A stretch of 52,071 nucleotides of DNA from a virus, in IMG/VR virus record IMGVR_UViG_3300030329_003799, positions 1-52,071 of that record, one strand, 5' to 3'. Every line of letters begins with the position of its first letter. Position 1 is the stretch's first letter. A program made the position numbers and the translations under genes. This document shows positions 1-52,071 of this stretch, piece by piece. The notes under the pieces are model-generated. The model saw only the letters and a list, made by a program, of their open reading frames with translations, was not told the origin of the DNA and made no database searches.

Positions 1-634
1 ATTCAATAATTCCAAAACTTTTATTATAACCAAATAATTCTTCTTGTTCTTGGTTTTTCTTGGAATAATGCATTCTACCATATGATGTGCTATGCGTAAT
101 ACTCTTTATTTGACTGCATAGAGCTTTAACTTCTTTGTTAACTTTTTCATCAGGCATAAATTTAGGTGCATTTATAATATTTAATTCGATATCTTCATGT
201 GCTACTATCGGATCCCATACATTTATTCTAAATTTATACTCTTCTCTTAAGTTAACCACTAATGACATTGATATTTTCCCGTCAGAGAATTCATCAATAG
301 CCGTTAGATCTGTTCCACTCCAGAATGCTGCCATAGTATGATGTGAATGCCACCACAGAAACTGTAAGTCTCGTTTGTCTTTATGTTTCATTGCAGTTTT
401 CACATAATACTCTGCTAATGCTTCTTTGTCGAGTATTGTATTACCTCCTGATATCTCTTGCTTTAAGATTACAGGCTCTTCTATAATATATACATCATCA
501 TCATCTTCATCTTTTACTTTATGAACTATTGCCATACCACCTATTTCACATTTAAACTGATTATAAGCTGATGCAGCATAGTCTATAATTGTCTTCCAAT
601 TACTATGTTGTATATATATTTCTTTATTATCCAT
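1..634 (-). CDS. JAMM/MPN+ metalloprotease (JAB domain), 3' end cut by window edge
   Basis: This open frame starts at the ATG at 634 and has no stop before position 1, so at least 211 residues are visible and the C-terminus lies outside. It carries a complete JAMM zinc-protease signature: Glu30 in CEIGG, then His95-Ser-His97, seven residues, Ser105, two residues, Asp108 (WWHSHHTMAAFWSGTD). This is the E...HxH(x7)Sxx D pattern of deubiquitinases and of proteases that trim Ub-like precursors. A strong ribosome site (GGGGGAGG) lies five bases before the ATG, inside the end of the E2-like gene, which it overlaps by 8 bases. Its place after Ub-like and E2-like genes argues for trimming or removing the modifier. 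Lambda-K-type tail proteases share the fold, but the neighbours do not fit that role. Zinc binding and catalysis are inferred from the residues. A fused domain further downstream cannot be excluded. Confidence 0.85.
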   Translation of the reverse strand, partial: MDNKEIYIQHSNWKTIIDYAASAYNQFKCEIGGMAIVHKVKDEDDDDVYIIEEPVILKQEISGGNTILDKEALAEYYVKTAMKHKDKRDLQFLWWHSHHTMAAFWSGTDLTAIDEFSDGKISMSLVVNLREEYKFRINVWDPIVAHEDIELNIINAPKFMPDEKVNKEVKALCSQIKSITHSTSYGRMHYSKKNQEQEELFGYNKSFGIIE

Positions 635-2075
635 TCAATCCTCCCCCTCGGGCTGTTTGTGCCCAAGCTTGCATTTGTTTAATAATAACCTTCTGTTCGT
701 CAGTTAATTCAGATTGTTCTAACTCTTGAGATTTTAGCTCTGCATAATATCGGCAATTATCTCTTAACTGACATTTAATTCCTTCACATACTTGTTTAAT
801 AGCACTATTTACTTCTTCTGTTGCTAATAAACCTTCGGGATCTACTGTTCTTGATATTCTATTAAAACAATGAGTAACATCTTGCCCTACTGAAGATACA
901 TAAAACTTATCATATCCTTTGGGCATCCCAAAATGAGAGTATTGTATTCTATTTAAAGGATTTGTATGGCCTACACTATATGATGTAGCCCATTTTTGAA
1001 AGTGTAATACTAACGATGCTATATCTAATCTTGCTGCACTCGTTGTCATTTCACTATCTAAATCTCCTAAACATACACCTCTCCATTCACCTGAGTTTCT
1101 TTCTCCTCTGCTTGATACATAGGGATGTGTAAAGCCATATTTACTTTCAATCATAGCTCTTCTATCTACAAGTTGTTTAACTCTTCTATTGTTGTAATGA
1201 TAACCGTAGGTTCCTGTAGGTACTATTTCATGCAATGGAGTTCCTTGCATTTTATTAAGAAGCCTATTAAGATTTACTTGAAACTGTAATGATAGTCCTT
1301 CAAATGGAATTTTAGCGACTTCTCTTTCATCACTATCAGTAACATTTATATTAAAATCTTTCATATATAATGTTATAGATATATAATGTTTATCAAAGAA
1401 ATTATAAAAATCTCCATATTCATCATCACATTGAGTATATTCTTTATAGTGTTCCCAATCTATTTGATGGACATAATCCCCATAATATTCATGAGCATCT
1501 TCTTCATATCTAGAGATATCTATATACAATTGTATTGGAAGAGTTTTAAATTTAGTTAATATTTGCAACTCTGCGTTTATTTTATCTCTGACTGTTTGTA
1601 ATGCATCTAATATTAATTGTGGATCTTCTAGCCAAACCATACCTTCAGCTCTTTTTTCTCTTAAATCATTATCCATGCGCACTATATCATCTTTTAAATT
1701 ATTGCGCCAATATCCATGGTCATTAATTTTATCAAATATTCTATGTACAGCACATGTAGGATTTTTGTCCCATCCAGCCCATTTCTTAAGTCTATGTGCT
1801 AATTGAGCCTTATATCCTGGTGACCATCTAAAGGTTTTAGTAAATTTCAAATCCATTCTATACCGTTGATTAATATGACCTAGCTTTTCTAATAATGGCC
1901 CTTGAGGCCCTATATGTATGTATTCTAGTAATTTATCAACATCTGGATTATATAAGTCTTTGAAATTATCCTCTACCTTTATTGCGTGTTCTTTTGGTTT
2001 TGGTTCGCTAAGAGAGAGGCCTAATTGCTCGACCTCTCTGAACACCTTAGCTTGTGACGGTGAACTACTGTCCAC
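627..2075 (-). CDS. putative E2-like (UBC-fold) conjugating protein, 482 aa
   Basis: A 482-residue protein whose C-terminal half shows an E2-like core. Strand-rich segments (about 180-290) are followed by THPYV at 316-320, a short loop, then RGVCLGDL at 332-339 with Cys335 as candidate catalytic cysteine, then a helix (345-365) and NPLN. This order matches the HPN...G-x-C-L arrangement of ubiquitin-conjugating enzymes and the prokaryotic E2-like families. The N-terminal 170 residues are mostly helical and not recognised. A second Cys/His patch (402-441) is near the C-terminus. The start is a GTG at 2075 that overlaps the end of the Ub-like gene by 11 bases, so translation is probably coupled. 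It overlaps the protease gene by 8 bases. Context (Ub-like, E2, JAMM) is the main support. The E2 call rests on short motifs and could fail a fold prediction. Confidence 0.55.
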   Translation of the reverse strand: MDSSSPSQAKVFREVEQLGLSLSEPKPKEHAIKVEDNFKDLYNPDVDKLLEYIHIGPQGPLLEKLGHINQRYRMDLKFTKTFRWSPGYKAQLAHRLKKWAGWDKNPTCAVHRIFDKINDHGYWRNNLKDDIVRMDNDLREKRAEGMVWLEDPQLILDALQTVRDKINAELQILTKFKTLPIQLYIDISRYEEDAHEYYGDYVHQIDWEHYKEYTQCDDEYGDFYNFFDKHYISITLYMKDFNINVTDSDEREVAKIPFEGLSLQFQVNLNRLLNKMQGTPLHEIVPTGTYGYHYNNRRVKQLVDRRAMIESKYGFTHPYVSSRGERNSGEWRGVCLGDLDSEMTTSAARLDIASLVLHFQKWATSYSVGHTNPLNRIQYSHFGMPKGYDKFYVSSVGQDVTHCFNRISRTVDPEGLLATEEVNSAIKQVCEGIKCQLRDNCRYYAELKSQELEQSELTDEQKVIIKQMQAWAQTARGGGLNG

Positions 2076-2271
2076 CTGTCTTATTGTTTGTAACTGTTGC
2101 TACAAAATCGCCATCACTTATAGGATCATTATCGCTAGCTATTGTACCATTAACATTTATTACTGCTGTTGATGGTAAAGATAACTCTGATCTAAGTGCA
2201 CTAACTGTTGCGCTATTAACGCTTGCATCACTAAATGATGCACTGTTATTCATTAACTTTATGGCTGCCAT
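2065..2271 (-). CDS. ubiquitin-like beta-grasp protein (ThiS/MoaD-like), C-terminal Gly-Gly-Gln
   Basis: A 68-residue protein with the layout of ThiS/MoaD/ubiquitin-type beta-grasp proteins: strand 1 (AAIKLM), a second strand, helix (TVSALRSELSL, 22-32), strand VINVNG (38-42), then ISDGDFVATV (51-60) and a flexible tail ending Gly66-Gly67-Gln68. The VNG...DGDFV spacing is characteristic of ThiS-like carriers. A terminal Gln after Gly-Gly means the carrier would need trimming, and a JAMM protease is encoded two genes downstream. The ATG at 2271 has an AAGGAG site seven bases upstream. The stop overlaps the GTG of the E2-like gene. It could instead be a sulfur carrier, but the E2-like neighbour favours conjugation. 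The GGQ ending is also seen in Pup, but Pup is disordered and helical, unlike this strand-rich protein. Confidence 0.62.
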   Translation of the reverse strand: MAAIKLMNNSASFSDASVNSATVSALRSELSLPSTAVINVNGTIASDNDPISDGDFVATVTNNKTGGQ

Positions 2272-2326
2272 TTATCATTCTCCTTATTTTAATGACTGGT
2301 TATAAAAAAAATCTGTATAATTTCGT

Positions 2327-2421
2327 TGCGAGAGAGACCACGCTTAAGCATCGTAGTCTATGTATCAAAACATATCACTGTGCTATTAACGAATGGTGAT
2401 TTTAGCCGTAACTCTCTCGCA
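2327..2421 (-). ncRNA. 95-nt element closed by a perfect 10-bp stem, cloverleaf-like interior
   Basis: Arms TGCGAGAGAG (2327-2336) and CTCTCTCGCA (2412-2421) are perfect inverted repeats. On the minus strand the interior can form ATCAC/GTGAT and TATGT/ACATA hairpins and includes the palindrome GCTTAAGC (2342-2349). No T-loop or anticodon features of a tRNA are present. No ORF is supported in 2272-2512. The strand is assumed from flanking genes. It may be an independent RNA or part of the 5' leader of the Ub-like gene. Confidence 0.4.
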
Positions 2422-2426
2422 TTTCT

Positions 2427-2510
2427 GTTGAGATATTAGTAAATGCCACTAATCGACATCATCTCAACGGTTTATAGGGTCCATGGTTCATTACGGCAAC
2501 AACCTATAAA
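2427..2510 (-). ncRNA. two back-to-back stem-loops in the Ub-like operon gap
   Basis: First hairpin: GTTGAGAT (2427-2434) pairs with ATCTCAAC (2461-2468), with a nested ATTAGT/ACTAAT stem (2435-2440/2448-2453). Second hairpin, two bases later: TTTATAGG (2471-2478) pairs with CCTATAAA (2503-2510), ending just before the stop of the 62-aa gene. All arms are perfect, so the strand cannot be told from pairing. Confidence 0.4.
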
Positions 2511-2512
2511 TC

Positions 2513-2701
2513 TTAATCATAGTGAACTCTTGACTTTTTTTCAAAGCCTTTAGCTACCCTTTGGGCTTTTTTAATCAATTCATATTGATATTTTAAATGC
2601 CCACCTAACTTGTCATTGACATGTTGTTCTATTACATCGTCAATAAAATCAATTAACTCGTTAGCTGTCTTACTTTGCATCATTGTAGTATCTAACTTCA
2701 T
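2513..2701 (-). CDS. hypothetical helical protein, 62 aa
   Basis: Small protein of unknown function, rich in charged residues and predicted mainly helical (NELIDFIDDVIEQHVND, then KYQYELIKKAQRVAKGF). I chose the ATG at 2701 because GGAGG lies seven bases upstream (2708-2712). An in-frame ATG at 2716 would put that site inside the gene. It is flanked on both sides by hairpin-rich non-coding DNA. No family is recognised. A DNA- or protein-binding adaptor would fit the size and charge, but nothing in the sequence proves it. Confidence 0.6.
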   Translation of the reverse strand: MKLDTTMMQSKTANELIDFIDDVIEQHVNDKLGGHLKYQYELIKKAQRVAKGFEKKSRVHYD

Positions 2702-2723
2702 TGATGTTTCCTCCATTTAATAG

Positions 2724-2806
2724 TATATCAAAGAGTTTCGTGTAAGCCTCGCTGCAGTCTTTATCTTACCACTGTCCACCATACTCTCCGCCCACTCTTT
2801 GATATA
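2724..2806 (-). ncRNA. 83-nt element closed by a perfect 13-bp stem
   Basis: TATATCAAAGAGT (2724-2736) and ACTCTTTGATATA (2794-2806) are perfect 13-bp inverted repeats. On the minus strand the interior contains GTGGTAAG pairing with CTTACAC, with one bulged base. The element ends about 12 bases before the ribosome site of the 62-aa gene, so it is either its 5' leader structure or a separate RNA. Confidence 0.45.
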
Positions 2807-2813
2807 ATAGTTT

Positions 2814-2930
2814 GGAGCCAAGTTGAAGGGCTAGGACATCTTGGCTCCCGAGGTAAAAGAGTAGTGCATTGTTGTGTTGTGGGATTCACTACTCTGTCAC
2901 ATTACGACAACCAACTAGTGTGCTGGTCGT
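2814..2930 (-). ncRNA. three tandem stem-loops upstream of the 83-nt element
   Basis: GGAGCCAAG (2814-2822) pairs with CTTGGCTCC (2840-2848). AGAGTAGTG (2858-2866) pairs with CACTACTCT (2887-2895). A weaker ACGAC/GTCGT pair (2904-2908/2926-2930) is extended by CCA/TGG. Loops are about 17-20 nt. None is followed by a T-tract on either strand, so ordinary intrinsic terminators are unlikely. Confidence 0.4.
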
Positions 2931-2951
2931 CACAAATATATCGCCCCTCGT

Positions 2952-3176
2952 TTAGAATATATCGTATTTCTTCTTGCTTATAACTTTGTTCCTGATCTTT
3001 CGTAAATTTTCTATTTTATCGTATACTCTCATATATCTTTCCTCTAGGTCTTTTGACTCTTGTGAGCTATCTAATGGAGTAATATGATACAGTTGGCTCA
3101 TAATACGCTCCATTTCGTCAAAAAGTTGTAATAATAGTGTTCCTGTCCTACTTTTAAGGAGTTTTTGATCATACAT
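2952..3176 (-). CDS. hypothetical helical protein, 74 aa
   Basis: A small charged protein, probably a helical hairpin or coiled coil: LLLQLFDEMERIMSQLY (15-31) and KDLEERYMRVYDKIENLRKI (42-61). The ATG at 3176 lies inside the end of the membrane protein gene (8-base overlap), with AAGGAGGGG upstream, so the two are probably translationally coupled. Function unknown; no known family recognised. Confidence 0.65.
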   Translation of the reverse strand: MYDQKLLKSRTGTLLLQLFDEMERIMSQLYHITPLDSSQESKDLEERYMRVYDKIENLRKIRNKVISKKKYDIF

Positions 3177-3435
3177 CTATCCCCTCCTTATTATAAATCT
3201 TCTTTGGTAATTCAGGAGAGTTTAATGCTGGTTGTGTATACCACAATGATATGAGATAGGTCTTATTCTTCTTTTTGAAGAATGAAGGTGGTGTGTCAGG
3301 ATAGCTATGTTGAGCCCATTTAACTAGCTCGTGTCTATTATCATAAGGACATAGAATAGTCCTTGTAGTTTTTGATTTTAGACCAATAACTATACCTAAT
3401 GTGTAGAATATTACAGCTATAATTAAATATGCCAT
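3169..3435 (-). CDS. small single-pass membrane protein, 88 aa
   Basis: The first 18 residues (AYLIIAVIFYTLGIVIGL) form one hydrophobic membrane segment or uncleaved signal anchor, followed by a Lys-rich soluble tail of about 65 residues with one Cys. The ATG at 3435 is preceded by AGGAGGG. It is coupled to the following 74-aa gene by an 8-base overlap. It could be an early inner-membrane protein acting on the host envelope, such as in superinfection exclusion. That is inference from topology only. Confidence 0.65.
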   Translation of the reverse strand: MAYLIIAVIFYTLGIVIGLKSKTTRTILCPYDNRHELVKWAQHSYPDTPPSFFKKKNKTYLISLWYTQPALNSPELPKKIYNKEGIDV

Positions 3436-3463
3436 AAACCCTCCTGTATTTATTGATAGTGTT

Positions 3464-3506
3464 TTAAAAAATTAAGGGCTTGTCCCAAGGGGAATCACCC
3501 CCTTGG
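3464..3506 (-). terminator. possible intrinsic terminator at the end of the 74-aa gene
   Basis: CCAAGGGG (3485-3492) and CCCCTTGG (3499-3506) form an 8-bp stem with a 6-nt loop overlapping the last codons. In the minus direction a TTTTTT run follows, but only about 15 bases after the stem. It is therefore weaker than a canonical terminator and may attenuate rather than stop transcription. Confidence 0.35.
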
Positions 3507-3696
3507 AAACTAGTTTGTGTATAGATACTCTTCGTACAATAGCTGCTATCGCAACATAACTCATAATAGTTTCGCGGACTATTACATCGTTATAGAACTG
3601 TCGTTCATTATCATACCTATGCCAAGTTACACGCCCTTGTAGCACAGATGAAGAGGGCCTAAATGATTTCTCATTTATATGTTGCCTAGCCACCAC
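3472..3696 (-). CDS. hypothetical protein, 74 aa, GTG start
   Basis: An open frame from GTG at 3696 with a plausible protein sequence (WHRYDNERQFYND, then YVAIAAIVRRVSIHKLV). There is no good ribosome site at the GTG, so the true start may be an internal ATG. The last codons overlap a strong inverted repeat (3485-3506). No family is recognised. It sits between the hairpin-rich 3.7-4.1 kb gap and the membrane protein gene on the same strand. Confidence 0.4.
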   Translation of the reverse strand: MVARQHINEKSFRPSSSVLQGRVTWHRYDNERQFYNDVIVRETIMSYVAIAAIVRRVSIHKLVSKGVIPLGTSP

Positions 3697-3716
3697 TTAT
3701 AACTCTTGTCTTTCAG

Positions 3717-3842
3717 TCACTATTCAGTGATCCTGTGGAGTATCCTCCAATAAGTGTCGATGATGCCTTAGGATAAAGCATTTGTACATCGTTGACAATT
3801 TAAAATACATTAATACTAGTGCGCACTAATATCGCTGTATTT
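3717..3842. ncRNA. cluster of small hairpins and a 12-bp palindrome
   Basis: Two tetraloop hairpins lie side by side: TCACT-ATTC-AGTGA (3717-3730) and TGGAG-TATC-CTCCA (3736-3749). TGTCGATGAT (3755-3764) pairs with ATCGTTGACA (3788-3797) using two G-U pairs on the plus strand. TAGTGCGCACTA (3817-3828) is a perfect palindrome enclosed by AAATACA/TGTATTT (3803-3809/3836-3842). No ORF is supported in 3697-4112. The palindrome could be an operator, the rest RNA structure or hairpin promoters. Confidence 0.35.
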
Positions 3843-3854
3843 ACCCTTAAATAT

Positions 3855-4039
3855 AATAGAGACAGATAATCTCGAGTTGCTAGAATATGCATCTATTTAT
3901 CCCGATGCAGGAATAAGTAACAGTCAGTTAACTCTGTTACCCTTGAACTCTTACTAGCTTTCGCTTTCGCTATTCACTTTCTGTGGTTCTTCACCTAATG
4001 GCTACCTATATTCATTCTATATGCATATCTGTCTCTATT
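3855..4039 (-). ncRNA. about 185-nt structured element closed by a perfect 14-bp stem
   Basis: AATAGAGACAGATA (3855-3868) and TATCTGTCTCTATT (4026-4039) are perfect inverted repeats. Inside lie a second helix TAGAAT/ATTCTA (3881-3886/4014-4019), a TGCATC/GATGCA hairpin (about 3888-3908) and GTAACAG/CTGTTAC (3917-3923/3934-3940). I found no credible ORF on either strand here. The layout (long closing stem, several branches) is that of a discrete structured RNA. Confidence 0.45.
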
Positions 4040-4112
4040 TAAATCTTGTTATGAGTGTATTCTGTTGCCAGGCTCACTCGCACCCCGAATCCTATTCAAT
4101 AAACTTGCAATG

Positions 4113-4253
4113 CTAAGCCATTCCGAAGAAGTGCTGTCTTGCTCGTTCAATAGCCATTGGCAAACTATCTGCAACAACTTCGATAGTCTCAACGCTATTA
4201 TCCCTTGCGAAGACATAAGCATTGGCTGTAGTACAGTAACCAATGTATCTCAT
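4113..4253 (-). CDS. hypothetical protein, 46 aa
   Basis: Short protein (MRYIGYCTTANAYVFARD...) with strand-then-helix character, ending in an amphipathic helix (PMAIERARQHFFGMA). The frame is open further upstream to a TTG at 4310. I chose the ATG at 4253 because GGGAGG lies six bases before it. An overlapping frame (4049-4243) lacks such a site and is less likely. Unknown function. It is separated from the 115-aa gene upstream by an intrinsic terminator. Confidence 0.55.
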   Translation of the reverse strand: MRYIGYCTTANAYVFARDNSVETIEVVADSLPMAIERARQHFFGMA

Positions 4254-4344
4254 ATCTAACCTCCCACTAATTGTTCTAATTGTCTTATTATGTGTAATAC
4301 GCGCGCGCAATAATAGATTACTACGCGCTGTATCAATTCACTAG

Positions 4345-4373
4345 CAAAACGAAGGATCATAAGATCCCTCGTT
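4345..4373 (-). terminator. intrinsic terminator after the 115-aa gene
   Basis: On the minus strand AACGAGGGATC-TTAT-GATCCTTCGTT forms an 11-bp stem with one G-U pair and a 4-nt loop, followed directly by TTTTGC. On the plus strand the same position is an A-C mismatch, so the structure favours minus-strand RNA. It lies 10 bases after the stop of the 115-aa gene. The gap 4254-4383 also contains an alternating CG run near 4301 and no gene. Confidence 0.7.
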
Positions 4374-4383
4374 GTGATCAGAG

Positions 4384-4731
4384 CTACTCGACGAACGTGG
4401 CCGCAGGCCTGTACGTCGCTGAGGTAGCCGTAGGCATTTCCTCAGTAGCCTCGTACTCATTGACACTATCTTGTACAAGATGGTAGTCGGTAGAGTCGGC
4501 TAGTTGCAAAGAGGGCTTGGCCTCTTTCCACTTGGCTACTCTAGCTGAGTTCAGAGTGCTTGGTAGCTCGAACTTATCCGTAGTGCCTACGAAGGTTACG
4601 AGTAAGGACTTGGTGTAGATTGGTTTGTTATCTTCACCACGTTCGAACTCGAACCTTTGGGTTCTACGGTTGTAGCTACCTTTAGCAGTGTTCATACACT
4701 TAATGTTATCGTAATGTTTGTCTTTTGACAT
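4384..4731 (-). CDS. hypothetical early protein, 115 aa, GC-richer than neighbours
   Basis: First gene of the left minus-strand block. The ATG at 4731 is preferred over the in-frame GTG at 4740 because of the GTGAG spacing. The protein is soluble and strand-rich (KSLLVTFVGTTDKFELPSTL; QRFEFERGEDNKPIYTK). The C-terminal 30 residues are rich in Ala, Thr and Glu and probably disordered. Base composition is visibly richer in G and C than the surrounding genes, which hints at separate origin or expression constraint. It follows a long structured leader and a promoter, and is followed by an intrinsic terminator. It is therefore probably the most strongly expressed early gene here. Function unknown. 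Confidence 0.65.
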   Translation of the reverse strand: MSKDKHYDNIKCMNTAKGSYNRRTQRFEFERGEDNKPIYTKSLLVTFVGTTDKFELPSTLNSARVAKWKEAKPSLQLADSTDYHLVQDSVNEYEATEEMPTATSATYRPAATFVE

Positions 4732-4740
4732 TTCGCTCAC

Positions 4741-4945
4741 TTTCAGTGTTGGATACTGTGTACCTATAGCGTTGTACTATAGGTAGAGGTTGCTCCAACA
4801 AACAGCCTCCAAAGCGAGAGGTGGAAGGTGAGCTCACCCTCAGGCTAGGGCCTGAGCTGGTGAGCGAACTTAATTAAACCATCCCTACTCCTGGAATCAA
4901 CTGGCAGAGGCACCCCACTGCCGTTAATTCCGAGGGGGATGGGTT
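4741..4945 (-). promoter_or_regulatory. structured 5' leader of the left minus-strand operon
   Basis: About 200 non-coding bases between the promoter and the 115-aa gene hold three strong structures. TGTTGGA/TCCAACA (4747-4753/4794-4800) encloses a 9-bp TACCTATAG/CTATAGGTA hairpin (4761-4769/4777-4785). A 14-bp stem with a 2-nt bulge lies at 4832-4865. A long compound hairpin spans 4877-4945. In the last, GGAATTAAC/GTTGATTCC is fully paired only on the minus strand through a G-U pair. It may be a riboswitch-like leader, a stabilising leader or an independent small RNA. No known class is recognised. Confidence 0.5.
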
Positions 4946-4947
4946 AG

Positions 4948-4977
4948 TGTATATCACGTTCAAAGAATCTACGTAAA
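4948..4977 (-). promoter_or_regulatory. candidate sigma70-type promoter for the left operon
   Basis: On the minus strand TTTACG (4977-4972) is followed after 18 bases by TATACA (4953-4948), inside GATATACACT. The predicted start near 4941 coincides with the first base-paired positions of the structured leader. Confidence 0.45.
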
Positions 4978-5019
4978 ATTTTTTAAAATTTAATTTTTTT
5001 TAATTTGGAAAGAAAAGTC

Positions 5020-5047
5020 TTGCATATTAAATTAAATGGGTTATTTT
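5020..5047 (+). promoter_or_regulatory. weak candidate promoter for the rightward block
   Basis: TTGCAT (5020-5025), a 16-base spacer and TATTTT (5042-5047) lie in a very AT-rich divergent region (4946-5114) before the first plus-strand gene. CACTATAAGGG near 5088 superficially resembles a T7-type promoter core, but I found no second copy. Confidence 0.25.
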
Positions 5048-5114
5048 TAATAAAGACTAGTATAGAAGACTATTATCTAGTTACTTTCACTATAAGGGTT
5101 TAAAAAAGACTAAT

Positions 5115-5267
5115 AATGAAGGATAGAGAGAATATTCTAGAGAGAAGGTACTTAAGACATAGGAATGGTAAATTCCCTCATGATAAGTATATAGCTAGGA
5201 ATGCATTGTCTCTATTAAACATCATAAGAAAGAAAAAAGGACAGCTAAATGAAAAAGAAAATAGCTA
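5115..5267 (+). CDS. hypothetical basic protein, 50 aa
   Basis: First small gene of the rightward block, with the ATG at 5115 and TAA at 5265. The product (MKDRENILERRYLRHRNGK...) is highly basic and helical. It resembles small DNA- or RNA-binding phage peptides in composition only. It overlaps the next small gene, which starts at 5249. No clear ribosome site is seen, and the coding call rests on length, basic helical content and tight packing. Confidence 0.5.
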
Positions 5268-5401
5268 AGGCTAAGAATCAAAGGTTTCCTCAAACAGGAA
5301 AGATAGTTACTGATTTCTTAGGTCGTTACACAAAAAAGAAGCCTTTTACATTATCAAAAGACTTGAAACAAGATTTTATCTTTAAGAAGGTCAAGAAGTG
5401 A
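5249..5401 (+). CDS. hypothetical basic protein, 50 aa
   Basis: Starts at ATG 5249 after AAAGGACAGC and ends with TGA at 5399-5401, overlapping both neighbours (19 bases upstream, 4 bases GTGA downstream). The sequence MKKKIAKAKNQRFPQTGK... is Lys-rich throughout. Unknown function. The tight overlaps suggest a co-translated set of three small genes before the lysin. Confidence 0.55.
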   Translation: MKKKIAKAKNQRFPQTGKIVTDFLGRYTKKKPFTLSKDLKQDFIFKKVKK

Positions 5402-5676
5402 TAGGTGGTAAGTTATTAACCAAGGTTCTTATAAATCAGCTAGCTAAGCACTTTAAAATAGCTAAGCTAACCAAAGACCTTGCTAAGGCAAAAAAGTACG
5501 TAGAAGAGCCCAATGAGTGCGATTTAAAGGTATCTGAGAATTCAGGTGACATTGTGGTTTTAAAGAAATTAGTAGATTTAAATACTAAAGATATAAAAGA
5601 GTTAAAAAAGAACTCACATGCTCCTAAGGACTTTATATGTATGGATTGTGGGTGTAAAGCTAAGAGGAAGAAATAA
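5398..5676 (+). CDS. hypothetical protein with C-terminal CxxCxC motif, 92 aa
   Basis: A GTG start at 5398 overlaps the previous stop (GTGA). The first 70 residues are helical, with alternating Lys and Leu/Val (possible coiled coil, TKDLAKAKKYVEE; LVDLNTKDIKELKK). The C-terminus ends CMDCGCKAKRKK, a small Cys cluster that could bind a metal with a partner or in a dimer. The TAA overlaps the ATG of the lysin (TAATG). Position before the lysin is not enough to assign a lysis role. Confidence 0.6.
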   Translation: MIGGKLLTKVLINQLAKHFKIAKLTKDLAKAKKYVEEPNECDLKVSENSGDIVVLKKLVDLNTKDIKELKKNSHAPKDFICMDCGCKAKRKK

Positions 5677-6065
5677 TGGCTAAATTCGGATCTAGAAGCA
5701 GGAAACAATTAGCAACCTGCCATGAGGACTTACAAAAAGTCTTCAATGAAGTAATAAAGACAGTAGATTGCTCTGTACTAGAAGGGCACAGAGATGAAAG
5801 AACACAAGACAAGTATTTCAAAGAGGGAAAGACTAAAGTCCGTTACCCAATGGGTAGGCATAATTCTAAGCCTAGTCGCGCTGTTGATGTCGTGCCTTAC
5901 CCTATTGACTGGAAAGATAGAGAACGTTTCCACCTTTTTGGTGGGTTCGTCCTTGGGGTGGCTAATAGGATGGGTATTTCTCTTCGCTGGGGAGGAGACT
6001 GGAATGGGAACTTCCGAGTAGATGATAACAATTTTGACGATTTACCACACTTCGAACTAAAGTAA
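5676..6065 (+). CDS. M15-type peptidoglycan endopeptidase (endolysin), 129 aa
   Basis: Small single-domain zinc peptidase of the M15 (VanY / L-alanyl-D-glutamate endopeptidase) type. It would cut the peptide stem of peptidoglycan to lyse the cell or aid DNA entry. Visible ligand residues: His62 and Asp71 in GRHNSKPSRAVDVVPYP, and His125 in DLPHFEL. The upstream LEGHRDERTQDKYF segment is typical of phage M15 enzymes. There is no signal peptide, so it needs a holin or other export; holin-like peptides lie about 13 kb downstream. The length is normal for stand-alone phage enzymes. TAATG junctions on both sides indicate coupled translation with its neighbours. Confidence 0.85.
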   Translation: MAKFGSRSRKQLATCHEDLQKVFNEVIKTVDCSVLEGHRDERTQDKYFKEGKTKVRYPMGRHNSKPSRAVDVVPYPIDWKDRERFHLFGGFVLGVANRMGISLRWGGDWNGNFRVDDNNFDDLPHFELK

Positions 6066-6826
6066 TGTATCAAATAACTATACGCCATAAAGGTAAAGGC
6101 GTTAGACAATATAACATTTTTACTGAAGATGAGGCAAAGAAAGAAGGAATTGAATATAAATACTGGAAAGAAGCAGAGATCGGCGACTACGCCGTTAGCG
6201 ACGATGGGTATGTTGCTATGGTTATCCAGAAAAAGAAGTACCCTGGAGCCAACAAGAATAGCAATACTTATATCCGTCTACCTTGGGGCTATGCCTTTTA
6301 TTCTGATAAGTATCCTAGCAAGAAGTTTAAAGCGGCTGGTAGGCGCAGTAATGGGACTTTTTCGGGCAAAACACAATTAGAAGTAAGAGCAGGGCAGGAT
6401 AACATGAGAAACCTTGCTACAGCTTATTCTATACATATGAACTATGACCTTGCAATAGACATGGTTTTTGACTCTACTACTCCTCAAGAGAGGAGAAAGT
6501 GGAAGAGATCAATGAAAACGGAGGTATTTCGTAAAATGATAAGAGAAGAACTGCAAAAACTATTACATGATAAAGGATATACAGAGTCTGATGTAATAGA
6601 TATGCTAACAAAAGGCCTTACAATGGCTCAAGATAAAGGTGATATATCTAATTACCTTAAAGTAGTAGAAAATATACAGGATATGTTAGGTATGAAAGAG
6701 AAACCTATACAAAAAACTACTCAAAAACTAGAGGCATACTCTACTAGAAATCTATTAGATGAGATTGCAAAGGAAGAAAAGACATTAGTAGCTGAAAAAG
6801 TAGAGATAAAAGAGAATGCTAAGTGA
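6065..6826 (+). CDS. putative terminase small subunit, 253 aa
   Basis: Placed immediately before, and overlapping by 11 bases, the terminase large subunit gene, as small terminases usually are. The N-terminal 90 residues form a beta-rich module (DYAVSDDGYVAMVIQKKKYP, then TYIRLPWGYAFYSD). The middle (115-225) is helical with basic stretches (RRKWKRSMKTEVFRKMIREE) that could contact DNA, and the C-terminal 40 residues are charged. Recognition is mainly positional. It could instead be a regulator fused to a DNA-binding region. Confidence 0.6.
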   Translation: MYQITIRHKGKGVRQYNIFTEDEAKKEGIEYKYWKEAEIGDYAVSDDGYVAMVIQKKKYPGANKNSNTYIRLPWGYAFYSDKYPSKKFKAAGRRSNGTFSGKTQLEVRAGQDNMRNLATAYSIHMNYDLAIDMVFDSTTPQERRKWKRSMKTEVFRKMIREELQKLLHDKGYTESDVIDMLTKGLTMAQDKGDISNYLKVVENIQDMLGMKEKPIQKTTQKLEAYSTRNLLDEIAKEEKTLVAEKVEIKENAK

Positions 6827-8330
6827 AGTAAGCAATGTACATGATGATTTAGAGGCTGCTTCAGAGAAAAAAGAGTTATTATTAAAGCTTAGAGCTGATA
6901 TAGGTCTTTTTGGTAGAGTTTGTTTTCCTACAGCCTTAAATAAAGCTACACCTCCATTTCATAAAGAAATATATTCCGCAATAAAAGATGAGAGTATTCC
7001 AAGAGTTTTAATAGCTGCACCTAGGGGTAATGCTAAATCCACAGTTATATCTCTCATTTATCCTCTGTGGAAAGCTGCATTTAAGCCATCAGGTGGTGAA
7101 GAGTTTATAGTTATTATATCTGAATCACAAGCTCAGTCAATAAACTTCTTATCTCGTATTAAATACCATTTAAATAACTCAGAAGTATTTAGAGATATAT
7201 TTGGAGACATGGGTGCTAATACTGCTAAAAAGTGGAGTGGCACTGATGTTATATTGGCTAATGGTACTAGAATAGTGGCTGTAGGAACAGGACAAAGAGT
7301 TAGGGGTTTTATTGAAGGAGATACTCGTCCTACATTAATTATAGTAGATGACTTTGAATCAGAGTTGAATGCTACTACCGATGAATTAAGAGCAAAGAAT
7401 CGTAAGTGGATGACAGAGGCTGTTATTCCATCATTGAGTGATGAGGGCCGTATTGTGATGGTAGGGACGGTAATTTCAGAGGACTGCTTTTTATATTGGG
7501 CACGTGAGTCTACTGCTTGGAAAACTTTATGGTATTCTATATTAAAAGATGATAATACAAGTCTTTGGCCTGAAAGATTCCCTTTAACAAGAATTAAGGC
7601 AATAGAAGAAGAATATGCCAGTGTAGGTAATATTAATGGATTTTATCAAGAGTACATGAATATTGCTCAATCTCCAGATGAAGCTCCTTTTAAACCAGAA
7701 TGGATAAAGTTTCATCATTATGATTTTGAAAGAATTAATGGCCAAAATTGCTTAGTTAAAGAAAGAGGAGAAGAAAAAGAAATTATTCCTATAGAAGTAT
7801 TCGGAGGGGTAGATCCAGCATCTTCTTTATCTTTAAGAGCAGACTTTTTTGTTATAGTTACTATTGGAATAGACCATAATAATAATAAATATATATTGGA
7901 TATCTTTAGAGCACATATATCTCCTAGTGCTCAACCTAAAAAAATAATAGAAATATTTAAGAAATTTAGACATAAAAAGATGAAAATAGAGACTGTAGCT
8001 TACCAGGAAGCTTTAAGAGTAGCTACAAAAGATTTGATGTTAGAGAATAATTTATATATACCAGGCTTAGAAGCTGGTGTTAAACCAAGAACCAAAAAAT
8101 CAGAGAGACTTTTATCTTTAGTACCGTTGTTAGCTAAAGGTGAATTTTACTTTAGACCACAGGATACCGACGCTAGAACTGAGTTTTTATCTTATCCAAA
8201 AGGTAGAAATGATGATATAATGGATGCTGTTTGGACTGCTTTAGATAAGGCTAGACCATGCAGATTAGAGTCGATAGATCCAAATAAAGTAAAAAAGAAA
8301 AAGAAATTCCTTGATTGGTTGACTATGTAA
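6816..8330 (+). CDS. terL: terminase large subunit (DNA-packaging ATPase and nuclease), 504 aa
   Basis: Motor that pumps DNA into the prohead and cuts concatemers. The ATPase domain has Walker A APRGNAKST (68-76, Lys74) and Walker B LIIVDDFE (174-181, with catalytic Glu181), followed by a VGT coupling motif near 216-218 (IVMVGTVISED). The RNase H-like nuclease is marked by GGVDPASS about residue 330 and GRNDDIMDAVW near residue 470. Length is normal. The gene overlaps the small subunit and is followed 15 bases later by portal, the usual packaging cluster. Confidence 0.95.
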   Translation: MLSEVSNVHDDLEAASEKKELLLKLRADIGLFGRVCFPTALNKATPPFHKEIYSAIKDESIPRVLIAAPRGNAKSTVISLIYPLWKAAFKPSGGEEFIVIISESQAQSINFLSRIKYHLNNSEVFRDIFGDMGANTAKKWSGTDVILANGTRIVAVGTGQRVRGFIEGDTRPTLIIVDDFESELNATTDELRAKNRKWMTEAVIPSLSDEGRIVMVGTVISEDCFLYWARESTAWKTLWYSILKDDNTSLWPERFPLTRIKAIEEEYASVGNINGFYQEYMNIAQSPDEAPFKPEWIKFHHYDFERINGQNCLVKERGEEKEIIPIEVFGGVDPASSLSLRADFFVIVTIGIDHNNNKYILDIFRAHISPSAQPKKIIEIFKKFRHKKMKIETVAYQEALRVATKDLMLENNLYIPGLEAGVKPRTKKSERLLSLVPLLAKGEFYFRPQDTDARTEFLSYPKGRNDDIMDAVWTALDKARPCRLESIDPNKVKKKKKFLDWLTM

Positions 8331-8345
8331 GGGTATATTAGACTA

Positions 8346-10682
8346 ATGAAAAAGGGCTCAAAAGAGGCTAAACAGCACAATAAGTTCGTTGACGAAACTC
8401 ACGATATCTGGAAAAAATACGCTAAACATCGAGAAGAATGGGCTATATCTGCTCAAGAAGATAGAGAGTTTAGATTAGGTAAACAGTGGAGTAGAGAGCA
8501 AGAAGAAACTTTAAAGGCTAGAGGACAAGCTCCTATAGTTGTTAATAGAATTCATCCTGCCGTTGAAACTGCAAAAGCTATGTTAACATCCAGAAGACCT
8601 GGGTTTAGAGTATCTCCAAGAGAAGATTCTGACGCAAAAATCGCTCAGGTCTTTAATGGTATGCTATCTTATATGTATGATATATCAGACGGTGAAACTC
8701 AAATGCGTCAAATAATAGATGACTATTATGTAACTGGACTTGGTATGGCTTTAATATATCACGACCCTACTATGGACCATGGAAAAGGAGAAGTATGCTT
8801 TCATGCATTAGACCCTTTAGATGTTTATGTTGATCCAAATAGTAAAGATAGGTTTTTTGATGATGCTGAAAATATTATAGTTTCTAAAAAGTTTACAAAA
8901 GAACAAGCTATAAATTTATATCCTATGTATGAAGGCGCAATTAAAACAGCAACTTCTGACCATGCTGGAGATGATGATCAATACCCTGTAACTAAAAGAG
9001 CTAAGGTTGACGGTATTATCTTTCCACAAGACACTGATACATCTGATTTAGATAAAGAATATGTTAGGGGATATGAAAGATATTATAAAGTTCGTGGTGA
9101 AATGGTTAGAGTACATGAAAAATTCTCTGGAAAAGAATTTGTATTTATGCCAGATGAAATGGAAAGATACCTAAACACCAAAGCTTATATATATGGCAAC
9201 CAAGTTCTTACTACTGCTGGTCAAGTTCAAAATGCAGTTATGGACCAAGAGAAGAAACGTTCTGCTGCACAGAAAATAGCAGAAGGTGAAATAAATAAAA
9301 TAGTAGACAAGAAAAGAGAAGAGCTAGAGGTATTGTTCACTGAAAGAGAATATGAGCTACGCGAAGCTTTAGAAAATGGTGAAATTATACCAGAGAGATA
9401 TTCATTAGAAGTTGAAGGAACAAGAGAAAAACTTGAATCAGAGTTAGTTAATTTATACCAACAATTAGCTGCTCAGAGTAAACAGTTAGATCATATAGAG
9501 AGCATTGCTCCTACTAATTATGGTGAATTGGTACAAATGGGATTTATTGAAGTTGTGCCAATACAAGAAACTAGAATTAAATATTGTGTTGTAATAGGTG
9601 ACAAAAAACTATATGAAAGAGTTTTACCTATAGACAAATATCCTGTTGTTCCTTTTATGAATATTCACACTCGTACTCCTTATCCAGTATCTGATGTCAG
9701 GATGGTTAAAGGATTACAAGAGTATATAAATAAAGTACGCTCTTTGATAATTGCGCACGCTACCACATCTACTAACATGAAGGTGCTCATACCAGCTGGC
9801 TCAGTAGATATGGCAGAATTCGAAGAAAAATGGGCACAGCCTGGCGTTGGGATAGAAGTCGACTTTGATATGGGGCAGCCTGTGGTTGCAGCGCCGACCC
9901 CATTACCCAACGAGCTTTATCAAAATGAGATAACAGCTAAATCTGATATAGACCATCAATTAGGATTATATGAAATGATGATGGGTAATACGCAGGCAGC
10001 TCCCCAAACATACAAAGCTACAGTAAGCTTAGATGAGTTTGGGCAAAGAAAAATGAAATCTAAGATGGCTGATATAGAAGGTGGTTTAAGAAGATTAGGA
10101 ACCTTAGCTATCCCTATGCAGCAATCTTTATATAAAGCAGAAAAAGTTTTTAGAATTGTAGAACCCAATAACTCTATGTCTGAATATGTAATTAATAAAA
10201 AATTATATGACAAAAAAGGTAAAGAAATAAGTACCTTTAATGACATAGCTATTGGAAAATATGATGTGGTTGTTGTTACTGGAAGTACCCTTCCTACCAA
10301 TCGTTACGCGGAATTGGAATTTTATATGGAGGCCTTTAAAACTGGTATCATCGACCGTCAAGAAGTTCTTAAGAAAACTGAAATTTTTGACAAGGAAGGT
10401 GTTTTAGAACGTGTTGATTTAATCGCACAATTGCAACAGCAATTACAGCAAGCTCAACAAGTTATTAAAGACCTTACAGGTGACAAACAAACACGTGATC
10501 GTGAAAATGTCAACCTTAAACAAAAAGTTGAAGTTGAGAAATTCAAGACTAAACTGGCTGATGTTGAGACTAAGTCAAAAGCAGCAGGTCAGATATTTGA
10601 ACGTCGTCTTGATGACACCTTAGGCATGATTGAAAAACAGGTCCGCGATCTTAAATCAAAAGAGGGTACCTCTAAAAAGTAA
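8346..10682 (+). CDS. portal protein, 778 aa
   Basis: Dodecameric ring at the capsid vertex through which DNA passes. Position directly after the large terminase, the length, and the segments SRRPGFRVSPREDSD, YYVTGLGMALIYHDP and LDPLDVYVDP are typical of P22-like/podoviral portals. A long helical insertion (residues about 300-380, EKKRSAAQKIAEGEINKIVD...) interrupts the usual wing. The C-terminus (690-778) is a Gln- and Lys-rich coiled coil (LQQQLQQAQQVIKDL), probably the barrel extending into the head. It is followed 27 bases later by the scaffold. Confidence 0.85.
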   Translation: MKKGSKEAKQHNKFVDETHDIWKKYAKHREEWAISAQEDREFRLGKQWSREQEETLKARGQAPIVVNRIHPAVETAKAMLTSRRPGFRVSPREDSDAKIAQVFNGMLSYMYDISDGETQMRQIIDDYYVTGLGMALIYHDPTMDHGKGEVCFHALDPLDVYVDPNSKDRFFDDAENIIVSKKFTKEQAINLYPMYEGAIKTATSDHAGDDDQYPVTKRAKVDGIIFPQDTDTSDLDKEYVRGYERYYKVRGEMVRVHEKFSGKEFVFMPDEMERYLNTKAYIYGNQVLTTAGQVQNAVMDQEKKRSAAQKIAEGEINKIVDKKREELEVLFTEREYELREALENGEIIPERYSLEVEGTREKLESELVNLYQQLAAQSKQLDHIESIAPTNYGELVQMGFIEVVPIQETRIKYCVVIGDKKLYERVLPIDKYPVVPFMNIHTRTPYPVSDVRMVKGLQEYINKVRSLIIAHATTSTNMKVLIPAGSVDMAEFEEKWAQPGVGIEVDFDMGQPVVAAPTPLPNELYQNEITAKSDIDHQLGLYEMMMGNTQAAPQTYKATVSLDEFGQRKMKSKMADIEGGLRRLGTLAIPMQQSLYKAEKVFRIVEPNNSMSEYVINKKLYDKKGKEISTFNDIAIGKYDVVVVTGSTLPTNRYAELEFYMEAFKTGIIDRQEVLKKTEIFDKEGVLERVDLIAQLQQQLQQAQQVIKDLTGDKQTRDRENVNLKQKVEVEKFKTKLADVETKSKAAGQIFERRLDDTLGMIEKQVRDLKSKEGTSKK

Positions 10683-10709
10683 TAGAGCCCCTAAAAGGAG
10701 AAAAGGAAA

Positions 10710-11642
10710 ATGGCAGAAAACGATAATAACACTCAAGCACAAGATGAAATAGTTAAACCTTCTGAAGATTGGACTAATGAAGCCTTTCCAGAAGCTAACA
10801 AGCCTGATAGTGACATTGACTTAGAATCAAAGGAAGAAAATATACCTAACCCTTCAGAAGCTGAATTAACACCTCAAGATGTACCAGCACCTGAAGTTGA
10901 CCCTAATGATCAGAAAAGATATCAGTATTGGCAATCCCAAGCTGATAAATTAAGAGCTGAGAATGAACAACTTAAGGCGCAAACACAACAAGCTCCGCAG
11001 GCACCTGCGCAGACAGAGGCAGTAGCTGAAGAAACTAAGGAATTTCCTCCACCGCCTAATAGACCTAGAAAACCTGCTGGTTATAGTAGGGAAGAAGCCA
11101 TAAGTGATCCTAGTAGTAAAAGTGCTCAGTATCATGATGTTATGGATGAATGGCGTGATAGAATGGATAAATACAATAACCTTTATGCTCAATACAATGT
11201 TGCTTTAGCGCAAGAACGTATGGATCAAATAGAAGGTAAAATCACAGAACGCGAACAAGCTGAAGTTGCTGAACAGCAAAATCGTCAAGCTATGGGTGAG
11301 TTAAGTGATTATGTGCAGGCTACTTATGGATTAAGTCCAGAGCAGACTGATGATTTTATTCAGACAATGTCACAACCAGAGTCTCTTAGCATCGGAAACT
11401 TAGTAGATCTTTATAAAATGAAAGGTAAGCAAGTCATAAACAATGTTCCGACACAAGTTGGAACTGAAGTAGGGAATACGCAATTTGCATCAGAGCCATC
11501 TGAAACTTTTAAACAAGTTAAAAGAGCTCAGCAAGTGCCTTCTCCAATGGGAGTCTTATCTGGAAAAAGTGAAGAAAAATCTACTACAGATACAATTATG
11601 GATGAAATGATTGATAATTTTAACAAAAAAAACCCTTTTTAA
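10710..11642 (+). CDS. capsid scaffolding protein, 310 aa
   Basis: Acidic, low-complexity protein between portal and capsid genes. This is the usual location and composition of an assembly scaffold removed from the prohead. It has Asp/Glu/Pro-rich ends, a central coiled coil (YWQSQADKLRAENEQLKAQ, about 73-91), another helical stretch (QERMDQIEGKITEREQAEV), and a C-terminal helix ending NFNKKNPF that could dock on the shell. AAAGGAGAAAAGGAAAATG provides a strong start. No protease domain is seen here or next door, so the scaffold probably exits intact. Confidence 0.75.
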   Translation: MAENDNNTQAQDEIVKPSEDWTNEAFPEANKPDSDIDLESKEENIPNPSEAELTPQDVPAPEVDPNDQKRYQYWQSQADKLRAENEQLKAQTQQAPQAPAQTEAVAEETKEFPPPPNRPRKPAGYSREEAISDPSSKSAQYHDVMDEWRDRMDKYNNLYAQYNVALAQERMDQIEGKITEREQAEVAEQQNRQAMGELSDYVQATYGLSPEQTDDFIQTMSQPESLSIGNLVDLYKMKGKQVINNVPTQVGTEVGNTQFASEPSETFKQVKRAQQVPSPMGVLSGKSEEKSTTDTIMDEMIDNFNKKNPF

Positions 11643-11674
11643 TAAAAGGTAAAATGGTAAAGGAGTAGGCAGAC

Positions 11675-12994
11675 ATGTCAACACAATTCACTAAAGGGTT
11701 TGGTAAAGCGGCAACTGGACTGTCGTTAAACAATGATAGACGGTTGTTTAACTTCGGTGAAAGAATCGCTGAACTAGCCCCACAACAATCTCCTTTTTTC
11801 GTTTATTTGAGCAAGGTCGCAAAGAAACCAACAGACGATCCTGTTTTCAAATGGATGGAAAGGAGACATCAATGGCAGCGTAGAGACTTTAAAGTAACTA
11901 ACGTTTCTGGTACAGGTTCTACAGCAACATTGACAATTAAAGTAGCATATGGAAAAGATGGAACACCAACTTTTGATGCAGATGGTAATCCAAATTATGC
12001 GACAGATCCTTCATGGTTACATTTCGAGGCAGATGCAGATGCTGACTTGAATGGTAATACTATGGTTAGAATCGATGGAGATATCTATGCTGTAATTCAT
12101 TGGGACGGTACTAACGCAATTAAATGTAAAGAAGTTAGTGGTGGACCAGCAATCGCAGCAACTCATGATGATAAGTATGGCCAAATTATTGGTTCAGCTT
12201 TCGATGAGGCACAGCTTTCTCCAGATGGCTGGGTAGATGAGCTAAGTACTAAAGAAGCTTACTGTCAGATCTTTAAAACAGCTATCCCACTATTCTCTAA
12301 TACAGCTATGGCGACTCGTTATAGAGGTATTGCAGATGAATTCAAAAGAGTGTGGCAAGAAAAACTTATGGAACATAAGATGGATCTTGAACAAGCATTC
12401 TTATTTGGTTCTGGTTCTACAGCTGGTTCTGCATTGGAAACTGCTACAAGAAGATATACTAATGGTATAGTTACTTTTGCAAAAGGTAGTAATGGTTGCA
12501 AAAATTATAACATGACTTATGCAGGTAGTTCTTATGATTCATTTATGGACATCATGGAAGATTATTTTGCTCCAGAGTCTGGTAATTCAGGAAACAAACT
12601 TGTTTTGGCTTCTAGAAAAATCATCTCTTGGATGAATAAACTTGGTGATAATTCATTTATGGGTAATACTGTAGGAACATCTAACTTTAGAGCAGACATA
12701 CAAAATATAACAGGTAACTTTGGTCATGAAGTGATGAAAGTTTCTACTATATTCGGTAATCTGTTTGTGGTTCAAGAACCATTATTTAGATTAGATGCTG
12801 AAGACACTATGATGTGTGTGGACCTAGATAACGTAGCTTACAGACCTTTGGTAGGCAACGGTATAAATAGAGATACATTCATTGAAACCAACATTCAAGC
12901 AAACGATATGGATGGAAGAAAAGATCAAATCATAACTGAAGCTGGTCTTGAAATTAAACTTCCTGAAACTCATGCTTTGATAACATTCAGTTAA
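11675..12994 (+). CDS. major capsid protein, 439 aa
   Basis: Shell-forming protein, expected to have the HK97 fold. Support comes from its place after portal and scaffold, its size, and an N-terminal arm (TQFTKGFGKAATGLSL...NDRRLFNFGERIAELAPQQ) followed by a mixed strand/helix domain with a long spine-like helix (IADEFKRVWQEKLMEHKMDL, about 212-231). The end has a typical beta-rich P-like region (DRKDQIITEAGLEIKLPETH-like). GGAG precedes the ATG. The next gene is a small decoration-type protein followed by a strong hairpin, which fits high expression. Confidence 0.85.
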   Translation: MSTQFTKGFGKAATGLSLNNDRRLFNFGERIAELAPQQSPFFVYLSKVAKKPTDDPVFKWMERRHQWQRRDFKVTNVSGTGSTATLTIKVAYGKDGTPTFDADGNPNYATDPSWLHFEADADADLNGNTMVRIDGDIYAVIHWDGTNAIKCKEVSGGPAIAATHDDKYGQIIGSAFDEAQLSPDGWVDELSTKEAYCQIFKTAIPLFSNTAMATRYRGIADEFKRVWQEKLMEHKMDLEQAFLFGSGSTAGSALETATRRYTNGIVTFAKGSNGCKNYNMTYAGSSYDSFMDIMEDYFAPESGNSGNKLVLASRKIISWMNKLGDNSFMGNTVGTSNFRADIQNITGNFGHEVMKVSTIFGNLFVVQEPLFRLDAEDTMMCVDLDNVAYRPLVGNGINRDTFIETNIQANDMDGRKDQIITEAGLEIKLPETHALITFS

Positions 12995-13005
12995 GGGGGA
13001 GATAA

Positions 13006-13425
13006 ATGAAGTTAAACGTTAAACCTAATCCTGGCTGGACTAATAAAACAGTTGGTAAATTGAATACATGGCAAGACCTTGCTAATACTGCAGGTAATGC
13101 TAGCACAGTATATTCTGCCGAATGGGAACCTTCAAGTGCTAAACTTGGAAATGTTCACGTAACATACGGTTGGAGTGCTGCTGTAGTTGCTAATCTTGAT
13201 TTAGACTTATATGGAACTTATGATGGAACTAATTATGTTCATCTAGCGAATATAGGTACTCAAATCAAGTCTGACGGTACTAACGGTGGCGATGCTGCAG
13301 GTACATTATCTGCTGTTATAGACCTCTCTTCTTACCCTGCGGGTAAGTATAAAGTTGCAGGTGTATACAGTGGTAATGATGCTTCAGATACATTCGATGT
13401 GTTCATAACTGAACAGGAACTGTAA
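13006..13425 (+). CDS. putative capsid decoration/cement protein, 139 aa
   Basis: Directly follows the capsid gene with GGGGGAG before the ATG. It is a small all-beta protein with a repeating Gly/Thr/Asn/Ala-rich pattern (VHVTYGWSAAVVANLDLDLY; VIDLSSYPAGKYKVAGVYSG), compatible with an Ig- or jelly-roll-like fold. Such proteins bind outside the shell and stabilise it. The assignment is positional plus fold-like composition; it could also be a small tail or spike protein. A stem-loop with a TTCG loop lies just after its stop. Confidence 0.6.
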   Translation: MKLNVKPNPGWTNKTVGKLNTWQDLANTAGNASTVYSAEWEPSSAKLGNVHVTYGWSAAVVANLDLDLYGTYDGTNYVHLANIGTQIKSDGTNGGDAAGTLSAVIDLSSYPAGKYKVAGVYSGNDASDTFDVFITEQEL

Positions 13426-13428
13426 AAT

Positions 13429-13457
13429 AACTCGGGGGCCTTCGGGCCCCCAAAGTT
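13429..13457 (+). terminator. strong TTCG-loop stem-loop after the decoration gene
   Basis: GGGGGCC (13434-13440), TTCG, GGCCCCC (13445-13451) is a perfect 7-bp GC stem, extended by AACT/AGTT (13429-13432/13454-13457). No T-tract follows, so it may block 3' exonucleases or partly terminate, raising capsid and decoration mRNA relative to downstream genes. It is the only such GC block in the late region. Confidence 0.55.
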
Positions 13458-13466
13458 AAGGGCTAT

Positions 13467-14939
13467 ATGAATAGAGATTCAAATAACATCTATAACAGAA
13501 GAACAAGTGATATAAATTACTCATATTACTCAAGTAGTGCTATTAGCAATATGACTCATAATCAATCAGATATCATTACAGTAAAACCAAAAAGTGATGG
13601 AGATGTACTTGATAGGATAATGCCATCATTTTCAGATGAGCATGTTTGGTTACAATGCGGAGTTGGCAGTACAGTACTATTAGGAGGTGCAGCACCTACA
13701 ATTAGTGCACCTTCATTATGGAATGGGGTAAAAACTACTGCTCCCGATAGTGGAATTTTAGCAGATGGTTGGCATCATTTTCCTGCAGACGCAGGATGGA
13801 CTAATTTTGCAGTTGCTCCATTAGCTTCATCCTGGGTTAATACTGAAGGAGCAGGATATGGGGATATGGATTCTTTGTATGTAAATCCTGATTATAGACA
13901 ACCAAATACTTCTATAGTAGTAACTCATGACCATACTATTGGAAGTGGGGGTCATAACGGAATTCAGACCACGAGTTATACAATTACAGGTTCTCCTGCT
14001 ACAGAATATTATTGCAAGGTAGTTGTAAAAGCGATTACAACACCAAATCAAACAATAAAGATTAAAGTCTCAAGACCAGGCGGATATGTCTTAGATAAAG
14101 AATATACTTTAACAGAAGCTAACAAATGGTATACTTTTATTGATAGATTTGAATATTCAGGAACTAATGGTTCATCTGTTGTTGAAGTTCTTCATAAGGA
14201 TACAAATAGTGCAGGTTTTAGCTTTGCTATTGATACCATGGCTATATATGCACCTATTACAGAAAAAACATACGAAGTCAGTCATGCTACCTTTAATGCA
14301 TTTGGCGGAGCAGGCAGTTATGTTATGATGGACTTTGCAGCTAACGTTACAAAACCATGGACTCAAGTTTTAGATTATGATGATGTTGTAGATGGGTCTG
14401 TGGAATATACTAATAATAACCTATGGGGATGGAGCGGTGGCTCTGATTGCTATATAGGGCAAATTAATACAATAACATCAGGAACACCTAATAAAGTTAC
14501 AGTTAGTATAGGAGCAGTGCCTCCTAAAGGTGATTATATGGAAAATAAATTCGGTAAAAATTTAATTCCTTGGTGTGGATATGAAAATAAATTATCACTT
14601 GCAGGCCCTATGTATTTTTATGATTTAGCTTGGTATAGACGTAGCAATGGTTTTTTTAAAATAGAGTGTTTGCATAATCCAGTAAATTTAACCATTGATC
14701 AGTTTGATGATATACCTTCTGGGTGTCAAGATATAACTCCTATGAGTGGTGTTGGAGAATACTGGGACGCTTATCAAATAAATGGAGACACAACAAGTTT
14801 AGATGATTGGGCTATGGAACATGGTCAAATTATACAAGGAAGACTAAAATCTATTAGACTTTCGCAATCCACAAATTCTGGTGGAAGTGTGGGATTAATA
14901 AGATTAGGAGTGGCTCCTGATCATATAAAGGTAAAATAA
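13467..14939 (+). CDS. putative virion structural protein, 490 aa
   Basis: Gly-, Ser-, Thr- and aromatic-rich protein of mainly beta character. Residues about 165-260 look like a carbohydrate-binding jelly-roll (YYCKVVVKAITTPNQTIKIK, then WYTFIDRFEYSG...FSFAIDTMAIYAP). The rest includes Trp-rich loops (DDWAMEHGQIIQGRLKSIRL). It may be a head fibre or capsid-surface adhesin, given its position between decoration protein and head-completion genes. No enzymatic motif is seen. Confidence 0.55.
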   Translation: MNRDSNNIYNRRTSDINYSYYSSSAISNMTHNQSDIITVKPKSDGDVLDRIMPSFSDEHVWLQCGVGSTVLLGGAAPTISAPSLWNGVKTTAPDSGILADGWHHFPADAGWTNFAVAPLASSWVNTEGAGYGDMDSLYVNPDYRQPNTSIVVTHDHTIGSGGHNGIQTTSYTITGSPATEYYCKVVVKAITTPNQTIKIKVSRPGGYVLDKEYTLTEANKWYTFIDRFEYSGTNGSSVVEVLHKDTNSAGFSFAIDTMAIYAPITEKTYEVSHATFNAFGGAGSYVMMDFAANVTKPWTQVLDYDDVVDGSVEYTNNNLWGWSGGSDCYIGQINTITSGTPNKVTVSIGAVPPKGDYMENKFGKNLIPWCGYENKLSLAGPMYFYDLAWYRRSNGFFKIECLHNPVNLTIDQFDDIPSGCQDITPMSGVGEYWDAYQINGDTTSLDDWAMEHGQIIQGRLKSIRLSQSTNSGGSVGLIRLGVAPDHIKVK

Positions 14940-14948
14940 GGAGAAAAA

Positions 14949-15353
14949 ATGCCAATAACATTTAAAGATAAAATGCCTAAAAAAGATCCTAATCAAGGTA
15001 TACATACTTATGAGGGTAGTGAGATAGCAAATATAGGTATTGGGCAGACTGGATGGGATGTTATAGGAGTAGCTGGCAAATACGTTAATGAAGATGAAGC
15101 AGTTGCAAGTAATTGTCTTGGGGGTCATACAAGAGGATGGGTTGCACTTAAAGTTATAGGAAATAATGTAACTATTCAAGCTGAATCTAATGTAGGTGAT
15201 CATTTAACAAATGATGGCTCTGCCCCTAATTTCAACACTTCTGGTGGTAATGGAGTAACAATACTTAATAGTGATACAATTTATGGTAATTTTAAAAAAG
15301 TCTTTGTAGAGGCCGTACTTACTGGTGGTATCGTACTGGCCTACAGAGGATAA
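14949..15353 (+). CDS. putative small structural protein, 134 aa
   Basis: A beta-rich, Gly/Asn-rich protein (IGQTGWDVIGVAGKYVNED; WVALKVIGNNVTIQAESNVGD) with GGAGAAAA before the ATG. Size, composition and position between a surface-type protein and head-completion genes fit a decoration or fibre-attachment protein. No family recognised. Confidence 0.55.
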   Translation: MPITFKDKMPKKDPNQGIHTYEGSEIANIGIGQTGWDVIGVAGKYVNEDEAVASNCLGGHTRGWVALKVIGNNVTIQAESNVGDHLTNDGSAPNFNTSGGNGVTILNSDTIYGNFKKVFVEAVLTGGIVLAYRG

Positions 15354-15365
15354 ACTGGAGAAAAG

Positions 15366-15653
15366 ATGAAAAAAATAAATAGAAAAGGACTTGCTAAAAG
15401 AGGTGGGGGAAGTGGTTCTCCTAAAGCTAGTGGCGGTCATAAAACAACATTGGTACCTTTTGCTGCTACTAGAGGAAAAAGCGCAGCTGCAAAAGCACCA
15501 TCTGTAAGAAAATACAGAAAAGCTAAAGATGCTCCTGCAAAAGGAAGAACTGACTATAGAAGTAGTAAAAATCTAAAAGGTTCAGCTAGTGGTAAAAAAG
15601 GGCCATATTTAAAAAGTACAAAAAGACCTTCAATACCTCCAAGAAGACCTTAA
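15366..15653 (+). CDS. highly basic low-complexity protein, 95 aa
   Basis: Rich in Lys, Arg, Ser, Gly and Ala with almost no acidic residues (KKINRKGLAKRGGGSGSPK; KRPSIPPRRP at the C-terminus), so it is expected to be disordered and to bind nucleic acid. Strong CTGGAGAAAAG ribosome site. It lies among head genes, so it may be packaged with DNA or neutralise its charge, similar in style to histone-like tails. The role is inferred from composition only. Confidence 0.55.
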   Translation: MKKINRKGLAKRGGGSGSPKASGGHKTTLVPFAATRGKSAAAKAPSVRKYRKAKDAPAKGRTDYRSSKNLKGSASGKKGPYLKSTKRPSIPPRRP

Positions 15654-15661
15654 GGTTTTAA

Positions 15662-16393
15662 ATGACTTTTAGGCAATCTATAGAGATACATGCTGGAGAT
15701 TTGTCTGACTTTTCAGATGGAGAATTAGGGTTAGCTTTAGGCGAAGCTGTTATGCTTGCTTATGCTGCTTTGCCTGATTCTTTAATACTTGAAGTCGGAT
15801 TTGAACCTTCTGTTTTATATGATACTAATCAAGGGCTAGATGTAAGTGACAAAGTAGTTTTGTATGTTGTCAGGTATAATGCAACTGGACAAAAGAAGAC
15901 TTGCTTAGAAGTGAGTCCTTTGCTTTTTGATGATTATTCAGATACTAATTCTATCTATGAAGCTACAAAAGAAGACCCTGTTTACACTATAAAAAAGACA
16001 GATGGGGTTCCTACGTTAGTTGTAGCGCCTCAAGTTACTGGAACAGGTACAACAGATGGTTCTAATAATACTGCTTCTATCTTTTACAGTGGTAATAGAC
16101 AGAACTATCAAGATGAATTAGATGAAACCTCAATAACAACTATTAATAGTAAGTTATATAGATGGATAAAATTAACAGCAAGTATGTTTGTATTGGGCTA
16201 TAAATTAAGAGATGCTGTATTGGAGGAAGAAGATTCTGAACTTGTTCAGTTATTACAATCTCAAATGCAGCTTATTAAAGGTCAAATTGACGCTGAACAA
16301 AGTAGATTATTTAAACAAGAGTCTACCGCTATGGACAATCAGTCTTTTGAACAGACTGAGAATCCAACTAGAGGTAAACCAACCATGAGGTAA
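15662..16393 (+). CDS. putative head-completion / head-tail adaptor protein, 243 aa
   Basis: Mixed protein. An N-terminal helix (DGELGLALGEAVMLAYAALPDS) is followed by a beta-rich middle and a C-terminal helical region (LYRWIKLTASMFVLGYKLRD, then SELVQLLQSQMQLIKGQIDAEQ). Location between capsid genes and two small connector-like genes, and the helical tail, fit a connector that docks on the portal. No sequence family is recognised with certainty. Confidence 0.5.
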   Translation: MTFRQSIEIHAGDLSDFSDGELGLALGEAVMLAYAALPDSLILEVGFEPSVLYDTNQGLDVSDKVVLYVVRYNATGQKKTCLEVSPLLFDDYSDTNSIYEATKEDPVYTIKKTDGVPTLVVAPQVTGTGTTDGSNNTASIFYSGNRQNYQDELDETSITTINSKLYRWIKLTASMFVLGYKLRDAVLEEEDSELVQLLQSQMQLIKGQIDAEQSRLFKQESTAMDNQSFEQTENPTRGKPTMR

Positions 16394-16395
16394 TT

Positions 16396-16728
16396 ATGAC
16401 AGTAAAACAATTAATGGAATATGTACAACAGCATCATCCTCATATGGGTGAAAAAGAAATTATAAATAGAGTCAATAGATTCTTAACAAGTGTTTCTAAG
16501 GCATATGATATTATGGATTTTTCTTGGGATTTAGATATAACCTCTGGTAAGAGAATATATGATTTGAACGATTCAACGTTAGTAGGAGATACAGATGGCG
16601 ATGGAGGTGCTTCAACTGCTGCCATTCCTCATATACAGGATATTAAAGAGGTATATATAGACAGAGTTAAAATACCTAGAATAGAGAAACCTGTTATTGA
16701 AGATGAAAATGAACCAAGGAGTTTTTAA
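16396..16728 (+). CDS. putative connector protein, 110 aa
   Basis: Helical N-terminal half (TVKQLMEYVQQHHPHMGEKE, then INRVNRFLTSVSKAYDIMDF) and a strand-rich C-terminal half (WDLDITSGKRIYDL; IKEVYIDRVKIPRI). This pattern, in this position, is seen in small head-tail connectors of podoviruses. The stop overlaps the next start. Function inferred from position. Confidence 0.5.
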   Translation: MTVKQLMEYVQQHHPHMGEKEIINRVNRFLTSVSKAYDIMDFSWDLDITSGKRIYDLNDSTLVGDTDGDGGASTAAIPHIQDIKEVYIDRVKIPRIEKPVIEDENEPRSF

Positions 16729-17108
16729 TGGCTGCAACTAAAGAATATGCATATTGGATTGAAGGTGATAATATTTGTTTTGCCGAAAAAAAGGCAGAAA
16801 CAGTAAATGGAGTTACTTCTGAATGGAGAACGATTGCTACTACTGGACTAAAAGCAAGGATATATGGTTCTGCTATACCTGCTAATTTATCAACAGATGC
16901 AGTTAATGAGGAGATTTCTTTTCCGCACTTTATTGATGAAGCTTGTTTAAATCATATTATCAGTGAAGGATATCAAGATCCACGTAATTTAAATCCTGAA
17001 TTAGCTGTAATGTTTAATCAAAAATCAGAAGGCATGTTAAGAGAAGCAAGAAAAACTTATAGAAGAAAAAGACAAAGAGGAGGCTTTATTAAGCCTTACG
17101 ACTATTAA
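16728..17108 (+). CDS. putative head-tail adaptor, 126 aa
   Basis: Contains a beta hairpin (YAYWIEGDNICFAEKKAET), a mixed middle with an Ala/Leu-rich helix, and a strongly basic C-terminal tail (REARKTYRRKRQRGGFIKPYDY) that may touch DNA or the portal. TAATG junction with the preceding connector. The pair probably acts together at the neck. Confidence 0.5.
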   Translation: MAATKEYAYWIEGDNICFAEKKAETVNGVTSEWRTIATTGLKARIYGSAIPANLSTDAVNEEISFPHFIDEACLNHIISEGYQDPRNLNPELAVMFNQKSEGMLREARKTYRRKRQRGGFIKPYDY

Positions 17109-17131
17109 AGTAAACGATAAAGGTAATAATA

Positions 17132-18589
17132 ATGAGCAAAAAATATATAAATAAACAATTTGGAAAAGCAAGAGGCAGAAGGGCTTCCTTATCGATTGCA
17201 GGAATAGGTGCTACAATGTCTTTTGAATATGTAAGTAAACAAGAAACTATAGTAGAATGTCCTATGAATGATGCTAGTAATCTATTAACTGAGGTAGATC
17301 CTGCGGCTATGGCATCAACTAATACTGGCAAAATAAAAGATGCAGCAATGATAACTGTTACAAACGTATCAAATCAAACAGCATGTTTAGCTGTAACATA
17401 CCCAGATTGGACATTAGGAACAAATGCAGCAGATTCATACGGAAGCGCTGTAAGTGTAATACAACAATTATTAAAACCAGGTGCAAGTTATATTATGCCT
17501 GAATTAAGAGCAGTGTGTACAAGTACTGTAACAACTAGTGCAGCAAACGGCAAATTTGATTATGGGTTTGATGGAGGTGCAAAAGATAGCACTGATGAAA
17601 GACCTTTGCAGATTCATCCTTTACAAAATCAACTTTCTGGAGCCAAACTATATACAAATGCCCAAGTTAATGTAGATGCAGACACTATAATAACAGACCA
17701 ATTTGGTAGTTTTAATTATAACTTAGAAGATGCTCCTGGCTCAGGTCTTACTACTGGTATAGGTAATGGTAATACAGGTTTATTTAATTTAAGTGGTGGT
17801 ACTAGCACACAGCATTATGTACCAGGTTCTATATGTGTTAGGTTTTATGACAAGGCATATGTAGAATTTGGATTGAATAATATAACTTCAACAACTAAAA
17901 CAGGTTTAGCAACTAATACAAAATATAGATTCGAACTTCAAACTGATGGTGGCACAAATCATGAAGTTAAATTTACAACAGATACAAGAGATACTACTTT
18001 TGGAACTGGTCTTGGTAATGTGTCTGTATTAGGTAAGATTAATACTGCGATAAGAGCTTTAGATCCTTGGAAAGATCAAGCAGGTAATATTATCCCAGCT
18101 CCTCAATTTGCTTTATATAACGGCGATGTTAGAATGGCTACAAGTACAGCTAAAAAAGATGCATTTGATCCAGCTGCTAATAAAACTCTTCTTCATTTTA
18201 AAAACGGAGCAACAGCAACATATACAGATGTTTGGGGAGTTGGATTATTTCCAGCCTTTGCAACGGTAAATAGTAACTTTAGCAAGCCTAGATTAAAGGA
18301 ATTAACTAGAACTAGCGAAATGATGTTTGATGATGGTTTTGGTAAATTAGTAATTGGTAATAAAGTAGTTGGAGATATTGATTATCAAACAGGGTGGATT
18401 TCTTTTGCAGGAGCTCCTAAATGGTCTAGTGTAGAATATACTGCACATTATGAAAGTGCCTTAGGAGGAAATAACTTTTCAGATGTTTTAAAAGCAACAC
18501 CAAGAAATAATTACATTTCTGCTATTAGGTGTCATAGTACTAATATTATGAGGCCTGCTAAAATTAAACTAACAGTATTTACAATTTAG
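17132..18589 (+). CDS. putative virion structural protein, 485 aa
   Basis: A Thr-, Asn- and Gly-rich beta protein with a basic N-terminus (SKKYINKQFGKARGRRASLS), then repeated strand segments, for example AAMITVTNVSNQTACLAVTY and LGNVSVLGKINTAIRALDPW. The C-terminal part (DIDYQTGWISFAGAPKWSSV) looks like a compact beta domain. It could be a tail tube-like or collar protein, or a capsid-attached fibre. It lies between the neck genes and the holin-like genes. No enzymatic motif. Confidence 0.5.
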   Translation: MSKKYINKQFGKARGRRASLSIAGIGATMSFEYVSKQETIVECPMNDASNLLTEVDPAAMASTNTGKIKDAAMITVTNVSNQTACLAVTYPDWTLGTNAADSYGSAVSVIQQLLKPGASYIMPELRAVCTSTVTTSAANGKFDYGFDGGAKDSTDERPLQIHPLQNQLSGAKLYTNAQVNVDADTIITDQFGSFNYNLEDAPGSGLTTGIGNGNTGLFNLSGGTSTQHYVPGSICVRFYDKAYVEFGLNNITSTTKTGLATNTKYRFELQTDGGTNHEVKFTTDTRDTTFGTGLGNVSVLGKINTAIRALDPWKDQAGNIIPAPQFALYNGDVRMATSTAKKDAFDPAANKTLLHFKNGATATYTDVWGVGLFPAFATVNSNFSKPRLKELTRTSEMMFDDGFGKLVIGNKVVGDIDYQTGWISFAGAPKWSSVEYTAHYESALGGNNFSDVLKATPRNNYISAIRCHSTNIMRPAKIKLTVFTI

Positions 18590-18597
18590 GAGACATA

Positions 18598-18747
18598 ATG
18601 GTTTTAGATAGTTTAAAAACAACAATGGTGGGAACAGGTGGCATAGCAGTTACTTGGATGGAATGGCTTCCATTGACTGTTAGGGTTGCAGTAGGGATTG
18701 CGACTTTTATATATCTTTGCATTAAAATATACAAAGAATTAAAGTAA
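18598..18747 (+). CDS. small membrane peptide, holin candidate, 49 aa
   Basis: Missing from ordinary length cut-offs but clearly organised: AGGAG before ATG 18598, TAA 18745-18747 overlapping the next ATG (TAATG). One membrane helix (LPLTVRVAVGIATFIYLCIK, about 24-43) followed by a basic KIYKELK tail. Its size and the paired downstream TM/coiled-coil gene match small phage holins or antiholins. The M15 lysin lacks a signal peptide and needs such a pore. Confidence 0.6.
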   Translation: MVLDSLKTTMVGTGGIAVTWMEWLPLTVRVAVGIATFIYLCIKIYKELK

Positions 18748-19007
18748 TGGATATATTGGCAATACTAGAAAGGTTTGGATTGCCTGTAGCTATAGTTATT
18801 GCTTTTGGATACTTTATATGGAAGCAACAACATTGGATACAAAAAGAATTAGTGGAAGACTTAGAGGAAGACTTTACACGATTAGAAGGCATTATAGTCA
18901 AATTAATTGATCAGCAGAAAATAACACAAATGGATGTTAAGCATATTAAAGGTTATATTAATGGGATTAGAGATATCATAGTTCAATTAGAAAAGGAGAA
19001 AAAATAA
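18747..19007 (+). CDS. membrane-anchored coiled-coil protein, holin/lysis accessory, 86 aa
   Basis: N-terminal membrane helix (LPVAIVIAFGYFIWK, about 12-26) followed by a long acidic/basic coiled coil (QKELVEDLEEDFTRLEGIIV... to VQLEKEKK). This topology resembles BhlA-type holin accessories and spanin-like proteins. Translationally coupled to the 49-aa membrane peptide through TAATG. There is no lipobox, so it is not an o-spanin. Confidence 0.6.
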   Translation: MDILAILERFGLPVAIVIAFGYFIWKQQHWIQKELVEDLEEDFTRLEGIIVKLIDQQKITQMDVKHIKGYINGIRDIIVQLEKEKK

Positions 19008-19008
19008 T

Positions 19009-19164
19009 ATGGGCAAAATCTTAGGAGCAGTTTTAAAGAGTTTGGCTACTGAGCAGGTTATAAAATCTATTTTAGTAGTACTTGGCGATTATCTTGTCAA
19101 GTCATCAAAAAATCAATTGGATGATGTTCTATGGGAAAAAGTAAAGATCGCCTTGCAAAAATAG
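19009..19164 (+). CDS. hypothetical small helical protein, 51 aa
   Basis: ATG at 19009 right after the coiled-coil gene, with AAAGGAG inside that gene's end. Product: MGKILGAVLKSLATEQVIKS... then DVLWEKVKIALQK, an amphipathic helical peptide. It overlaps the next gene by 34 bases. The pattern of three tiny genes in a row fits a lysis cassette, but the role is not shown. Confidence 0.5.
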   Translation: MGKILGAVLKSLATEQVIKSILVVLGDYLVKSSKNQLDDVLWEKVKIALQK

Positions 19165-19481
19165 TCGTGGAAACAGAAAAATCAGAAACTACATATATGG
19201 TTGTTTTTGAAGATTTATTTACATCGAAGTCTAATCCTGTGGAAAGGTTTCATGATGTTGATAGCAAAAGACCAAAATTATGTGAAGAATGTGATTCTAA
19301 AGAAATTGTTAACTTAGAAGTTTTAGGGGTTCAAGGTTCAGTTTTTTGGGTATGCTTAGAATGTGATGCTTTGTATTTAAAATATAAATTAAAAGAAACA
19401 CTTTTAAGATTAAGAAAAGCTCAAGGAACTTGGACGAACCCAAATGATTGGGGGTGGCAGGATGAAAGCGAGTTTAACTAA
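19131..19481 (+). CDS. zinc-ribbon protein, 116 aa
   Basis: Contains a four-cysteine zinc ribbon: CEEC (51-54) and CLEC (about 75-78) separated by a strand pair (IVNLEVLGVQGSVFWV). The N-terminal half is a charged strand region, and the C-terminal helix (YKLKETLLRLRKAQ) ends in a Trp-rich tail. Nucleic acid or protein binding is likely. It overlaps the metallophosphoesterase gene, so co-expression is expected. Confidence 0.65.
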   Translation: MGKSKDRLAKIVVETEKSETTYMVVFEDLFTSKSNPVERFHDVDSKRPKLCEECDSKEIVNLEVLGVQGSVFWVCLECDALYLKYKLKETLLRLRKAQGTWTNPNDWGWQDESEFN

Positions 19482-20208
19482 GCGTTATATAGTAACGCCT
19501 GATAAACACTTTCCTTATGCAGATAGTAAAGCAATAAAGGCTCTTTGTAATATAATAGAAGAATTAAGGCCCGATGGGTATATTGACTTAGGAGATACAG
19601 GAGAATGGTCTAGTGTATCTAAATGGAAGTGGAAAAACAAAGCACGTCCTAATTTAGAGTGGTACTTACCAGAAGTTATAACTGATGTTGAAGATGTCAA
19701 TAAAGGAATGGATATAATTGATGAATCTCTTGATAAGGCTAATGTAAAAGAGAAGCATTTTATTCAAGGTAATCATGAATTATGGCTTGATTATTTTGTA
19801 GAACAATTCCCATATCTACCTCAATATGGTTGCAAGCGAGCAATTAAAATTGATGAAAGAGGTTATAAATTCCATCGGGCAGGAGATTTATTAAAAATTG
19901 GAGATATGCATTTTTATCATGGACATAATTATGGAGGGATGCATCATGCAGCAGCTCATTGTAAGCAATTTAAATGCAGTATAATGTATGGACATCACCA
20001 TGATATACAAGTGTATTCAGATAGATCTGCAAACGGAACTATTAGCGCTTATAGTATAGGTTGTTTAAAGGATATGTCAAGAGAAAAAAATGAATTTATA
20101 GGTGGAAGACCTATTAATTGGAGTCATGCAATAGCAGTTGTAGACTTTATAGGTAAAAGCCATTTTGTAAAAGTAATTGAAATTAAAGATGGGAAATATA
20201 GTTTATGA
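19462..20208 (+). CDS. calcineurin-like metallophosphoesterase, 248 aa
   Basis: Full set of metallophosphoesterase motifs: D-x-H in PDKHFPYAD, GD in DLGDTGE, GNHE, then HGH and GHHHD. These residues bind two metal ions and cut phosphoester bonds in protein or nucleic-acid substrates. The ATG at 19462 is chosen because GGGGGTGGCAGG precedes it; an upstream in-frame ATG at 19444 would put that site inside the gene. It lies in the late block, so it could act in host takeover or virion maturation. The substrate is unknown. Confidence 0.85.
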   Translation: MKASLTKRYIVTPDKHFPYADSKAIKALCNIIEELRPDGYIDLGDTGEWSSVSKWKWKNKARPNLEWYLPEVITDVEDVNKGMDIIDESLDKANVKEKHFIQGNHELWLDYFVEQFPYLPQYGCKRAIKIDERGYKFHRAGDLLKIGDMHFYHGHNYGGMHHAAAHCKQFKCSIMYGHHHDIQVYSDRSANGTISAYSIGCLKDMSREKNEFIGGRPINWSHAIAVVDFIGKSHFVKVIEIKDGKYSL

Positions 20209-20321
20209 AGGTATTGTACACAAAATCAACAGGAAAACCTTATCAAGGATTAAATCCAAATGATAGGAGGAATCATTCTATGCGTAAAGGAGTAAAAAAT
20301 GTCACAAAGAACAGATCTTGA
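20205..20321 (+). CDS. hypothetical micro-protein, 38 aa
   Basis: ATG at 20205 overlaps the metallophosphoesterase stop (ATGA), giving MKVLYTKSTGKPYQGLNPND... and a very basic end (RRNHSMRKGVKNVTKNRS). It overlaps the following gene start by 23 bases. Short overlap-coupled basic peptide; the coding call rests on the junction and is tentative. Confidence 0.4.
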   Translation: MKVLYTKSTGKPYQGLNPNDRRNHSMRKGVKNVTKNRS

Positions 20322-21090
20322 GAAACAAGAATTTTGGCTTCAACAAAATAAACATTTAAAAGGCGAGACACCTTACAAGCAAGTTGAGAATTTAGTTAGT
20401 CAGTATAAACAAAACCCTTCGCGTGTCAATGATGAGTTTATTAAACAAAATTATGATAATCAAAGTGTGGGTACTCCTACTAAAAATAATATTAGGGAAG
20501 GTGGTTTATTAAAAAAATGGTTTCAAAAAAAGATGACTGATGATAAGGGTATCTTTAGAGGAGGTGAAGAAAAAAGAGTCTTTGGAAGAATTAAAGATAG
20601 AAGAGAAGCAAGACATCTTAGAAATCAACCTAAAGGTTTAAATAAAAAGGCTGGATATGATGTAGCTCAATATAATAGAGTATATAATCCTCAATTTGAA
20701 GACAAACCATATTCTGCTGAGTTTAGTAATGCTAGAGAGTTTGCTTTAGATTTTAATCCTGGAGATAAAAATCAAGTAATGGAAATGCAAAAAAGACTTA
20801 ATCAAGCAGGTTATTTAGGTTCCAATGGAAAACCTCTGGCAATAGATGGAATATTAGGTCCTCAAAGTGTAGATGCATTAAGAAGAATGCAAGGTGATAT
20901 GATTTATGAAAATAAAATGGCTAAAAGCTTAGTATTGAAAAATAGAGCAAACCAACATAAACAAAACGCAGTTCTACAAATGAACGATCATATTAAAAAC
21001 GACCAAAAAAATCAGACACAGTATTCAGATTTTGATTTAAATCACAACGAATCGCAAGAAGAAAAAGATTTTTTCGACGATAAATATTAG
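20299..21090 (+). CDS. peptidoglycan-binding-domain protein, 263 aa
   Basis: Residues about 152-200 form a PGRP_1-type peptidoglycan-binding repeat (NQVMEMQKRLNQAGYLG, then AIDGILGPQSVDALRRMQ), with the typical IDGILGPQ turn. The N-terminal 140 residues and the C-terminal 60 are charged, Gln/Asn-rich and probably extended. There is no catalytic domain. In this place, just before the nozzle genes, it may anchor a tail protein to the cell wall or guide DNA-entry enzymes, or serve as a cell-wall-targeting partner of the lysin. Confidence 0.75.
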   Translation: MSQRTDLEKQEFWLQQNKHLKGETPYKQVENLVSQYKQNPSRVNDEFIKQNYDNQSVGTPTKNNIREGGLLKKWFQKKMTDDKGIFRGGEEKRVFGRIKDRREARHLRNQPKGLNKKAGYDVAQYNRVYNPQFEDKPYSAEFSNAREFALDFNPGDKNQVMEMQKRLNQAGYLGSNGKPLAIDGILGPQSVDALRRMQGDMIYENKMAKSLVLKNRANQHKQNAVLQMNDHIKNDQKNQTQYSDFDLNHNESQEEKDFFDDKY

Positions 21091-21099
21091 GAGTGAATT

Positions 21100-21447
21100 A
21101 TGCCAAAACAAAGTTACGAATTAACAGTATTCAATGAAGGAATAATATCTCATCCTGATCCTGAAGATTTAAATATTAATGCAGCTACTTATTCTGTCAA
21201 TTTAGACCCTATTGCTCCTGCAGGTACATTAGGTGGTAAAAAAGAATTTGGAGTAGCAGCTAATTTAACAGAACCACATTCAACAGTAAAATTATTATTA
21301 GACCAAAAAATTGGGACTGGAAATACTATTCCAACATATATTATGGTTTATTATACTCCTCCTTTAGGTGCAAATGGATTCATAGAAACAAATGCTAGGG
21401 TAGGATTTGTAGAAGATTTTTATGATTTTATAGAAGGTGATAATTAG
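21100..21447 (+). CDS. N-terminal piece of a nozzle/stabilisation-type tail protein, 115 aa
   Basis: The opening GIISHPDPEDLNINAATYSVNLDP resembles the start of beta-propeller tail nozzle/stabilisation proteins, where a (S/P)DPxD...A..SxNxDP segment comes first. The product ends after 115 residues, and the 2204-aa gene starts at the GTG overlapping its TAG. I read it as a separately translated first part of a divided nozzle, but it could be a stand-alone adaptor. Confidence 0.5.
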   Translation: MPKQSYELTVFNEGIISHPDPEDLNINAATYSVNLDPIAPAGTLGGKKEFGVAANLTEPHSTVKLLLDQKIGTGNTIPTYIMVYYTPPLGANGFIETNARVGFVEDFYDFIEGDN

Positions 21448-24400
21448 TGTCTACATATGGAATACCTGATATTTTTAGCCAGATGTTATCTGGAGGTTGT
21501 GTTACAGCGATTAGAAGTAATACGACAACAACATCCTTTTATAGTCCAGGAGCTAACAGATGGTTCCAATTTTGTTTTAAAACTAATTCTGACGTAAATG
21601 ATAATTCTGGAACTTGGGATTCTGATACTCAAGGATGGTATTTAATATCTACAAGAACTCCAGAAATACAAGATAGCTGGGAAGAATGTTTAATTTATGG
21701 AGTATCTGATGTAAACTCTGGATTAGAAAGAAAAGTTTCTTTTATGGCATCTCAAGGGTTACGCCCTAGCCTGGATCATGCATTGGGTTCTATTTTTGAA
21801 CATTTTAATGTGCATGGAGATTCTTTATTAGACACCTGGGAAGTCGATCCTACAGGCCATACTCCTGTATATGTAACGCCAAATGATTACAATGGGTGGA
21901 ATGCTTTTGCTCATCCTGTGCAATATCATCATTTAATAGATCCAGAATGGAATGAAGTTTCTTTAACTTTACACATTGCTCACTGGAATCCTATTTATAT
22001 AGCATATTCTAAATGGAGTTATAATATTCAGGAAAATTCATTTACACAAATGAAACCTAATAATTTTGGAATAGATGGTGCAGCTACAAATGCATTTTAT
22101 AATTTAGGGATAAGCAATCAAGATAGTGATTTAATAGAGTCTCTTGCAGATTTGCAAACTGCGGGTGCTGCTGTAGGGAATCTTTTGAATGTTCATAATA
22201 CAATACCAAACCATCCTTGGCATCAATGGGTAGCTAGTAATAATTTTAATTATCAATACGGACTTGCGAATCCTCTATTTCCTAATATGATTTATTGGGA
22301 TGGAAGTGACTGGACTGGAAGTGCAGACCATATTATGGGGATGGTTCATAATAGATATTCTTGGGTTAAATTATTTGTAATCAATCAACAAGCTAAAATA
22401 GCATATAATGATGCATGGATGGAAGACCATACAGATAGTGATTTTTCAAGAATGCATCATGGTAGAGCTTGGATGTTTCAAGAGCCAGACGGATCATGGA
22501 CTCCTCCTCCTTATACGTGGTATGCAGAATTAGAAGCTGCACATAGTGGCGAAAATAATGATTTTACAGACGGAGGTAGAAGGTCAAGAGATTTTGTAAG
22601 TTGTGAAGTGCCAGCTATGATACCTAGTATGAATCCTAATGCTGATATGCTGTTAAATGTATATGCAGACCATGGAAGCAATCCATCAGAAAAATATTTC
22701 TATTGGAATAAGACTGCTTTAAATGTAGATATTGGAAGTAATTTTGAACCAAGTTTTAACGATTCTCCAATGGAAGAAGCATTTAGCTATCCAGTTGAAT
22801 ATAAAGGAGGATTTGGAGGAGAGCTTCAAATAATACCTGATAGAGATAATAGCAGAAGAATTGCTTTTTATTTCGGAAATTTATGGGATATAAATAGAGA
22901 AAAAATGCATTATATTGTTAATTGGGCTGTGTTAGATAACAACTTTGACCCTTCTTGGAAAGTGCAAAATATTGAAGTGGATCCTGTAATAGGCTTTATA
23001 ACTAATTCAATTGATTTTACTAATGGAGATCCTTCTAGTTTACCTTTACAACCTTGGACTAAAATGGTTGTTAATAGTTGGGCAGGAACAATTAACTTTC
23101 TTTATATGAGAGACGGAGGTTTAGTATATAAGAAAAAGCTAGCTCTAAAAGATATTCCTTCCCTAGGCGAAAGTACAAATCTTAATGAAATTATAGGGCC
23201 TGAAGAATATCTTTTCTCTGCTCTTAATCAACTACCAGGAACTACTTTAGCATGGTTCCAATCTCAGGATTTAACAAGTGGTATGACAGGGCGTCATTTA
23301 TTAACTGGAGAAACTACCGATTCTAATAGCTTGATAGTTCATGCATTTGATGTGGACTTTGTTCCAGGCTTTGGAGATATAGTAGATTTTAATATAAAAG
23401 AATTAAGAACAAACTTAATTATTGTTGATTTTTCCATACATCAAGATGATATAGAACATATAAAATCGTTTAGATTTAAAAAATCAGAAACAGAGATTCT
23501 ATCTGCTGACTTTGATGATGGTTTAGATGGATACGATGAAGTTCTTATAGAAAATTTAGATTATAAGGAAGATGGAGAATTAAGAAGATATGAATATAAA
23601 TATACAGGATTGCAAACTGGTGTAAGTTATTTTGCTCGATGTAAGCCAATTTTACTTTCAGAATTAGCTAGCACTAACATGTCTAACCAGATACAAATAT
23701 TACTTCCTGAAAGATCTAAGTCTGTTAGTTCTTTGCAGCATACAGTTCCTATGAACGATGCTAATGGAGCTTTGTACGTAGGTACAGGTCCTGATATTTT
23801 AGACAAACCTCTTTTTATAGGAAGATTGACGCATACTCAATTTGGTACAAACTTAAATTCAATCGTTATTGATGACTCTGAATGCAAATCTCCTTCTGGA
23901 GAAGCAAGTATAACTACTTTCACAAACATGGTTCCTTTAAATGGAAACCTTAACGGCCAATTATCAAGCTATATTTTAGGATATGTTACTGGAGCTACAA
24001 CGTTATTTTTAATACATAAAGATAGTGGAACTACTTTAAAAACAAATCAATTAGGGATTACTGTTGAATGTGCATGTAATTGCCTTACTATATCTGGAGG
24101 TGTTTGGGTTTTTGAAAAAGCTTCTTCTGAAGTTCATTTAATAACAATAGACCCTGGTAATATTAATACTACTTCTATTACACATTCATATCCTGTTAAT
24201 TACGAGCCTAAATGGGCTAAATATGGCAATGTTGATGATAATTATACAGATAGAGCTAATATGATAGGAGATACTGATTTAGTTCCTGATTTAGGGTCTC
24301 CTGGTGATTATAGAACGGACTTATATGGAAGTGATGACTCAACTTTATCAATAGCTAACATAGTAGAAGTAGGCTCTGCTTCTGATGCTCAATTATATTT

Positions 24401-27400
24401 ATTAGCTGATACTTCATCCATGGAATATACTGCGGTTCCAGCAGGATTTACATGTATAATTAGAGCTAATACTAGTGAATCAGCATTAGGTGCGCCTTTG
24501 TTAGAATGGGAAGATGCTATGCTACCTTGGAATCCAAGTATTCAAGAAAGTGAGTATATAGGTCAAGCTTATACTAGAGAAGAATGGGATGGCACTTGTC
24601 CTGAGAATGGAATTAAAGTTGAATATATAGGGAAAATATGGGACGATGAGACTAATGCTTTTATAGACAATCCAGCAGGAACGGCTATTGACAGACCTAT
24701 TGATAGTCCAACATCAAATCGTCCATATGAAATATGTGTTTTTTCTAGAAATCATGGTCCTCATAGAGATGCTGGTTCAAGAGGAGGTATGACTCCTATA
24801 AAAAATACTATGTCAATAGTAAGTAATTCAGATAAAACTATAGGATTTTATGCATATATAGAAGACACATATTATAGGCATTTAGTAACTAATGAGTGGA
24901 TAAGAAACACTGGAAGTTTTAGCTTTGACCATATCTTTAATTGTTATGATGCATATCCAGATGTAAATAGTTATCAAAACGATCAAGCTACTTCAATATC
25001 TGGTTTAGTTTATGTAGTAATAGGACCTTCAAGTCCTGGTTGGGCTAATTATTTTTCATGGGATAGTAATAATAATTTAATTGAAAATGAATTTAATGGA
25101 ATAAAAGAAGATAATTACAGATACTCTAATGGAGATTTCGAATGCCTTCACAATACAGATGGTCAAATACATAAAAGCGAATATCTTCCCTCAGATATTG
25201 GATTGATAAATAATTCAACAAGAACTTTAAGTGGGAGTGTGGGAATTGGAACAAATATTTTATCTGTAAAAGAATCAGATTCAACTAATACAAATTTAAT
25301 TGCAGAAGAAATTATAGATTACAGCAAAACTCCCTGGACTACAGGGCCTTATGCAAATTTAGGAAATACTGGCTATACTATGTTTAGTCCGATGAGATTA
25401 GCTAATATAGCTTCTACATCAAGCCCTAGTACTGGAGATTATATTTATGGTCGTATTGAAATTGAATTTAGTGCTAGTGCTCATACTTTTTGGTTTGAGG
25501 GAGGAACTAATCCAGCAATGTCTGGTTATGAAACAGATACTATATTAACAAAGACAACAATTTCAGGAACATATTCAGGTCCTGCTTCAGATAAAGCTTT
25601 TAGTGTATTTTGTAGTCCTTTAAGAAATACGGCTTTTCATGTTACAGGCATTAAAACTCCTTTTTTAAGAGGTGATACAAATCTTCATAATAAATTTACT
25701 ATAAGATTTTGGAGTCCTAAAAATTTCGATGATGTAGATACTGTTGCAAATCATGATACTAGCACTACATTAGATGCAGCTCATTGCGAATTATATGAGG
25801 GAACATATAGTTTTGCTGACGGAGAAATGTATGATTATAATGCAAATGCTGCAACTACAACAGCTTTGCTTCCTTCAGATAGTGGAGACTTGCCTGATCC
25901 TCGTATAGCAGAAGGTCAAAAAATGAATAGTTATTGGGGACAGGCTGGCCTTACATCTGGAGATATTCAATTTACAAATACATTGATGGTTAATAGACAT
26001 CATAGAGTAGATGATTCAGCTGGAACAGCAGGTGTATTAGGAGCTCCTACTGGAGAGCAGGTTGTTAACACTATAGTTAAAGCTTATGATAATGCAAAAG
26101 CTGGAGGAAGAGCGCATCCTTTTATAACATTAAAAGCTAAAGGGACAGTTGATGCAACAGATAAAAGAACATTAGTCATAGGTTTTACATATCCTCAAGA
26201 TGAAAATGTCCTATGTGAATATGACCATACAGGACCTAATGCTACAGAAGAAAAAAATGTAGGTGGAAGTATTGCTCGGTCGGTAATTCCTCAAACAACA
26301 GACGATCATGCTGCTGAAGGATTGGGTCCAGCAACGGCAGAAATAAGTCAATACATCACTTCTACAATAAATGAAAGTCCTGAATCTTATAAATCTGTAA
26401 ATACTGCTGTTTATAAAGATGCTATTGTTGCAGCTAGTAGTAATGATGATGGAAGTACTTATGTTGATGGGGGTATGGAAAGCAGTAGTGATGAAGAATA
26501 TAGATTGATGAGCAGAACAGGAACTATAACTTTTGGTAAATTATTAACAAAACAAAATCATCAACAAGCTAGTGCTTGGGGCAGTGGAGCAGAAAAAATG
26601 GCGTATCAATCCTATTCTTTAGATATAGGTTCTACCTTAATAACAGCTCCTGGTTCTTTGATTATAGTGGGGCATCAATTAGGAACATATCATGAAGGTA
26701 GATGTGTAGGTTGGAGTGATAAAGACAACCAAGAAGACGCATGTGTAGTAGGAGATGAAGACCATCCTAATACTAGTTTTGTTAGAACAGGTAGTGCTAA
26801 GTTTGAACCTAAAAAGAAATATTTTTATAGACTTTCATTTACTTATGATGGATATCAAGAAAGCCCATTAGGAGCTACTGTATGGACACATGATATGAAT
26901 TTAATTACAGATACTGCTGCTCAAAGCTCTGGATATGATTCTTTAAAAATAACTTTAAAGTTAAGAGATGTAAGTAAAAGAGTTACTCACGTTACTTTAT
27001 GGAGAAAGGATGATACTGAAGAAGCCTTATATAGAAGCGTACAGCAGGTATCTTTAGCAACTGGTTGGATTAATACTGGAGAATCTAGAATGAAAACAAT
27101 TACAGATGATGGCAGAGAAGGTCCAAGTTATGAAGCTTTAACTGGATTATCTTCAACAATGTTATCATCTTCTTTACATTATTCTTTAGCTACAGTGTCT
27201 AATAATATGATGTTTGTAGGGAAATCTACTATTAAAGAAACAGGAGAGCATTATCCTAATATGTTGTTTAGGTCACAACCAGGTAACTTTTCTATTTTTA
27301 ACTGGATAAATGATTATTGTAAACTACCTAATATTCCAAATGCTATAGCTTCTATGAATAATGTTTTATATGCATGGGATGATAGCAGAATGTTTATTAT

Positions 27401-28061
27401 TGACCCTCTTCAAATGTATGTTAGAGAAACATATGAAGGAATAGGATGTTTAGGGAAAGAATCAGTTATTGTTTCTGAAACAGGAATGTTTTGGTTTGAT
27501 ACAACAAACGTATATTTATTACCTAGAACTGGAGGAATAGATTATGTTGGAAATAAAATTTTAACAAGTGAACATGGTATAGGATGGCAAGAAATATCTC
27601 CTGATGTTCCTTTTCAGGCTATTTTTGATTCAAAAAGAAAAGCTTTTGGAATGATGCAATTATACAGACCAACACAATTCTTTACTAATGAACAACTTGA
27701 AAATGAAGAAGTGTCAAGATCTGGTCAAAACAGTTTAGATATATTAAATATTTTAAATAAAAAATTATCTATGAAACTTAATACACAATTTCCTAAAGCA
27801 AAAGAAGAGGCATTGAGTACTTATATTTATAACAACAAACAATTGAGTTTGATAAGAAGATTAGAATCTAGTATATTATCATCAAAATCTCCTAAAAGAA
27901 TTAAAGAAGGAAGATTAAATAATTGGTTAAGTCAAAACAATAGACTTATTAAAGAATTAGGCACTTTTTTTACTTATAATTTGCCTCCAAAATTAATAAT
28001 TTTAGCTACAATAGTTATACTTAAACAATCAATAAGAAATAGGACTTATGGCACTCAGTAA
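21447..28061 (+). CDS. giant tail nozzle/fibre protein, 2204 aa
   Basis: GTG start overlapping the previous TAG. The first 650 residues are Trp- and His-rich beta repeats, possibly a receptor- or glycan-binding region. About 670-770 is fibronectin-III-like (SIHQDDIEHIKSFRFKKSET...YFARCKPI). About 1780 to 2090 matches the propeller part of nozzle proteins: YFYRLSFTYDGYQESPLGAT, SNNMMFVGKSTI, MLFRSQPGNFSIFNW, ASMNNVLYAWDDSRMFIID and GMFWFDTTNVYLL. The last 110 residues are helical with a hydrophobic stretch (PPKLIILATIVIL). Its stop overlaps the 1538-aa gene by 14 bases. Probably forms the tail tip that seals and opens the DNA channel. Confidence 0.6.
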   Translation: MSTYGIPDIFSQMLSGGCVTAIRSNTTTTSFYSPGANRWFQFCFKTNSDVNDNSGTWDSDTQGWYLISTRTPEIQDSWEECLIYGVSDVNSGLERKVSFMASQGLRPSLDHALGSIFEHFNVHGDSLLDTWEVDPTGHTPVYVTPNDYNGWNAFAHPVQYHHLIDPEWNEVSLTLHIAHWNPIYIAYSKWSYNIQENSFTQMKPNNFGIDGAATNAFYNLGISNQDSDLIESLADLQTAGAAVGNLLNVHNTIPNHPWHQWVASNNFNYQYGLANPLFPNMIYWDGSDWTGSADHIMGMVHNRYSWVKLFVINQQAKIAYNDAWMEDHTDSDFSRMHHGRAWMFQEPDGSWTPPPYTWYAELEAAHSGENNDFTDGGRRSRDFVSCEVPAMIPSMNPNADMLLNVYADHGSNPSEKYFYWNKTALNVDIGSNFEPSFNDSPMEEAFSYPVEYKGGFGGELQIIPDRDNSRRIAFYFGNLWDINREKMHYIVNWAVLDNNFDPSWKVQNIEVDPVIGFITNSIDFTNGDPSSLPLQPWTKMVVNSWAGTINFLYMRDGGLVYKKKLALKDIPSLGESTNLNEIIGPEEYLFSALNQLPGTTLAWFQSQDLTSGMTGRHLLTGETTDSNSLIVHAFDVDFVPGFGDIVDFNIKELRTNLIIVDFSIHQDDIEHIKSFRFKKSETEILSADFDDGLDGYDEVLIENLDYKEDGELRRYEYKYTGLQTGVSYFARCKPILLSELASTNMSNQIQILLPERSKSVSSLQHTVPMNDANGALYVGTGPDILDKPLFIGRLTHTQFGTNLNSIVIDDSECKSPSGEASITTFTNMVPLNGNLNGQLSSYILGYVTGATTLFLIHKDSGTTLKTNQLGITVECACNCLTISGGVWVFEKASSEVHLITIDPGNINTTSITHSYPVNYEPKWAKYGNVDDNYTDRANMIGDTDLVPDLGSPGDYRTDLYGSDDSTLSIANIVEVGSASDAQLYLLADTSSMEYTAVPAGFTCIIRANTSESALGAPLLEWEDAMLPWNPSIQESEYIGQAYTREEWDGTCPENGIKVEYIGKIWDDETNAFIDNPAGTAIDRPIDSPTSNRPYEICVFSRNHGPHRDAGSRGGMTPIKNTMSIVSNSDKTIGFYAYIEDTYYRHLVTNEWIRNTGSFSFDHIFNCYDAYPDVNSYQNDQATSISGLVYVVIGPSSPGWANYFSWDSNNNLIENEFNGIKEDNYRYSNGDFECLHNTDGQIHKSEYLPSDIGLINNSTRTLSGSVGIGTNILSVKESDSTNTNLIAEEIIDYSKTPWTTGPYANLGNTGYTMFSPMRLANIASTSSPSTGDYIYGRIEIEFSASAHTFWFEGGTNPAMSGYETDTILTKTTISGTYSGPASDKAFSVFCSPLRNTAFHVTGIKTPFLRGDTNLHNKFTIRFWSPKNFDDVDTVANHDTSTTLDAAHCELYEGTYSFADGEMYDYNANAATTTALLPSDSGDLPDPRIAEGQKMNSYWGQAGLTSGDIQFTNTLMVNRHHRVDDSAGTAGVLGAPTGEQVVNTIVKAYDNAKAGGRAHPFITLKAKGTVDATDKRTLVIGFTYPQDENVLCEYDHTGPNATEEKNVGGSIARSVIPQTTDDHAAEGLGPATAEISQYITSTINESPESYKSVNTAVYKDAIVAASSNDDGSTYVDGGMESSSDEEYRLMSRTGTITFGKLLTKQNHQQASAWGSGAEKMAYQSYSLDIGSTLITAPGSLIIVGHQLGTYHEGRCVGWSDKDNQEDACVVGDEDHPNTSFVRTGSAKFEPKKKYFYRLSFTYDGYQESPLGATVWTHDMNLITDTAAQSSGYDSLKITLKLRDVSKRVTHVTLWRKDDTEEALYRSVQQVSLATGWINTGESRMKTITDDGREGPSYEALTGLSSTMLSSSLHYSLATVSNNMMFVGKSTIKETGEHYPNMLFRSQPGNFSIFNWINDYCKLPNIPNAIASMNNVLYAWDDSRMFIIDPLQMYVRETYEGIGCLGKESVIVSETGMFWFDTTNVYLLPRTGGIDYVGNKILTSEHGIGWQEISPDVPFQAIFDSKRKAFGMMQLYRPTQFFTNEQLENEEVSRSGQNSLDILNILNKKLSMKLNTQFPKAKEEALSTYIYNNKQLSLIRRLESSILSSKSPKRIKEGRLNNWLSQNNRLIKELGTFFTYNLPPKLIILATIVILKQSIRNRTYGTQ

Positions 28062-31000
28062 AAAGAAAAAAAGAACTAGCAGACAAGTATCTCATATTAA
28101 TGATATCCAGAATTTTACTGCACAAACAGGAGCAATTCAAGGAGAGATAAGGTTTGGGTTTGACATTCCAGACAATTGGTATCCAGGAGGTATTAAGTTT
28201 CATCATTATACTGAAGAAACTCTTCAATATTATTATGACAGTGCTAGGTCAATGGGTGGCAGTGAAACAGGTCTATTTAATTGGTTTCAACCAAATCAAC
28301 CCTATACTAATGCTGATTTATATTTTATTAATAATGGTATTATGATGACGCTTCCAGCAATGAATATAACATCTGAAGATATTCCAGCTATTGAACTTAC
28401 GCCAGGGCATGATATGGAGGGTTCTTATGGTTGGAATCTTAATTATGAAACTATGCGTTCATTGTTAGAAACAGATGCTTGTGCAGACATATGGCATGGA
28501 GATAGGATGAACAGTGGAGTCTATCAGTTCAGTCGTTCAAGGATAGGAAGTCCTTATCCTATTATATCATGGTTAGGAGGGATATTTGAAGATAATGATA
28601 ATCTTACTGACGTAAATGAACATTATGAACCTTCTGCCGATTTTGGATGGCAATTTGCTCCAGAAGTTACATCACCAATTAACATACATAAATGTGTAAT
28701 AGCTCCTTTAACACCAGAAATTGAAGCATTGGGTGCTCCTATTTGGAATACTGATATAGAAGAAGAGATAGGTTGGACTGAATTTAAAAATCAAGAGTTA
28801 AATGAATTTAATATAGGAGAATTTACAGGTTCAGGAACTAATGGACGATGTCGCCCCTTACAAAGCGAAATATGCACTCCAAGAGAAGCCGCAGAAGCAA
28901 TAGCAGCAGCTAATTGGGATTATAATCCTGGGAATAATGAAGATTTTGAAACTCCTATACTTGATGGCTATGTAGTAATAACTGGTTGTAGGTGGGTTCC
29001 TTCAATAGAAGCTAACAATCCTGATCAAACAGTAGGCAAATATGTTTTTGACCCTTCTGATGCACAATTAGCGGTTCCTAATAATGGATTTACTAATGCT
29101 AATATCGACCCTTGTGGAGAACGTAGAGGAGTTGGCATTGTAAGTTATGTAAGACGTGATGGGCCATTTTATGAAGGCCCTGAAAGAACAGACTATATGA
29201 TGAATCCTTGTTTTAATCCTCAATATGGAACTCCTGAAAGTGTTGGGATAACACATGAATTTAAGCAAGGCGGATTTATAGTAGTAGCACGTCCTTATTC
29301 TCCTACAAACGAAGTAGCACTTGATAGTTCTTTAGATCTCTCAGGAGATGTGCCAGAACCTAGCAATGCAATGTTAACTCGTTTTGCAGATAGAAATTAC
29401 GACTCAACAAATTATTGGTCTACTTTTATTTACCCATCTGATGATGAATGGGCTAATGGCAGAATAGAAAGACTAGCAACACCAGGAGAAGGTACTTGGT
29501 ATTTTATGGTTTTTTATTCAACTGGACATCAGGTGTTTTCTGATGAGCCTCATATTTCAGGTACTACTAGTTGTGCAAATCAACAAAATCAAGGAGATAA
29601 TAATGATATAGCAACTTATGGAGGTTTTGGTCCTTTAAGTTCACAGGCGGAATCTATGGGACAACCCTATCTTAATCCTAACTTCCCAATATCAGAGCCT
29701 TTAAGTGCCGCTTTATCAAATCCATGGGAAGATGTTTTGTTACCTATGCATCCTAATAGAAGTGCAATGGTAAATTTTAGACCAGTATTAACTGGTATAA
29801 ATGATAACTTTGCACCTCAAGATGGTATTTTTAGAAGTGAAGTACAATGTAATCTTCATTTAAAACATTATTTAGAATACTACGAACAAACAAGTTCTGA
29901 CGGAAATCAAACTTGGAATATGACAACACTACTTGGAGGGCATTATGGCGATGCTCAAGATATTAATGATGCACTTGGGACAAATTACGATGGAACTGAA
30001 GGTTCTTTGGCAGTAACAACTATTGAACATTATCCTAAATGGAATGGAGCTAAATTAAGAAGTTTAGGAACTGTTACGTTTGCAGAATGGGCAGAAGGAA
30101 GATCATATGCTTCTTCAACGGCTTCAACTGATACTGATGAGTTTCGTTTTAGTATGTGTACAAGTCCTTTTTTAAGAAGGAAGTGGGATAGTTCTTATCA
30201 AACAGATTGGTTTAGAAGCCATAATCAAGGTCAAACAATGCCAGAGTTGATTAAAGAATTATATGATAATAATCATTTAAATAATTTAACAGAAGCTTTT
30301 TTAAATCAACTACATACTTCAATGGGAATAGCAGCTTATGGTTATGGAGATGGAGGAGACCAAAATTATTACAGTTACATTGCGACAATTTATACTTACT
30401 TAACAAACTTTCAATTTAGTACTGCTTGGGATGGAGGTATTCCAAATTTTAATCCTGAAACAGGAGGTTATCCTAGTGGACAAGCTAGAATATCTCAATA
30501 TTATTTAAGACTAGATAATGAATTAGTATTTACATTTGACAGTCAAAGTGTTCCTGATGATTTTATATGTAGAATAATTAACATAACAGAAAGTGGTAAT
30601 TTTACAGAAGTAGCAGATGAAAACGAAGCTCCTGTTTATAACGATTACTTGAAATCAGATTTAATAGATGCTCCATGGTGGGATTTCTTTGGAACATTGA
30701 CATCAAAAGGTATTACAAATGCAAATAGTTTAGATGCAGCAACATTAAAAAGTTATAAAAGATTAGTGCATCCTATAGATACTACTTTTGAGCAAGATGG
30801 AGATTATGAATATTTAGTTTTATGTGGAAGATACAATCCTAGTGCTCCTGTAATTGAAAGTATCACTCCAACTCCATATCAAGGAGGTGGTTATGGAATG
30901 AGGCTTTTTACTGAAACATTTACAAATCAAAATGAATATTCAACACAAAGTACTGAAGAATCTATTATAATAACTGTTAACAACAAAGGGCCTGATTTTT

Positions 31001-32664
31001 CTTTAAATCCTGTTGAGAGTGCAAATCCAGCAGAAGCCACAGGTCAAAGAAGATTAACTAGTTCTTTTACTTCTGATATCCCGATATTGTATACTAACAA
31101 TACAAGCCAAGGTGATTTAGATTTACTTCAAACAACAGGTCCACATGAAGTAGATAATTTTGAGCATGATCTTTATTCATGGGCAGGTTTAAGCTCAACT
31201 GGAGAAGGATATGAATCTTACGATAATATAGCTGTAGCAGGAATCCTAGACTGGGCTGGGAATTATATATCCTCGTTTTCTACTTGGGATTTTGTTTGGC
31301 CATCAGGAAACGGATCAGTGCAAGGAAATATTAACAGGCTATTTCCTTTTGGGCAAGAATACACAATTGATACTTTAGGGATATTAAATTGGGCTTTTCC
31401 TGGGCCAGATGGTTGGGAATATTCAGCAGCTTCAAGTGGCGAATTTCCTAACCAACAATGTATTATTGCTGGTTTTTCAACTTGGCCTGTTCTTCAAAAG
31501 TACTTATTAGCTAACGGTATGTCTTTTGCTGCAGATAATATTTATACTGCAATGGACAATGGATACTGGTCTTATGACTATGCTTATAATCATACTTCAT
31601 TAGGAGATAGATGGCTTTTAGAAAAACAAGCTGATGATAATTATGAAGTAACTGAAGCAGATATATATATGTCTCAAAAATATAATTCAATAAGTAGAGT
31701 AGGTTTTCATGTAATGGAAGAACATATGCCTACCGCTACAGATATTGATGCATGGGATGGGCAGTATGTAGAAAAAATAATTACATTAGCCCCAGTTAAT
31801 GGAGGTAATATATCTACCTATGTTATAAAAGGAGATCCATGGTTTTTGGGAGTTTTTGACACTTTAAGTGGTGAAATAGATAATCATAGTCAACTTAAAT
31901 TTAAAGTTGATTATGGGTGTCTTGCATATGAAAAAGATTGTGTTTTTCCATTTGGAGGCTGGGAACATCCTTCTCAATTAAACCCAACTAGCCCTGTAAT
32001 TGCACATGTTTGTGTAGGTCGTAAAACTACTAAACCTGAACGTATGTCTTCTCCTGCATATTTTACTCCTTTTTCTGAATCTAATTGTGATATAAATCCA
32101 GAATATACTTATGTAGAACCTGATCCTATTGAAATAGAAGATTTTACTGGAGTTAGTAAAAACATTTATTGGTATAGTCCTTTATCTAAAAGATGGGACA
32201 TAGAAAGTGTTCCTAAAATTAGCGCTACTGATAATAATGAAAATATTTTAAATACATTTATGGGTAAAAAAGGTGAAATATTTATAGGCAAAGATGCAGT
32301 ACTAAGTAATGTTTTTCCATTATTAGAAGCAGAAGCTTCAGATTCTTATAAATCTTTTTCTTGGGTATCAAAGAGGATTAATATGAGAGCAGCCTCTCAA
32401 AAGAAAATGTTTTATAAAGTAAGATTAGTAAAATTAAAATCATCTGGAAAGATTACAGTATTTATAAGAACTGATAATTCTTCTTCTTATACTACATTAG
32501 GAGTTACATCAGATATAAGCACAGATTTTAAAATACCAAAATCTTTAAGAAGAGGTAGATGGATTCAAGTTATGGTTGTTAGCGGTGGAGATGAAAGTGA
32601 TAACTTATACCCTGCTACTATATCTTCTTTAACAATAATATGGAGACAGAAGCCAATTAAATGA
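28048..32664 (+). CDS. large tail protein with nozzle C-terminal segment, 1538 aa
   Basis: Starts at ATG 28048 inside the end of the 2204-aa gene, after AGGA, with a Lys-rich N-terminus (ALSKKKKRTSRQ). Most of the protein is Trp/Gly/Asn-rich beta structure without a known domain. The last 170 residues resemble the closing part of nozzle proteins: NIYWYSPLSKRWDIES, GKKGEIFIGKDAVL, then FSWVSKRINMRAASQKKMFY and GKITVFIRTD. I infer that the propeller begun in the preceding gene is completed here after a very large insertion. A separate fibre or spike is the alternative. Confidence 0.55.
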   Translation: MALSKKKKRTSRQVSHINDIQNFTAQTGAIQGEIRFGFDIPDNWYPGGIKFHHYTEETLQYYYDSARSMGGSETGLFNWFQPNQPYTNADLYFINNGIMMTLPAMNITSEDIPAIELTPGHDMEGSYGWNLNYETMRSLLETDACADIWHGDRMNSGVYQFSRSRIGSPYPIISWLGGIFEDNDNLTDVNEHYEPSADFGWQFAPEVTSPINIHKCVIAPLTPEIEALGAPIWNTDIEEEIGWTEFKNQELNEFNIGEFTGSGTNGRCRPLQSEICTPREAAEAIAAANWDYNPGNNEDFETPILDGYVVITGCRWVPSIEANNPDQTVGKYVFDPSDAQLAVPNNGFTNANIDPCGERRGVGIVSYVRRDGPFYEGPERTDYMMNPCFNPQYGTPESVGITHEFKQGGFIVVARPYSPTNEVALDSSLDLSGDVPEPSNAMLTRFADRNYDSTNYWSTFIYPSDDEWANGRIERLATPGEGTWYFMVFYSTGHQVFSDEPHISGTTSCANQQNQGDNNDIATYGGFGPLSSQAESMGQPYLNPNFPISEPLSAALSNPWEDVLLPMHPNRSAMVNFRPVLTGINDNFAPQDGIFRSEVQCNLHLKHYLEYYEQTSSDGNQTWNMTTLLGGHYGDAQDINDALGTNYDGTEGSLAVTTIEHYPKWNGAKLRSLGTVTFAEWAEGRSYASSTASTDTDEFRFSMCTSPFLRRKWDSSYQTDWFRSHNQGQTMPELIKELYDNNHLNNLTEAFLNQLHTSMGIAAYGYGDGGDQNYYSYIATIYTYLTNFQFSTAWDGGIPNFNPETGGYPSGQARISQYYLRLDNELVFTFDSQSVPDDFICRIINITESGNFTEVADENEAPVYNDYLKSDLIDAPWWDFFGTLTSKGITNANSLDAATLKSYKRLVHPIDTTFEQDGDYEYLVLCGRYNPSAPVIESITPTPYQGGGYGMRLFTETFTNQNEYSTQSTEESIIITVNNKGPDFSLNPVESANPAEATGQRRLTSSFTSDIPILYTNNTSQGDLDLLQTTGPHEVDNFEHDLYSWAGLSSTGEGYESYDNIAVAGILDWAGNYISSFSTWDFVWPSGNGSVQGNINRLFPFGQEYTIDTLGILNWAFPGPDGWEYSAASSGEFPNQQCIIAGFSTWPVLQKYLLANGMSFAADNIYTAMDNGYWSYDYAYNHTSLGDRWLLEKQADDNYEVTEADIYMSQKYNSISRVGFHVMEEHMPTATDIDAWDGQYVEKIITLAPVNGGNISTYVIKGDPWFLGVFDTLSGEIDNHSQLKFKVDYGCLAYEKDCVFPFGGWEHPSQLNPTSPVIAHVCVGRKTTKPERMSSPAYFTPFSESNCDINPEYTYVEPDPIEIEDFTGVSKNIYWYSPLSKRWDIESVPKISATDNNENILNTFMGKKGEIFIGKDAVLSNVFPLLEAEASDSYKSFSWVSKRINMRAASQKKMFYKVRLVKLKSSGKITVFIRTDNSSSYTTLGVTSDISTDFKIPKSLRRGRWIQVMVVSGGDESDNLYPATISSLTIIWRQKPIK

Positions 32665-33062
32665 TAGGTAATTTTCAAAGAATAATGAGGCTTATGTTAA
32701 CTAAGCAAAGAAAAGGAGACCCTGAGTCTTCTGGTATAGAATCTCAGAAAGAACAAGAAGATAGTGTTCTAATAGAAAAACTATCAAAAGAAAATGATAG
32801 AGAAATTGATATACTAAAACAAGAAAACAATTCATTAAAAGAAGAAGTTTTAAAATTAAAGCGTACAAAATTATCTTTTAATGTAAAAGTAGTTGGAAAA
32901 GAACTATATGTTAAGGATAATGAAAACAAAGTATGGTATAAAGTTTCAGCAGATTTAATTAAAAAAGATTTAGACAGAAGTAAGATATCTTTAATAGAAA
33001 AGGATAGAGAAGATCAAGATGATAAGGATGCATTAAGAAAATCTTTTCTATCAGCTAAATAA
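32661..33062 (+). CDS. coiled-coil protein, 133 aa
   Basis: ATGA overlap with the preceding tail gene. Residues 37-70 form a strong coiled coil (LSKENDREIDILKQENNSLK, then EEVLKLKRTK), followed by a small beta module (FNVKVVGKELYVKDNENKVWY) and an acidic/basic helix. Probably a tail-associated oligomer or chaperone for the large tail proteins. No family recognised. Confidence 0.55.
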   Translation: MIGNFQRIMRLMLTKQRKGDPESSGIESQKEQEDSVLIEKLSKENDREIDILKQENNSLKEEVLKLKRTKLSFNVKVVGKELYVKDNENKVWYKVSADLIKKDLDRSKISLIEKDREDQDDKDALRKSFLSAK

Positions 33063-33067
33063 AATAC

Positions 33068-33096
33068 TTGTTTTATTAACGATAAATACTTATAAT
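33068..33096 (+). promoter_or_regulatory. strong sigma70-type promoter before the ejection-protein block
   Basis: TTGTTT (33068-33073), a 17-base spacer and a perfect TATAAT (33091-33096) lie in the only clear gap (33063-33121) of the late block. The predicted start is near 33103 and the next gene begins at 33122. This suggests that host RNA polymerase transcribes the internal virion genes. Confidence 0.6.
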
Positions 33097-33121
33097 ATAA
33101 ACGAATAATAGTGAGGTTTTT

Positions 33122-33502
33122 ATGGGGTTAAAGCTACTCAAAGGATATGTTAAAGAAAGATACGGCCATGAGGTCGCAGAAGTACCAGGTGGATATGCTG
33201 TTTATGGTAAACAGTTAGTTAATAATAAGCCAGTTCTTTTTATACAAGATTTCTATGTAGAGCCTTCTGAAAGAGGCTTGACTACAAAGTCATCACCAAG
33301 GCAATTATTTAATTTACTTAAAAATGTCGTAAAGAAAGATAAATTGCATGGTATAATGGCTACTGTACAATTAGATAGTTTAAATGGCAATGACGTTTTA
33401 AAGTTGTTTTTGTATTTAGGTTTTAAGGCTGTAAGAGGTGAGAATACAAGTATATTACTCACTTATGAAACAGACAAAATAAAGGAGAATAATGGGAGCT
33501 AG
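33122..33502 (+). CDS. GNAT-like acetyltransferase fold protein, 126 aa
   Basis: The layout fits a GNAT fold: strand and turn VLFIQDFYVEPSERG (about 39-53, where acetyl-CoA pyrophosphate binding loops usually lie), a helix (SPRQLFNLLKNVVKKD), strand GIMATVQLDS, and a final LFLYLGFKAVRGENTSILLTYE. The usual R-x-x-G-x-G/A loop is poor, so activity may be lost. Similar small proteins are found next to internal virion genes in T7-like phages. First gene after a strong promoter. Confidence 0.55.
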   Translation: MGLKLLKGYVKERYGHEVAEVPGGYAVYGKQLVNNKPVLFIQDFYVEPSERGLTTKSSPRQLFNLLKNVVKKDKLHGIMATVQLDSLNGNDVLKLFLYLGFKAVRGENTSILLTYETDKIKENNGS

Positions 33503-34055
33503 TTCGACAGACCCAAATCTAGTAAGAAGTACAATGCTAAGAGATATGCCTATTGAGCAATTCGAAGAGCTTATGTCTACTGCTCAATCTCGTTCTGCTG
33601 AAATGTGGGAACAAAGCAGAGCTGCTATGGATCCTGATAGTGAAATGAACCAAAGAATGAAAGAAAACATTATGGGTCAACAGCAAGATTTAATGGCTAC
33701 TCAGCAACGTATGGCTATGGCTAATGCTGCTAGAGGTGGTATGGCAGGTTCTGGTATAGCCGCTGCTCAACAAGCACAAATGGGATTACAGGGACAACAA
33801 CAGGGACTAATGGCTGTTCAACAAGGATTAGACCAACAACAAAGACAAGGGATGGGTTTACTCCAAGCATCTCAAGGATTTGCTGGACAAGCTATGCAAG
33901 CTGGAGGAACTATGGGTCAAATGATAGGTGGAGCAAATCAAGCTGCTGTAAATACTATGCTACAAAACACTGCTAATAAAAATGCCTTTGGTCAAACCTT
34001 AGGTATGATTGCAGGTGGTGGTTTTTCAGGTCTATTTAGTGGTTTATCTAGGTAA
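33492..34055 (+). CDS. putative small internal virion protein, Gln/Met/Gly-rich, 187 aa
   Basis: Helical, with unusual Gln, Met, Ala and Gly content (GQQQDLMATQQRMAMANAARGG, with Gly-rich hinge segments and an amphipathic C-terminus ending FSGLFSGLSR). Such composition is typical of podoviral ejection proteins that cross membranes (gp14-type). It overlaps the preceding gene by 11 bases and starts the ejection block. Confidence 0.55.
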   Translation: MGASSTDPNLVRSTMLRDMPIEQFEELMSTAQSRSAEMWEQSRAAMDPDSEMNQRMKENIMGQQQDLMATQQRMAMANAARGGMAGSGIAAAQQAQMGLQGQQQGLMAVQQGLDQQQRQGMGLLQASQGFAGQAMQAGGTMGQMIGGANQAAVNTMLQNTANKNAFGQTLGMIAGGGFSGLFSGLSR

Positions 34056-34064
34056 GGGGTTATA

Positions 34065-34853
34065 ATGGGAGCAGAAGCTAAATCAGCAAATATAAACACG
34101 TCAAACTATCATTCTCAACCAGGTTCTTTGATTAAGAAAGAAAGTAAGTTTAACGAAACGATAAACAAAGTAGGCTCTATAATGCCTAGTTATGATGAAC
34201 TTAAAAAGGCAACCCCTGAAGATGCAGTATATACTAGAGTTGGTGGTCCAAAACAAGAAAATTTGCAAGTTAATGGTAAAGGTTCCAATTTCAATACACA
34301 AGTTAACAGTGAAGGTAAAAAGAATTGGTGGACTGGAGAGGGTTTCAGTACTGACCACTGGTTATCTCAAGCTAGTGCACATGACCCTAATGCTATAGGA
34401 GCAGGCACTATACTTGGAGGAAAAAAAGGAGGAGGTATTGGAGGAATGATAGGCGCTTCAATTAGAGCGTTTGGTTCTAACTTTACTGGAGCAGACCCTT
34501 CCTTCTTTAGCGAATCATCTGCTTTTGACAATGTTCAGCAGAAACAAGAAAATTATGAATCAGCCCAAACTATTACAGCTGATGTAGAACTTCCTGGTAG
34601 TGATGGTAACCCATTATATCCTGTTCAAAAAAGCGAAAAATATAAGCAAAGTTTTAGGGATTCTTTTGCAGAGAACAGAGAGCTTAGAAATAGGACTTTT
34701 AAATGGATAGGGGAAGATGATATTGAAAGAGAGTATTCAACTCAGCTTAAAGGTGAAACTGATGATGATTGGCTTAATTTCTTAGAAAATACTATGGAAG
34801 GCGAAGCGGCTTCTGATATAATAACAAATAATAGCGATACTGCGTTTACTTAA
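34065..34853 (+). CDS. putative internal virion protein, 262 aa
   Basis: Mostly charged and probably extended, with one Gly-rich amphipathic segment (GGKKGGGIGGMIGASIRAFG, about 118-137) that could insert in a membrane. Acidic C-terminus. No family recognised. Placed within the ejection-protein block, tightly packed with neighbours. Confidence 0.5.
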   Translation: MGAEAKSANINTSNYHSQPGSLIKKESKFNETINKVGSIMPSYDELKKATPEDAVYTRVGGPKQENLQVNGKGSNFNTQVNSEGKKNWWTGEGFSTDHWLSQASAHDPNAIGAGTILGGKKGGGIGGMIGASIRAFGSNFTGADPSFFSESSAFDNVQQKQENYESAQTITADVELPGSDGNPLYPVQKSEKYKQSFRDSFAENRELRNRTFKWIGEDDIEREYSTQLKGETDDDWLNFLENTMEGEAASDIITNNSDTAFT

Positions 34854-34861
34854 GGAGATAT

Positions 34862-36271
34862 ATGGCACATCCATTTTACGGAGATTACAAACAACCTAAT
34901 TATAATGTCAATAAAGATTTAAATTCATATATTAGACAAGCTGCACAAATATCTTCAAATGAAAGAATAGTTAGAAAACAGCAAGAAGCTGCTAAAGATA
35001 GATTAGAGACTCAAATTGAATCTAATGAAAAAATGTTTAATAGGACTGAAGATAGACTAGATACTCAATTAGCAGATTATATGCAAACTAGTGCCGTAAA
35101 CAGACAAGTTAGTTTAGACGCAAATACTAGAGCAAATGAACTTCACCCTTATACAAAAGAATCTCAAAAGCTTAAAAACGAATTAGCTAAAAGAACTATG
35201 GATTGGAATGTTATGCGTTCTGAGTATGAAGCTAAGGGTTTAAAAAGAGTAGAAGAAGATAATATAGCTGACGACAATTTAAATCAATTCATAGGCTCAG
35301 AACTTGCTAACTTTGCTCCAGCTTATGAGCAAGGTTTAGGAGAATATATTACAAATGCAGACGGTACTGAATCTTTCGTTTTAAATAAAGATTTAGGTAA
35401 AAATTTAACACCTTATAATGATATTCAAATAGAAGATAAATATAATAAATTTATATCTAATTACGATGGTGTCGATAAAAATATATCACTAGAAGAATTT
35501 AGACAAGCTTGGACTCAATTAGAAGGAAATTCTCAATTTGATTTTAATACAAAACTAGGTTTTGATTTAGCAGATTGGGGTAATAGAGTCCATGGAATTC
35601 AAAATGACACTCAAAAAGTTTTAGAATTATTTAGGAAAGAATATGGTGATCAGCCTGGTTTTGATGAATTGTGGGTAAACCAAACAATAAACAACCCTAA
35701 TGCAGTACCTGCAACTGGCGATTTTGATTCAGATGTTAGTTATGGAGATTGGTCAATAAGCAAAGAGGGTATGAAAGCTCAAGACTATTTAGACCAAGCT
35801 AGTGATAATTTTTCAGCTTGGGGAGTTAATAGGGATTTACAATGGGATTTAGAAGACACATTTAATGTTTTTGACAAAACAGATAAAAATAAAGTATCTA
35901 AAGCTATAAAAGATTTTGCTTACGATTTAAAAACTACTAGTGAGGATGATTTAGATAATGTTAAGGTTAACGCTTTTGTAGATGATAATGGTAATGAATT
36001 ATTTGAATTTTGGGAAGATGATTTTACTTTAGGGCCATGGTCTGATCAAGAAAGAGGCACTAGGGGTATAAGAAAAAGATTCTCAGGTAACGATAGATGG
36101 ATTGGAAGATTAGGAGATGATGGTAGGATTTATTGGCAAGAATCCAATAAAGATTACTGGAGAGATGACGTAACTGTATATGATGGTAAAAACATGCTTA
36201 AACAAACAGAAGGATTCAGAGGTGGTGACGCCACAGATATGCCTGATGGTTGGGCTCAAAGAGGAGATTAA
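34862..36271 (+). CDS. putative internal virion protein, 469 aa
   Basis: Preceded by AAGGAGATAT. The first 130 residues are a long helix/coiled coil (ERIVRKQQEAAKDRLETQIE; FNRTEDRLDTQLADYMQ). The rest is Asp/Asn-rich, mixed helix, with a Trp-containing C-terminus. No enzymatic motif. Fits an ejection-channel protein like gp15-type, by position only. Confidence 0.5.
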   Translation: MAHPFYGDYKQPNYNVNKDLNSYIRQAAQISSNERIVRKQQEAAKDRLETQIESNEKMFNRTEDRLDTQLADYMQTSAVNRQVSLDANTRANELHPYTKESQKLKNELAKRTMDWNVMRSEYEAKGLKRVEEDNIADDNLNQFIGSELANFAPAYEQGLGEYITNADGTESFVLNKDLGKNLTPYNDIQIEDKYNKFISNYDGVDKNISLEEFRQAWTQLEGNSQFDFNTKLGFDLADWGNRVHGIQNDTQKVLELFRKEYGDQPGFDELWVNQTINNPNAVPATGDFDSDVSYGDWSISKEGMKAQDYLDQASDNFSAWGVNRDLQWDLEDTFNVFDKTDKNKVSKAIKDFAYDLKTTSEDDLDNVKVNAFVDDNGNELFEFWEDDFTLGPWSDQERGTRGIRKRFSGNDRWIGRLGDDGRIYWQESNKDYWRDDVTVYDGKNMLKQTEGFRGGDATDMPDGWAQRGD

Positions 36272-36273
36272 TA

Positions 36274-37347
36274 ATGTTAGGATCAACACCAAGACAATTA
36301 GCAGGACATTCACCAGGACCACAAAGGCCTGATACAAATATATTGACGCCTGAAGAAAGACATTTAATGAAGGAGAGAAGAAGAGTAGAGGCTATGATAA
36401 CTACTTATAATGCTAATCCTTCTAGATATGACGATGCATATGCTATGCAAATAGAACAATACGCTGCTCAATATGGGATACCATTTCAAAGAGCAGGTGC
36501 TGGCGTTATACGAAATGCTGGGGCTGCAGCTGGAGGTTTTATAGATTCATTTTTATGGGACTTACTTCCAGACAGTTGGTATTCTAGTGACGCTACTTCA
36601 ACTGCTAGAAAGTTTGGTAAAGGTGCAGGTTTAGCAAGCGCTGCTTTATTAACAGGTGGTACTTCTTTATTAGGTAAAAGCATGACTAAATTTGCTCAAA
36701 GTGGAGTAGGTCAATTTACTACTGCAGGAGCTGCTTTAGGAGCTAAGAAAATGTTAGCACCTACTATAGCAGGAGCAGCAAAACAAGGCGGGATGGTAGG
36801 CAATTTAGCAGAAACTGTAATGGCTTCAGGACAAGGTCAAAATATATCTAAAATGGCTGTTAAGGATATAACAAAGACAGCTAAAGGGCTTGTTAAAAAA
36901 GGTGACAAATCAGGAGCTCTTGCAGCTATAGACAAAGCAGGTGAATTAACTACTGCTGCTCAAAAAGTTGATACTGCTACCAAGATTGGTGCAGTAGGAA
37001 AAGGTCTTGAATCTGCTGTATATAGAGCATCCAAAGGAATTGGGAAGGGAGCTGCTACTGCAGCAGCTACTGGAACACAAACTAAAGCTGAAGTATTGAT
37101 TAATAGTTTAATTGGTAAAAAAGGTGTCGGTGCAAAATCAGAAAAAGGATTAAAGTCTTTATTAGCTGATAAAAATAAAGTAGCACAAATAGATGCTATA
37201 TTAAATGACCCTAATACTGATATAAATTTAGCTATTAGTACAATTAAAGGATTATTACCTAAGTCTGTAGGTAGTAAAGCTGTAAATAAAAGTGATATAG
37301 TAAAATTATTAAGCGAGTTTTACGGATTTAGTAGCATAGGAGGCTAA
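36274..37347 (+). CDS. putative internal virion protein, Ala/Gly-rich, 357 aa
   Basis: ATG at 36274 chosen because GAGGAG lies eight bases upstream; the frame is open further back to a TTG without support. Residues about 75-190 alternate Ala/Gly hydrophobic helices (GAAAGGFIDSFLWDLLPDSW, ASAALLTGGTSLLGKSMTKF), which could form a membrane-penetrating region. The C-terminal 100 residues look like a small helical domain (KSLLADKNKVAQIDAIL). Directly upstream of the giant polymerase-like protein, with which it may form the injected assembly. Confidence 0.55.
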   Translation: MLGSTPRQLAGHSPGPQRPDTNILTPEERHLMKERRRVEAMITTYNANPSRYDDAYAMQIEQYAAQYGIPFQRAGAGVIRNAGAAAGGFIDSFLWDLLPDSWYSSDATSTARKFGKGAGLASAALLTGGTSLLGKSMTKFAQSGVGQFTTAGAALGAKKMLAPTIAGAAKQGGMVGNLAETVMASGQGQNISKMAVKDITKTAKGLVKKGDKSGALAAIDKAGELTTAAQKVDTATKIGAVGKGLESAVYRASKGIGKGAATAAATGTQTKAEVLINSLIGKKGVGAKSEKGLKSLLADKNKVAQIDAILNDPNTDINLAISTIKGLLPKSVGSKAVNKSDIVKLLSEFYGFSSIGG

Positions 37348-37348
37348 A

Positions 37349-40300
37349 ATGGGCTTCATCTCGGGGGAAAAAGACTATTTTGATGAGTCTGCTTTTAAAC
37401 CTTCTTGGTCAGAACAAGACACACAAAGAAGAGTTCAGGCGTATTATGTCGCCCCACATACATTTCCACAAGCACAATTAGACGTATTGCATTCCCATGC
37501 AAATCATTATGGTATACAAATAGATGAAAATAGAGTTACTGCACATGATGATGAAATTAAATTTAAAAGATTATTACAGAAACTTGGCAGTGGTTTCTTA
37601 TCAGGCTTTACTACATTCGAAGTAGGCGATGAACCCCGAAATGATGCAGAAGCCATTGCCAACTCTTTAGGTCATTTAGCTGGATTTGTTGGCTTTATAC
37701 CTACTGCTCCATTAAAAGCATTAAATGCTACTAAAATGGTTAGCGCTGCTCAAGCTCTTAGAGGAAAATCTGTTCCAATGCTTGCAGCATCTCAATTACA
37801 GAAAGCTGTAACTCCTGTTAGCAAAAAGATATTAGACAATGCTATGAACATGAGATCTAAAGCTGTAGCAGATGCTGCTAATTTCTTAAATAAAGATGTG
37901 CCTTCACATATGATTGAAGGAGCTTTTCATTTAGGAACTGCATCAGCTGTAGGAGCATGGCAACAAGGTATAGATGGGATGATTCAAGCTGGAGTACATG
38001 GTGGTGTTATGGGTGGAGCATTTAGAGGGATAGCTAATATGATCAATAAAGGTGGAGCTAGAACTTTAGTAAGAACTGTTGAAAAAGACCATTTAGGTAG
38101 ACCTAAGCCTGCTAAACAAGTATTAACATTAGACCAAAAACAAGATAGAGCATTAAGAGGACTGGCTGGTTCGTTATTTGATGGGCTACCTTCTACATTA
38201 AGAGGCGATACTACTGCTCAACAGGTGTATCATTATTTACTAGGTGCTTATTTTGGAGCACAAGAAACTACTGCTGTTGAAATGGGCAGAAATAAATTCC
38301 TACAAAAAATGGAAAAATCTAACTCAGAAACAATAAGAAATGCTCAAAAAGTAGGCATGGAAAAAGGTTATAAAGGTGAAAGACTTCAGAAGTTTATAAT
38401 GAAAGAAACTTCAAATGATCTTAATTATGTGCCAGAGCTCACAAAAGGATGGGGCAAGTTATCAGAAAGAGTACAAGAATCTGTTAAAGAAGAAGCTGCA
38501 AATCTATGGGGATACAAATCAGATAGTAGAACCGCAGGTTATAAAATGCTTGAGGATATATTAGGCGAAGATGATGCTAAATCATTTATAGACGATTTAG
38601 AAATGCCTGTTGAAGAAGGTTTTACTGATACAGGCAAATTAAAACATGGAGCTAGATTAGTAATTCCTATGAAAGGCCAAGAGCATAAATATGTAATGGG
38701 GTCTGGTGGAGCTATCGGTTCTGATGCTAAATGGGCAGAAATTGGCCTTAGATATGGAGTTGACAACGTTGTGCATTATTCTTTTAAAGGACATAAAACA
38801 GCACCTAAATTAAAAGGAGATGTATATAAACTAAATGATAAAGCATTAGCTGAGGGCAATATAGCTGTAGAAAAGGCTAGTAAAAGACTAGGTAAAACAA
38901 CAGGTAGAAAAAAATATACTCTAGATTTACTTAGAAGAAATTATCATCAAGTAGTACATTCTGATGGAGTGTTTGCTATAGGCAGTATTGTTAGAAAAGG
39001 TAAAAGAGGTAAAAAAGATCCTCCTATTAACGAAGTAAGAGGTGGTACAGGTTGGGCTATAGCAATGGCTAAAGATATGCAAGGTAGAGAAATACATGTA
39101 TGGGATACCGTTGATAAAGGATGGCATAAATGGAATAGGTCTAAAAGAATTTGGGAAAAAGAAAAAGCTCCTAAATTAACTCCTGACTTTGCAGGTATTG
39201 GCAGTAGAGGAGTTCTAAAAGGAAAGAATTATATAATGCCAAAAGGTGCTGAAGAAGCCATAGAAGATGTGTATAAAGCGACTTTTGGAGAGCCAATAGA
39301 GAAATCTAAGGCCGAAAAAGCTAAAATTAAGGCAGAAAAAGAAAAAATAGTATCAGCAGTAGGGGGAGAAAAAAACGACGCTGAAAAGCACAAAATTATA
39401 AAAGAAGAGAATTTAGGAGAACCTAGTTTACAAGATATATTAGCAAGTGGAAGTGTAGAAGGGCCTGATGTTAAACCACTTAAAAAGTCTAAAAAAGGAG
39501 AAGATGTTAGCGTTAAAGGTCAACTTGATGACTCAAAGCAAACATCAGCTACTCCAGTATCAAACAGAACAGTTAGTTATGTTAAAAGAGAATTAGCAGG
39601 TATTCACTTAGATGATACTGCTAAGATACATAAGATGGCTAAAAAACTTGATAAGATTTTAGATAAAGCCTCTAGTTCTAAATTAAAAGATGGCTTGAGT
39701 TATAAAATAGAAGATTCTATGGATATAGTCAAAAAAGGAATGGATAGAGAATGGGGTATTACTTTAAAAGATAGTAAACTACTTGAAATGAAACAGCAAT
39801 TATTTTTACGTAATGCTGGAGTCCAGGTTCCTCACTTTACTGTCACAAACGGGAAGATATCTGATAAGCCTATAGCTTCTAAAAATTTAGCTCAAAATGA
39901 TAAAAGACAAAGAGCTCCTGAAATGTGGATTTCTCATGTGTGGCAAAGTCATGGTAAGTCGGGCCATGGCTATGCCATACTTGATCATTTTGTTGAAGGT
40001 CAAAATGGTAGATTTAGAGAATATTCTTTTGGTCAACAAAAAGAAAGATTAAAAGATAAAACTAAGAGTGATGACGCATGGAATAAAACATTAGCTGATA
40101 TATATGAAAAAATGTTTACTAATCATAATATGTATGCATATGGAGGTCGTGGTGATGCAGAAAGAATGTATTTTGTAAAAGTACACCCAAAAGTTCCAGT
40201 TAGAAAAATTCACGTTGATAAAATGTTAGAAGAAATACCAGAATTTAAATTAGATAATATGCCTACTTGGGTTAAGAAGTATGCTACTAAAAGCTTACTT

Positions 40301-43300
40301 ACAGCACAAGGTAAAACACTTAAACCTAAAATGGAAATGCGATATAAAAAAATGATTATATCAAATGCTTTATATGAAGCTGAGATGAATGGCTTTACTC
40401 CCGACGTAGCAGGTATTAAAAAATTACTAGCAATGAAAGATCGTGTTGGTATGAAAAAAGGTGTAATTGATTGGAATAAAAGACAGCAAATATGGTTCAC
40501 TAATGGCTATTCAGCTGATCGTGCTTTCTTTTTAAAGAACAAAAAAAGATTTAAACTGGGTGAATTAAAAGACAGTCAATTTAAATACATGTTGTTTGAA
40601 GACGCTTCTGAAAAAGGATTAAATGCTAAATCCTTAGCTAGAAAATATACTGAAGCAACTGATGGAGCTATATTAGCAGAAGAAGGTTTTGTTGATGCAT
40701 TAAATGAAAGTTTTGGTATGCCTGAATCTGGTCAAAATAAATCTTTTATAGTATCTCCCCATTCAGAACATGGTGCTTTATTAGGTAAATTTATGTTCCA
40801 TAAAGTGACACCTGAAGCTTCTAAATGGATGAGAAAACAAGGTATACACATGTTAATACCTCGTTCAGCTGCAAAACAATCAGGTAATAGAGACTATTTT
40901 GATTTATTCTCTGCTTCTAAAGCTTATAAAGAACCTAGATTTACTATAGGTGGTAAAAAAGCAAATCCTCAAGAAACAGATATGATATATGGTATGGATA
41001 TAGCACATATTAAAGGTTCTTTATCTGAAAAAGATACTGAACACCAATTACAAAATCAAAGACTTCCAAAGCAAATGCTGACAAATTTAACAGCTTATAA
41101 TTTTGCTACTAAAGGTGATCCTAAACTAGAAGCTAAATACCAAAAGTCTTTAGATAGGATGTTTGAAGAAATAATAGGAGAAAATTTCAGAGGTTCTAAA
41201 CCTTTTAACTCTAAATTACAAGATTTAATGGATAATTATGGTGATTTAAAACCTAAAGAAAGAGCTAAGAAAGTTGAGTTTCTTCTTAACAATATAGATA
41301 AAATAGGTGTTGACCAATTATTAAAAGCAATAAAAACTCCATATGCTCAAGAGTTTACTACTAAAGCGTATAGAAAGATAGTCAAGAAAACTGATGAAAT
41401 CATTATGGATAAAATTAATGATGGAGAATTGACTCAAAAAGAAGGGGCTGAATATTATCAGGAGTCTGCTAGTTTCAAAACATTAATGGATAGACTATTA
41501 GCATTAGAAGGGCAAATGGGGGGAGATACTACTCCTATATGGTTCCATAAATTTGTTAGAGATTTTAGAATGCAAGCTATGAGAAATTTTGTAGTATATC
41601 AAGTAACTAGGCCATCAATGCCTAATAGTATATCAGGTAGAATGAGACCATATGATCCATGGCTACGTGCAGATAAGAACATGAAAAGATTAGATAAAGA
41701 TGATAGTATATTCTTTTTAGATGATATGTACAGACATATGAAAATACAAGTTCCTAAAGATGTGTTTGTTGGAGAAAAAGCTCCTAGAACATTAGGTAAG
41801 TTGTGGGATAAATATCAAGAAATGAAAGATAATAAACAATTAGTTGGAAAGAAATTTGAAGATTTTCTACATGCTGTTGTTGTTCGTGTTCCTATGGACT
41901 CTTTATCAGGCGCACATGATTTAAAATTCGCAGGATTTACTGGTATTAATGGTAAAGGTATATTATTACATCCAAGAACTATGCAAGCATTAGGTGGTGC
42001 TGATTTAGATGGTGATAAAGCTTTTGCTTTCTTTGGTATGCCTAAAAGTTATAGAGATATGTATGGTAAAAACAAATATGAATTTTCTAGTACTGGTGAT
42101 GCAAAAGGAATAATCAAAGATAATAAAGAAGATTTTAGAGATATTCTTACTCGTAATAATCCAGAAGAAATGAAAGTATTTCAAGAACAAAGTGCAGTTT
42201 GGGACCCTATGTTAAGAGAAGATATATCTATGAGAGCTGCAGATGGACGTGCTAGATTAGGTCCAGCTGTTATAAATAGACAAGCAGCTATTGCAATGCA
42301 CGCATCACTTTCTGGTTCTAAACAGTCTGAAACAGTACCTTTTACTATGACTATAAATAAAAAGAAACATACTTTTGATATAGAAATATCTCCTAAGACA
42401 GATGCAAAAGAATTAGCTTATGCTAGGGAGCTTATGAGAGCTAGCATAGCATTTCCTTCTGACCCCTTAGATGAAGCTGGTCTTAAAAGTAAAGCTCATT
42501 TTCAATGGAAAGTATTTGAGTCTTTATTTAATGTAAAAATTCCTAAAGATATGGAAAAGGCATTAGGTAAAAAGAAAATGAAAGATTTTTTAAAAGGTAC
42601 AGATAAAAAAGATCCTGGTATTTACAAACTTGCTAGTAAATCATTAATGGGGACTTTAAAAAGAATGAATTCTGCATACTATGGTAGAAACTGGGATACA
42701 GGAAGAAGATGGTATTTCCCTGAGATACAAGAGATGGCAGAACCTATTTATACAGATTTTTCTCCAGAAATGATTAATACTATGATGCCTAAAATGGTAC
42801 AAGAATTAGGTAAAGTAGATTGGAGTGATAATGTATTTGCAAGAATAGATAAAAAAGGATTAAAAGATTTATATGGGCAATGGGACATAAAAAGAAAAGA
42901 TATAGATTGGCTTAAAAAACAATTAGGAAGAACGTCATTCAAGGTCAAGTATACTCCAGTTGTTAAGAACACTATTAAAGAACAATTATATCTTCCCGAG
43001 AAGAGGAACGCGGCTGTTGAATCTGTAGCAGCTTTTAGAAGAGCAGTCGCGAATACTCATTTTCCCATGAGAAAAGGATTTGAAAAAGATTTAAAAGAAG
43101 AATCATATAGAAGAGATGTCATAGAAGAATTATATACATTAAGCCAAGATGCTATAGTTAGAGATATGACTGATATTACTACCTTTGAAATGTTAAGAGA
43201 TTATATTAAAGCTAGTAAGATACCAAGAAGAAATGTAGTACATTTATCTAAATTTGCACAACAAGCTAGAAGACAATACACATTAGATTTTAAATCTCGT

Positions 43301-46300
43301 AAAAAAATACAAGAAGCTGATATGTTTGAAGAAAAAGAAACATCATTCGAAGATCAGCTATTAACAGATGAGTATATTAAAAACTTTAAATTAGGTAAAG
43401 GTAAGGATGGAAAAGGAACTAATGTTTTGAAACGTCCTTTAACTCCTGATGAGCAAGACATATTAGATATAATGTTAATAGGTTCTGCTGATAGATTTAA
43501 ATTAGATGAAATTAATAAATACGAATCTGAAAATTGGGGTAATTTAAGTAAACACGAAAAGAATATTATAGCTCAAGAAAGATATAAAGCTGCTGGAACA
43601 TCTTTAAATAGAGCAGGTTTTAACAGTGAGTCTGTTAATGATAAAATTATATTAGATTTAATGAACAGATATAATGAAAAGTTAATTACAACTTATGAGC
43701 CTCCTAAGAAATTAGCAGAAGCTACTAAAGAAAATAATAAAGCTGCTGATGAACCATTAAAGATGAAGGTTTCTGATAGTGAAGGTAAAGAAGCAGAAGT
43801 GGAAATAGATACCAATCATTATAGTGGTTTTGAGAAATTAAACAGAGGTGAAATAAAAGACGCAGAATTGAGAGATTTAGTTGATATGTTAGCTGATAAT
43901 ATTAATCATTATAAATCTAGATTTGGTGACAATTCAAAAGATATAGCTGAAAACATTAATTTACTTACAAGAGGATTAGTTGGTAAAGATTTAGCAGCAA
44001 TGAATAAAGAAGATTATCGTGTGATGAATAGATACTTTAATGATTTACGTTCAGGTACCTGGTATATGAGAAACATAGTGCCTAAGCTAAAACAAAAAGG
44101 AATCATTCCTAAAAGAGCTCATATGCAGTTTCCTTTAACTTCCAATAAAGAAAGAATGATGGAAGATATAGTATTATCGTACGAACAAGGGTACTTTCAA
44201 AACTATGATGGTACTGGTAAAATAGGTAAAATGGCTAAACCTACACATTACTTAGAAAGAATGCAATTCTTTACGGGAACATCTGTTGATTTAGCAACAA
44301 GGTATGATGATTTGCAAAAACAAGAACTTAGAGATGAACTACTTAAAGAAACAGGTTATGAATCTATTCCTGAAGGTGAAAGATTATATGAAATAGCAGT
44401 TGCATTAAGAGAGCAGCCTATGATCAATGAAATTGCTAGTAAGAAAAGAGGAGATGCTTATGATAGTGTTTTAAATTATAGAATAAAACAATATCAAGAT
44501 AGTATAACAGATTCTTTAACTAAAAACAAATGGGATGATTTAAAAGACAGGAAATTTAAAGTATCTTTAGGAGCTAAAGATAAGAATATGACTGGTCAGC
44601 AAATCGTTGATAATATAAATAAAGTTATAACTAAAAGAAATGAAAAGATACACACAGAATGGATTTCTAAAAATAAAAAGAATTTAGCTAAATATCAAAT
44701 AGGACATCATGACGAGGGTGGTTTAATTCCTAAATATGATATTGTAAAATTCACTAAACACATATCTAATCTATATAAAAAAGGTGAACCTGTAGATATG
44801 AACGAATTTGGCCTTGATGGTCTTAGAGAAATCTCTAGAAGTATGATGCTTCAATCTCCTGATACTAATAGCAAGTTAGCTAAAGCTATATTAAAACAAG
44901 ACGTAAGTCAAACTGGGCAAATGGATTTTAGTGTTTACTTCCCTCATGCTCATATGGACAATAAAGCTGCATTACAATCTCTTAAAAGAGGTTTAGATTT
45001 TATAGAAAAATCAGAATTAACTCCTACTGAAAAAGCCGCTGAAAAGAAAAAAATGTTAATAAGAACTAAAACATTAACAGGGGATTGGTTACCTCATGAT
45101 ATGATAGAATATCAAGCATTTGATGGTGCTTTAAGAGAAATAGCTAAAGGTAAAGATGGTGATTGGATGAAATGGTTTAACAGTAATCCTAGAACAGGTA
45201 ATATGATGTCTCGTAATAATCATATAGGAGGTTGGGCTAAAGATCCTGGTGTTTATGAAATATATCAAAACAATCTTATTAAAACTTATTATAGACAACT
45301 AGCTCAAATAATGAACAGAGCTACTATTGAAGAGTTTGAAATTAATAATCTTGGATTTAAAGGTAAAGAACATGTAGAAGCATGGAAGAATTTCTATAGA
45401 TTATACGCACAAGATGCTATGGGGTTCCCTAATAATATTCCTCGACATTTTTTAAATAAAGATAGTGGAATGAATATAGCAGGTACTCCTTATGCTTGGT
45501 GGGCAGATAGTAATGTTAAACGTATTGTAAATAATGTAAGAAAAAAATTAGGTATTAAAGAAGATTTAAGACTTCCTGAAGAATTAAGAGGAGTTGATGT
45601 AAGTCACATAAGACATTGGTCAAATGTAGAAGCCAGATATCAAATGGCAACGTTGTTAGCGCATCCTAAATCAGCAATAGCCAATATATATGGTGGTACA
45701 TTACATACAGTACAATCAGTAGGTTGGAGAAATTGGAGAAATTCTCGTAATGTAGAGTATCTAAGGACTAATCTTCCTGGAGAAGCTAAGAATTGGCTAG
45801 ATAAAGGCGATATGACTAAATGGGCAGTTAAACATGGTGTTGTTCCAGATTTTATATTATATGAAGCAGGATTAAATCCACAATTTAGAACTGGTAGATG
45901 GAAGGCATTTGTAGATGATGCTATGTCTTTATTTAATAAAGATCCTCATGTTAAAGACCATACTCTTATAAGTTTAGCTAAAAAGCATAAAATTACAGAG
46001 AATGCATTTCATAAAGCAGCTTGGTTCATGCGAGAACCTGAGCGCGCATTACGTCGTGATGCTTTTATATCTCACTATTTACAAGCTAGAGAGAATATTG
46101 GTAATGCAGAAATGCCTTTAGATCATCCGTTTCTTATAGAACAAGCTAAGAAAGGTGTTAAAGCAACACAATTCTTATATTCAGCTCCATATAGACCTCC
46201 TTTTTCACGTTCTGCATTGGGAAAAGTTATGACACGTTTCCAATTGTGGGCATGGAATGCTGTTAGGTTTAGGAAAGATGTAATCGCTGAAGCTGAGAAA

Positions 46301-46774
46301 CATGGATGGCGTCCTGGTACTCCTGAATTTGAAAGATTTAAGAGAACTATGACTACTGATATGTTTGTGTTAGGTATGTCCAATATCTTTGCATACTCTA
46401 TATTTGAAAATGCTTTACCTGCTCCTTGGAATTGGTTCCAAGATACAGCAGATTGGTTATTTGGAGATGAGAAAGCAAGAGACAGAGCATTCTTCGGGGC
46501 TTATCCAACTCAAATTGCACCACTCCAAGTGATTACACCTCCTATAGCAAGGATTGGCCCCGCTACTTTTAGCGCAATGGTTAATAATGATTATTCTAGA
46601 CTGTCTGAATATTATATATGGACTATGTTTCCATTTGGAAGGTTAGCTAGAGATGTTAAAAATAGCATAGAGAATCCTATCAGAACAATAGAAAACTTTA
46701 CAGGGATACCTTATGGTCAATTCCATAGAGAAATGAAGTCAATTCAAAAGGAAGATGATGAGCCAACAGAATAG
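37349..46774 (+). CDS. giant virion protein: SLOG domain plus two-barrel RNA polymerase (crAss/QDE-1-like), 3141 aa
   Basis: ATG after AGGAGG. Residues about 445-645 form a SLOG/YspA-like Rossmann unit (GSGGAIGSDAKWAEIGLRYG at 451-470; GGTGWAIAMA; FAGIGSRG at 614-621). Residues about 1140-1800 carry a two-barrel RNA polymerase signature. First come LIPRSAAKQSGNR (1169-1181) and RMRPYDPW. Next is RVPMDSLSG (1513-1521), then GKGILLHP (1535-1542) and the catalytic triad A-D1552-L-D1554-G-D1556. Downstream are GPAVINRQAA (1638) and YARELMRASIAFP (1691-1703), like motifs of RdRP/QDE-1 and crAss-like virion polymerases. The C-terminus (about 2900-3141) has amphipathic and hydrophobic helices (RPPFSRSALGKVMTRFQLWA), probably for ejection. 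Likely a virion-packaged transcriptase. Confidence 0.8.
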   Translation: MGFISGEKDYFDESAFKPSWSEQDTQRRVQAYYVAPHTFPQAQLDVLHSHANHYGIQIDENRVTAHDDEIKFKRLLQKLGSGFLSGFTTFEVGDEPRNDAEAIANSLGHLAGFVGFIPTAPLKALNATKMVSAAQALRGKSVPMLAASQLQKAVTPVSKKILDNAMNMRSKAVADAANFLNKDVPSHMIEGAFHLGTASAVGAWQQGIDGMIQAGVHGGVMGGAFRGIANMINKGGARTLVRTVEKDHLGRPKPAKQVLTLDQKQDRALRGLAGSLFDGLPSTLRGDTTAQQVYHYLLGAYFGAQETTAVEMGRNKFLQKMEKSNSETIRNAQKVGMEKGYKGERLQKFIMKETSNDLNYVPELTKGWGKLSERVQESVKEEAANLWGYKSDSRTAGYKMLEDILGEDDAKSFIDDLEMPVEEGFTDTGKLKHGARLVIPMKGQEHKYVMGSGGAIGSDAKWAEIGLRYGVDNVVHYSFKGHKTAPKLKGDVYKLNDKALAEGNIAVEKASKRLGKTTGRKKYTLDLLRRNYHQVVHSDGVFAIGSIVRKGKRGKKDPPINEVRGGTGWAIAMAKDMQGREIHVWDTVDKGWHKWNRSKRIWEKEKAPKLTPDFAGIGSRGVLKGKNYIMPKGAEEAIEDVYKATFGEPIEKSKAEKAKIKAEKEKIVSAVGGEKNDAEKHKIIKEENLGEPSLQDILASGSVEGPDVKPLKKSKKGEDVSVKGQLDDSKQTSATPVSNRTVSYVKRELAGIHLDDTAKIHKMAKKLDKILDKASSSKLKDGLSYKIEDSMDIVKKGMDREWGITLKDSKLLEMKQQLFLRNAGVQVPHFTVTNGKISDKPIASKNLAQNDKRQRAPEMWISHVWQSHGKSGHGYAILDHFVEGQNGRFREYSFGQQKERLKDKTKSDDAWNKTLADIYEKMFTNHNMYAYGGRGDAERMYFVKVHPKVPVRKIHVDKMLEEIPEFKLDNMPTWVKKYATKSLLTAQGKTLKPKMEMRYKKMIISNALYEAEMNGFTPDVAGIKKLLAMKDRVGMKKGVIDWNKRQQIWFTNGYSADRAFFLKNKKRFKLGELKDSQFKYMLFEDASEKGLNAKSLARKYTEATDGAILAEEGFVDALNESFGMPESGQNKSFIVSPHSEHGALLGKFMFHKVTPEASKWMRKQGIHMLIPRSAAKQSGNRDYFDLFSASKAYKEPRFTIGGKKANPQETDMIYGMDIAHIKGSLSEKDTEHQLQNQRLPKQMLTNLTAYNFATKGDPKLEAKYQKSLDRMFEEIIGENFRGSKPFNSKLQDLMDNYGDLKPKERAKKVEFLLNNIDKIGVDQLLKAIKTPYAQEFTTKAYRKIVKKTDEIIMDKINDGELTQKEGAEYYQESASFKTLMDRLLALEGQMGGDTTPIWFHKFVRDFRMQAMRNFVVYQVTRPSMPNSISGRMRPYDPWLRADKNMKRLDKDDSIFFLDDMYRHMKIQVPKDVFVGEKAPRTLGKLWDKYQEMKDNKQLVGKKFEDFLHAVVVRVPMDSLSGAHDLKFAGFTGINGKGILLHPRTMQALGGADLDGDKAFAFFGMPKSYRDMYGKNKYEFSSTGDAKGIIKDNKEDFRDILTRNNPEEMKVFQEQSAVWDPMLREDISMRAADGRARLGPAVINRQAAIAMHASLSGSKQSETVPFTMTINKKKHTFDIEISPKTDAKELAYARELMRASIAFPSDPLDEAGLKSKAHFQWKVFESLFNVKIPKDMEKALGKKKMKDFLKGTDKKDPGIYKLASKSLMGTLKRMNSAYYGRNWDTGRRWYFPEIQEMAEPIYTDFSPEMINTMMPKMVQELGKVDWSDNVFARIDKKGLKDLYGQWDIKRKDIDWLKKQLGRTSFKVKYTPVVKNTIKEQLYLPEKRNAAVESVAAFRRAVANTHFPMRKGFEKDLKEESYRRDVIEELYTLSQDAIVRDMTDITTFEMLRDYIKASKIPRRNVVHLSKFAQQARRQYTLDFKSRKKIQEADMFEEKETSFEDQLLTDEYIKNFKLGKGKDGKGTNVLKRPLTPDEQDILDIMLIGSADRFKLDEINKYESENWGNLSKHEKNIIAQERYKAAGTSLNRAGFNSESVNDKIILDLMNRYNEKLITTYEPPKKLAEATKENNKAADEPLKMKVSDSEGKEAEVEIDTNHYSGFEKLNRGEIKDAELRDLVDMLADNINHYKSRFGDNSKDIAENINLLTRGLVGKDLAAMNKEDYRVMNRYFNDLRSGTWYMRNIVPKLKQKGIIPKRAHMQFPLTSNKERMMEDIVLSYEQGYFQNYDGTGKIGKMAKPTHYLERMQFFTGTSVDLATRYDDLQKQELRDELLKETGYESIPEGERLYEIAVALREQPMINEIASKKRGDAYDSVLNYRIKQYQDSITDSLTKNKWDDLKDRKFKVSLGAKDKNMTGQQIVDNINKVITKRNEKIHTEWISKNKKNLAKYQIGHHDEGGLIPKYDIVKFTKHISNLYKKGEPVDMNEFGLDGLREISRSMMLQSPDTNSKLAKAILKQDVSQTGQMDFSVYFPHAHMDNKAALQSLKRGLDFIEKSELTPTEKAAEKKKMLIRTKTLTGDWLPHDMIEYQAFDGALREIAKGKDGDWMKWFNSNPRTGNMMSRNNHIGGWAKDPGVYEIYQNNLIKTYYRQLAQIMNRATIEEFEINNLGFKGKEHVEAWKNFYRLYAQDAMGFPNNIPRHFLNKDSGMNIAGTPYAWWADSNVKRIVNNVRKKLGIKEDLRLPEELRGVDVSHIRHWSNVEARYQMATLLAHPKSAIANIYGGTLHTVQSVGWRNWRNSRNVEYLRTNLPGEAKNWLDKGDMTKWAVKHGVVPDFILYEAGLNPQFRTGRWKAFVDDAMSLFNKDPHVKDHTLISLAKKHKITENAFHKAAWFMREPERALRRDAFISHYLQARENIGNAEMPLDHPFLIEQAKKGVKATQFLYSAPYRPPFSRSALGKVMTRFQLWAWNAVRFRKDVIAEAEKHGWRPGTPEFERFKRTMTTDMFVLGMSNIFAYSIFENALPAPWNWFQDTADWLFGDEKARDRAFFGAYPTQIAPLQVITPPIARIGPATFSAMVNNDYSRLSEYYIWTMFPFGRLARDVKNSIENPIRTIENFTGIPYGQFHREMKSIQKEDDEPTE

Positions 46775-47705
46775 TGGAGAGCAAGTATGGATGTTTCCTG
46801 CAGCCATGGGAGGTATTTTAGCTGCTGTCGCATTAAGGAATAAAAATGCTATAAGTTTAATGTTAGCTAAAGATGGAGCTGGTACTGCAACTCGTCATGC
46901 CGCTAAAATGCACAACGTTGCAAAACCTGTAGGTAGGGTTCATACAAATGTATCTGCTCCTATAGGATATAATATTAGCAATCAATTAGGTCCTTATAAA
47001 AGTGTTATAAAAAATCCTATTCAAGCAGGAAAAAGCATTGTAAAAGATGAGCCTATATGGATGAATCCTGCTATACAAAAAGAATATCTCAGAGATTGGA
47101 GAAAAAGAGTTAATAAAGAGCGTAAAGCACTAGGACGTGGACCTATTAATATGTCAGATGAAGAAATAATAAAAAGAATGAATGAGCGTCAACCTATTCA
47201 TAGGCCTTCTTTTTGGTTAGATACTCAAGAATCTTTAAAAGGCTTTGATAGTACTTATCGTAAAAACAAAGCTGGGTATTCATTTAATAGAAGTGATCCT
47301 ACTGGTAAGGCTAAATACGATGAAGTAGTTAATATTGTTAAAAGAAGAGATGCAACTAATACAAAACAAGGTTATCATTCTGTTATGGGAGGATTCAAAG
47401 ATGATTTGTATATAGATGGCAAAAGAATGTATGAAGATGTTTGGGACGTTGCATTGAATCCGAATGAAGTAAAAACTCGTAAAGACATGTGGAAGCAATT
47501 ATGGCATAATGTAAAAACAGGGAAGCCTAATATGAATGATAATAAATTCAATCAACATCTTCCTAATTTAACTGTTAAAGAAAGAATTGATGAAAGTAAA
47601 GATTTATTAATTCAATTAGCTAGGTTAGAAAGTAGAAATCTTTATAGTAAGATTACTGACCCTGTTACTCTTCGTGGTGTGATAAACGAGAAAGATCTTT
47701 TGTAG
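46755..47705 (+). CDS. putative virion-associated protein, 316 aa
   Basis: Overlaps the giant gene by 20 bases, with AAGGAAG before the first ATG; the last plus-strand gene of the late block. N-terminal hydrophobic helix (FPAAMGGILAAVALRN), then a charged, Lys/Arg/Asn-rich region with no enzymatic motif (EYLRDWRKRVNKERKALGRG; KARKDMWKQLW-like helix later). Probably another internal or DNA-associated virion protein. Confidence 0.5.
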   Translation: MMSQQNSGEQVWMFPAAMGGILAAVALRNKNAISLMLAKDGAGTATRHAAKMHNVAKPVGRVHTNVSAPIGYNISNQLGPYKSVIKNPIQAGKSIVKDEPIWMNPAIQKEYLRDWRKRVNKERKALGRGPINMSDEEIIKRMNERQPIHRPSFWLDTQESLKGFDSTYRKNKAGYSFNRSDPTGKAKYDEVVNIVKRRDATNTKQGYHSVMGGFKDDLYIDGKRMYEDVWDVALNPNEVKTRKDMWKQLWHNVKTGKPNMNDNKFNQHLPNLTVKERIDESKDLLIQLARLESRNLYSKITDPVTLRGVINEKDLL

Positions 47706-47720
47706 GCAATCCATTCTTAA

Positions 47721-47736
47721 GGAAAGCTTTCTTTCC
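47721..47736 (+). terminator. weak stem-loop after the late block
   Basis: GGAAAG-CTTT-CTTTCC is a 6-bp stem with a 4-base loop shortly after the last plus-strand stop. No good T-tract follows on the plus strand. The short gap 47706-47809 between convergent blocks holds no gene. Confidence 0.3.
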
Positions 47737-47789
47737 ATACTTTCTATATTGATATTCTAATAATTTCTGATGTATGTGTGACATAAAAT

Positions 47790-47823
47790 AAAAAAAAAGA
47801 ACTACAGCACTATTGAAGTGCTG
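47790..47823 (-). terminator. intrinsic terminator of the right minus-strand operon
   Basis: On the minus strand CAGCACT-TCAAT-AGTGCTG is a perfect 7-bp stem, followed by TAGTTC and then nine T. The stem overlaps the last codons and stop of the 53-aa gene. Clear end of the replication operon. Confidence 0.85.
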
Positions 47824-47971
47824 CAATTCCTAATATAATAGTTAATATTGGCCATAATATACAAAATATTAATACATTTACCTGTTTATACGTCATTCCT
47901 GATATCGAAGCTAACCATAATAATAATCTCACACAATAGTGAAATATTAAATCGATTTTAGGAGTTTTCAT
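47810..47971 (-). CDS. small two-helix membrane protein, 53 aa
   Basis: The ATG at 47971 overlaps the end of the preceding gene. Two hydrophobic segments, LIFHYCVRLLLWLASISGM and VLIFCILWPILTIILGI, suggest a helical hairpin in the inner membrane. Last gene of the operon; its end forms part of the terminator. A holin or membrane-modifying protein is possible. The longer open frame upstream (to 48046) lies inside the next gene and is unlikely. Confidence 0.55.
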   Translation of the reverse strand: MKTPKIDLIFHYCVRLLLWLASISGMTYKQVNVLIFCILWPILTIILGIAALQ

Positions 47972-48278
47972 AGCCCAGGTCCGCTGATTCATCATCAGGG
48001 TTCGGCTGGCTTTCGGAAATTTCATCTTCACTAAGTGTCTCCTCATTAGCCTTACGAACTAAAATGCATAAATTTGTTCCGATAATAATATCGTTATCGA
48101 ATGTTTCTATATCACTTCCAGGTTCAATATCTTTGAACCCCTTCTGATCAGCTATAGATAATATAACATCACCAAGGGTAAACTTCCAAGCAATATCTTC
48201 TATTGAATCCTCTCTAGGAGATGGTTCATTGGTAATATTTTCAATATATTTTTTGGCTTCTTTATATCTATTCTCCAT
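47958..48278 (-). CDS. hypothetical acidic protein, 106 aa
   Basis: I chose ATG 48278 because GGAGG lies seven bases upstream. N-terminal helix (ENRYKEAKKYIENI), then an Asp/Glu-rich region with a beta hairpin (DNDIIIGTNLCILVRKA) and a disordered acidic tail (SEDEISESQPNPDDES). Overlaps the pyrophosphatase-like gene by 11 bases. Unknown function; an acidic DNA mimic or adaptor is possible. Confidence 0.55.
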   Translation of the reverse strand: MENRYKEAKKYIENITNEPSPREDSIEDIAWKFTLGDVILSIADQKGFKDIEPGSDIETFDNDIIIGTNLCILVRKANEETLSEDEISESQPNPDDESADLGYENS

Positions 48279-48654
48279 CTGGGTCCTCCGTAAATAAAGG
48301 AACAGGCGTTTTAGTGGCATAGTAATCTCTAGGATTTCTTTCAGACCATTCTTTTCCTTCCTGTATCATTCCCCATAGCATTGTTAAATAAACTATAGCA
48401 TCTATTATTCTGCCTTGTATAGGCTCTCTTTGTGTCTCGTGTCCTTTGACATAATTACCTATACCATCAATATGCTTTAATAAATAGACCATTAAAACTT
48501 GCATTCTATCTAAATTAGTTTGTTTTGCTACTCTTTTAAAGTTGGCATAAACGTCCATACTATCACCAGCATATTCCTTTTGACCTTTTTCATGAGTGTC
48601 GATACATTTAGTAAATATCTCATCCATGATTCTGATTTGTTTTTCAAGAGTCAT
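48268..48654 (-). CDS. all-alpha NTP pyrophosphatase-like protein (DUF1599/Nmad1 type), 128 aa
   Basis: Helical protein with the pattern of DUF1599/nucleotide-modification-associated domains: KGQKEYAGDSMDVYANFKRV (24-43), then QVLMVYLLKHIDGIGNYV, and RIIDAIVYLTMLWGMIQEG at the end. In related MazG-like proteins the acidic residues of these helices bind Mg and a nucleotide. It may clean up or select nucleotides for phage replication. ATG overlaps the end of the upstream broken frame by 11 bases. Confidence 0.6.
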   Translation of the reverse strand: MTLEKQIRIMDEIFTKCIDTHEKGQKEYAGDSMDVYANFKRVAKQTNLDRMQVLMVYLLKHIDGIGNYVKGHETQREPIQGRIIDAIVYLTMLWGMIQEGKEWSERNPRDYYATKTPVPLFTEDPDGE

Positions 48655-48925
48655 TTTCTTTCTCCAGTTGTTTTCTTAATTCATCATCTCTCTCTTTGGC
48701 ACGTTTCAATGCTCCCCAATCAGGCTCTGTTTTACCTTTAACTAAAGGTTTCCTTTTTTTTCAAGGAGGTTTGGGAAGTGTGTCCATTTTCTTTTCCATA
48801 CCCTCTATCTTTCTCTCTAAATTCCTTCGAAATTCGTATTCGCTTATGCTTAATTTTGTTTGTAGAATCTTCTTTACCTGATCTATTTCTTCCTTCAGGA
48901 TTTTTAGTGTCAATTTCTTTGACAT
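48644..48925 (-). pseudogene. coiled-coil small protein interrupted by in-frame TGA at an A8 run
   Basis: From ATG 48925 (AGGAGG five bases upstream) a 54-aa coiled-coil protein is read (MSKKLTLKILKEEIDQVKKI ... MDTLPKPP) to TGA at 48763-48761. Past that TGA the same frame stays open for 38 more codons (KKRKPLVKGKTEPDWGALKR ...) to TGA at 48644. The second part has no ATG, GTG or good ribosome site. A run of eight A directly follows the TGA. It may be a disrupted gene, a sequencing error, or stop read-through; the 54-aa first part could also be functional alone. Confidence 0.5.
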
Positions 48926-48959
48926 TTTTTCCTCCTATACTAGGGTTATTTCTTGCATC

Positions 48960-49052
48960 TCATCCATCGTTAAAGCCACAATAAGGGCATCCAAATTGAC
49001 ACGCTAGTGCGGAAAGAAATTTTCCACACTGCATGCATTGAGTCATCTTCAT
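48960..49052 (-). CDS. 30-aa zinc-ribbon micro-protein
   Basis: ATG at 49052 overlaps the previous stop (ATGA). The product carries CMQC (6-9) and CPYC (22-25) in MKMTQCMQCGKFLSALACQF..., a complete small zinc ribbon. Too short for ordinary gene calling, but the overlap and cysteine spacing make it credible. It probably binds a nucleic acid or protein partner. Confidence 0.55.
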   Translation of the reverse strand: MKMTQCMQCGKFLSALACQFGCPYCGFNDG

Positions 49053-49255
49053 ATAGTTAACTCCAGATGTTGAGCAATCCACCAGCATCTTCCATTGTCT
49101 GATGCAATTGCGATCGCTTTCTTTTTTCGCTCTGGAGGTGTCATATCCCTATATTCAGGTATAAACTTAGGTAGTTTTTCTGCTTTTCTAGCTATATCTT
49201 TCCTAACGTCTTCTTGCATAGGAAAAGGTTGTAATACGCATTTATCATACGCCAT
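49049..49255 (-). CDS. hypothetical protein, 68 aa
   Basis: ATG at 49255 after AGAGG. Charged helical start (EDVRKDIARKAEKLPKF) and C-terminal DNGRCWWIAQHLEL. Unknown; small phage regulator size. It follows a hairpin-containing gap (49256-49346). Confidence 0.55.
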   Translation of the reverse strand: MAYDKCVLQPFPMQEDVRKDIARKAEKLPKFIPEYRDMTPPERKKKAIAIASDNGRCWWIAQHLELTI

Positions 49256-49291
49256 TTTATTTTACCTCTATTTAATTTAAAGTTTGTACAA

Positions 49292-49322
49292 GACGGTAGC
49301 CTCCTCCACAGAATCTACCGCC
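49292..49322 (-). ncRNA. stem-loop in the 49.3 kb operon gap
   Basis: On the minus strand GGCGGTAG pairs with CTACCGTC over 8 bp with one G-U pair; on the plus strand that position is an A-C mismatch. The loop is 15 nt (GGAGGAGG included). No T-tract follows. It may control access to the ribosome site of the 68-aa gene or mark a processing point. Confidence 0.4.
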
Positions 49323-49346
49323 TTATACCCGACGAGTTATCACGAC

Positions 49347-49544
49347 TTACTTATCGTTTTGCTCTTTTTCTAATGCTTCTATCTTATCAGATAAAGCAAT
49401 TATTTCGTCCTTCATAGCCATCAAATGATTAGAAATGTTAACGATTGCTTGAGATAAAGCTTCTATTAGCTTTTGTCTATCTGTTTCGTTCGGCCTCTCT
49501 AATGTCTGATTTGACCTGTTCTTGCTGTTGGTGTCTTCTTGCAT
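49347..49544 (-). CDS. coiled-coil protein, 65 aa
   Basis: ATG at 49544 has AGGAGAAG upstream and lies 68 bases inside the preceding gene in another frame. The product ends in a heptad-like helix (HLMAMKDEIIALSDKIEALEKEQ). Possibly an oligomerising regulator. Unknown function. Confidence 0.55.
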   Translation of the reverse strand: MQEDTNSKNRSNQTLERPNETDRQKLIEALSQAIVNISNHLMAMKDEIIALSDKIEALEKEQNDK

Positions 49545-49800
49545 ATGCTTCTCCTCTTGTCTCAGGATACATTTCCTGACACTTTCTTCTTGATCTGCTG
49601 ATATTATAAGGACTTGATATAGTCTTTTCTTTCATATGTTTTAATAGATTTTTGGCACTTAATTTGTCAATATTGACTGGTGGCTTGAGCTTTGTCATTT
49701 GCCACTTCCATATATTGTACGTTAAATCTATATCATTATCAGCTAACGATTTGTTAGCAGTAATAAAACCCCTTACTGCATTTACCATATTAACTCTCAT
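49477..49800 (-). CDS. hypothetical replication-operon protein, 107 aa
   Basis: ATG overlaps the HNH gene stop (ATGA). Helical N-terminus (VNAVRGFITANKSLADNDID) and a basic C-terminal segment (RKCQEMYPETRGEAYARRHQ) of a type common in small phage replication-operon proteins. Its 3' end encodes, in another frame, the start of the 65-aa protein. Confidence 0.55.
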   Translation of the reverse strand: MRVNMVNAVRGFITANKSLADNDIDLTYNIWKWQMTKLKPPVNIDKLSAKNLLKHMKEKTISSPYNISRSRRKCQEMYPETRGEAYARRHQQQEQVKSDIREAERNR

Positions 49801-50252
49801 CTAAAGATATCTCCTTTTGCGAGTTTTCTTAATACATAATCTCTCATATCTTCTGATTGATGATTTAACCATCCTAATAATCTTTTATAATCTCTATGAG
49901 ACAAACTACCTTTTCTGGTATTACATCTATCACATATTATTTGTAAATTACTAGGAGTACTGTCACCACCATCGCTAAGAGGCTTAACATGGTCACACAC
50001 CATATTCCTAACATCAAGATGTCTTTCGCAATATCTGCATTTATTCCCATAAACCTTAAGAAATAATTTCCTAATTTCATCAACGCTGATTTCGCATTTA
50101 ACTTCATATTCTTTTGATCTCCTCTTTAATGATGATTTCAATGTTACTGATTTCTTCATTAATCTGTGAAAGATTTTCTTGGAAAAATGAGCATGCACAG
50201 GTTTTAACCTAGGCATAAACTTATCTTCCCAAGATTTCATCTTTTTATTCAT
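49797..50252 (-). CDS. HNH endonuclease, 151 aa
   Basis: Contains a complete HNH nuclease unit with zinc cysteines: CRYC (72-75), catalytic DH (87-88) in MVCDHVKPLSDGG, Asn102 in PSNLQIICDRC and C107/C110 with Asn111. The basic N-terminal half (LKRRSKEYEVKCEISVDEIR) may grip DNA. ATG 50252 was chosen; a TTG at 50261 is also possible and neither has a strong ribosome site. It may act as a homing nuclease or in replication/host DNA breakdown. Confidence 0.85.
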   Translation of the reverse strand: MNKKMKSWEDKFMPRLKPVHAHFSKKIFHRLMKKSVTLKSSLKRRSKEYEVKCEISVDEIRKLFLKVYGNKCRYCERHLDVRNMVCDHVKPLSDGGDSTPSNLQIICDRCNTRKGSLSHRDYKRLLGWLNHQSEDMRDYVLRKLAKGDIFR

Positions 50253-50430
50253 TGGTATCAAAGGTTAGAGTGAAATGTGCTAATAGCCTCCATATTCCTA
50301 CTGATATCATAACATAGCTCCCATGATTATCATTCCCATTCTTTATTCCTACGGCAAATATCCACAATATAGTCAACCAAAATCCTGAAGGTATTGTATT
50401 TGCAGAACCTATTAGTTTTAAGTTAATCAT
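50245..50430 (-). CDS. small membrane protein, 61 aa
   Basis: TAATG junction with the Gp157-like gene; GGAGATC before the ATG. Two hydrophobic segments, FWLTILWIFAVGI and VMISVGIWRLLAHF, suggest a membrane hairpin. Unknown function; its place within a replication operon hints at a membrane anchor or unrelated small toxin-like role. Confidence 0.5.
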   Translation of the reverse strand: MINLKLIGSANTIPSGFWLTILWIFAVGIKNGNDNHGSYVMISVGIWRLLAHFTLTFDTNE

Positions 50431-50990
50431 TATGATCTCCTAACTCTTTTAACCTTTTTAATTGAGAAGCCTGCTATACCCATTCCATTTTCTGCGGCTT
50501 CAATTACAGCTTTTCTGGCGCCTTTCTTATCGACTTCTATCTTAGCTCTTTTATATGCATTAGGGATTGCCTCTTCGTCTATTACCTCGATAGGCCCCCA
50601 TGTTTCATATAATTTATATTTAGCTGTATCAGTCTTAAATACGCCATCGTTTCCTGCAGTTTCTATAATCATAGGTATTAATTCTTTATTAAAATAGTCT
50701 TCAGTCTTTTTGATTGATTTCTTTTTATTTCTCAATCTTGCAACTTCAGTAGTTAATGATGCTATTTCTGCATCAATTAAACTAGATTGTCTCCCCATTT
50801 CTACCATAAAGTAATCAATACCATCTGTTTTATTAGCTATTTGTTTCTTAACAGCTATTATTTTTTGTTCTACGTCAGCAATTGATACTTGAGCATCTAA
50901 GTCTTGAGCATTATTTTCATAATATTCCAAGTCTTGCTCTAAATCAATTAACATGCCTATTAGATCACGCGTCGTCAATTTCTGACTCAT
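50430..50990 (-). CDS. Gp157-like single-strand annealing/recombination accessory protein, 186 aa
   Basis: Long coiled coil in the first 110 residues, then the family-like ending YKLYETWGPIEVIDEEAIPN (126-145), AYKRAKIEVDKKGARKAVIE and GIAGFSIKK. That match to phage Gp157 proteins is clear. They are found beside helicase and recombination genes and are thought to help replication or recombination. Overlaps the helicase gene by 26 bases. Confidence 0.8.
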   Translation of the reverse strand: MSQKLTTRDLIGMLIDLEQDLEYYENNAQDLDAQVSIADVEQKIIAVKKQIANKTDGIDYFMVEMGRQSSLIDAEIASLTTEVARLRNKKKSIKKTEDYFNKELIPMIIETAGNDGVFKTDTAKYKLYETWGPIEVIDEEAIPNAYKRAKIEVDKKGARKAVIEAAENGMGIAGFSIKKVKRVRRS

Positions 50991-52071
50991 GAACCCTCCT
51001 TAATCTAAATGATGGAGTCCATCTAACTTCTGTTTCAAATAGTTCTCCATCTGTATTTTTAAGTAAACTTATGGTCTTCATGTCTTCTTTAGCTTGACCA
51101 TTTATACCTATAACTTTCCTGGATGCATTTTCTATAGCTCCAGAACCTTTACCAGCATATAAATCTAATACTTGACTACGACTATATTCTCTTGATACTT
51201 GAGATACTTGAATTATTATTATATCTCTATTAACTGCAAGAGATGATAAATTATGTGAGATGTATTTAATTTTCTCATACTCTCCTTGATATTGTCGTGG
51301 TGTTTCTACTAAATCTATATAGTCTACAACTACTAATGCTGGTTGTAATTCAGTTATCTTTTGTTCTATTAGTTTAACAGTAGGAGGTGATTCTTGTACA
51401 ACTAAATGCTGTAATAAATCATGATTAGATTCATATAGAGATTCATAATTCTCTTTTACGTAATCTTTATCGCATCCTGATACTATTTGTAGTGATCTTC
51501 TATGTAGATAAGATGCACTAAGTTCTAATGATAGATATAATGTGGGTACCTGGTATTTAGGTTCTATTGTATTACCAGCAAAATCATAACCTAATACTAT
51601 ATTATGTGCTAATGTAGTCTTATTTGACCCTGTTGGCCCAAATATAGTTACTAGTTCTCCAGGTAATATCTCACATTCTTCATCTATCCCTAACATACTT
51701 GATAATTGAATAGACCTTCCACTATAATCTGTTGTCATTCTTTCATGTAAAGCTTCTTGCATATCTGTAGCAGTCTTAACATCTACAATTAAGTCTTTTC
51801 TTTTATAATGTATACATCTAGGATTACAATGTTTATGCATTATAGCATCATTACATCCATATTGTACTCCACTATTATAAACATATTCTACTTTTTCTAT
51901 TACTTGGTCTTCATCTAACATATTATTATTCCAATGTAATAGTGCTGCTTTACATGCTGCTGAATTAATACCGTTTCTTTTATAATGAGATGCTATTCTT
52001 AATATAGTATTATTTCTACTTCCTTCTTGTGGTCCTACATTATACATTCTTTGTACACAAGTAACTATATT
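50965..52071 (-). CDS. primase-helicase (PriCT-like plus DnaB-type ATPase), 5' part outside window
   Basis: The frame is open through the right edge (CVQRMYNVGPQEGSRNN), so the ATG at 52047 is internal and the N-terminus (probably a primase) is missing. From the edge: PriCT-like helical region, Cys/His cluster C65, C74, C78 (numbering from that ATG), then a RecA-fold ATPase with P-loop GPTGSNKTT (137-145) and Walker B LVVVDYIDLV, followed by IIIIQVSQVSREYSR and GSGAIENASRKV of DnaB-like replicative helicases. Unwinds DNA at the phage fork. Confidence 0.88.
   Translation of the reverse strand, partial: NIVTCVQRMYNVGPQEGSRNNTILRIASHYKRNGINSAACKAALLHWNNNMLDEDQVIEKVEYVYNSGVQYGCNDAIMHKHCNPRCIHYKRKDLIVDVKTATDMQEALHERMTTDYSGRSIQLSSMLGIDEECEILPGELVTIFGPTGSNKTTLAHNIVLGYDFAGNTIEPKYQVPTLYLSLELSASYLHRRSLQIVSGCDKDYVKENYESLYESNHDLLQHLVVQESPPTVKLIEQKITELQPALVVVDYIDLVETPRQYQGEYEKIKYISHNLSSLAVNRDIIIIQVSQVSREYSRSQVLDLYAGKGSGAIENASRKVIGINGQAKEDMKTISLLKNTDGELFETEVRWTPSFRLRRVHESEIDDA

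Follow-up and report, generated by a model that had tools for sequence, protein, structure and literature searches.

A widespread marine phage family carries what is probably its own protein-tagging kit, consisting of a tag, an activating enzyme, a probable transfer enzyme and a tag-cutting protease. The window, by which we mean the whole stretch of DNA that was analysed, is an entire IMG/VR record, linear and 52,071 bases long, with no sequence left of position 1, and the genes for a ubiquitin-like protein (Ubl), an E2-like protein and a JAMM protease are confirmed to be present on the minus strand of its positions 1-2271. In our estimate there are about three chances in four that the locus encodes a phage pathway of Ubl conjugation and deconjugation, arranged as one translationally coupled operon with replication genes. 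In bacteria, Ubl-conjugation operons are chiefly known for antiphage defence or from plasmids and integrative elements, and a full set beside the replication genes of abundant phages reverses these roles, as the virus would here do the tagging. The features concerned are these:

2065..2271, minus strand: Ubl gene, 68 aa, beta-grasp, C-terminus NKTGG-Q
2071..2076, minus strand: codons of Gly66-Gly67; cleavage is predicted directly after them and would remove Gln68
2280..2285, minus strand: AAGGAG, Shine-Dalgarno-like, ahead of the Ubl start codon, as read in the sequence
627..2075, minus strand: E2-like gene, 482 aa, GTG start
1116..1127, minus strand: HPYV motif, residues 317-320, standing where E2 enzymes have their HPN flap
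1071..1073, minus strand: Cys335, predicted catalytic thioester cysteine, from alignment A1
640..648, minus strand: AGGGGGAGG, the Shine-Dalgarno of the JAMM gene, likewise a sequence reading
2..634, minus strand: JAMM/MPN+ protease gene, cut by the left end of the contig (211 of about 300 aa)
50965..52071, minus strand: primase/DnaB-like helicase (Pfam DnaB_C 2e-15, PriCT_1), its 5' part cut by the right end of the contig

The sequence-only reading had described three overlapping minus-strand genes in the order Ubl, E2-like and JAMM, and this description is borne out (2271-2065, 2075-627 and 634-2). The E2-like gene opens with a GTG that falls within the Ubl gene's Gly-Gly codons, the ATG of the JAMM gene precedes the stop codon of the 482-codon gene, and AGGGGGAGG doubles as the code for the C-terminal glycine run of the E2-like protein; with such overlaps, the three genes would form a translationally coupled operon. 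That glycine run was considered as a second Ubl tail and rejected, since it results from translation of the Shine-Dalgarno that serves the JAMM gene. The arrangement is beyond chance, because the same gene order, for which a search of related phages had been proposed, was found in dozens of divergent phage contigs and the catalytic residues are invariant.

These contigs came from an IMG/VR search with the JAMM protein as query, which was the productive one: it returned 258 related loci, of which the best 80 were kept, and open reading frames were called and clustered in the relatives before profile searches over 91 fetched loci. The recurrent order is Ubl, E2-like, JAMM, E1, a recombinase (ERF or AAA_24), an SSB-like gene and a primase/helicase. 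All four cassette genes are present in 48 of the 91 loci, many fetched loci ending inside the cassette; the remainder hold E1, JAMM and E2 (21 loci), E1 and JAMM (18) or other combinations (4). A few loci deviate, either by an extra inserted gene or by a swap of Ubl and E2 (L099). Between E2-like and JAMM, several relatives carry a gene of 289 codons that has a radical-SAM-like CxxxCxYC motif (L128:9050-9919 and similar). G015 and G016 (terminase 70-71% identical) show Ubl-E2-JAMM-E1-AAA24-SSB-helicase, with the helicase 3' of E1 on the same strand. The cassette had been thought to sit beside structural genes, which does not hold, as relatives place it directly before the recombinase, SSB-like and helicase genes; given this order, and given that the right end of the window is the same helicase, we assign the cassette to the replication genes.

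Among the long cassette-bearing records searched, a TerL like that of the window is present in 27 of 27, and E1 in the same 27. When TerL-bearing contigs of at least 40 kb are considered, E1 and JAMM are found in 11 of 14; two of the other three (G005 and G009) stop short of the region, and G011 has no cassette at the syntenic place, its AAA24, SSB and helicase genes being present with no cassette in the expected 5 kb. Since G011 truly lacks it, which counts against the pathway, the idea of a cassette strictly universal in the family was rejected: it is near-core but losable, and not strictly essential in the family. At L194:18637-20000 and in L195 (G011), what stands in the place of E1 is a gene unrelated to it, at least 246 codons long, together with many small genes. 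The records behind L120 (104,488 b) and L145 (85,245 b) hold two terminase genes each and are possibly chimeric or joined contigs.

The proposal that this phage carries a Ub-like conjugation cassette gains support from the predicted E1 partner, which adjoins JAMM in relatives as a gene of about 217-225 codons that overlaps or abuts the JAMM stop; its product, of about 214-225 aa, is one ThiF domain (Pfam ThiF, 2e-18 and 2e-20). An E1/ThiF gene had been expected left of position 1, where the record ends, but the side was correctly foreseen, E1 lying directly 3' of JAMM in relatives. In comparison with G015, the right and left ends of the window flank one spot with about 3.1 kb absent between them, and the window's own E1 probably belongs in this gap; an exact 24-base probe from the left end of the window found no overlapping contig that carries it. 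The E1 family profile matches UBA6, UBA5, Cap2 and BubCD, and R5, D46, D48, N54, K69, D109, C168, K171 and T173 are present in 61 of 61 sequences, so that the residues that bind the nucleotide are invariant along with C168. By eye, C168 aligns with what we take to be the catalytic cysteine position of UBA5. The arginine of what is presumably the NxxRQ motif of MoeB/ThiF is absent from the phage E1, which has V57-S58 there, and this counts against the pathway. A genome scan, which needs exact short peptides, found no cellular E1 orthologue and only distant ThiF proteins, and for lack of such an orthologue we assign no host.

The 68-aa protein had been taken for a beta-grasp protein, and both its AF2 model (pLDDT 85, bb-a-bb order) and Foldseek confirm this, the best matches being ThiS-like Mth1743, Caldiarchaeum ubiquitin, ThiS and MoaD; Pfam ThiS is matched at E 3e-4, slightly under the cut-off. 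Alignment and model make it a single domain of about 65 residues. K64, G66 and G67 are invariant in a 40-sequence alignment, [DNS]K.GG is found in 50 of 50 Ubls (49 related ones and that of the window), and what follows the GG is unconserved and 0-60 residues long (nothing, Q, K, DQ, KGK, WTYYIIR and others). A conserved GG with a free-running tail reads as the signature of a trimmed precursor, and JAMM would be the obvious trimmer; the trimming step that had been predicted from the Gln after Gly-Gly is thus strongly implied, KxGG being conserved and the tails variable. At L101:674-1111 and L114:6010-6447, Ubls with a 60-residue extension past the GG resemble a fusion to another domain.

The JAMM protein, which has 211 aa in the window versus about 280-320 aa in relatives because the contig end cuts its gene, matches Pfam Prok-JAB at 4e-4, and its family profile matches the deubiquitinase Rpn11 of Caldiarchaeum (E 4e-6). 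Its motif residues are E30, H96, H98, S106 and D109; the motif and E30 had been read correctly, but the last four residues were off by one (H95, H97, S105 and D108). H96, H98, S106 and D109 are invariant (60/60), and E30 is present in 53 of the 60 sequences, the other seven having D or a gap in the alignment. An alternative would be a sulfur-carrier pathway, in which JAMM and E1 would make a Ubl thiocarboxylate for sulfur transfer to tRNA or cofactors and the 482-aa protein would be an acceptor or accessory. The closest structural relatives of the Ubl do include ThiS and MoaD, and E1 is small and of the single-domain ThiF type, every member matching the ThiF and MoeB models; however, the annotated conserved neighbours are replication genes, with no sulfurtransferase, rhodanese, ThiG, MoaE or TtuA recognised among them, and a coupled gene with an invariant cysteine and an HP..C.G motif lies between Ubl and JAMM. 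We give this pathway little credence.

For the 482-aa protein, a UBC fold may be deduced from its active-site motif, the predicted order of its elements and the position of its gene. Cys335 is the sole invariant column (58/58) of alignment A1, which comprises 58 E2-like sequences; P318 is present in 57 and G337 in 55 of them, and position 317 is H in 27, F in 25 and Y in 6, which gives the consensus [HFY]P[YF][IV]...C.G[DNS]. The AF2 model (pLDDT 78) has a helix at 152-174 and strands at 181-190, 229-246, 252-268 and 303-309, and in its C-terminal part HPYV (317-320), C335 and helices at 337-348 and 352-364; this modelled succession of a helix, four strands, HPYV, Cys and helices would be UBC-like, being the order of a UBC domain. 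The protein has no significant family in Pfam, PHROGs, NCBIfam or PADLOC, its profile comparison gave no E2 match, and its core, compared by hhalign with Prok-E2_B, PRTRC_B and three human E2s, showed no significant similarity to any of them; the short local alignments that score best (PRTRC_B and UBE2D3) fall on the cysteine motif and are suggestive only. A Foldseek search of the whole model against the PDB returned no UBC match. Thus, the first assignment of this protein as an E2 keeps its motif, element order and gene position but is without a match in the PDB fold search, and the lack of a UBC match by sequence or PDB fold counts against the pathway. In BFVD, Foldseek found similar folds in other phage proteins, including a 435-aa protein of crAss-like phage cr128_1 (probability 1.00, E 2e-3); in cr128_1, the gene immediately ahead of JAMM, two genes before E1, encodes exactly 435 aa. 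The tenth BFVD match, of 420 aa, has the length of the E2-position gene of FpV4/Fpv1.

It might also be that the 482-aa protein is a dedicated substrate or an E1-recruiting scaffold, modified directly by E1, as happens in the archaeal SAMP systems, which have no E2. Its large and variable N- and C-terminal parts, and the failure of both fold and profile searches to find a UBC match in the PDB, would agree with this; the invariant Cys, the conserved Pro upstream and the order of helix, four strands, Cys and helices nevertheless fit a transfer enzyme better, and a similar CxGN motif is present in PRTRC_B, which is recognised as an E2, so that we regard a substrate or scaffold as improbable. Median pairwise identity over 250 genome pairs is 19% for E2-like, 39% for JAMM and 53% for both E1 and the helicase, and 38% for Ubl (159 pairs). 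No other part of the cassette evolves nearly as fast or varies nearly as much as the E2-like protein, whose length ranges between 408 and 835 aa, and its fast change and variable length fit a protein that also picks the target. It evolves too fast for sequence searches, and an exact-peptide scan of IMG/VR and tblastn against phages and plasmids with the 482-aa protein accordingly gave no matches.

In the conjugation pathway that we favour, JAMM would trim the Ubl precursor to a C-terminal Gly-Gly, and E1, seen in relatives past the left end of the window, would adenylate the Ubl glycine and form a thioester, probably on Cys168. The Ubl would then pass to Cys335 of the E2-like protein and on to target proteins, probably to their lysines, and the same JAMM could strip it off again. 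The E2-like protein would probably also select the target, with no separate E3. The most likely use would be the marking of host proteins early in infection, for takeover or counter-defence, which we favour over a sporadic weapon given the early-operon position and the presence in most genomes. At somewhat short of even odds, we tentatively propose a phage-specific Ubl conjugation that marine podovirus-like and crAss-like phages inherited or passed between them, that most of these genomes retain in their replication module, and that tags host proteins in infection with the choice of target residing in a rapidly changing E2.

The prediction of prokaryotic operons that combine Ubl, E1, E2 and JAB dates from 2006 (Iyer et al., PMC1779556). 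The phage cassette is a phage-specific relative of the bacterial Ubl-conjugation operons and lies outside both PRTRC and BIL. It has the general features of Ubl conjugation, namely a beta-grasp Ubl with a C-terminal Gly-Gly, an adjoining E1 (in relatives) and the JAMM residues. We take class 6d of Iyer et al. to be PRTRC. Like that class, the cassette has a stand-alone Ubl ending in Gly and separate E2-like, JAB and E1 genes; PRTRC_B and the phage E2-like protein have a CxG[ND] motif in common. A PRTRC ThiF is among the nearest neighbours of the phage E1 clade in the tree (support 96/82), which, the branches being long, makes PRTRC only tentatively the closest relative. PRTRC_A is the best NCBIfam match of the phage JAMM (17.6 bits versus a cut-off of 101.8) and PRTRC_ThiF reaches 24.9 with the phage E1 against a cut-off of 144.75; no PRTRC model is over its cut-off, and the 482-aa protein is without any NCBIfam match. 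Unlike PRTRC, the cassette is carried by a phage within a replication module, no alpha-helical class 6d partner or ParB-related gene was recognised in it, and its E2-like protein keeps an HP-like flap without the conserved downstream His of class 6d.

The likeness to BIL lies in the four functions, their order Ubl-E2-JAMM-E1 and a Ubl precursor that needs trimming. According to PMC11354881, BilA comprises two Ubl domains, BilB is marked by a CEHH motif (Cys138, Glu144, His146, His151), and BilD has an inactive and an active adenylation domain with a Cys domain. In contrast, the phage Ubl has one domain, the E2-like protein has no CEHH (past Cys335 in the core alignment, E is not conserved at +6, nor is H at +8/+13), and the phage E1 is a single ThiF domain of about 217 aa; BilD was absent among the PADLOC matches listed for the marine E1s. 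The correspondence with BilABCD that was first suggested is thus true of the gene order but does not extend to the defining features of BIL. Bacterial BIL modifies phage structural proteins, and the cassette might be a weapon against competing phages (superinfection exclusion), given that its gene order equals BilA-B-C-D and that the E2-like protein diversifies fast, as expected if the targets are other phages. Its place with the replication genes and its presence in most informative genomes of the family are, however, unlike a sporadic defence island, and if virion proteins were tagged, the phage would have to exempt those of its own particles; such a weapon seems unlikely to us, and the marking of host proteins remains our preferred reading. 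CBASS Cap2/Cap3 and Bub have a related E1 domain and a JAB protease partner, but going by the PDB names E1 and E2 are fused in Cap2, and BubCD is likewise a fused protein, whereas the phage cassette consists of separate genes throughout, with no nucleotidyltransferase recognised among them.

The set extends beyond the marine family. With two phage E1s, tblastn found 75-82 phage records, nearly all of them Crassvirales and Flavobacterium phages, and the order Ubl-like, E2-position gene, JAMM and E1 is present in crAss001 (gp79-gp78-gp77-gp76), frurule, bajarodcaudo virus 1, cr128_1 and FpV4; the crAss-like and FpV4 cassettes are near primase and UDG genes. Their E1 (hhalign 99.9%) and JAMM (97.6%) are homologous to the marine ones over the catalytic parts, with the common motifs IDGR..AE..Q in E1 and HSH..M..F.SGTD in JAMM, and in the E1 tree the marine and crAss-like sequences form one clade (99/95), with one spurious long-branch cellular row inside. 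The Crassvirales, a different phage group, have an E1 with an N-terminal extension, unlike the marine E1. Since hhalign of the phage Ubls against the crAss Ubl-like proteins is weak (6.9%), Ubl homology between the two sets rests on gene position, and the crAss-like and FpV4 Ubls, unlike that of the window, have a long C-terminal extension. In Crassvirales (L168:3232-3909, L169:2448-3233 and L170:2568-3329), KKIKSGA replaces K.GG and is followed by this long extension; either trimming there leaves a single Gly at the end or these Ubls take no part in conjugation, and KSGA instead of KSGG counts against the pathway.

In the literature, from which most subscription papers were outside our coverage, we found no description of a phage-borne Ubl cassette, and an earlier mention is possible; the crAss genome papers and a Crassvirales review make no mention of ubiquitin. 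Annotation of the cassette genes of crAss001 and the Flavobacterium phages goes no further than 'thiamine biosynthesis', 'metalloprotease' or hypothetical, and one crAss-like record annotates an 'E1 enzyme family', so E1 alone was already recognised. As the order is present in cultured crAss001 and Flavobacterium phages, phage use of protein tagging is testable in the laboratory now, and a divergent E2-like family is added to the record of early ubiquitin evolution. In Fpv1, a group I intron (Rfam RF00028, E 3e-9, L171 4042-4287) and an HNH endonuclease gene split the JAMM gene (L171:3725-6017) directly ahead of HSH, that of FpV4 being uninterrupted; group I introns favour conserved, needed sites, and this one argues that the JAMM gene matters. 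Elsewhere in the window, on the plus strand at 37349-46774, where Pfam detected no polymerase-like site, a 3141-aa protein has LHPRTMQALGGADLDGDKAF near 42002, GGADLDGD being conserved in five relatives; this motif resembles the DxDGD site of two-barrel RNA polymerases such as the crAss001 virion polymerase.
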